A DNA stretch of 30,221 nt from a virus (IMGVR_UViG_3300006735_000139:1-30221); one strand, 5' to 3'; positions 1 to 30,221 are shown, counted from the first letter of the stretch. The notes: generated by a model from the letters alone, not told the origin. Program-made: numbers and translations.

Positions 1-2084
1 GCGTCTTTTCTTGCTTGAACTTCTTCTTCCAACGCATTGTTTTTATCAGCAATGTTTTGCAATGCCATCACTTGCAAAGAATTAGCACCCTTTTGTTTAG
101 CATTGTAAACTTCAATTTCTGAATTGGTCATTCCATAAGTGGCTAATTGATGCTCAAGTTCTTTGGTCATCTTTACAAGTTCATCGGTTTCTTCCGCAAT
201 CAAGTCAGGTCGAATTGCTCTATTTTGTTCAATGTCTTCTTTGTCTTTGAGAACTTGGGCATGATGTTTTTCAGCTTCAATTAAATCTTGCTGATGTTTC
301 TTATACATCTCCTTTTGCTCAAGCATCTTATCGAGATTATCCCTTTCAGCAGTGTAGACTTCACTTCCAGTTTTTCCGTATTCCGCTCCCGCATCCTCCA
401 TCTCTTTAAGCAATTCTTTTTGTAACTTCATACGCATGTTCATGCCTTGAACATTATTTCCAACACGTTTGATTGATTCGGCAAATGCTTTCGTTTTCTC
501 TATACCGTCAACCATTCCGGTAAGATCATTCATCTCCCGAATGTTTGTCTTTTCCCAAGATTCCATCCATTTCTTGTCTAGTCGATCTCTCTCCCTCATT
601 GCGGCATTCAGTTCACCATATCCCTCTTTAGCCCGACGAATAGCAACAATCAAAGCGACAACGGCGGCAACGGCGGCGACTACTGCAACAGCCTTCATTG
701 CTTTCATTGCGAAATTCAACGCATGTTGAGCGATTGCGGCGGCTTTGCTTGTGGCGGCCATCAATTTTAGTTTCCTTGTCATAGTGCCGTAGCCAACTAT
801 TAGGAAACCGACCATTCCAACCATCGTTCCAAGTGCGATCAGCAACGGCCCAACACCGGCAAGAAGTGCCAATATTGATATGACAACAACTTTTGTTGTT
901 TCATCCCAACTATTGAACCAATCAATTGCTCCTTGAATTTCTCTTGCTAACCATCGAACAGCCGGAACAAGCAGTTCACCGATTTGCCTAGCAACATCAG
1001 TGATCGAATTCCAAAGAGTTTTCATCTCAGTGCTGAAAGCCTTCATTTGATTTTGAACAATATCATCAGTTGTTCCAGCAGAATTTCGAAGAGCCGCTTC
1101 ATTATCCCTGATGGCTTGTGAAAATCCGATGAGTGGGGTGATGGCTTGTTGAACTCTTGCATCAAACCCAAGTTGAGCCAATCGAATTGCTCTCATTTCT
1201 GGACTAAGTCCAGCAAGAACCAATTCTAAATTCTCGATGATGTCAGCGAAGTTTCTGAAATTACCATCCGCATCAAATACCGAGAAACCTAGCATTTTGA
1301 ATTCTTTTGCATTCTTAGAAGATGCCTGAGCCATCAAACGAAGAACACGATCCAAATTGTTTCCGGCAAGTTCTGCTTTGATTCCTTGATCAGCAAAGAC
1401 CGTTAAAACTGCAACACCTTCTTCAATGTCTTTCCCGAAGTTACGAAGGGAAGCACCAGCCTTAGAAGTAAGAGCGGTACTAAATTGCTCAACGGTTGCA
1501 TTGGCTAAAGTGTTAGCCTTCACTAGAACATCCGACACACGCACAAGAGAAGCAGTCTTCATTGCTGTTGTGCCTACAGCCAATCCCAAAGCACTTTGTG
1601 CATCAGTCAATAAGTCAGTCGCTGTTGCCATATCAAATTGACCAGCAATGGCAAACTTGTTGACATGACTCAAAGAACGAATCGATTCTTCAGCAGATAG
1701 ACCAGCAGAAGCAAGAAAGAAATATGCTTCCGCCGCTTTGGTTGCAGAGGTGGGAGTTTCAAGAGAAATTTGTCTAGCAGTTTCGGCCATCTCTTCCCGT
1801 AACTTGCTAGTGACTCCGCTCATGATCGCAGTTGATTGAGTCATGGCTTTATCAAAATCAGCGAATGCTTTTATAGATGCCGCCGCTCCTCCCATTAATG
1901 GAAGAGTGACATATAGAGACATGCTCCGCCCCAAGCTCTTCATTGAGGCTCCCGCACTTTTCAATCCCTTGCCGACTTTGGACTCAAAACCTTTAACGGA
2001 ATTACCTGCATCAGCTAATTCCCTTTTAAGGGAAGAGGCATCAGCGGCAATTCGTAAAACTAAAGCAGAGACATCAGCGGACAT
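1..2084 (-). CDS. Tail tape measure protein, N-terminal 694 residues (3' end outside window)
   Basis: This is the protein that sets tail length and threads through the tail tube. The reading frame is open from an ATG at 2084 to the window edge, so the C-terminus is missing. The N-terminus matches the TP901-type tape measure pattern: Ala/Ser/Lys-rich helices with repeated small residues. It carries two hydrophobic stretches (about residues 398-433 and 456-482), as expected of a protein that contacts the membrane during DNA ejection. A charged, Glu/Lys/Gln-rich coiled-coil-like region follows from about residue 560. The ATG directly follows the stop of the chaperone GT frame (TAG then ATG, no gap). 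Position after tube protein and chaperones is the classic siphovirus order. The family call is secure; total length is unknown. Confidence 0.9.
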   Translation of the reverse strand, partial: MSADVSALVLRIAADASSLKRELADAGNSVKGFESKVGKGLKSAGASMKSLGRSMSLYVTLPLMGGAAASIKAFADFDKAMTQSTAIMSGVTSKLREEMAETARQISLETPTSATKAAEAYFFLASAGLSAEESIRSLSHVNKFAIAGQFDMATATDLLTDAQSALGLAVGTTAMKTASLVRVSDVLVKANTLANATVEQFSTALTSKAGASLRNFGKDIEEGVAVLTVFADQGIKAELAGNNLDRVLRLMAQASSKNAKEFKMLGFSVFDADGNFRNFADIIENLELVLAGLSPEMRAIRLAQLGFDARVQQAITPLIGFSQAIRDNEAALRNSAGTTDDIVQNQMKAFSTEMKTLWNSITDVARQIGELLVPAVRWLAREIQGAIDWFNSWDETTKVVVISILALLAGVGPLLIALGTMVGMVGFLIVGYGTMTRKLKLMAATSKAAAIAQHALNFAMKAMKAVAVVAAVAAVVALIVAIRRAKEGYGELNAAMRERDRLDKKWMESWEKTNIREMNDLTGMVDGIEKTKAFAESIKRVGNNVQGMNMRMKLQKELLKEMEDAGAEYGKTGSEVYTAERDNLDKMLEQKEMYKKHQQDLIEAEKHHAQVLKDKEDIEQNRAIRPDLIAEETDELVKMTKELEHQLATYGMTNSEIEVYNAKQKGANSLQVMALQNIADKNNALEEEVQARKD

Positions 2085-2456
2085 CTATTTTCCCTCACCA
2101 AGAAACTCTTCAGAATCTAATCCAACCATTCCAAACCAATTTAACTTTTGTTGTCGTCGAAGTTCTTCTTGTTGTTCTTTTGTCAACTTCTTTGATGAGC
2201 CTTTAGGCTCAACGAACTTCAACAAAAAGTCATCAGCTTTGACGCTGTTTGGATTCTTCACAATGGTACGCCTGACTTCAGCCGCAATCATTGCAAACAA
2301 ATAATCTTCTCGATGGAATCGGGTGTGTTCATTTTGCAGATAAACTTTCCACAAAGCAAATTCACGACTAGTGACTTTTTGCTGGCACTCTCTGAGAGAC
2401 ATCCCGAGTTTCTCAGAGAGCATTAACCACCAAAGAGTTTCACCAGTCTCTAATCG
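2085..2456 (-). CDS. Tail assembly chaperone, T part of a G-T fusion made by -1 frameshift
   Basis: This frame encodes the C-terminal half of the long tail chaperone, which holds the tape measure before tube assembly. An ATG exists at 2423, but the open frame and its family-like sequence continue upstream (Arg-Leu-Glu-Thr-Gly-Glu-Thr-Leu before that ATG) right up to the slippery site inside the end of the G gene. The frame is -1 relative to G. The natural product is therefore probably a fusion of 124 G residues and 123 residues from here, 247 aa in all. The motif LGMSLRECQQKVTSREF resembles lambda-T/DUF4035-type chaperones. It ends next to the tape measure start. I infer the frameshift from the slippery heptamer, the frame relation and the family precedent. 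Confidence 0.85.
   Translation of the reverse strand, partial: RLETGETLWWLMLSEKLGMSLRECQQKVTSREFALWKVYLQNEHTRFHREDYLFAMIAAEVRRTIVKNPNSVKADDFLLKFVEPKGSSKKLTKEQQEELRRQQKLNWFGMVGLDSEEFLGEGK
2388..2420 (-). repeat. 10-bp perfect inverted repeat downstream of the frameshift site
   Basis: The arms CTCTCTGAGA (2388-2397) and TCTCAGAGAG (2411-2420) are exact inverted complements separated by 13 bases, inside the T-part coding sequence. In the minus-strand mRNA this can form a stable hairpin 36 bases after the slippery heptamer. It overlaps the in-frame ATG region of T, so it could slow ribosomes or mask internal initiation. No role is proven. Confidence 0.5.
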
Positions 2457-2827
2457 TTTCCCGCTTCTTCAGCCGCTTCATCATTCATTCCGGAAAGTTC
2501 TTTTGCTCTATTGAACAGAGCTTCAACAACTCTCGAAGGCCATTTCTGAATTGTGCCGATGGGAACGATTGTTTCTTTTCCATCGTCGTTAACTTTATAC
2601 AAACAAGAATGAAGCAAGTTTGCTTGAAGTCCATCAAATCCAGTTACAGTCACTTCCCCTTCCGAGTCAGTGCTGATTCTTTTTGTGATGAACGTCATAT
2701 ATTGATCTCTTGCGGTTCCGGTCATTTCTTTCAAAAGATACTTTTGAACTTTTCCGGTTTCCGGTGATTCCAACTCAACGGGAATTGAATCAAGATCAAG
2801 ATTAAATTTTAGAACTTCATTGCTCAT
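2450..2827 (-). CDS. Tail assembly chaperone, G-like short form
   Basis: This 125-aa protein lies between the tail tube gene and the tape measure, the standard place for the G chaperone of long-tailed phages. The N-terminal half has the beta-rich pattern of such chaperones, with a conserved-looking segment VQKYLLKEMTGTARDQYMTF that resembles the G family. The acidic C-terminus (Asn-Asp-Glu-Ala-Ala-Glu-Glu-Ala) ends two codons after the slippery heptamer GGGAAAC. A ribosome-binding site (AGGAG) lies about eight bases before the ATG. Most ribosomes would stop at 2450 and give this short form; a minority should shift to -1 and make the long form. The function call rests on position, length and the frameshift. 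Confidence 0.85.
   Translation of the reverse strand: MSNEVLKFNLDLDSIPVELESPETGKVQKYLLKEMTGTARDQYMTFITKRISTDSEGEVTVTGFDGLQANLLHSCLYKVNDDGKETIVPIGTIQKWPSRVVEALFNRAKELSGMNDEAAEEAGND
2456..2462 (-). promoter_or_regulatory. Programmed -1 ribosomal frameshift slippery site GGGAAAC
   Basis: On the minus strand the bases read GGGAAAC, phased as G GGA AAC in the G frame. This is a canonical X XXY YYZ heptamer, one base different from the GGGAAAG of phage lambda. The G stop codon follows two codons later, and the -1 frame runs on without a stop through the T part. A perfect 10-bp inverted repeat begins about 36 bases downstream, farther away than typical stimulatory structures. Confidence 0.85.
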
Positions 2828-2850
2828 TTTTCGTCTCCTAAAAATTAAAG

Positions 2851-3297
2851 TTAAGCCGAAGTATAAACTGGAGCGGTTTCAGAACCAGGCGTACTTCCAG
2901 AACCATCTTGATTGGTAACAATCACAGTGATTTCAGCGGTTGGTAACTCGCCAGGAGTTATTTCACCAGCACTGAAAGAATCAATGAATCCATAGAATAC
3001 CAATGTAGATGAATCTGGGAATGTGACAGTGATTTCCTGATTGCTGTTAAGATTACCGATACCCTGAGTATTGTATTGGGCTGGATCATAAATAGCACTG
3101 AAGGTCAACTCACCCAAGTCTTTCAATGTCTTAGGTGCTTTGGTTCTCCATGCTGCATTTCTATGGGTGGTAACTTCCAAAGCTCCACCACCTTGAGTCG
3201 ATGGGGGTGTGATGCTTACTTCCTGTAAGCTCATACTTCCAATAGAGACTTGTGCCCCTAAACCATCTACTTCTATTCCTGATAAGTTTTGAGTCAT
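2851..3297 (-). CDS. Major tail (tube) protein
   Basis: This 148-aa beta-rich protein lies directly upstream of the chaperone genes and downstream of the tail terminator, the usual place of the tail tube subunit. It is rich in Thr, Ser, Gly and Val and contains a segment reading as alternating strands (ELTFSAIYDPAQYN, ITVTFPDSSTLVFYGFIDSF). That pattern, including 'tail tube-like fluorescent strand then F-x-G-x-I', is typical of siphovirus tube proteins. The Gly/Ser-rich C-terminus looks flexible and exposed. A ribosome-binding site (AGGAG) precedes the ATG. Assignment rests on position plus fold-like pattern; no catalytic motif is expected. Confidence 0.8.
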   Translation of the reverse strand: MTQNLSGIEVDGLGAQVSIGSMSLQEVSITPPSTQGGGALEVTTHRNAAWRTKAPKTLKDLGELTFSAIYDPAQYNTQGIGNLNSNQEITVTFPDSSTLVFYGFIDSFSAGEITPGELPTAEITVIVTNQDGSGSTPGSETAPVYTSA

Positions 3298-3309
3298 AAT
3301 GAAACTCTC

Positions 3310-3783
3310 CTATTTGGTGTTGTCGATGACTGAAAAAAGACCGTTGATACTAAACAATTGCCGTCTCCGGTTGTCGTCCTCTTGTCCTATTGGAATCTCA
3401 GATACCCTTCTAAAATATCTCATCTTGTATTGAATAGAATCATGAGTCAACAAAGTATATTTTATCTCATCCAACGCATCCAACGCATCCTTCATTTTAC
3501 TGAATCCTGTTGGATAATCATTATCTCTTATTAAGATTTGAATTCCGTAATCTGGATATAGTTGTCCGTTTCTGCTCCACTCCGCTCTATAAACGGGAGT
3601 GGTATCGATCACGGCTAATGCTTTATCTTTTACATTGTCAGCATCTGGTAACAAACTGACATAGATTGGATAGTCTGATGAACTGGTTGTTGGATCAACT
3701 CCGATGCTCTTTGAGATCAAATAATCTCTGATTAATATCGAAGGTGGGTGGGCTATATTGTAAATGGGTGGAAGTGTTGTCAT
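3310..3783 (-). CDS. Tail terminator / tail completion protein
   Basis: This 157-aa protein resembles the 'minor capsid / tail terminator' family that caps the tail tube and joins it to the head. Family-like features are a central strand pattern with Tyr-Arg-Ala-Glu-Trp-Ser, then IQILIRDNDYPTGFSKMKD and a helix with repeated Asp-Ala-Leu, followed by a strand around LLTHDSIQYKMRYFRR. Its ATG overlaps the stop of the gp10-like gene as ATGA, indicating translational coupling. The tail tube gene follows after 12 bases. Position and pattern agree, so the call is fairly secure, though sequence conservation in this family is low. Confidence 0.75.
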   Translation of the reverse strand: MTTLPPIYNIAHPPSILIRDYLISKSIGVDPTTSSSDYPIYVSLLPDADNVKDKALAVIDTTPVYRAEWSRNGQLYPDYGIQILIRDNDYPTGFSKMKDALDALDEIKYTLLTHDSIQYKMRYFRRVSEIPIGQEDDNRRRQLFSINGLFSVIDNTK

Positions 3784-4235
3784 GATGAATACCTTTGTAA
3801 GTCCATTCTTATTCGATGCAACATTTCCTTTCTGTTTTCACGATAGGCATTTTCTAAAAATTTGGGTTGTCCGTTGTCCCAATATGTTCCTCTTCTTTGC
3901 TTTCCTTTTTTATTTATTCCCTGTCGTGGCTTACCTTTACCTGATTGCCTGACGTTCTCATGAACAGCAACCGCATAAGCAGTATGATAAGAAACTTCAC
4001 CAAAGGAATGCCAGCCGACTCCCTTTGTTCTATATCGTGCTGAATTTTTCAAAGCACCAGTATCAACCGGCGTTCTCAATTGTGCTTCTCGTTTTATAAA
4101 AAGTCCAGCACGATTCAAAGCAACTCTCCACGCTTTGGCGTAAGTTGGATTCATTTTTTGGAACTTCTTCTGAAGTTCTTTGAGTCCATCCGGCACACCA
4201 TCAAGACGAATCGAATAGTCAATCTTATCAGCCAT
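3780..4235 (-). CDS. HK97 gp10-like head-tail connector/tail component
   Basis: This 151-aa basic protein carries the hallmark of the HK97 gp10 family: a helix ending in FIKREAQLRTPVDTGALKNS (about residues 46-65), then a strand region and AYAVAVHENV (about residues 85-95). Members act at the neck or in tail completion of long-tailed phages. The Lys/Arg-rich middle (GKGKPRQGINKKGKQRRG) is an insertion often seen before the C-terminal helix. It is separated by one base from the upstream stopper gene and overlaps the tail terminator start by four bases. The family call is strong; its exact role in the particle is less certain. Confidence 0.88.
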   Translation of the reverse strand: MADKIDYSIRLDGVPDGLKELQKKFQKMNPTYAKAWRVALNRAGLFIKREAQLRTPVDTGALKNSARYRTKGVGWHSFGEVSYHTAYAVAVHENVRQSGKGKPRQGINKKGKQRRGTYWDNGQPKFLENAYRENRKEMLHRIRMDLQRYSS

Positions 4236-4236
4236 A

Positions 4237-4575
4237 TTATAAAATCGCAGTCCTCAAAAATTCAGTGGCTTTGAAGTTCGGGAGCTTTTCAAATTTTCTT
4301 ATCTCATGAGCGTCTTTATCTAATTTTGGATCTGATGGTTTGCTTTCCAACTCACCAAGCCAGAGATAACCACCAAGAGAAACATCAGCGGAAACGTAAA
4401 CAATTGAATTCGAAGTTTGATCTTCTCCGTTGGCATCCAAAAATTGTTCGTGCTTGTCTTCCCAACGAACATCAAGTTGAACCGCTGTTCCCATAGTGGG
4501 GCGACCATAAGCATCAACAGAACTTGGCGGCCAATAGACCGCCTTCATTTTATTAATTTTTGAAATGATGCCCAT
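4237..4575 (-). CDS. Head-tail stopper/connector protein
   Basis: This 112-aa protein sits between the adaptor and the gp10-like gene, where siphophages encode the small beta-barrel stopper that closes the connector after packaging. It is rich in strands and loops, with patterns such as AVYWPPSSVDAYGRPTM and VQLDVRWEDKHEQFLDANGE, which resemble phage head-tail joining proteins. The start ATG shares its A with the TAA stop of the upstream gene (TAATG), so the two are coupled. I recognise no catalytic residues. The call depends mainly on gene order and length. Confidence 0.7.
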   Translation of the reverse strand: MGIISKINKMKAVYWPPSSVDAYGRPTMGTAVQLDVRWEDKHEQFLDANGEDQTSNSIVYVSADVSLGGYLWLGELESKPSDPKLDKDAHEIRKFEKLPNFKATEFLRTAIL

Positions 4576-4994
4576 TATGAATCACTCGTTGTCTTTCGTT
4601 CTTTGCCAAGCCAAGTCACACCAACATTCACTCCCTTGCCTTTATCCAATCGAGCCAAGCCGCCATTGGTATCAAGCATCATGGCCTGTTGTCCGTAGGT
4701 GGTCAGAGAAAGATTCATTCCAACTTTGGTATCGTAAGAGATACCAACGGAACCAGCCTTTTCTGATTTAGCTCTTGGGTCACGGATGGCATAGAAATGA
4801 GCGGACAACCATCTTTCGATGTACTCCAAACGAGTGGCGGAATAAGCCGTGTCAGGCCCATTCGCACCAGTACACATTTCAGTCACAAGTTCATTGGCAA
4901 CATTGATGAATGAATCAAGATCAGAATCGGAAACAATTATTGAAGAGTCAACTTCAATAATTGCTTTTACGTTTGTTGCATTAGTTCGAGCCAT
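4575..4994 (-). CDS. Head-tail adaptor (gp6-like head completion protein)
   Basis: This 139-aa protein has a mostly helical N-terminus: VKAIIEVDSSIIVSDSDLDS, then a helix containing ANELVTEMC and one containing RLEYIERWLSAHFYAIRD. This is the pattern of gp6/gp15-like adaptors that bind the portal crown. The C-terminus is Gly-rich and strand-like. It is followed by the stopper gene through a TAATG overlap, and it follows an acidic gene of unknown function after 30 bases. Function is inferred from the helix pattern and the conserved order MCP - unknown - adaptor - stopper - gp10 - terminator. Confidence 0.72.
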   Translation of the reverse strand: MARTNATNVKAIIEVDSSIIVSDSDLDSFINVANELVTEMCTGANGPDTAYSATRLEYIERWLSAHFYAIRDPRAKSEKAGSVGISYDTKVGMNLSLTTYGQQAMMLDTNGGLARLDKGKGVNVGVTWLGKERKTTSDS

Positions 4995-5024
4995 GATCTC
5001 TTTACCTCATCAATGTGTGTGAAC

Positions 5025-5390
5025 TTAGCCGAAGTAATCCGAAACAAACGGAAGAACATTCTTCTTGGAAAGCCCTTCTTGATTGATCTCTTCGCCATCA
5101 ATGCAAACAAAATATTTTCGTTTGCGTTTGAAGACTTTCAAACCATCTTCGAAATTTGAAACATCGAATTGATCTGTCACATCTTCCCCAACGGGTTCTT
5201 CTTGTACTTCTTTTTCAACAGGTTCTTCTTGTGCTTCTTCGGATGGAAATCGAACTTCGACTTCATCTGACACGCTTTGAAACTTCTCACCGAAAACAGC
5301 CACAAGATCAATTTCGGATTCAACTACATCTCCAGCTTGATAGGTGTTTTCTATATCTGAGTGCGATCCGATTACAAGTTTGAATTTCAT
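5025..5390 (-). CDS. Acidic head-region protein of unknown function
   Basis: I do not recognise this 121-aa protein by function. The N-terminal 40 residues form a compact pattern (KFKLVIGSHSDIENTYQAGD then VVESEIDLVAVFGEKF) that I associate with small proteins encoded right after phage capsid genes. Residues 47-75 are a strongly acidic Glu/Val/Pro repeat, probably an unfolded linker. The C-terminal 45 residues contain a basic strand (KVFKRKRKYFVCIDGEEI) and look like a second small domain. It lies just after the capsid terminator, so its transcription depends on read-through or a separate promoter. It could be a minor head or neck protein. Confidence 0.75.
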   Translation of the reverse strand: MKFKLVIGSHSDIENTYQAGDVVESEIDLVAVFGEKFQSVSDEVEVRFPSEEAQEEPVEKEVQEEPVGEDVTDQFDVSNFEDGLKVFKRKRKYFVCIDGEEINQEGLSKKNVLPFVSDYFG

Positions 5391-5402
5391 TTTTTAGTCT
5401 CC

Positions 5403-5449
5403 AAATAAAAAAAGAAATCGGGTGGTGATGGATAAGCACCACCACCCGA
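5403..5449 (-). terminator. Rho-independent terminator after the major capsid gene
   Basis: On the minus strand the arms TCGGGTGGTG (5440-5449) and CACCACCCGA (5418-5427) pair perfectly over 10 bases, with a 12-base loop, followed by a T-rich run (complement of 5404-5413). It begins 13 bases after the capsid stop codon. Such a site would keep capsid mRNA abundant and lower expression of the connector and tail genes. Confidence 0.8.
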
Positions 5450-5461
5450 AATCAAATATCA

Positions 5462-6502
5462 CTAGTGGCTACCGTGAACGATTCCAGTGTTTCCATTGAA
5501 ATCACTTCGAAGTTGAGGAATCATGATTCCCATAACTTTGAAGTTCAGTTCCATTCCGCCCTTAGCTTCCCATTGAACTGTTGTGATGTCCATTCCGATA
5601 ACTTCACGGACAACATCAGAACTTTTCTGAACGAGAAGAAGAGTGTTGGCAGGTAAGAAGTCCAAAGTCTTTGGACGATCAATCCCGTCAATGGCTCCAA
5701 TACGATCACGAAGGGTATTGTCACCCTTTGCAACTTCATAATCTTCATCCATGTACTGATCCCAACTAGTTGAGCAGTAGCAGAACCAAGGGCCGAAATG
5801 TTTAGCCGCTTGACTCTGGGATTTCATCGCCAAGATTTCTGAAACAGTCGTCTTGTGATTAGTGGTTGAAGGAGCCGTCATTGTCTTAGTTAGACGACTT
5901 GGGAAGTTGGTATAACCGTAAATAGTTCCGCCACCATAAGCATAAGAATCGCTTACGCCAAGCAAAAGATTTTCGGCTTCTTCAGCAACTTTTCGAGCGG
6001 CCAATTCAGCAACGGTTGTATCCAAAGGACTGTTGCCATTTCGACTTGCTAGAACTTCACGAGCAGAGAAGCGGAAATCTTTGTGAATGATTGGCAATGG
6101 TAGATTGACCAAGTTGTATTCTGGTCGATCTGAATCAGATTGATTCAAGCCATCCATCGAAACGGATGCACCAGAAATATCACTCTGGTTCTGATACTGC
6201 AAAACAGTTTTGCCCATTCCATTTGGAATGTTGTATTGCAGACCAGCCGAACGAAGGTCAGCAACTGCATTCAATCGCTGTTGTGCGGCTTTCAGAACTA
6301 CATCATCCAATGAAATCCATTCATCTTTTCGAAGAGATGCTGGAGCATTGGTGACTACGGATTTCGTGCCGTTGTTCACGGTCACATAATTTTTTCCATC
6401 GTTGCCGATGTAAGGTCGAAGAACATGAGGATCGAAGTTGTTTGCCATCAATGTGCTGGCAACGTCTCCGCTTGCATGTCCATTATAAAGAAAATCAGAC
6501 AT
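5462..6502 (-). CDS. Major capsid protein, HK97 fold, encapsulin/linocin-like
   Basis: This 346-aa protein is followed by a strong terminator and preceded by protease and decoration genes, as expected of the main head subunit. The central segment, residues about 130-195, reads NLPLPIIHKDFRFSAREVLA, then a helix AARKVAEEAENLLLG, then a glycine-rich turn and GTIYGYTNFPS. This order (Pro-rich strand, 'F-x-S/L-R', AA-x-x-V-A-x-E-E, loop, 'I-x-G-Y-T-N') matches encapsulin/linocin-type HK97-fold shells more than classical HK97 gp5. No N-terminal delta-domain of HK97 length is evident, which fits scaffolding by the acidic tail of the protease. A ribosome-binding site (GGGAG) precedes the ATG. Confidence 0.88.
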   Translation of the reverse strand: MSDFLYNGHASGDVASTLMANNFDPHVLRPYIGNDGKNYVTVNNGTKSVVTNAPASLRKDEWISLDDVVLKAAQQRLNAVADLRSAGLQYNIPNGMGKTVLQYQNQSDISGASVSMDGLNQSDSDRPEYNLVNLPLPIIHKDFRFSAREVLASRNGNSPLDTTVAELAARKVAEEAENLLLGVSDSYAYGGGTIYGYTNFPSRLTKTMTAPSTTNHKTTVSEILAMKSQSQAAKHFGPWFCYCSTSWDQYMDEDYEVAKGDNTLRDRIGAIDGIDRPKTLDFLPANTLLLVQKSSDVVREVIGMDITTVQWEAKGGMELNFKVMGIMIPQLRSDFNGNTGIVHGSH

Positions 6503-6529
6503 TCGTCATTTCTCCCGATTCAGTAAAGA

Positions 6530-6970
6530 TTAAAGAACGACAACTTTGCAAAGTCCGTTCGATCCACTTGGTGAAACGGCTTCGAGTGCCTTAACTTGGT
6601 AAGCGGTTTCAGAACCAGCGGCTTCAACAAACAAACCACTTCCGCCACCTTCAACAACTAGTTTGTCGGCAACAGCGATTGTTTCGCCATCCTTAACTAA
6701 AACCTGTAAATGATCACCAGCAACAGCTTGATAAGCCTGAGCTTTATCACCTGAAGCATAAGCATCATCAACAGTTTTACCTTGAAGACCGTCTTCAATT
6801 AAAATTGGTTGGATGCCCTGTTTCAGTGCTTCGGCTTGTGCCGATGCTACGGGATCATATTTTCCATCAGCGGCGAGTTCAATCGCCATTCCTGGACTTG
6901 CAATCGCATCGAGAGTCACTTCGATTTGATGATTGCCGCCCTTTAGAATGATTGTATTTACAGCCATCAT
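6530..6970 (-). CDS. DUF2190-like head decoration/fibre protein
   Basis: This 146-aa beta-rich protein between the protease and the capsid gene is at the place of DUF2190-type capsid decoration proteins. It contains the pattern of small strands with recurrent 'G-D' turns (DAYASGDKAQAYQAVAGDHL, then IAVADKLVVEGGGSGLFVEA), which resembles that family's barrel. It is acidic and lacks cysteine-rich or catalytic motifs; one Cys lies near the C-terminus. Either of two adjacent ATGs (6970 or 6967) could be used; AGGAG lies five and eight bases upstream respectively. It probably binds the outer capsid surface. Family confidence is moderate. Confidence 0.72.
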   Translation of the reverse strand: MMAVNTIILKGGNHQIEVTLDAIASPGMAIELAADGKYDPVASAQAEALKQGIQPILIEDGLQGKTVDDAYASGDKAQAYQAVAGDHLQVLVKDGETIAVADKLVVEGGGSGLFVEAAGSETAYQVKALEAVSPSGSNGLCKVVVL

Positions 6971-6992
6971 TCAGACTCCTATTAAAGAAAAA

Positions 6993-8378
6993 TTAAGAAT
7001 TGTCACTTCCAAAATTCATTGTTGGAATTTGCAGTGGTGCATCTTCATCATTTGCAACTGGCTTGACGGAAGCTCCGACAGCACCAGCGAAATTCGGAAG
7101 AGGCTTTTCTGCATTCTCAACAACTTCAACGGAAGCAAGAGCGGCAAGAGCCTTCAACTCTGAAATTGGTTTGGTATCTAAAACATCAGAAGCAAAAGTA
7201 TTTCTTTCGTTTCCAACAACGACATCAATCAATGCTTGACGATCTTTTTTGTGAGACTCTAAACCGGATAGAAGCATATCACGAATTCCTTCAGGAGCAT
7301 TCGCAACATAATCTTCAACAGTGATTTCTCCGTTTTCAACAACGGCTTCTTCTCCACACTCAGCTTCACAATCAGCTTCACACTCAGAACCACAAACTTC
7401 TTCAGCTTCAGATTCAGCTTCAACAGCTTCTTCTTCAACAGCTTCTTCAGCAAGTGCTTCTTCGTTTTCAACTGGTTGAAGTTTCGCAAGAAAATCTTCA
7501 CTCAATCCCAACAGAGTTTCACGGTCATCAGCATTGAAAATTGTTGCATCATTATCAATGATGGCATCAACTAGTTCATCTACATGAGACATAGAATCAA
7601 CTCCTAAATTAGTTCGGGAATCTGTAGAATCGTTTGCAGTGACTTCTTTGCAAGTCTTCGAATCTATGATGAATTCCCCTTCATTAAAAAAACAATCGAC
7701 TTGATACAAATCACCTTCACGATTAAAGGAGATTTGAGAAGTCACTACATTTTCAATTTGAATCTCAGAACCAAAACTTTCCTGAAGTTGATCTTCTAGG
7801 GATTTTTTTTGTTCTTGATTCAGTTGCAAAAGACCAGCACCGTCTTCAATGGAGCAAGCTCCTTTTTTATCTGGCAACAATGCCAGATGATCCGGACGAT
7901 AATTCCGTGCAACGTGTGTATAAGTTTCACCATTCCATTCACCATCAATGATTTCATTGTCAGTGAATAAGCCGGTAGATAATTCCATCACTTGACCGCT
8001 GTTGAGCGTTTCGGCAATTCTAGGATCGATCTCTTCGATTCTCTCTTTTTCCAACCACGCTTCCGCACGAAGTTTTCCAGTTTTGAAATCGAAGTGGGTG
8101 TTCATAATCACACCGACTTTTCGATTAGTAATAACCACCGGATCACATGCAGAAATGCCAAGCCCGTTCATAGTTGGATGATACACAACAACAGGTTTGT
8201 GATTCCAAACTTCCGGAGTCTTGGCAAGTTCTGAGCGTGGGTAATAAAGAGAACCATTTGAACCGTTGTGAACTCCTTCGGTAATCATGACCATTGGAGC
8301 AACGATGTATTCCCGCCCTTCCATCGTGTCGAATCTGACAGATGAGGCAAGGTTGAAAGTTACGCTTTGTAAGCTCAT
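6993..8378 (-). CDS. Prohead protease with DUF2213 domain and acidic scaffold tail
   Basis: This 461-aa protein combines a capsid maturation protease and a scaffold. Residues 1-185 are DUF2213-like, with a strand-rich start, NHKPVVVYHP, the segment VMELSTGL (Ser at about 134, a candidate nucleophile) and PDHLALLPDKKGACSIEDG. From about residue 190 on it is very acidic and helical, as expected of an internal scaffold. An unusual stretch places cysteines at 329, 333, 337 and 341, every fourth residue, among Glu/Ala. I start it at the ATG at 8378; a TTG at 8393 would add five residues but has no better ribosome-binding site. Gene order protease - decoration - capsid supports the call. Confidence 0.87.
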   Translation of the reverse strand: MSLQSVTFNLASSVRFDTMEGREYIVAPMVMITEGVHNGSNGSLYYPRSELAKTPEVWNHKPVVVYHPTMNGLGISACDPVVITNRKVGVIMNTHFDFKTGKLRAEAWLEKERIEEIDPRIAETLNSGQVMELSTGLFTDNEIIDGEWNGETYTHVARNYRPDHLALLPDKKGACSIEDGAGLLQLNQEQKKSLEDQLQESFGSEIQIENVVTSQISFNREGDLYQVDCFFNEGEFIIDSKTCKEVTANDSTDSRTNLGVDSMSHVDELVDAIIDNDATIFNADDRETLLGLSEDFLAKLQPVENEEALAEEAVEEEAVEAESEAEEVCGSECEADCEAECGEEAVVENGEITVEDYVANAPEGIRDMLLSGLESHKKDRQALIDVVVGNERNTFASDVLDTKPISELKALAALASVEVVENAEKPLPNFAGAVGASVKPVANDEDAPLQIPTMNFGSDNS

Positions 8379-8399
8379 ATTATTTTCACTCAATAAAAG

Positions 8400-8428
8400 A
8401 TTATAAGTTCATTATATGGAATGAGTAA
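8400..8428 (-). promoter_or_regulatory. Possible internal late promoter before the protease gene
   Basis: On the minus strand a TATAAT hexamer (8400-8405) lies 17 bases after TTACTC (8423-8428); a second TATAAT is at 8411-8416. The region is a 63-base gap in an otherwise tightly packed operon, just before the head genes. The -35 is a weak match, so this is tentative. Confidence 0.35.
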
Positions 8429-8441
8429 CAGTTTCTTAAAA

Positions 8442-8618
8442 TCAATTTTTGGGTTTCTGCTTTTTCCAGAACAAAACGTGTGTCCAGTATCGAACCAATC
8501 CAACCGGCTTATACCCTTCAGCAATCATGAAATCAATGAGCTTTACCACATCCGCATTGAATGGGCATCTCACCATGTATCTTTTCGGTTGATTAGGTTT
8601 AACAAATCTCAATCTCAT
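8442..8618 (-). CDS. Small basic protein of unknown function
   Basis: This is a 58-aa protein starting at the ATG that overlaps the stop of the upstream membrane-protein gene as ATGA (8615-8618). A further upstream in-frame ATG at 8630 would add four residues, but the coupling overlap favours 8618. It is rich in Arg, Lys, Val and Trp (RYMVRCPFNADVVKLIDFM, then a basic Trp-Lys-Lys-Gln end). I recognise no domain. It lies between the small membrane genes and the head genes. It may be an accessory to the membrane proteins upstream; the function is unknown. Confidence 0.65.
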   Translation of the reverse strand: MRLRFVKPNQPKRYMVRCPFNADVVKLIDFMIAEGYKPVGLVRYWTHVLFWKKQKPKN

Positions 8619-8947
8619 TGTGGCAACCATCCTTTCACTGTTTCAAGCAAACCACCAGCACCACCCAAACCGCCGAGCTTCGTGATGGCGTATACAACGC
8701 CGATAAGAATCACAACCCATTTCAATAAAGAAGCCAAAGCGTTTCTCTTGGCGGCAGTGGCATAAGCCTTTTCAGTTTTAGCTTCTTGCTTTTGAACCTT
8801 GCCATCTATCTTGGTTTCACGCTTATCGGTTTTATGATCCCATTTTGATTCTTTGGCATCCATTCGATTTTCGGCTTTCTCATCTGATGGTGATGGATCA
8901 GAATATTGCCCATCGTCTCGATATCGTTTTCGTTTTCTAAACGGCAT
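8615..8947 (-). CDS. Charged small membrane protein, possibly lysis-related
   Basis: This 110-aa protein starts at an ATG (8947) five bases after the stop of the holin-like gene; a longer in-frame form starting at 8989 would overlap that gene. Residues 1-70 are highly charged (Lys, Arg, Asp, Glu) and coiled-coil-like. Residues 71-89 form one hydrophobic transmembrane helix (LASLLKWVVILIGVVYAIT). A Gly-rich segment and a short amphipathic C-terminus follow. With its two neighbours it forms a three-gene membrane-protein block at the head of this operon. A spanin- or antiholin-like role is possible, but no endolysin is visible in the window, so this is inference. Confidence 0.65.
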   Translation of the reverse strand: MPFRKRKRYRDDGQYSDPSPSDEKAENRMDAKESKWDHKTDKRETKIDGKVQKQEAKTEKAYATAAKRNALASLLKWVVILIGVVYAITKLGGLGGAGGLLETVKGWLPQ

Positions 8948-8951
8948 GAGC

Positions 8952-9173
8952 TTATTTCTTGTTGGGGTTGATTGGTCGATAAGAATCACCGATCACCAAA
9001 CCAATCACAACTCCAGCCAACTGATAAGCCTGATCTGTTGTGATCCATCCGGAGTCTTGCCCGAACGTCACCATGAAAGCAGTGATGGCGGACGCAAGAA
9101 GTCTTTTCGATCCCGCTGAGTTCCACCAATCTATAATTCCAGTTTTTGCTTTTTCAAGAATTGTCTTGGTCAT
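8952..9173 (-). CDS. Holin-like small membrane protein
   Basis: This 73-aa protein starts at the ATG of an ATGA overlap with the upstream gene (9170-9173), with AAGGA seven bases before it; an ATG at 9179 would add two residues but leaves no spacer. It has an amphipathic start with a Trp-Trp pair, then 'S-x-K-R-L-L-A-S-A-I-T-A-F' (about residues 23-38) and a second hydrophobic stretch AGVVIGLVIG (about residues 53-62), ending polar. This resembles the 'W-x-S-K ... I-G' pattern of two-helix phage holins. The neighbouring genes also encode small membrane proteins. Size and context suit a holin, though the family is too variable for certainty. Confidence 0.6.
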   Translation of the reverse strand: MTKTILEKAKTGIIDWWNSAGSKRLLASAITAFMVTFGQDSGWITTDQAYQLAGVVIGLVIGDSYRPINPNKK

Positions 9174-9397
9174 CTGCATTCCTTTTCTAAAGTTTTTATT
9201 CTCTTATCATGATCCGTCAAAATATGTTGATAACTAATCATGTTGTCCGAAATGGTTTTTGTCGTTGCTTTGATGTCTTGCACATCTCTTGATGTTTGTG
9301 AGCAACTCATACTCAATCGAGACAACCACCAAACACCAGCACACAAGGAAGCGATACCACCTAGAATTGCAACAACCAAAGAAGTAATATCATTCAT
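9170..9397 (-). CDS. N-terminal membrane anchor with coiled coil, lysis-region protein
   Basis: This 75-aa protein is the first gene of the left late operon. Residues 5-26 form a hydrophobic helix (ITSLVVAILGGIASLCAGVWW) and residues about 35-75 form a polar coiled-coil-like segment (heptad-compatible I/T/I/L pattern ending with KRIKTLEKECR). This layout is like XhlA/hemolysin-type small phage membrane proteins, or the integral partner of a spanin. Its stop overlaps the next gene's ATG. Regulation would come from the divergent region 9398-9590. Function is uncertain. Confidence 0.65.
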   Translation of the reverse strand: MNDITSLVVAILGGIASLCAGVWWLSRLSMSCSQTSRDVQDIKATTKTISDNMISYQHILTDHDKRIKTLEKECR

Positions 9398-9590
9398 TCG
9401 ATCCGTGTTCCAAAATCTTATTTGTTAAAAAGTATATTCTTATAAGATAACGGATTTGAAGTTTTGAGTCAGTTCAATTTTCAATAAAAAATAATTCTTA
9501 AAAAATGCAGATTTACCTATTGCTATATTCTTATCTGCCCGATATATTACTTGTATAAGACTTAAACATTCAAACACGAAAGCAAAAACA
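9398..9590. promoter_or_regulatory. Divergent control region between left late operon and plus-strand island
   Basis: This 193-base gap holds no gene. On the plus side it carries a copy of the three-copy early promoter (see 9505-9587). Toward the minus strand, a weak promoter can be drawn with TTCAAA (9455-9460) and ATATAC (9432-9437) 17 bases apart. Between these two hexamers lies the palindrome TCTTATAAGA (9438-9447), made of the same TCTTAT/ATAAGA half-sites that flank the early promoter -10. It is a plausible place for a switch between the two directions. Confidence 0.5.
9505..9587 (+). promoter_or_regulatory. Early-type promoter element, copy A
   Basis: The -35 is TTGCTA (9520-9525), the spacer is 17 bases, and the -10 is TATATT (9543-9548). 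Inverted half-sites TCTTAT (9529-9534) and ATAAGA (9555-9560) flank the -10. The leader CAAACACGAAAGCAAAAAC runs to just before the ATG at 9591. The block matches copies B and C at 23246-23330 and 23624-23708 from the TGCAGATT box to the leader. Confidence 0.85.
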
Positions 9591-9911
9591 ATGATCAACG
9601 CAACTGAAAAAATCAGCATCACCGAAAACGAATTTCAAGCTCTTCAAACTTGTTTACTTTATTCTGATCGAGAAGATCAGAAAGATGACAACATGAGCGA
9701 AGGCGGAATGGCTGAGTTCATGTCAGTTCTTGGATGGAACAGCCGACAAGTTGCCGGTTTGATTTCATCAATGGAACAAAAAGGATTCGGTGAAATGGAA
9801 GTTACCAACGAAAGAGGCGATTACCAGAAGCACGACATCTTCTGGTTGTCTGATCACGGAATCGATGCCGTGTTTGATGTCATCGAAGGCAAGATCGAAA
9901 CCATCAAATAA
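9591..9911 (+). CDS. Small winged-helix-like protein of the reversed island
   Basis: This 106-aa acidic protein is encoded against the direction of the flanking late genes and is driven by early-type promoter copy A. Residues about 38-95 read like a winged helix: a helix starting GGMAEFMSVLGW, a recognition-like helix SRQVAGLISSMEQKGFG, a strand/wing (EMEVTNERGDYQKHDIFWLS) and a final helix. It may bind DNA as a regulator, in the style of MarR-type folds, but residues 1-35 are not typical. A terminator follows 26 bases after the stop. Function is inferred from fold pattern only. Confidence 0.8.
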   Translation: MINATEKISITENEFQALQTCLLYSDREDQKDDNMSEGGMAEFMSVLGWNSRQVAGLISSMEQKGFGEMEVTNERGDYQKHDIFWLSDHGIDAVFDVIEGKIETIK

Positions 9912-9936
9912 ATTCTTAGACTTTCAAAATAGAAAG

Positions 9937-9972
9937 AGCGGAAGTTATAATTGAATGACTTCTGCTTTTTTT
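9937..9972 (+). terminator. Rho-independent terminator after the winged-helix gene
   Basis: Arms AGCGGAAGT (9937-9945) and ACTTCTGCT (9958-9966) pair with one G-U, with a 12-base loop, followed by seven T's (9966-9972). It lies between the two genes of the plus-strand island, so the second gene needs read-through or its own promoter. Confidence 0.8.
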
Positions 9973-9991
9973 ATTTAAGGGACAAATTGCA

Positions 9992-10525
9992 ATGACAGTT
10001 TCCAAAACATTCAAGATTAATTGGAACATGCGTGCCACATGGCAATATGTGAAAACACCGGATTCAACAATCACCGATTCACCTGAGATCAAAGACAACA
10101 ATGAATATTCGATGATCGATGAGTTGACGAATGGGACTGGTGGTGAAGATTTATCTTCTGTCATCTGGCACGATATCAGAGCATTGGCACATTCGAGCAA
10201 CGAAGAATTTGATTTGGCTGGTGGTTTGACTGATGCTTTCGGTGACTCCTTCAGTTTCAACATCATCAAAGGAATCGTCATTAGGAATCTTGGAGTTTCC
10301 GGAACTCCGGCAACTCTAGAAGTTGGTGGTGCAACAAATGCCTTCTTCGATTTCATGGGAAGTGCTACCGACAAAATCAAAATAGGTGCTGGTGGAATGG
10401 TGAGTTTCTTCAATCCCACAACCGCCGGATATGATGTTGTTGCAGGATCAGCCGACATCCTGAAGATTGCAAATACTTCAGGATCGGAAGAGATCACTTA
10501 TCAATTGATTTTATTTGGTGAATAA
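9992..10525 (+). CDS. Beta-rich phage structural/decoration-like protein on the opposite strand
   Basis: This is a 177-aa protein with a ribosome-binding site AAGGGA ten bases before its ATG. From about residue 70 it reads like a common phage virion pattern: EFDLAGGLTDAFGDSFSF, then KGIVIRNLGVS, then a glycine-rich VGGATNAFFDFMGS, KIKIGAGGMVSFFNP, and a final DILKIANTSG with YQLILFG. Such proteins occur as decoration or fibre-associated proteins. All other structural genes here are on the minus strand, so it may be a later acquisition. It lies after the terminator at 9937-9972 and ends before an 18-bp inverted repeat. Function is likely structural but not proven. Confidence 0.8.
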   Translation: MTVSKTFKINWNMRATWQYVKTPDSTITDSPEIKDNNEYSMIDELTNGTGGEDLSSVIWHDIRALAHSSNEEFDLAGGLTDAFGDSFSFNIIKGIVIRNLGVSGTPATLEVGGATNAFFDFMGSATDKIKIGAGGMVSFFNPTTAGYDVVAGSADILKIANTSGSEEITYQLILFGE

Positions 10526-10574
10526 GTGTTTGCACCCAAACCCCGTTGAATATTGTCAACGCCCAACCCATAGC

Positions 10575-10624
10575 AAACACACCTCATTCTGGGAAAAACC
10601 CTAAAACCAGAATGAGGTGTGTTT
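10575..10624. terminator. Perfect 18-bp inverted repeat, likely bidirectional terminator
   Basis: Arms AAACACACCTCATTCTGG (10575-10592) and CCAGAATGAGGTGTGTTT (10607-10624) are exact inverted complements with a 14-base loop. The site sits between converging genes (plus-strand gene ending at 10525 and minus-strand gene ending at 10646), the usual position of a shared terminator. The T tract is short on the plus side (GTTTATTCT) and absent on the minus side, so termination there may be weak. Confidence 0.65.
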
Positions 10625-10645
10625 ATTCTAATCGAAATCGCTTTC

Positions 10646-10756
10646 TCAAGCATCACAAGATTTCGAGCATTTGCAATTGTTGCACTTTTTTATTTCAGAA
10701 GATTCTTTCTTCATGAAATCAAATTTCAGTTGCTTGTCTTCTTTTTGGTCTGTCAT
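10646..10756 (-). CDS. 36-aa cysteine-rich microprotein
   Basis: The minus-strand frame opens with an ATG that shares its A with the upstream stop (TGATG at 10754-10758), a sign of coupled translation. The N-terminal two thirds are charged (MTDQKEDKQLKFDF then MKKESSEIKK). The C-terminal end carries four cysteines as C-N-N-C-K-C-S-K-S-C, a spacing that could hold a metal ion. It is the last gene of the packaging operon before the convergent terminator. I know no family for it. Its compact overlap and Cys pattern favour a real gene, but at this length chance cannot be excluded. Confidence 0.55.
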   Translation of the reverse strand: MTDQKEDKQLKFDFMKKESSEIKKCNNCKCSKSCDA

Positions 10757-11088
10757 CAATACCATATCTCAGTCTTTAATTTTTTCATTTCTTCTTCTGT
10801 CAATTGATCTTCATCAATCAACGGCCAACCATCATGTGAATTTTCAATCAATATCGAATCACGAAAAATTCTCTTGATCAAATAGAACACAAGATTTTCT
10901 TTGTCTATCATATCATCAACTTCAAAGAACATGTTTTGCACATGGATCGGTCTTTTGACTTTTCTCATAATCAAAACATGTTCACGAAACAACTCCATGA
11001 GATGCGGCGATCCAGTCAATCCGGTGATGTCTTCCCATCCCATAACACCAACAGATTCGAAATCTTTATTGATTAAAAATTTGAACAT
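10756..11088 (-). CDS. Unknown small protein after the MuF fusion
   Basis: This is a 110-aa protein with no family I recognise. The start ATG lies 2 bases after the stop of the giant MuF gene. It has mixed alpha/beta character, with a middle helix HLMELFREHVLIMRKVKRPI and an acidic-basic end (EDQLTEEEMKKLKTE). No membrane segment is seen. Being last but one in the operon, directly behind a gene with toxin-like and protease-like parts, it could be a partner or immunity protein for that gene product. That is speculation drawn only from position. Confidence 0.7.
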   Translation of the reverse strand: MFKFLINKDFESVGVMGWEDITGLTGSPHLMELFREHVLIMRKVKRPIHVQNMFFEVDDMIDKENLVFYLIKRIFRDSILIENSHDGWPLIDEDQLTEEEMKKLKTEIWY

Positions 11089-11090
11089 AA

Positions 11091-14000
11091 TTAAAACCCG
11101 AATAGTAACCCCATGACAAACTTTGCTTGATCTGGATCGGTCAAAATCAATCTATCAGTTCCGTGAAGAACCCCTTCGATACCCATCGTGAAAACTTCAT
11201 AATTATTATTTAGAATTCCAAGTTCATAAAGATTATCAATCTCATCCAAGTATTCAGTGACAGGTCGATCCATTCTTAAAGGTTTCGTTCTATGTGAATA
11301 CAATTTTCCGGAATACGCTTCAAAGAAATCATCTTCCACTTGTGGCAATCCATCAACTTTGGAAACTGTTTTGTTGGATGATTGAATATATCTTTTCTTG
11401 ATGAACTGAGCTTCCATCCTTTGGATTTTATTTCCAGATGAATATTGAATCACATGCCCCATTTCATGAACGGTGGTGGAATCTTTCGCAGTCATCTTTT
11501 TTCTTTTCTTTCCTTTTCTTCCGGTTCCTCTTCCTTTTGAAGTTCTAAAATTCATCACGGTTTTTTCAGTCTCTACATTATATCTTCCCTTATATTTGGT
11601 ATATCCTTTTCTGCTTATATTCGGATAAACTGTTCTGATTTGTTTTTCAGATGGATCGACTCTTTCAATATTCGATCTGAAATGATTCTTATCATAGGGA
11701 ACATTCAAATCAACCTCACGCAGACTATCACCATATCTTTGAACACGACCTCTCGTGATTGAAGCACAATCCAAATAAACATTCTCTTCAACCAGTTCGT
11801 TCCAATCAGTTGGCAATTCTGCTTGTACTTTTTTGATTGATCTTTCTGTTGCCACTCTTGATGATGTTATTCCATTGGTTTCTACTGCTCCGGCTCTCCC
11901 GCCAACATCACGAACTTTTTCCATGTACTCAATAACCGCTTCAGAGTATTCATCAGAAAATTCTTGAGAAGCTATATTGAATCTTTCCAAATTCGTCATG
12001 TGTCTATGCTTTTCTAGTTCACCCATTGACTCCCATCGAACATGAGATGCTTTTATTTCATCCGCTTGTTCCTGAAGTTCAATCCTCATCTTTCGAAATT
12101 TCTTATTCTTCATTATTTCATCATCAACCAATTGACCGATTCTCATGGCATGATCTGCGTTTTGAATTCCTTCATCACCGATTTCATTCCAAATCCTTCG
12201 AACGAATTTATCCGAAGAATTAGCATTGCCAACATTGAGTCCAACCGGAGCTTGAATATCTGCTTTTGCATCGAATGGCTTAAAATCACCCGCATCAACT
12301 TGATGGAATCCAGTCGTTTTTGAATCAGGCAAATCAACGGTTTTGATTTTGGGTTTTGGTTCCGGAATTGGCTTTGGTAATCCGTCAAACCGTTGATCTA
12401 AATTGTATGTTCCTCTGTAACTTACTTTGTTTCGATCAAGTATTTTTATTATCGGAGTATTTGTTTTAGTGTCATATGTGATAAAGGAATCAACACCATC
12501 AAACAAAGATGATTTTGTATCTCTAATATATTCATTAAATGAAAGAAAATTCTGATCTTTCAAAAGAAGTGTTCCATCATCTGCTTTGAAGAAAAAGTAT
12601 TCTTCAATTTCAGATACGGAAGACTTTGCGAATTGATCAGTGGATTTTGCCTTGTCGATGACAGCTTTCAGAATGTCCGGTGAATTCCTCACATCATCAA
12701 TCATGTTTTCAGGATTGATGTAAAAATGAGCATTCTTTACTTTTTCTCTTCCTATCAATGCACCAATATCAGCACCAGCGTCTGCGTTGGTACTCAAAGA
12801 CATGAATCCCCTGTTGTCACCATGTAACACCCAATCATCTAGATTTTCATCATTGATAAGAAGACCTCTTCCAACCAATGGTTGACCATCTGGAGTCATC
12901 AAAACTTCAGTGACATCATCCGCCCATTTTGGATTTAACTTCACTTCATAGTTCATCATGTCTTTTTTGCTGAATTTACCACGAGTCCAAAACCGATTCA
13001 AGAAACTTGGTTCCGGTTTTGGTGGTTCCGGTTTTGGTGGTTTCGGTTTCGGCTTTGGTGGAGTTGGTGGTTTCGGCTTCGGCTTCGGCTTTGGTTTAGG
13101 CTTTGGTTTAGGCTTTGATGTGATGAGACTTGGTGTTCGTGTTCTGTCTTTGGCGATCTTGCGACGAGTTCCAGCCCATGTTGATCGCTTGCGAGCATCC
13201 GCCAAACTGGTTCCCTTTGGTGCTTGATCTCTCACAGATTTGTTGATTGCTTTTTGAATCTCATCTTGTCGTGTCTTCTGTCCTGGCTTCTTCTTCTCAT
13301 CAACCAAAGCAGGAATGAAAGCACACCGACAATTTGGATGGCGTGGAATGATTCCACGAGCTTCTTTGATTTCCAGAACAACACCTTCAAGAGATTGACA
13401 CAATTCACAAACTCGATCATCTCCAGCAGTTGACCATTCCGCCATCACTCCAACTTCATCGATGTTCATTTGCTCATACGAGTCAAGTTGCCCTTCAGCA
13501 TATGAATGAATGATTTCAGTTCTTGCGATTGTCTCACAACGATTCTTGCCAAGACCGGAAACCACTTTGTTCAATTCTCTTGCAACGGTTTTTGGGCCAC
13601 GACCATGAGCCAATCCATCAGCCAAAATCCGGCTCATGTTTTGTTCCATTACCGCCGTGACTCCTTGCAACTGTTGGAAAGCTCTTGTTGCTAGAAGTTG
13701 AATCTGTCTGGTTCCTATGGGGCCAGCAAATGCGGATTCGAGAAAAGCGGCACGAGAACCAGAACCAAACGGGCCGACCTCACCAGCTAATCCATGAACA
13801 TCATTGTATGATCGAACAACCGCTTTCTTATAAGAAGATTCAACATAGGGAGAAGTCCACGGTCTATCTTCAAAACCTTCAGCGACTTCAAGAAGTCCCG
13901 CATCAACCTGAGCTTTGAACCATTCCTGATAAGCATTCAATTGTGCTGATGCTGATTGTGCTGAAAGAATAACAGATGTATCAGCGACAAAAGCCGGTTG

Positions 14001-14285
14001 CCTACCAATGCCAAGAATCTGATCAATCTCACTTGGCTTCCTGATCCCGTAAGAGGTGAAGTTGAATGGGAGTTCATTAGAGATGAACGGGTTTGGCTTG
14101 AGTCTGAAAACATCCAAATCAACAACAACAATATTGATTGCTCTTCTTAATTCTCGAAGTCGTTTGTTGACTTGCTTAATGAAAGAATTCCGAAGCATCG
14201 TGGTTCTTGTTGGATCACGCCGCATCGGATTAGATTCATTGATTGTCAGTCCACAATTACAATTCTGGTGGGTGTTCTTCATCAA
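11091..14285 (-). CDS. Giant MuF head-morphogenesis protein with ART-like and metallopeptidase domains
   Basis: This 1064-aa protein (TTG at 14285 or ATG at 14282) is over twice the size of a normal MuF protein. Residues 1-330 form the minor head part, ending in the MuF zinc-like core (Cys293, Cys296, His316, Cys319, Cys321). Residues 389-427 are a Pro/Lys repeat linker. Residues 428-635 could be an ADP-ribosyltransferase-like domain: Arg473 in GRG, Ser498-Thr-Asn after GFMSL, and Glu559-x-Glu561. A second Pro/Lys linker lies at 636-649. The C-terminal part has H940-E-M-G-H944, a zinc metallopeptidase signature; Glu989 or Glu1030 may be the third ligand. It may enter the cell with DNA. The MuF and HEMGH parts are clear; the transferase is inferred. 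Confidence 0.88.
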   Translation of the reverse strand: MMKNTHQNCNCGLTINESNPMRRDPTRTTMLRNSFIKQVNKRLRELRRAINIVVVDLDVFRLKPNPFISNELPFNFTSYGIRKPSEIDQILGIGRQPAFVADTSVILSAQSASAQLNAYQEWFKAQVDAGLLEVAEGFEDRPWTSPYVESSYKKAVVRSYNDVHGLAGEVGPFGSGSRAAFLESAFAGPIGTRQIQLLATRAFQQLQGVTAVMEQNMSRILADGLAHGRGPKTVARELNKVVSGLGKNRCETIARTEIIHSYAEGQLDSYEQMNIDEVGVMAEWSTAGDDRVCELCQSLEGVVLEIKEARGIIPRHPNCRCAFIPALVDEKKKPGQKTRQDEIQKAINKSVRDQAPKGTSLADARKRSTWAGTRRKIAKDRTRTPSLITSKPKPKPKPKPKPKPKPPTPPKPKPKPPKPEPPKPEPSFLNRFWTRGKFSKKDMMNYEVKLNPKWADDVTEVLMTPDGQPLVGRGLLINDENLDDWVLHGDNRGFMSLSTNADAGADIGALIGREKVKNAHFYINPENMIDDVRNSPDILKAVIDKAKSTDQFAKSSVSEIEEYFFFKADDGTLLLKDQNFLSFNEYIRDTKSSLFDGVDSFITYDTKTNTPIIKILDRNKVSYRGTYNLDQRFDGLPKPIPEPKPKIKTVDLPDSKTTGFHQVDAGDFKPFDAKADIQAPVGLNVGNANSSDKFVRRIWNEIGDEGIQNADHAMRIGQLVDDEIMKNKKFRKMRIELQEQADEIKASHVRWESMGELEKHRHMTNLERFNIASQEFSDEYSEAVIEYMEKVRDVGGRAGAVETNGITSSRVATERSIKKVQAELPTDWNELVEENVYLDCASITRGRVQRYGDSLREVDLNVPYDKNHFRSNIERVDPSEKQIRTVYPNISRKGYTKYKGRYNVETEKTVMNFRTSKGRGTGRKGKKRKKMTAKDSTTVHEMGHVIQYSSGNKIQRMEAQFIKKRYIQSSNKTVSKVDGLPQVEDDFFEAYSGKLYSHRTKPLRMDRPVTEYLDEIDNLYELGILNNNYEVFTMGIEGVLHGTDRLILTDPDQAKFVMGLLFGF
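13009..13121 (-). repeat. Low-complexity repeat encoding the Pro/Lys linker of the MuF fusion
   Basis: On the plus strand the bases are tandem near-repeats of GGTTTCGGCTTC-like six-base units, which read on the minus strand as alternating Lys-Pro and Pro-Pro-Lys. The unit repeats can expand or shrink by slippage without shifting frame. The tract forms a stiff extended linker between the MuF part and the next domain. Confidence 0.85.
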
Positions 14286-14610
14286 CTTCGAACTCTCTCA
14301 AAGCATTCCTTGCTATTTGTTTAACATCCCGAAGAGCTTCTTTCACCAATGTATCTGATGGCTCCCCGTATCTGGTTTTGAACATCAGAACAGCGAACAT
14401 GTCCATGAGCAACTTATTTTTTTCTCTTGTGAGAATCTGAAGCTCTTCAACAATTCGATGATTGTCTTGGCAACCATAGAATGATTCTGATTCATTCGGC
14501 TTGATGATTGAACAACCAATCAACACCCCGCATTTGCTACAAATGCCACGATGCGTTTTTTGTAAGCTCTTGCATTTAAGGCAATAAAACTTCGGTCGTT
14601 TCTCATCCAT
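14257..14610 (-). CDS. Zinc-ribbon protein with helical tail, unknown function
   Basis: I start this at the ATG at 14610 (117 aa), since GGAG lies nine bases upstream and the longer frame from 14730 would overlap the neighbouring gene. Residues about 8-26 hold two Cys-x-x-Cys pairs (C-L-K-C ... C-S-K-C-G), the form of a zinc ribbon. A further Cys-x-x-Asn pattern and a long helix (VEELQILTREKNKLLMDMFA) follow. The C-terminus is acidic. It overlaps the MuF start by 29 bases. A role in head assembly or as a MuF helper is possible from position only. Confidence 0.75.
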   Translation of the reverse strand: MDEKRPKFYCLKCKSLQKTHRGICSKCGVLIGCSIIKPNESESFYGCQDNHRIVEELQILTREKNKLLMDMFAVLMFKTRYGEPSDTLVKEALRDVKQIARNALREFEVDEEHPPEL

Positions 14611-14674
14611 GATTCTACTCCACGAAATCGGGGTTGGATTATTCCAAACCCCTTTTCCGATTATCGAGTTGGCA

Positions 14675-14980
14675 TCAAGTCCATTGGCCGGTTGTCTTGG
14701 TAATGAAACCATTGATGGATGTGGTTCCATGTTCGTTTGTGATGGCTAGACGAACATCACAAGTTCCCAATCGAAACGACTTACAATCTGCAATCGTTAC
14801 GCTTGAACCACTGACAGGAATCCAAGTTGTTCCATCATCAGGAGACATCTGTAATTCAACAGCGGCACTTCCACCGAATGTTCCCGATACTGAAAACTGT
14901 CCCTCACCTCCATACCATTGCTGAGAAGCTGATTCACCAGAAGTGGCGGCGGTCATAATTTGAGTCATTGAATTTGGCAT
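14675..14980 (-). CDS. Small beta-sandwich phage protein
   Basis: This is a 101-aa protein starting at the ATG at 14980, with AAGGA eight bases upstream; a TTG at 14983 would add one residue. After about 22 residues it reads WYGGEGQFSVSGTFGGSAAV, then LQMSPDDGTTWIPVSGSS, then a strand and GTCDVRLAITN. This 'G-x-F ... G-G-x-x-x-L-Q-x-S-P-D-G-x-T-W' pattern is common to a family of small phage proteins of unresolved role that look like surface or fibre-associated modules. Located between the DNRLRE-like protein and the zinc-ribbon protein, it may decorate the head or neck. Function inferred. Confidence 0.78.
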   Translation of the reverse strand: MPNSMTQIMTAATSGESASQQWYGGEGQFSVSGTFGGSAAVELQMSPDDGTTWIPVSGSSVTIADCKSFRLGTCDVRLAITNEHGTTSINGFITKTTGQWT

Positions 14981-14994
14981 CAATATAATCCTTA

Positions 14995-15687
14995 CTAAGA
15001 AATGATTCTGCTTGTATTAACGGGGGAAATTACTGGTGAATAGGATGCGGCTTTGATGGGAGCATAAGCATCTTCTGAACTACCGCCCCCACCACCTCCA
15101 GCAGTGTATTCTATTTCTAATTGAACAACTGCTCTTCCGCTGCTGTTCCCATAGGCGTAAATCCCACGAGTGTCTGAACTGTAATAAGTGCCGCTTGACT
15201 TCCATATTCCAAACATCATTGCATTGCCAGATGCCCAACCAGCACGGTCTGTAATCTCTTGGACGATTGCCTTAATATCTGGCGAAGTCTTAACCGCTGC
15301 ACCAGTGGTCACCGCCCAAGATACTGTTGCACTTGTATGGTTAGAATGATTCCCTTCCGCTCCCGTAGTTGGTTGAGCGGCATTATCTTTGGCAAAGCCT
15401 GCCACGTTGAATGTCTTCTCAGAAGTAGACAACCAGTAGGGTTTGAGGTAAGCCGAATCAATAGTGGCTCCTTGCGGAACAGCGACATTCTGGAAACGAA
15501 ACCAGCCCTGCCTCCACGAATAACTATAATCATCCCAATCAAATTCAGCACCTATTAAGATGTAATTAGAATCACCGGCATGATCGGCTGTGTAGGTTGT
15601 TGGACTGCTGGAATAACTGCCGCTTGAGGTGTAAAACCTACCGTCATCTCCGGTTTCAGTTATGTCATAAGTAACTGTTGTTCCCAT
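14995..15687 (-). CDS. DNRLRE-like beta-rich surface protein
   Basis: This 230-aa protein begins with an ATG that shares its A with the portal stop (TAATG). It is almost all beta and rich in Ser, Thr, Tyr and Gly. The core follows the DNRLRE/carbohydrate-binding-like pattern: FRFQNVAVPQGATIDSAYLK, then a strand with Lys-Thr-Phe-Asn-Val, a middle segment with TVSWAVTTGAAV, then PDIKAIVQEITDRAGWASGN and a closing AVVQLEIEYTAG. A Gly6 hinge and a polar tail of about 30 residues follow. Such modules bind cell-surface sugars or proteins. The position between portal and MuF genes is unusual and suggests a head-surface or neck adhesin. The role is inferred. Confidence 0.78.
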   Translation of the reverse strand: MGTTVTYDITETGDDGRFYTSSGSYSSSPTTYTADHAGDSNYILIGAEFDWDDYSYSWRQGWFRFQNVAVPQGATIDSAYLKPYWLSTSEKTFNVAGFAKDNAAQPTTGAEGNHSNHTSATVSWAVTTGAAVKTSPDIKAIVQEITDRAGWASGNAMMFGIWKSSGTYYSSDTRGIYAYGNSSGRAVVQLEIEYTAGGGGGGSSEDAYAPIKAASYSPVISPVNTSRIIS

Positions 15688-17204
15688 TATTCTTCTCCCT
15701 CCAACTCATCTTCCTCTAGTTCTGTTTCTGGTTCTTCAATCACTTCTTCAACCGGCTCTTGTTCGTCAATCATTTCTTGTTCATAGGCTTCTTCATCAAT
15801 CATGTCTTGATCTATTTGATCAGCCGCCGCCATCAAAATGGCTTCCGCTTGATCTGTCGTGAGTCCCATGATGACCGTTAAGAATTCCATTGGCGGAACA
15901 AGTGCATCCGCTCCTGATTGAACGTATTTGGAAATTGCTTCGATTTGGATTCCGGCAACTCTTGCTTTGTCTTCATCACTTGGGGTCGATAGATCAGCAA
16001 ATCCAATTTCGTAATCTTCCACTTCTGGGAGAATACCAAAAGCAATCAACCGATCAATGAAAGGTCTGATGATGTATGGGATCACATACTTGTCTTGACG
16101 ATGCTTGACACGATTGTTCCAAGTTTGTTTGTCTTGGGAGCTTGCAAGTTGAGCCGCTTCCGATCCCATAAAGATTCGATGTGGCACACCAAGCGTTATA
16201 GCAATGGCTTTGATTTGTGCGTTGATGTGAGCTTCAGGATTTGCGACTTGTGGTGATAATGATTTGGCTTGAACTCCAGCCAATGCCAAATACCTTTGAA
16301 GTCCATTTGAGTAAGAATCAAACTCCGCTCTCAATGCAACCGTGTCAAGTTCAACATCTCCAAGATCAGGATTCACTTCAAACGAATATCCAGGAAATGC
16401 TCCCTTCCAGAACATCTCAGCAGAGCCGCCCAATAGCTTTCTAAGGTCATACAATCGGTTATAGACTGGACGCATTCGAGAGACTCCGAAAGTCTCACTG
16501 GAGAGCCTGTTGTCGGCTATATGGACAACACGAGTCCAATGAACTCTGGCAATCGTCCCTTCGTCCAGATTGATCCCTTCACCGATTGTCCCAAATGTAA
16601 TGTTGTAATAAAGCGGTTGACCGAATCGAGGATTGGATTCATCTCTTTCAAATGATCCGATGTCAATCAACGATTCATCGAATACCCGAAGATACAAAAG
16701 TTTGTGTTGAGCGTTGCCAACCTTTTCACCTGTATCAGAGATTCCTTCAACGGGTTCACTCAGATTCTTTCCGTCATCGAGTCCAAGAAGTAAAACACCA
16801 TAACGACCGATGCCGCTCATGATGTCAACTCTTGAGAGATAAGCCCAAATGTTCAAAGCTCTCTGAAGCTCATCGAATGTTGTTTCAAATTCTGTCTCAT
16901 CAGCTTCTTCATTCTCATGGACATGAGGATCAACCGCCCAACATTCCGTTGGGTACATTGATACAACTCTTTCAGCAATCCCTTCCCGATCATAAAGATA
17001 CCGGAATTGTTGAGCAGATATATCAGACGGATAACCGCATTCAATATCTATATCTCTTCGTGGGTCGAGTAGTTTGGTGAGAATGTTTTTCCGCATCAAA
17101 GAAACGGAAGAATCATTTGTGTTGAATCTTGTTTCTGCATTATTTTGCAGAGATGAAAATTGCTGATTAAGATGCTTCAGCTTTTCGGGAATATTCGTGG
17201 GCAT
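15687..17204 (-). CDS. Portal protein, DUF1073 family
   Basis: This is the 505-aa portal through which DNA is packaged and released. The start has GAGG about eight bases before the ATG. Key segments are YDREGIAERVVSMYPTECWA near residue 70, a helix region with LNIWAYLSRVDIMSGIGRYGVLLLGLDDG, RVFDESLIDIG, ARVHWTRVVHIADNRL, and a middle region YLALAGVQAKSLSPQVANPE. These fit DUF1073 (phage portal). The last 50 residues are strongly acidic (Glu-Asp-rich), perhaps facing the capsid interior. It is followed by a DNRLRE-like gene through a TAATG overlap. Confidence 0.92.
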   Translation of the reverse strand: MPTNIPEKLKHLNQQFSSLQNNAETRFNTNDSSVSLMRKNILTKLLDPRRDIDIECGYPSDISAQQFRYLYDREGIAERVVSMYPTECWAVDPHVHENEEADETEFETTFDELQRALNIWAYLSRVDIMSGIGRYGVLLLGLDDGKNLSEPVEGISDTGEKVGNAQHKLLYLRVFDESLIDIGSFERDESNPRFGQPLYYNITFGTIGEGINLDEGTIARVHWTRVVHIADNRLSSETFGVSRMRPVYNRLYDLRKLLGGSAEMFWKGAFPGYSFEVNPDLGDVELDTVALRAEFDSYSNGLQRYLALAGVQAKSLSPQVANPEAHINAQIKAIAITLGVPHRIFMGSEAAQLASSQDKQTWNNRVKHRQDKYVIPYIIRPFIDRLIAFGILPEVEDYEIGFADLSTPSDEDKARVAGIQIEAISKYVQSGADALVPPMEFLTVIMGLTTDQAEAILMAAADQIDQDMIDEEAYEQEMIDEQEPVEEVIEEPETELEEDELEGEE

Positions 17205-17220
17205 AAGAAAACCTCATTTG

Positions 17221-17273
17221 CAATTGTTTCTTCAGCTTTTAATTTTATGAAGTTGTGGTGATTCAAACAATTG
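17221..17273. repeat. 9-bp inverted repeat upstream of the portal gene
   Basis: CAATTGTTT (17221-17229) and AAACAATTG (17265-17273) are exact inverted copies separated by 35 bases, partly within the 72-base gap before the portal gene. Either long-range operator halves or chance in AT-rich DNA could explain it. Confidence 0.35.
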
Positions 17274-17276
17274 AAA

Positions 17277-17537
17277 TCAGTTCAATCTTTCTGCAACTTC
17301 TCGAAGTAGATTTTGCAGATTGCTGGGAGTTACCCCATTGTAATGATAAACGCCATCATCACGATTTCCATCAATCGTAGATTGCCAATGAATCCAACCA
17401 TCGAAAAACACTTTCACATCAAGGACACAAGAACGGTTGAACCAACTAAATTCAACAAAGTCTTCCTTAATGTCTGTATCGTGTGTTCGATGCTTTGGAT
17501 TCAAAGACAACAAAAATTGTTGAGCAAACTTATTCAC
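17277..17537 (-). CDS. Unknown 86-aa protein with GTG start
   Basis: No family is recognised. The frame can only start at GTG 17537 (an in-frame stop lies just before), with no strong ribosome-binding site, so expression may depend on coupling to the gene ending five bases upstream. It is aromatic-rich (SWFNRSCVLDVKVFFDGWIH) with a C-terminal helix NLQNLLREVAERLN. It may be a small regulator or packaging accessory; no prediction is justified. Coding status is supported by length and by fitting neatly between its neighbours. Confidence 0.6.
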   Translation of the reverse strand: MNKFAQQFLLSLNPKHRTHDTDIKEDFVEFSWFNRSCVLDVKVFFDGWIHWQSTIDGNRDDGVYHYNGVTPSNLQNLLREVAERLN

Positions 17538-17541
17538 GGAA

Positions 17542-17799
17542 TCAGTTTGTTAAAGTAATCGACTTAATGGGATTATCATTCCCGCAATTGCAACGATTCA
17601 TTCTGATCATTCTCATGATCTCTTCGGGAGCAGTGTCAAAAAACATTTGTAGCATCATGGAGTTTCGATTTGCCATCATCGAATTTCCTAGTGCGTGACT
17701 TCTGAGTTCACTTGATGCTCTTTCATTCTTCCACACATACCAACCAACGGAACCAATTATTATAAATATCAAAATGATATTGATCACCTTCTTAATCAT
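17542..17799 (-). CDS. Small protein with one N-terminal membrane helix
   Basis: This is an 85-aa protein. Residues 3-22 form a hydrophobic helix (KKVINIILIFIIIGSVGWYV) with Lys residues before it, typical of a membrane anchor with the rest outside or inside the membrane. The remainder is Met-rich (Met-Met-x-Asn-Arg-Asn-Ser-Met-Met, Met-Arg-Met-Ile-Arg-Met-Asn) with a C-N-C-G near the end. I recognise no family. A membrane protein between the phosphoesterase and the portal is atypical; roles such as superinfection exclusion are possible but unproven. Confidence 0.65.
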   Translation of the reverse strand: MIKKVINIILIFIIIGSVGWYVWKNERASSELRSHALGNSMMANRNSMMLQMFFDTAPEEIMRMIRMNRCNCGNDNPIKSITLTN

Positions 17800-17821
17800 A
17801 TTACACCCTCGAACCTCTCTA

Positions 17822-18727
17822 TCAAACCGCTCTTGTGATTTCGTATTTCATCCCTCGTTTTATTGGGTCATGTGAATTGAGATAATAGAACCGAAGCCAA
17901 ACCGCTCCAATTGGTTTTGGTGGGGCACCTCTTTCAACATGCCAACCTCCAAAGCCTGTTCCAAACTCTTCTTTGTATGTTGGTAGACAAATGTGGGTTT
18001 GTGTGTCGTGATAGATTTTTGTTCGACCAACTCGAACTCTCATCAATTCTATTTGCCAAGATTCGTGAACGTGTCCACTAATTACAATATCAGCGTCAGG
18101 AAGATAGGTGGCTTTTCTGTTTGTCTGGATCACTCCTTTTGTGACTGGGCCGCCTCCACCATAACCATGAGAATAGTGAAGCGTGACGTTTCTTCCCAAG
18201 TTCTTTTGCTTGCCTTGCACGATGTCGATAAGTTTGAACCGAACGAATCCAGAATAACCACCGTTGTAAACTGTTTCACCAGAAATGTAATTCATCGTGG
18301 AGCAGAAGCGTTCTGTCAAATCGGTCTCATGTCGCTTCTTGATGGATGCTTCATGATTACCAGCCGCAACCATTGCAAAGTTCTTTGCATATGGGGCGAA
18401 GAAATCAGCACCCGTTTTAATTAAGGCATCGAGATAATTTGAAACCTGATGCTCTGGGCGGAGATCGGATTTGGATGATCTTGGATCGTACTTCCCCTGC
18501 ATCGCACAATACAAATCACCGGCATCAATGATGACGGCATTTCGTTCGAGTGCTTCATCCAAATGTTTCTTCTGAAGAGCGTGGTCGGATTTTGGGTTGT
18601 CCCAATGTCGATCACTCGTGAGCAATACCCATTGCTCAAACTGGGAGACCTTACGATCCCCCAACATCAGATTGATGTCAAATAGATTCTTCCCTGTTTT
18701 CGAAACGTGAAATGGGAGTTCGCTCAT
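17822..18727 (-). CDS. Calcineurin-like metallophosphoesterase
   Basis: This 301-aa protein holds the complete two-metal motif set: Asp39-x-His41, Gly-Asp at 70-71, Gly-Asn-His-Glu at 123-126, His187 in HYSHG and Gly-His-Val-His at 218-221. It probably hydrolyses phosphodiester or phosphomonoester bonds with Mn or Fe. Substrate is unknown; phage relatives may process DNA ends or small nucleotides. It sits in the packaging operon between the large terminase and the portal, after a 91-aa unknown gene. Whether it helps packaging or counters host nucleotide signalling cannot be told from sequence. Confidence 0.9.
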   Translation of the reverse strand: MSELPFHVSKTGKNLFDINLMLGDRKVSQFEQWVLLTSDRHWDNPKSDHALQKKHLDEALERNAVIIDAGDLYCAMQGKYDPRSSKSDLRPEHQVSNYLDALIKTGADFFAPYAKNFAMVAAGNHEASIKKRHETDLTERFCSTMNYISGETVYNGGYSGFVRFKLIDIVQGKQKNLGRNVTLHYSHGYGGGGPVTKGVIQTNRKATYLPDADIVISGHVHESWQIELMRVRVGRTKIYHDTQTHICLPTYKEEFGTGFGGWHVERGAPPKPIGAVWLRFYYLNSHDPIKRGMKYEITRAV

Positions 18728-18733
18728 TCAATT

Positions 18734-19009
18734 TCATCCGCTCTCTGTCTCCATAATATCAAACCGCTGATGTTCGATGATCCAGCAAAACCAACTCTTG
18801 CCATCAAAAGAAGAGATCAATACAACATGTAAAATCTCACCCTCGTTCGTTTCAGCACGAACCAAAACTTGATCTGGTTCACTACTGAATATTGTATCCT
18901 CAACAACGTGTTTGGGATAAGACGATTTTTCAAACGGGATCGCCTGACTTCTCATTTTATTCAAATAATTTATTCGATCACTAAAACCATCGTGATCTTG
19001 TGAACTCAT
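18734..19009 (-). CDS. Unknown 91-aa protein coupled to terminase
   Basis: The ATG shares its A with the terminase stop (TAATG at 19007-19011), so it is translated after terminase. It has a helical N-terminus followed by strands (QVLVRAETNEGEILHVVLIS, then SWFCWIIEHQRF). I recognise no family. The position suggests a terminase or phosphoesterase accessory, but I make no function claim. Confidence 0.75.
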   Translation of the reverse strand: MSSQDHDGFSDRINYLNKMRSQAIPFEKSSYPKHVVEDTIFSSEPDQVLVRAETNEGEILHVVLISSFDGKSWFCWIIEHQRFDIMETESG

Positions 19010-20466
19010 TATATTGTACCCACAACTCTTTTTTGTTTAGTGATTAAATTGAATGCACCTGAAGAGGCATCCACTTGATCTTTGTAGGTTGATGCTGGGA
19101 AGAATCGAAGCTCTTCAAGGAAATCAGAATTCCAATCTGCTTTTTTTATTGAGACATTATTTGAATTGACTTGGCTGGAGAATGGGTCAGCCCTCAATGC
19201 TTTGTCACCTGTTGGCCTGTCAGTCTTCACACGGAATCCAGCAAGCCTTCGAACGGTTGCTTCTGCTGATTCCTTGCCGCCACTTCCTGGCTCTTGTTCA
19301 AGTCCTATGATGGTTCCCTTACCATCGGCTTGTGCGGTTTGTTGAATCACCTTTTCACGCTCTGAGCTATCCCATTGCCCCCGTATGATGTCCAAAACCC
19401 AATATCGATTGTCAGCATCGACACCAATCAAAGCTCCCACCGTATAAGCTCCCGCCCCATGTGTTCCAGCCTTATCCCAAAACCGAACACGTTTCCGAAT
19501 AGATGATTCAGATGGAGCTTCATCAATCCGAATTCTCTCCACCTTAAACATTCCCCCACCGAGAGGAACAGGGTTCTGTCCATACTGACCAGAGAAACCA
19601 AACTCCCCCAACTGCATTCTCGATTGCCTCAAAATCTCTCTTGGCAATCGAACCGGATCAAACAAACCATCCACATAAAATTCAGATAGTTCTTTCGGCT
19701 TCACTTCAAATCCTTCATTCAAATCCGCCGGAAGTGAAATGTGTTTGACCTTTGCACCCTTCTTCGATTTCCCCAACCAATTACCCGTTGGATCATTCTG
19801 GTGGAGTCTTTGCATTATAAGAATTGTTGGAGTTAAAGTCTTATCCACTTTTCTGGATGGGAGCGTTTCATTCATCCATGTGTTGGCTTTTTTAATCTCT
19901 ACTTCTGACAAAACTTTTTGCGGATCAATCGGATCATCGATGATCAAGAAATGAGCATGGAAACCAACCGGAGACTTCCCACCAACCGTCACTGATTTTC
20001 TCATTCCCCCTTTTGTATTTGCAAAATATCCTTTGGTGTTTTGATCGTCTCTTAATTCTATTTCTGGAAAACATGCAGAGAATGACGGTTTGGAGTCTAC
20101 TCTATCATGGGCGGCAATGATGTCTCTGCATTTTCTGGATAAGTCCATTCCCAAATCAAAAGCATGACTTCCGCAAATGTGTCTAGCTGTTGCCATTTGT
20201 GTCCAAGTCCAAGCGGGAAAGGCAACCGAAGCAATGGTTGATTTGGTTGATGCTGGTGAGATGTTTATGATTAAATCGTAGTCTTTGGGTTTTCCTGCAA
20301 AGACTCTTTCCGCCACCTCTTGAAGTTCATTGCACAAATATTCAATGTGCCAATTCCAAACAGGGTCTTCCGGAATGATGACATCCCAAAACTCTTTGAC
20401 GAATTCAAAGAACGATTGTTTGGTTATGGATCGGACAAGATCAACTTCACTGAATGACGGATTCAA
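19009..20466 (-). CDS. terL: Terminase large subunit (packaging ATPase and nuclease)
   Basis: This 485-aa motor cuts and pumps phage DNA. The ATPase half has the P-loop position at 70-77 (SPASTKST, a variant that lacks the usual Gly before Lys) and Walker B at 174-178 (LIIDD), followed by the coupling motif around TILIMQRLHQ. The nuclease half has Asp331 (RFWDKAG), Glu390 (GLEQEPGSGG) and Asp463/Asp466 (YKDQVDASSGAF), the three RNase H-like metal ligands. Its start overlaps the Mom-like gene end by four bases. Length and motif order are normal for the family. Confidence 0.95.
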   Translation of the reverse strand: MNPSFSEVDLVRSITKQSFFEFVKEFWDVIIPEDPVWNWHIEYLCNELQEVAERVFAGKPKDYDLIINISPASTKSTIASVAFPAWTWTQMATARHICGSHAFDLGMDLSRKCRDIIAAHDRVDSKPSFSACFPEIELRDDQNTKGYFANTKGGMRKSVTVGGKSPVGFHAHFLIIDDPIDPQKVLSEVEIKKANTWMNETLPSRKVDKTLTPTILIMQRLHQNDPTGNWLGKSKKGAKVKHISLPADLNEGFEVKPKELSEFYVDGLFDPVRLPREILRQSRMQLGEFGFSGQYGQNPVPLGGGMFKVERIRIDEAPSESSIRKRVRFWDKAGTHGAGAYTVGALIGVDADNRYWVLDIIRGQWDSSEREKVIQQTAQADGKGTIIGLEQEPGSGGKESAEATVRRLAGFRVKTDRPTGDKALRADPFSSQVNSNNVSIKKADWNSDFLEELRFFPASTYKDQVDASSGAFNLITKQKRVVGTI

Positions 20467-21218
20467 TTCACTTCCCTTTTCGGATAGGGTTTTAACAGAT
20501 GGGCGATTTGCTTTTTATGATATGCTCTTTCCTTTTTACTTCCTCTAAATAAAAAGTATCTACCTTTCGAATTCTGTTTTACCTTTTCAACATTTGGATG
20601 ACGTTTCTTTATCTCTTCCAATCTGGTGGTTCCAAATTTGGCTCTCATGGCTCTGGAGCCGTACAACTTCCCATTGATCAACCATCCATCTCTGTCACCT
20701 TTTCGGCTGTTGACGTTTGGATTTGCATCTCTCATTGATCCGACATAATGAAAATTGCAGGCTTGATAGATTGTCCCTATCTCACCAGCTAAATCATCAA
20801 CGGTTGAAGTAATGACTTTGTATTTCTCTGGGAGCATCTTGATGGATGATGTGATCAATTTGGATGCTGAGTGTGGGTGTGCCCAATGGATGCAAACACC
20901 TCTTGAAAGAAGAATGATCTTACCCGTGAAATCGTATTTGTCCCACCGACCAAGATTCTCTATGTACTCTGGAGAGTAGCAGACCACACCACCACAAATG
21001 CCCTCCCAAAAGATGCCAAAACAATATTTGACGATAGCAGGCATACAACCAAGCCATTCATATTTTTCAACAATGAGCTTTGCCGTTTTGCGATCAATGG
21101 GTTTGACTTCAGCTTTTTTAATATCGGTATCAATGGACTCCCACCAAGCACCAAACAGATTCTCACCGGCTTCTACTTTCTGGAAATGCTCCCTCATCAA
21201 TCGCTGGTGAGCTTTCAT
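20463..21218 (-). CDS. Mom-like DNA modification protein (GNAT-type acyltransferase fold)
   Basis: This 251-aa protein resembles phage Mu Mom, which converts adenine in DNA to N6-carbamoylmethyladenine and so blocks many restriction enzymes. The family pattern is clear: KYEWLGCMPAIVKYCFGIFW (residues 52-71), GGVVCYS (76-82), LSRGVCIHWAHPHSASKLI (104-122), then ADDLAGEIGTIYQACNF-type segment at about 140-156 and a Trp-Leu-Ile-Asn-Gly-Lys-Leu motif at 179-185. The C-terminal 60 residues are very basic, suited to DNA contact. Its ATG overlaps the 50-aa upstream gene (ATGA), and its stop overlaps terminase. The modified base cannot be read from sequence. Confidence 0.82.
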   Translation of the reverse strand: MKAHQRLMREHFQKVEAGENLFGAWWESIDTDIKKAEVKPIDRKTAKLIVEKYEWLGCMPAIVKYCFGIFWEGICGGVVCYSPEYIENLGRWDKYDFTGKIILLSRGVCIHWAHPHSASKLITSSIKMLPEKYKVITSTVDDLAGEIGTIYQACNFHYVGSMRDANPNVNSRKGDRDGWLINGKLYGSRAMRAKFGTTRLEEIKKRHPNVEKVKQNSKGRYFLFRGSKKERAYHKKQIAHLLKPYPKREVN

Positions 21219-21367
21219 TTCACAACCTTGATTGGGAGTTTCTGTTCTACCAGCTTTTGATACTTCTCAATATTGGATTCACGAAGTTCTTTTCTGAGCT
21301 TTCGAATCTTTCGCTTCTTTGTGACATCAAGAAAGAAATCACCGTATCGAATTATTTTTTCATTCAT
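21215..21367 (-). CDS. 50-aa basic protein coupled to the Mom-like gene
   Basis: This minus-strand frame starts at the ATG at 21367, inside the last codons of the DUF3310 gene (8-base overlap), and stops in an ATGA overlap with the Mom-like start. It is strongly basic and helical, with a segment DVTKKRKIRKLRKELRES, and could bind RNA or DNA. Mu controls mom translation through the small Com protein; this gene has the same place but no zinc-finger cysteines, so it is not a Com homolog by sequence. Tight overlaps on both sides favour a real gene. Confidence 0.65.
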   Translation of the reverse strand: MNEKIIRYGDFFLDVTKKRKIRKLRKELRESNIEKYQKLVEQKLPIKVVK

Positions 21368-21827
21368 ACCACTGCCTATAGTTCTTTAAGATCATTTTCA
21401 GATTTGATTCGCATTCATAAAGAATCTCAATCTTGTTTGTGAATTTATGTTTCTGGATAAGCAAAACAGATTCAGTTTCCAGATGATTGAGATTCAACAA
21501 AATACAATAGTGAATTGCCTCTTCACGTTTGGTTTGCTGGTCTTGTTCAGATAGAAATTGAGGCTCATCATACCAATCATCATGATTATCAATCATCAAT
21601 TGAACGTACCGAACAGATTTTTCAACATCTTCGATTCCGTTTTTGAATCTATGCCGCATCACATATTTGGAAACATTCCCTTCACAATTATCAAAGCCCA
21701 ATGCCATGATGACATTGATCACTTCAATCTTTCCGTGATTGTAATGGAGAGGTACATTCACCGGATCATAAGAAGAAGCCGATGGAACGTTAGTTTCACC
21801 GGCTTCTGAATAGGCGTGTTCGTCCAT
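21360..21827 (-). CDS. DUF3310 protein with C-terminal extension
   Basis: This 155-aa protein contains the DUF3310 signature at residues about 18-85: SYDPVNVPLHYNHGKIEVIN, then FDNCEGNVSKYVMRHRFKNG, then EDVEKSVRYVQLMID. This family is widespread in phages, often annotated as a nucleotide kinase-like or replication-associated protein, but its activity is unresolved. Here the C-terminal 65 residues after the family domain are helical and not part of the usual length. The start shares its A with the stop of the 34-aa gene (TAATG). Confidence 0.85.
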   Translation of the reverse strand: MDEHAYSEAGETNVPSASSYDPVNVPLHYNHGKIEVINVIMALGFDNCEGNVSKYVMRHRFKNGIEDVEKSVRYVQLMIDNHDDWYDEPQFLSEQDQQTKREEAIHYCILLNLNHLETESVLLIQKHKFTNKIEILYECESNLKMILKNYRQWYE

Positions 21828-21931
21828 TACTTTTTCCGCTTCTTCTTTTTGGTTGTCTTGGCTTTGGCTTTCTTTGCCGCCGCTTTACCTGATTTAGTGT
21901 ATGGATATTTCTTTCCAGCTACTCTTGGCAT
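21827..21931 (-). CDS. 34-aa Lys/Ala-rich basic protein
   Basis: The minus-strand frame starts with MPRVAGKKYPYTKSGKAAAK and ends in a Lys/Arg run, 34 aa in all. A 'MPR-x-x-G-K-K-x-P-Y-T-x-x-G' start is a recurring small phage protein whose function is unknown; the basic tail suggests DNA binding. AGGA lies about nine bases upstream of the ATG, and the stop overlaps the DUF3310 start (TAATG). The recurring pattern and overlap make this a likely true gene in spite of its size. Confidence 0.8.
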   Translation of the reverse strand: MPRVAGKKYPYTKSGKAAAKKAKAKTTKKKKRKK

Positions 21932-22004
21932 TTGCTCAGTTCCTTTAATTGATATAAACAAAACGAAAGGGAACAGATAAACGACACAATGATTATCGTG
22001 TTCA

Positions 22005-22433
22005 TCAATTTTCCATTTCCCTTGCTACTCTAATTCTACGATTCCACATCCTAACAGCAATCTTTTTTTCTGGTGCAAATGGGCCATCAGTGCCGCACAC
22101 ATTGCACGCACACCAAAAAACTTCTGTTGCATCCTCTCCCATGATCTCAAGTCCTTCACCAGCCTCACCACAAAACGGGCAGGCTCTCAAGCAAAACGGT
22201 TTCAAATGCTCTTGCCCCTCTGAGCTTCCAAAATCTATTCCTGCAATTCTATTGATCATTCTTTTGTTCCACTTGCTAATTGAATGTTTGAAATTTTTAG
22301 CAGTGGGGCCGCTACACTTACACCAAATACAAGCCAACCAATTTTCATCATCATCTTGAAACAAATCAACAAAACGATGACCGCAAAACGGACAATTCTT
22401 ATTAATTAGAAATCGAGATTTTGCTTTGGTCAT
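22005..22433 (-). CDS. Tandem Lar-type zinc-ribbon protein (restriction alleviation-like)
   Basis: This 142-aa protein is two copies of the Lar-type module. Module 1 has Cys14-Pro-Phe-Cys17-Gly, a Cys35-x-x-Cys38 pair, SGP, and an Ala...Trp-Asn motif. Module 2 has Cys85-Pro-Phe-Cys88-Gly, Cys110-x-x-Cys113, DGP and AVRMWNRR. Lar of Rac prophage eases type I restriction; the many phage relatives are usually assumed to do likewise, though few are tested. It overlaps the end of the small terminase gene by 32 bases and lies a few genes upstream of the Mom-like gene, so the operon may carry two anti-restriction steps. Confidence 0.82.
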   Translation of the reverse strand: MTKAKSRFLINKNCPFCGHRFVDLFQDDDENWLACIWCKCSGPTAKNFKHSISKWNKRMINRIAGIDFGSSEGQEHLKPFCLRACPFCGEAGEGLEIMGEDATEVFWCACNVCGTDGPFAPEKKIAVRMWNRRIRVAREMEN

Positions 22434-23157
22434 TCTCTCGATTCCTGATCCTGATCGCTTTCAAAATTTCACGTTTGGTTTCTATGCTCAAATTCAATTC
22501 ATCAACTGAAATGTGAGCGTGAATGTGTTCATGAGTTACCGCACCCTCAACACTCAATTCTATCTTGTCGTTGTATCCTCTGTCTTTGTTAAATGTTTTG
22601 TTAACAAAAATGGTTGCCGATGAATCACCACCCGCAACCAATCCGACAAGAGCGGCTTCAAAGAAGTTCTTTTTGTGTTCGTGGATTTCATTCATGAGTT
22701 CACCAAACTCAGGTTCATGCGTCACCCAATTTTCAAAAGTCTTTCGGCTCATGTTCATCATGGAGCAAGCACGACTGACATTGAAATTGGAAGTGACAAG
22801 AGCATGAAGAAACAAATGTTGCCTCCCACGCTTTCCGGCTCCCTTCAACAATGCTTCAGTTCTTTCGATTGCATTTTCTTTGTGTTCAACATCTTGGATT
22901 TCATGCCAGATCGAACGAAGCTCTTGAGGCAATTTTTGATAGATGTATTCATGAAAATTCTGAGCCGTTGCCATTGGCGTTTGATCGCTCTTGGCTCTAT
23001 CAATCGCAAACTTCAAAGCAGGCTTTTCTGATTTCCATTTTCGAAGTGTGACCGTTGAGACTCCAAGAGATTGAGCCATCTTGATTTCACTCATTCCCGA
23101 CTTGGCAAGCTCATACGCAAGAACATAATTTTCATCTTTCCATACTGATTTCGGCAT
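22402..23157 (-). CDS. terS: Small terminase subunit-like HTH DNA-binding protein
   Basis: This 251-aa protein has two helix-turn-helix segments: residues about 12-42 (LAKSGMSEIKMAQSLGVSTV then TLRKWK) and about 118-150 (NFNVSRACSMMNMSRKTFEN). These are followed by a helix FFEAALVGLVAGG and FVNKTFNKDRGYNDK, the C-terminal pattern of phage small terminases that recognise the packaging site. It is the first gene of the packaging operon. An inverted repeat (23168-23192) precedes its start, and it could be autoregulatory. A plain transcription regulator is the main alternative, but position a few genes before terL supports terminase. Confidence 0.75.
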   Translation of the reverse strand: MPKSVWKDENYVLAYELAKSGMSEIKMAQSLGVSTVTLRKWKSEKPALKFAIDRAKSDQTPMATAQNFHEYIYQKLPQELRSIWHEIQDVEHKENAIERTEALLKGAGKRGRQHLFLHALVTSNFNVSRACSMMNMSRKTFENWVTHEPEFGELMNEIHEHKKNFFEAALVGLVAGGDSSATIFVNKTFNKDRGYNDKIELSVEGAVTHEHIHAHISVDELNLSIETKREILKAIRIRNRENDQSKISISN

Positions 23158-23167
23158 TCCATCACCT

Positions 23168-23192
23168 TTACTTTCTGTTTATTTGAAAGTAA
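23168..23192 (-). promoter_or_regulatory. 8-bp inverted repeat overlapping the late operon promoter
   Basis: TTACTTTC (23168-23175) and GAAAGTAA (23185-23192) are exact inverted copies with a 9-base spacer, ending 11 bases before the small terminase ATG. On the minus strand the repeat overlaps a possible -10 (TACTTT, 23186-23191) that lies 17 bases after TTGTAT (23209-23214). It may be an operator, or a leader hairpin near the ribosome-binding site (AAAGGTGATGGA). Confidence 0.55.
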
Positions 23193-23245
23193 CAAAAATC
23201 ACGGTTGAATACAACGCTTACAACATCCAAAAGAAAAGCAAAAAA

Positions 23246-23330
23246 ATTGCAGATTAGCTATTGCAAAGCTCTTATTCGTTCGATATATTACATATATAAG
23301 AATTAAACATTACTTCAAACACGAAAGCAA
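23246..23330 (+). promoter_or_regulatory. Early-type promoter element, copy B
   Basis: The -35 is TTGCAA (23261-23266), the spacer is 17 bases, and the -10 is TATATT (23284-23289). Half-sites TCTTAT (23270-23275) and ATAAGA (23296-23301) flank the -10. The TGCAGATT box upstream and the leader CAAACACGAAAGCAAA match copies A and C. Confidence 0.88.
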
Positions 23331-23335
23331 ATCAA

Positions 23336-23572
23336 ATGTCAAACGCAACTCAAATCACACGAGACATGAAAGAAGACATCGTTCAATCCCTTCTGAAAGT
23401 TCAAGAATTAGTCAGTGAAGGAAATCAAAAAGAAGCTGATCTTTGGTTGAATCACATTGTCGATGATCTTTCTTCATCATTGGTTTCAATCAAGTACGAA
23501 CGAACCGTTGATTCAAACGAAATGCCAGCTTGTGAAGGAATCGAAGATTTCATTATGAACAACATTGACTGA
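23336..23572 (+). CDS. Unknown 78-aa early acidic protein
   Basis: This is the first plus-strand gene after the divergent region, directly behind promoter copy B. It is 78 aa long and acidic, with a helix ITRDMKEDIVQSLLKVQELV and a loop with DSNEMPACEGIED. I recognise no family. A terminator follows 11 bases after the stop, so it forms a single-gene transcription unit. Such tiny acidic early proteins often bind host enzymes, but nothing in the sequence shows this. Confidence 0.8.
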   Translation: MSNATQITRDMKEDIVQSLLKVQELVSEGNQKEADLWLNHIVDDLSSSLVSIKYERTVDSNEMPACEGIEDFIMNNID

Positions 23573-23583
23573 ACAAAAGAACC

Positions 23584-23616
23584 TGAGCAAGTTTCAAAAC
23601 TGCTCAAAACTTTTTT
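23584..23616 (+). terminator. Terminator between the two small early genes
   Basis: The bases TGAGCAAGTTT and AAAACTGCTCA pair with one bulged A, followed by a run of six T's (23611-23616). A near-identical hairpin follows the next gene (23936-23961), so the unit has been copied together with its promoter. Confidence 0.8.
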
Positions 23617-23623
23617 CAAAAAA

Positions 23624-23708
23624 TGCAGATTTTACTATTGCAATATTCTTATCGTGTCGATATATTAACTATATAAGAATTAAACATTACTCAAACACGA
23701 AAGCAAAA
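23624..23708 (+). promoter_or_regulatory. Early-type promoter element, copy C
   Basis: The -35 is TTGCAA (23638-23643), the spacer is 17 bases, and the -10 is TATATT (23661-23666). Here the flanking inverted repeat is eight bases and perfect: ATTCTTAT (23645-23652) and ATAAGAAT (23673-23680). The TGCAGATT box and CAAACACGAAAGCAAA leader match copies A and B. It begins eight bases after the preceding terminator. Confidence 0.88.
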
Positions 23709-23711
23709 AAG

Positions 23712-23924
23712 ATGAATTACAAAAGATACCTAGTTATGGCAGAATTCAAAAACGGCGAAGTCACAGAATTCACAACTAATTTCATTCGTAAAGCACGCAG
23801 CCAATACCACATGTGGACAAAACATGAAGACTTGGATAATGTGCGAATGATTGACATGGAAAGCGACTCACTAAGGGACATGTGCAGCTACGCAACAAAA
23901 AGAAGTCGTCACCACCAACTATAG
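23712..23924 (+). CDS. Unknown 70-aa early basic protein
   Basis: The start is the ATG at 23712, at the end of the shared leader; the longer frame from a TTG at 23565 would run through the promoter and terminator and is rejected. It is 70 aa long, with a basic strand pattern (MNYKRYLVMAEFKNGEVTEF), a helix with FIRKARSQYHMW, and a basic His/Arg-rich end. I recognise no family. It is a single-gene unit followed by its own terminator-like hairpin. Confidence 0.8.
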   Translation: MNYKRYLVMAEFKNGEVTEFTTNFIRKARSQYHMWTKHEDLDNVRMIDMESDSLRDMCSYATKRSRHHQL

Positions 23925-23935
23925 AAAGAAAAACC

Positions 23936-23961
23936 TGAGCAAGTTTTGAAACTGCTCATTT
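23936..23961 (+). terminator. Second copy of the small-gene terminator
   Basis: TGAGCAAGTTT and AAACTGCTCA form the same hairpin as at 23584-23616, but the T run is short (TTTC). Termination may be partial, which would let the DUF932 gene be read from promoter copy C. Confidence 0.65.
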
Positions 23962-24030
23962 CAAAAAAATATCAACTCGATAATACTTACACACTCAACA
24001 TTTTCTTAAAACAAAAGAGGAACCCAAATC

Positions 24031-24786
24031 ATGATTACTGTTTACGGTGCAAATACTAAAGTTGAAGACTTGCGAACCATCCCACTCGATAAGCCTGAAA
24101 AAGCTGGTGCGTACTGGCAAGGAATTCAACACGGTCGATTGGTCGATGTGATCTCTCAACAGATTTCAAATCGAGGCTGGTCAATCACTGAATCACGATT
24201 CAGTCTTTCGAAAGATCGTGCTGATTTAGCCGGAGCTTTCAAGCTACGGTTGCCAAATGTAGAAACTCCCGAAGGCATGGATTTGTCTCTTGGATTTGTG
24301 ACTTCCAACGCAATGCGAAAATCTTTGAAGATGGTTGTCGGGGCTGTTGTTCAAGTTTGCAATAACGGAATGGCGACAGGTGAAATTGTCATGCAGAAGA
24401 AGCACACAAGCGGATTCAGTTTGAACGATGAGATCAACGAAAGTTTGAATCAATATCAAACCCGTGCTTCAATGATTAGAGAGACTGTTCAAGCTCTACG
24501 AGAAACCGAAATCAGCAACGAACAATCCGATCAGATTTTGATGGAAGCAGGAAGAAATCGATTGATGCCATTCAGCCGAATCGGTGAGGTTGATAAAGAG
24601 TACCGAAAGCCAACTTTCGCTGAACACGGAAGAGGCACAAGTTGGGCTTTGCTGAATGCTTTCACTTATGTTGTGAAAAAGAATCCAGCACAACGACAGA
24701 TGGAACAGATGAATCGATTCCGTGAGTTGTTGCCAACCACGATTCCAACATCTGATCAAGTTGTTGATGTGATCGGACTCAACTAA
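24031..24786 (+). CDS. DUF932 phage/plasmid protein
   Basis: This 251-aa protein fits the DUF932 family found in many phages and plasmids, whose biochemical role is unknown. Family-like segments are WSITESRFSLSKDRADLAGA near residue 50, ETPEGMDLSLGFVTSNAMRK near 79, GAVVQVCNNGMATGE near 106, then a long helical half containing RASMIRETVQALRETEIS and a final APRQM-like helix. A GAGGA ribosome-binding site precedes the ATG. A terminator follows after 6 bases. It is an early gene ahead of the replication operon. Confidence 0.9.
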   Translation: MITVYGANTKVEDLRTIPLDKPEKAGAYWQGIQHGRLVDVISQQISNRGWSITESRFSLSKDRADLAGAFKLRLPNVETPEGMDLSLGFVTSNAMRKSLKMVVGAVVQVCNNGMATGEIVMQKKHTSGFSLNDEINESLNQYQTRASMIRETVQALRETEISNEQSDQILMEAGRNRLMPFSRIGEVDKEYRKPTFAEHGRGTSWALLNAFTYVVKKNPAQRQMEQMNRFRELLPTTIPTSDQVVDVIGLN

Positions 24787-24792
24787 AACTTT

Positions 24793-24831
24793 AGCGGCTC
24801 ATCGAACGGATTCGGTGAGTCGCTCTTTTTT
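24793..24831 (+). terminator. Rho-independent terminator after DUF932 gene
   Basis: Arms AGCGGCTCA (24793-24801) and TGAGTCGCT (24816-24824) pair with one G-U, and an inner CGAA/TTCG stem extends the hairpin. Six T's follow (24826-24831). The next promoter -35 begins only eight bases later. Confidence 0.88.
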
Positions 24832-24838
24832 ATCCACC

Positions 24839-24867
24839 TTGACAACATGTGTTGTCTATGTTATATT
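24839..24867 (+). promoter_or_regulatory. Near-consensus promoter with overlapping operator-like repeat
   Basis: The -35 TTGACA (24839-24844) is a perfect sigma-70 match; the spacer is 17 bases and the -10 is TATATT (24862-24867). Overlapping the -35 and the spacer, GACAACA (24841-24847) and TGTTGTC (24850-24856) form an inverted repeat with a 2-base centre, a form typical of repressor operators. It drives the sigma-like gene and the replication operon. Confidence 0.9.
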
Positions 24868-24900
24868 AAAGAAAATCATTCAATCACGGAGAACGTAAAG

Positions 24901-25410
24901 ATGCCAACGCCAACAATCACAGAAAGATTTGCAGAAGTTGAGAAACTCATTCTCAAAACTTGCAGAGAGTTCAGCAAGCAGTACGGGAAGGATTTTGAAG
25001 ACTGCTTCTCAGAAGCTCAGGAACACTTCCTGACCGCTTGTCAGAAGTTTGATGAATCCAAAGGTGCAAAGTTTTCAACGTATGTCAGAAACACAATCTG
25101 GTTTCGTCTGATGGATTCCAGAAGAAAAGAACTCAAGCGGAATGAACTTCTGAAGCGTGAAGATTCTGAAGCTCTAGATTGTTGCACATCAATTCAGATT
25201 ACTGATTTTGATATTGATGATTTCATCAAGCTGATGAGACTTTCCAAAGATGCTTCTGTTGTTGTGAAGTTATGTTTGGCGAATGAGTATGAACCAAGTT
25301 TCCGAAAAGGACAACAAGAGATTAGAGCGGGGTTGATGAGGAGCGGTTGGAGTTCAAAGCGTTGTTCAACAGCATTCCAAGAAATCAGCAACGCAATGAA
25401 CAAGGGTTAG
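24901..25410 (+). CDS. Sigma-70 region 2-like RNA polymerase sigma factor
   Basis: I start this at the ATG at 24901 (169 aa), with GGAG nine bases upstream; a start at 24847 would lie inside the promoter. Residues about 10-78 show the sigma region 2 pattern: DFEDCFSEAQEHFLTACQKF, then DESKGAKFSTYVRNTIWFRL and Met-Asp-x-x-Arg-Arg-Lys. Residues 105-169 could hold a region 4-like helix pair with RAGLMRSGWSSKRCSTAFQE. It may direct host RNA polymerase to phage late or middle promoters. It is first in the replication operon and may be regulated through the inverted repeat at its own promoter. A non-sigma DNA-binding role is possible. Confidence 0.72.
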   Translation: MPTPTITERFAEVEKLILKTCREFSKQYGKDFEDCFSEAQEHFLTACQKFDESKGAKFSTYVRNTIWFRLMDSRRKELKRNELLKREDSEALDCCTSIQITDFDIDDFIKLMRLSKDASVVVKLCLANEYEPSFRKGQQEIRAGLMRSGWSSKRCSTAFQEISNAMNKG

Positions 25411-25413
25411 ACG

Positions 25414-26757
25414 ATGACAAAATTATATCCATATCAAAAGCGTGGCGTGAAAATGATGGAAGCGTTTAACGGTCGTGCCTTGCTTGCTGATGAAATGGGA
25501 CTGGGTAAAACAATTCAGGCTCTCTATTATCACAAGAGAAACAAAAAGGGAACAACGATTGTCGTTTGTCCTGCTTCACTGAAATTCAACTGGGCACGAG
25601 AGGCGGCCAACCATATCAAACAATCATCAATGATTGTTGAGGGACGTAAGCCACCAACCAGAGCCGGATTCAAACGCAATCGATTCATCATCATCAATTA
25701 TGAAGTTCTATCTTACTGGGTTGATCATCTCAAGAAGTTCAAACCAACTCTTTTGATTCTGGATGAATGCCACTACATCAAAAACAGGAAAGCAAAAAGA
25801 ACGAGAGCGGTTCAGGCTCTTGCCAAGAACATTGATGAAGTGATTGCAATCTCTGGAACTCCGTTGACCAATCGGCCAAGTGAATTGTTTCCGGTTTTGA
25901 ATCTACTTCGACCAGACAAATTCAAATCATTCATGCCATACGCCCATCGATATTGTGACGCAAAGAAAAATCGTTGGGGTTGGGATTTCAAGGGAGCAAA
26001 GAATCTTGATGAGCTTCACGAAAAGTTGACTTCAACCATGATGATTCGACGAAAGAAGATGGATGTTCTTCAAGACTTGCCAGAGAAATCAAGAAACGTG
26101 ATCACGGTTCCAATCTCAAACCGCAAAGAATACGATGAGGCTGAAACCGATTTGATTGCATGGCTTTCAAAGTTCAACATTGGCAAAGCCAAGAGAGCCG
26201 AAGCCGCTGAACGATTGGTTCGCATGGGATATTTGAAACGACTTGCCGCTGAATTAAAGATTGAAGCGGTGGTTGATTGGATCAAAGATTTCATGTTTGA
26301 GACAAATGAAAAGTTGGTTGTGTTTGGAATCCACAAGAAGATCATTGAGAGACTCCAACAGGAGTTTCCAAAATCGGTTTCGATTACAGGTGAAACCAAA
26401 TCCAAAGATAGACAACTTGCAGTTGATAAGTTTCAGAAAGACAAGTCAACACGATTATTCATTGGCAACATTCAAGCCGCTGGTGTTGGGTTGACTTTAA
26501 CTTCTGCAAGCACTCTTTTGTTTGCTGAACTTGGGTGGACTCCATCGGAGCATTCACAAGCCGAAGATAGAATTCACAGAATCGGACAACGCAACACGGC
26601 AAGATGCTTCTACATGATTGCCGCCGATACGATTGAAGAGAAGTTGTCACAAATCATCCAGAACAAACAAAGCGTTTTGACTTCAACTCTGGATGGTGGG
26701 GACGTTGAAGAAGAACTTACCATTTTTGATGAACTACAAAAGGAGATGACAAATTGA
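25414..26757 (+). CDS. SNF2-family DNA helicase/translocase
   Basis: This 447-aa protein carries the SNF2 motif set: a Q-like start YPYQKRGVKMM, DEMGLGKT (26-33), DECH (117-120), SGTPLTN (148-154), then motifs V and VI (GNIQAAGVGLTLTSAS and QAEDRIHRIGQ at about 382-392). It lacks extra N- or C-terminal domains, as in compact phage forms. Phage SNF2 proteins are usually in replication or recombination operons and probably remodel DNA-protein complexes or reverse forks. It starts three bases after the sigma-like gene. Confidence 0.93.
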   Translation: MTKLYPYQKRGVKMMEAFNGRALLADEMGLGKTIQALYYHKRNKKGTTIVVCPASLKFNWAREAANHIKQSSMIVEGRKPPTRAGFKRNRFIIINYEVLSYWVDHLKKFKPTLLILDECHYIKNRKAKRTRAVQALAKNIDEVIAISGTPLTNRPSELFPVLNLLRPDKFKSFMPYAHRYCDAKKNRWGWDFKGAKNLDELHEKLTSTMMIRRKKMDVLQDLPEKSRNVITVPISNRKEYDEAETDLIAWLSKFNIGKAKRAEAAERLVRMGYLKRLAAELKIEAVVDWIKDFMFETNEKLVVFGIHKKIIERLQQEFPKSVSITGETKSKDRQLAVDKFQKDKSTRLFIGNIQAAGVGLTLTSASTLLFAELGWTPSEHSQAEDRIHRIGQRNTARCFYMIAADTIEEKLSQIIQNKQSVLTSTLDGGDVEEELTIFDELQKEMTN

Positions 26758-26912
26758 AAACCAAAACAACTCTTTATTTGCGTGGCATATCCACCGAAGT
26801 AAAAAACCATTTCAAGGCTCATTGTGCGAAGCGTGGTAAGACCATGACTGAGAAAATCGAAGAGCTTATGAGAGACACAATCAAAAAGGATTCCACACTT
26901 GAAACTAGATGA
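26754..26912 (+). CDS. 52-aa ribbon-helix-helix DNA-binding protein (TTG start)
   Basis: The frame starts at TTG 26754, overlapping the SNF2 stop as TTGA, with AAGGAG eight bases upstream. The protein reads as ribbon (KTKTTLYLRGIS) then helix (TEVKNHFKAHCAKRGKTM) then a second helix (TEKIEELMRDTIKKDS), the classic Arc/CopG-type fold of 45-55 residues. It may repress the replication operon or bind the origin. The next gene overlaps its 3' end by 14 bases, also from a TTG start. Confidence 0.75.
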   Translation: MKTKTTLYLRGISTEVKNHFKAHCAKRGKTMTEKIEELMRDTIKKDSTLETR

Positions 26913-27768
26913 TCTACTTCAACGATTGAAAATCAAATTCGTTCGTGAAGGTCATCATCACTCAAGAGCCGGTTGGATACAAACGGATTGTCCGTTTTGT
27001 GGAAGAGACTCAAACAAGTTTCATCTTGGTTGGAATCTTGAAAGCAATTATGTTCATTGCTGGAGGTGCGGTCATCACAAATTGAATCAGACTTTGGTTG
27101 AGTTAACCAATATTTCATTCGTTGAAATTAACGAACTAATAAAATCACTCACCAAATCAACGAACGTAATTCAACACGATCCAAGAGGTGAAGTTAAGAT
27201 TCCAAATGGTGTTGGTGATCTGCAAAAACAGCATCGGAAATATTTGCAGAAACGCAGATATGATCCTGATGAAATTGCAGAAACCTGGAGCGTTGGTGGA
27301 ATCGGAATTCATCAAAATCTATCTTGGCGGATTTTCATCCCGATAATATACCAGCATGAAACCGTCTCTTGGACAACTCGTTCTGTCAGTGATCAAGTTC
27401 GAGTTCGTTACATGTCAGCAAGTGCAAACCAAGAAGCCATGAACCACAAACAACTTTTGTATGGTGAAGACTTTTGCAATCATGCCGTGATCGTTCATGA
27501 GGGAGCGTTTGACGTTTGGCGAACAGGCAAAGGAGCGGTTGCAACTTGCGGAACTGGATTCACAAGAAGCCAAGTTTTGAAACTGTCGAACTATCCTATT
27601 CGTGTTATATGTTTTGACAACGAGCCAGAAGCACAACAAAGAGCCGATGAACTTTGTTCATTGCTGGAACCGTTTCAAGGTGAAACGTACAACGTCCAGT
27701 TGAGTTCGAAAGATGCTTCTGAAGCTCCAGCAAATGAAATCAAAGAACTTCGGGGGTTTTTGAAATGA
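26899..27768 (+). CDS. Replicative primase (CHC2-type zinc finger plus Toprim)
   Basis: This is a 289-aa primase starting at a TTG (AAAAAGGA upstream). The N-terminal zinc site has Cys31-x-x-Cys34 and Cys54-x-x-Cys57, as in CHC2-type primases. The Toprim fold carries Glu201 (VHEGAFDVW) and Asp240-Asn-Glu242 (CFDNEPEAQQ), where the usual Asp-x-Asp is Asp-x-Glu. There is no helicase domain in this polypeptide; a helicase-like gene lies two genes downstream. It therefore looks like the primase half of a T7 gp4-like system encoded as a separate protein. Its stop overlaps the next gene's ATG (ATGA). Confidence 0.85.
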   Translation: MKLDDLLQRLKIKFVREGHHHSRAGWIQTDCPFCGRDSNKFHLGWNLESNYVHCWRCGHHKLNQTLVELTNISFVEINELIKSLTKSTNVIQHDPRGEVKIPNGVGDLQKQHRKYLQKRRYDPDEIAETWSVGGIGIHQNLSWRIFIPIIYQHETVSWTTRSVSDQVRVRYMSASANQEAMNHKQLLYGEDFCNHAVIVHEGAFDVWRTGKGAVATCGTGFTRSQVLKLSNYPIRVICFDNEPEAQQRADELCSLLEPFQGETYNVQLSSKDASEAPANEIKELRGFLK

Positions 27769-28964
27769 AAGGGATTTGGATACCAGCAGAGATTTGGAGT
27801 TTGATGATCGGCGGAAAAATATCTGTTCGAGAAGTTCAGTTGTTATCGATCATCAAGAATTTAGAAGATTCTGAAAAGAATTGTTTTGCTTCAAATGATT
27901 ACTTTGCTAAAGTGTTAGGGGTTCGCAAAAATTACATCTCACGAATGATTGCGAATCTTAAATCCAAAGGGTTCATCGAACAAGTGAAGTTCGATGGGAG
28001 AAGACGGCAGATGAAAACCCTAATCGTGCCGGATGGTGATAGAACCTTAACCATCAATCAAGAATCAGAACATCACAAAGAGGGTGAATCAGAGTACCAC
28101 AAGTTGTGCAATGCAGAGTTGCACAACAGTGCAATGCGTGTTCTCCCGGAGGGAGAACTAGATAAAAAAGTGTATACGGCGAGTTCTGGATTTGGATTTT
28201 TCCAAGATGAAATCCCAAACGATTGTGATCCATTCGATTTTGAATGTTGTGAAAAATTACAAAAAGCAGTTCCACCCAAAAAACGAAAACAGTCTATTCC
28301 AAAAACTTGGCCTGATCAATTTCGTTTGATCCGTGAACAAGATCAAATTGAAAAAGATGAAATCCAAAAGGTTCTGAATTGGTATCTCAAAAATTGGAAA
28401 GACAAATGGACTCCCAAATGTTACACGGCCAAAGCATTTCGTGAGAAGTTTCAAAGAATCAAAGATGCGATTGAACGAAAAGAACCAAATCAAAAAATAG
28501 AAATTGAAATCTCACCAGAAGCCGAATCAATCACAAATCGACTTCTCTCCAAAAACTGGAAAGCCAATCAAAACGATAATCTCTCAGGATGCGTTCAGAT
28601 GAGTCTGGAGCGTTACGAGGGATTCAGACAACAACTCAATCAAGCATTGAGCCATGTTAACTCTCAGAGCGTCACAGAGCGTTCAGAGAAGCTAAAGAAC
28701 AATCGGTTCAAAGCTCTCTTGAATCATGTGATTCAATCACTACCACAAACAAATCATTTTGTGGAGCAATGGTTTGAATCCGTTTGGAATCGTCTCAACA
28801 ATTGGGATGGCTGGAACGGTCGATTGGAGTCTTTCATTTTCAAAGTTGACTCACAACAATTCCAAAATCAGTTGGCTCAAATATTTGAACAATACGGAAG
28901 ATCAAGCACGGAACTCGAAGAGTTCATGAAGAGGGTGAACACGAATGAAAGTCACGAAACGTAA
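27765..28964 (+). CDS. HTH-containing replication initiation/organizer-like protein
   Basis: This is a 399-aa protein. Residues about 18-85 form a winged-helix: SVREVQLLSIIKNL, a recognition segment NDYFAKVLGVRKNYISRMIA, and a wing with FIEQVKFDGRRR. A long hydrophilic middle follows, then a helical C-terminal half with SLERYEGFRQQLNQALSHVN and FESVWNRLNNWDGW. The layout (DnaD/replisome-organizer-like) and its place between primase and helicase suggest origin binding or helicase loading. The family call is moderate since only the HTH is clear. A 20-base overlap connects it to the helicase gene. Confidence 0.75.
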   Translation: MKGIWIPAEIWSLMIGGKISVREVQLLSIIKNLEDSEKNCFASNDYFAKVLGVRKNYISRMIANLKSKGFIEQVKFDGRRRQMKTLIVPDGDRTLTINQESEHHKEGESEYHKLCNAELHNSAMRVLPEGELDKKVYTASSGFGFFQDEIPNDCDPFDFECCEKLQKAVPPKKRKQSIPKTWPDQFRLIREQDQIEKDEIQKVLNWYLKNWKDKWTPKCYTAKAFREKFQRIKDAIERKEPNQKIEIEISPEAESITNRLLSKNWKANQNDNLSGCVQMSLERYEGFRQQLNQALSHVNSQSVTERSEKLKNNRFKALLNHVIQSLPQTNHFVEQWFESVWNRLNNWDGWNGRLESFIFKVDSQQFQNQLAQIFEQYGRSSTELEEFMKRVNTNESHET

Positions 28965-30221
28965 TGGAAACAAAGAACGAAAAATTCTAATCGGGATGAT
29001 CGTTGATTCTCAAGTTCTTGGAAGGATCGCTTCCAAATGGGAATCCAATCTTTTCAAATCCACTTGGGGAAATATTGTCGGTCAGTGGTGCGTTGATTTC
29101 TACCTTGAATATGAATCCGCTCCAAAACAAGAGATTGAATCTCTGTTCGAATCATGGGTTTCAAAAACTCACGATGAAGAATCTGTTGAACTGATCGACA
29201 AATTTCTTTCCGGCTTGTCTGAAGAATATGAAGCACAAGCAGAAGCATCGAATTCAAATTACATCATTGATTTGGCTTCTGAGTATTTCAACAAAGTCAA
29301 ACTTCGTTCTCTCAGCGAATCAATCAAAGGTGACTTGATTGAAGGTGAAGTTCAATCCGCTCTGGATCGTGTGAACACCTACGGACAAATTGAGATGGGA
29401 ACCGGAGCCGGTGTTGATGTTCTATCCGATCAAGAAGCAATCAAAGAAGCATTCGAAGAGCAACAGGAATCGATTGTTGAGTATGGTGGTGATCTTGGGA
29501 AGTTCTTCAAAGGAGCTTTTCAACGTGATGCGTTCATTGCGTTCATGGGGCCGGAGAAGCGTGGAAAAACTTGGTGGCTGATTGATGTTGCATGGCGTGC
29601 AATGTCTCAACGTCGAAGAGTTGCATTCTTTGAAGTTGGTGACATGAGCCAGAATCAAATCATGAGACGATTCATGACAAGAGCAATTCGAAAACCGTTG
29701 AAGCCTCAAGCGTATGATTACCCAACTTTCATCGAAAGAGAAGAGGGAGTTCCGGTTGCTCTGGTTGATCATGATCATCGAAAGCAAGAGAAGTCATTGG
29801 GTTGGCAATCGGCTTTCAAAGCATGTCAGAAAGTGATGAAGTCAAAAATCAAATCGGAAGAATCAATGCTCCGGTTGTCTTGCCATCCAAACTCATCGTT
29901 GACAGTTTCAGGAATGAAATCAATTCTTCAGGCGTGGGAAAGAGACGGTTGGATTCCTGATGTGATCGTTGTGGATTACGCCGACATTCTTGCACCACCT
30001 AACGGGATAAAAGACACACGGGATCAGATCAATGCCACATGGAAACAGCTTCGAGCGTTGAGTCAAAGTCAGCATTGTTTGTTGGTGACTGCAACTCAAG
30101 CCGATGCGAATTCTTACAACACAAACACAATCGGACGTTCCAACTTCAGCGAAGACAAACGCAAACTTGCACACGTCACCGGATTGGTTGGACTTAACGC
30201 AACTCCGGAAGAAAAGGAAAA
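28945..30221 (+). CDS. RecA-fold replicative helicase (DnaB-like), 5' part only
   Basis: The reading frame is open to the window end, so only the first 425 residues are seen. Residues 1-200 are hydrophilic and mostly helical, without a recognisable DnaB N-domain. The Walker A at about 202-209 reads GPEKRGKT, followed by a helix DVAWRAMSQRRRVAFFEVGD. The Walker B is VIVVDYADIL (about residues 341-350), followed by LRALSQSQHCLLVTATQA, the DnaB-type motif. It is probably the phage replicative helicase, working with the separate primase. Start is the ATG at 28945 inside the previous gene; a RadA-like role is the alternative. Confidence 0.82.
   Translation, partial: MKVTKRNGNKERKILIGMIVDSQVLGRIASKWESNLFKSTWGNIVGQWCVDFYLEYESAPKQEIESLFESWVSKTHDEESVELIDKFLSGLSEEYEAQAEASNSNYIIDLASEYFNKVKLRSLSESIKGDLIEGEVQSALDRVNTYGQIEMGTGAGVDVLSDQEAIKEAFEEQQESIVEYGGDLGKFFKGAFQRDAFIAFMGPEKRGKTWWLIDVAWRAMSQRRRVAFFEVGDMSQNQIMRRFMTRAIRKPLKPQAYDYPTFIEREEGVPVALVDHDHRKQEKSLGWQSAFKACQKVMKSKIKSEESMLRLSCHPNSSLTVSGMKSILQAWERDGWIPDVIVVDYADILAPPNGIKDTRDQINATWKQLRALSQSQHCLLVTATQADANSYNTNTIGRSNFSEDKRKLAHVTGLVGLNATPEEKE

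Follow-up and report, generated by a model that had tools for sequence, protein, structure and literature searches.

The window, by which we mean the whole viral record of 30,221 bases analysed here and called a marine phage, contains a run of genes between the small and the large terminase subunit in which a Mom-family DNA-modification gene directly precedes terL (Table 1). All genes of the run lie on one strand and overlap or almost abut, with a 32-nt overlap between the Lar-like gene and the end of terS and a 4-nt overlap between the Mom gene and terL, which is consistent with one operon headed by terS. A promoter scan of this operon gave nothing better than shuffled sequence. The DUF3310 protein is labelled nucleotide-kinase-like in PHROGs, and beyond terL there follow a 91-aa ORF, a metallophosphoesterase and a portal gene, the last confirmed by profile matches. 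An earlier note on this DNA had placed a Mom-like and a Lar-type gene between terS and terL; both ORFs were found where it had put them, on the minus strand and between genes matching terminase families phrog_309 and phrog_38, together with three more small genes which it had not listed, the 34-aa basic ORF, the DUF3310 gene and the 50-aa ORF. The gene order of the window recurs in the related contig L003, and also in L004 and L005 apart from the 50-aa ORF, which is absent from these two. These are independent records, so the arrangement is not an assembly artefact. Furthermore, terS is located upstream of terL in every related contig that reaches that far.

Table 1. Genes of the terS-terL interval of the window, listed from terS to terL.
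Feature	Position	Strand	Evidence
terS, terminase small subunit (251 aa)	22402..23157	-	phrog_309 E 7e-13; phrog_4044 E 2e-7
Lar-like tandem zinc-ribbon protein (142 aa)	22005..22433	-	TIGR03655 61.8 bits; PF14354, two stretches
34-aa lysine-rich basic ORF, MPRVAGKKYPYTKSGK...	21827..21931	-	DNA-level conservation in relatives; aligned in L004, L078, L079
DUF3310 protein (155 aa)	21360..21827	-	PF11753 45.7 bits; phrog_236 E 2e-19
50-aa ORF, 4-nt overlap with Mom	21215..21367	-	present in window, L002, L003
Mom-family GNAT-fold DNA-modification enzyme (251 aa)	20463..21218	-	PF25680 78.7 bits; phrog_1384 E 2.5e-24
terL, terminase large subunit (485 aa)	19009..20466	-	phrog_38 E 6e-76; TIGR01630 68.4 bits

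The comparison with sister contigs revealed that the operon also exists without Mom. Five contigs whose terL is 82-85% identical (L081, L083, L084, L085 and L086) have the order terS-Lar-DUF3310-terL, and in L079, which is the same record as L084, the empty site can be observed directly, the DUF3310 gene meeting the start of terL exactly where the window and L004 have Mom. In four of these Mom-less sister records, which may be incomplete, a search found no Mom elsewhere. A tree built on 57 terL proteins places the contigs with both Mom and Lar (support 99/96) as sister to the contigs with Lar only (100/97), and the next group, L087, L088 and L108, has neither gene. The two clades differ by the gain or loss of a single gene, Mom. 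The shortest history that fits the tree is that Lar was gained once and Mom was gained once afterwards; an earlier gain of Mom, followed by one loss in the Lar-only clade, is also compatible with it.

The Lar-like gene is thus kept in Mom-bearing and Mom-less sisters alike. Its product consists of two zinc ribbons (residues ~11-58 and ~82-133), and the tandem Lar-type identity stated in the earlier note is borne out by TIGR03655 and PF14354, both above their cut-offs (61.8 bits against 39.6 and 42.7 bits against 28.6). The zinc-ribbon cysteines and the WN.R motif are present in both ribbons and in seven of seven relatives, and the pattern CPFC...C..C...WN.R is common to these ribbons and to RalR/Lar of E. 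coli, at 25-30% identity per ribbon. RalR itself passes the Lar profiles, and the window protein stays below the 113-bit cut-off of the RalR equivalog model NF007260, at 12.8 bits (E 0.14). No match to the protein was found among PDB sequences. The gene as a whole has a dN/dS of 0.29, but this value is composed of a fast-changing N-terminal ribbon (0.51) and a slow remainder (0.15). We also considered whether the ribbon could be a Com-like activator of Mom translation, and rejected this as the main role since the gene persists in Mom-less phages; the Com model is not among the Pfam matches of the protein.

HNH nucleases often adjoin terminases. It is conceivable that the Lar-like protein does not counter restriction but assists packaging or host takeover by binding nucleic acid or nicking DNA, and we would put the chances of this a little short of even. 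Lar and RalR are two names of one gene (PMC11318856). The E. coli K-12 annotation gives its product as an endodeoxyribonuclease toxin, and this product was shown to cleave DNA in vitro (PMC4147584). The tight overlap with terS, and the fact that the gene is kept between terS and terL regardless of Mom, may also suggest such a role. However, the window protein has only the cysteine and WN.R positions in common with RalR, the RalR-specific model recognises it at no better than the E-value given above, and it is a tandem whereas RalR is single.

It is also possible, although we consider it rather unlikely, that the protein alleviates type I restriction by raising the methylation of incoming DNA. 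This is the action reported for Rac Lar, which alleviates restriction and enhances modification (King and Murray 1995, as cited in PMC3915230; likewise PMC6158711). The assignment to the Lar family supports this reading, and the fast N-terminal ribbon would fit a host-facing role. On the other hand, this zinc-ribbon family is very general and the function has been tested only in members distant from the window protein, and the packaging stage would be too late for incoming DNA, so that a late packaging operon would be an odd location for a protector of such DNA. As the founder of the family is annotated as a DNase toxin and the match to it is distant, little weight can be placed on the label "restriction alleviation" in this case, and the same caution applies wherever phage zinc ribbons carry the label "Lar-like restriction alleviation protein". 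An anti-restriction role for the Lar-like protein would be a guess.

The product of 20463-21218, by comparison, belongs solidly to the Mom family. It matches the Pfam Mom model PF25680 over residues 37-247, far above the cut-off of 27.1 bits. When the PDB was searched with the single sequence, the structure of Mu Mom (8bv8) was matched weakly (E 0.085), but a profile of 23 relatives that was free of Mu (A2) found 8bv8 over 213 residues with E 1.7e-6. This profile replaced another one (A1), which had included Mu Mom itself and whose match to 8bv8 was for this reason trivial. An AlphaFold (AF2) model from one sequence was useless (pLDDT 38), and we therefore used the model made from a 48-row alignment, which reached a pLDDT of 88.8 and a pTM of 0.83. 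Its top match in the PDB is again 8bv8 (Foldseek E 4.8e-12), and superposition with VIA-align gave a Z of 16.7 and 3.2 Å over 185 residues, as compared to a Z of 12.5 for the next GNAT protein. The title of 8bv8 describes an inactive Mu Mom mutant, S124A; Mu S124 is aligned to S119 of the window protein, which is invariant in 48 homologues, and so are R106, D141 and Y151 (Mu R111, D149 and Y159). Between the window and L005 the dN/dS of Mom is 0.05, as compared to 0.08 for terL and 0.06 for DUF3310, which implies that the enzyme is strongly constrained. The earlier suggestion of a Mom-like acyltransferase is thus backed by the profile matches, the fold of the model, the invariance of the active-site residues and the strength of selection, and structure prediction, which had been set beforehand as a check, returned a Mom fold and not a non-Mom fold.

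Judging from this sequence and model evidence, it is most likely that the enzyme modifies adenines in the DNA of the phage, which would then escape restriction. The identity to Mu Mom is only ~20% (47 of 232 aligned residues), so that donor and target sequence may differ. This low identity, and the GNAT fold that is found in many acetyltransferases too, could also be taken to suggest a GNAT enzyme for a substrate other than DNA, that is a protein, tRNA or a small molecule. We regard this as improbable, as Mu Mom is matched far better than other GNAT proteins, over the whole core and the C-terminal YPK tail, and the catalytic serine is invariant.

The window avoids palindromes. Its 6-base palindromes have an observed/expected ratio of 0.61, as compared to 1.006 (sd 0.026) for non-palindromic controls, and GCGC and AAGCTT are absent (0 observed against 23.5 and 16.2 expected, respectively). 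Across 58 related or Mom-bearing loci the median ratio was 0.68. It appears that the lineage has met type II restriction, since palindromes are avoided. A relaxation of this avoidance due to Mom was not visible, the avoidance in the window being as strong as in the Mom-less sisters (0.51-0.71). The target of Mu Mom is SASNY, and a comparison between adenine-free, adenine-containing and SASNY-containing palindromes showed no relaxation either, in counts that were small and came from one Mom-bearing lineage. A recent gain of Mom, partial modification or different targets would fit the absence of relief.

The position of Mom beside the terminases is not confined to the clade of the window. In L124 a Mom gene is found three genes upstream of terL, and in L040, L041 and L046 a second, stronger Mom (137.9 bits) lies immediately ahead of terS and terL. 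A search with the latter protein as query gave 81 loci of a second subfamily, and in 74 of these a ParB-like gene is located directly upstream of Mom. Where at least two downstream genes were present, terL was found within four genes of Mom in 65 of 77 loci, with a median gap of 396 nt. The terminases at these loci are of different types, phrog_2 and phrog_15 for terL and phrog_309, phrog_1595/51 and phrog_57 for terS; as the loci were picked by similarity to one Mom, they are no random sample but represent one subfamily with changing terminases. A further match of the ParB-like protein is to the N-terminal part of phrog_498, a family labelled DNA methyltransferase, which suggests that Mom may stand in for the methyltransferase of the known ParB-methylase arrangement. 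A small and limited literature search found no published description of the order ParB-Mom-terS-terL. Relatives of the window Mom itself, 55-70% identical, were found in many unrelated phages, where their neighbours are mostly replication or recombination genes, for instance RusA, HNH, primase or polymerase. Within the subfamily to which the window Mom belongs, most genes are thus away from the terminase, which implies that timing by packaging is not a general trait there.

The packaging-linked position that the earlier note had seen is therefore real in the window, and it recurs, with the second Mom subfamily, upstream of different terminases. A link between Mom and packaging is plausible, and somewhat broader than could be seen in that note. 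One could go further and see the terminase-adjacent site as a general slot for marking DNA while it is packaged, filled independently by different Mom subfamilies next to unrelated terminases, in some phages between terS and terL and in others ahead of terS, behind a ParB-like gene. Perhaps modification is coupled to packaging, in time or physically, and would be harmful if it came earlier. We find this generalisation doubtful, but not to be neglected.

The earlier proposal of a combined anti-restriction module is not supported. That Mom and Lar form one such module under joint selection, with Mom masking adenines against type II enzymes and Lar alleviating type I systems, seems very improbable to us: the two genes do lie within ~2 kb of one operon and are both present in all Mom-bearing relatives whose contig extends there (L003, L004 and L005), but the sister clade has Lar without Mom, none of 100 other Mom-bearing contigs, many of them fragments, has a Lar match above the cut-off, DUF3310 and other genes intervene, and selection on the two is unequal (dN/dS 0.05 for Mom and 0.29 for Lar). 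From its distribution, the Lar-like gene appears to be an independent, older neighbour of Mom.

Taken together, the sequences and the model make it probable that the window encodes a working Mom-type enzyme which came as a single-gene insertion into an older operon, with Lar as a separate accessory. A relative of the GNAT-fold acyltransferases, the enzyme would modify adenines of the phage's own DNA, which would then be poorly cut by the restriction enzymes of the next host. Mom was probably inserted as a lone gene where DUF3310 meets terL, when terS, Lar and DUF3310 were already in the operon, and the 50-aa ORF would have joined it later in the lineage of the window. From its place in the packaging operon, Mom is probably produced as the genomes near packaging. 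The Lar-like gene would be an older, separate accessory whose translation is coupled to that of terS, and its product is probably a nucleic-acid-binding protein. If Mom acts as in Mu, this would imply that adenine hypermodification is distributed among uncultured aquatic phages and, in several lineages, linked to packaging genes, and the pairs of Mom-bearing and Mom-less sisters would make packaging-timed masking of DNA testable.

The nearest isolated phages by terL, at 40-46% identity, are Croceibacter phage P2559Y and Cellulophaga phage phi17:1, and tblastn gave no match to Mom in their records. The Lar/RalR protein of the E. coli Rac prophage (b1348) has the same type of zinc ribbon, but the window protein is a 142-aa tandem of two ribbons, each ~25-30% identical to it, and its gene sits in a packaging operon. 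The ParB-Mom-terS-terL contigs, L041 and its relatives, are alike to the window in that a Mom-family gene directly adjoins the terminase genes, and differ in the Mom subfamily, in its position upstream of terS and after a ParB-like gene, and in the terminases. Phage Mu expresses mom late. The Mom of phage Mu (NP_050657.1; PDB 8bv8; PF25680) and that of the window have in common the GNAT-type fold, the invariant R/S/D/Y residues, the YQA.NF motif and the C-terminal YPK, at the low identity given above. Mu has an overlapping com zinc-finger gene, whereas the 50-aa ORF upstream of the window Mom has no cysteine, and the 300 nt upstream of mom contain five GATC in Mu and one in the window; the com overlap and the GATC cluster are traits of the Mu operon and not of the Mom family. 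Furthermore, mom is located at the right end of the genome in Mu, and between terS and terL in the window. The window Mom is a further example of a known family, in a somewhat unusual place.

Palindromes are strongly avoided across the whole window, with an observed/expected ratio of 0.61 for 6-mers; GCGC and CGCG do not occur at all, and AAGCTT is absent where 16 copies would be expected. The avoidance is also strong in the sister records G002, G005, G006 and G007, and it is seen both with and without Mom.

The first zinc ribbon of the Lar-like protein is only 52% identical between close relatives, as compared to 84% in the remainder of the protein and 91–96% in the neighbouring genes.

Coordinates of the features
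Feature	Sequence	Position	Location
First (N-terminal) zinc ribbon, Lar-like gene	window	22282-22403	
Promoter-like stretch 1	window	23240-23330	ahead of small + strand ORF
Promoter-like stretch 2	window	23610-23700	ahead of small + strand ORF
Tandem-repeat array, ~0.75 kb	L079 (Mom-less sister contig)	10650-11410	between terL and next gene

The two promoter-like stretches resemble each other, each preceding a different small ORF, and share the pattern TTGCAA-17-TATATT followed by ATAAGAATTAAACATTACT. The array of the Mom-less sister contigs has CTACATTTGCGG-like units of 31 and 62 nt, and is absent from the window.

Elsewhere, contig L019 carries a tandem pair of adjoining Mom-family genes from different subfamilies (7947-9717), the second encoding 325 aa with a Mom match of 51.4 bits. 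Mom homologues also lie inside far longer ORFs of 592 aa (L065:669-2447) and 572 aa (L066:881-2599), possibly fusions with another domain.

The gene order ParB-like – Mom – terS – terL was found at L041:4991-7332 and in 80 related loci (L162-L239), with varying terminase types. The N-terminal part of one family of phage DNA methyltransferases is similar to the ParB-like protein, so Mom may act here in place of a methylase.
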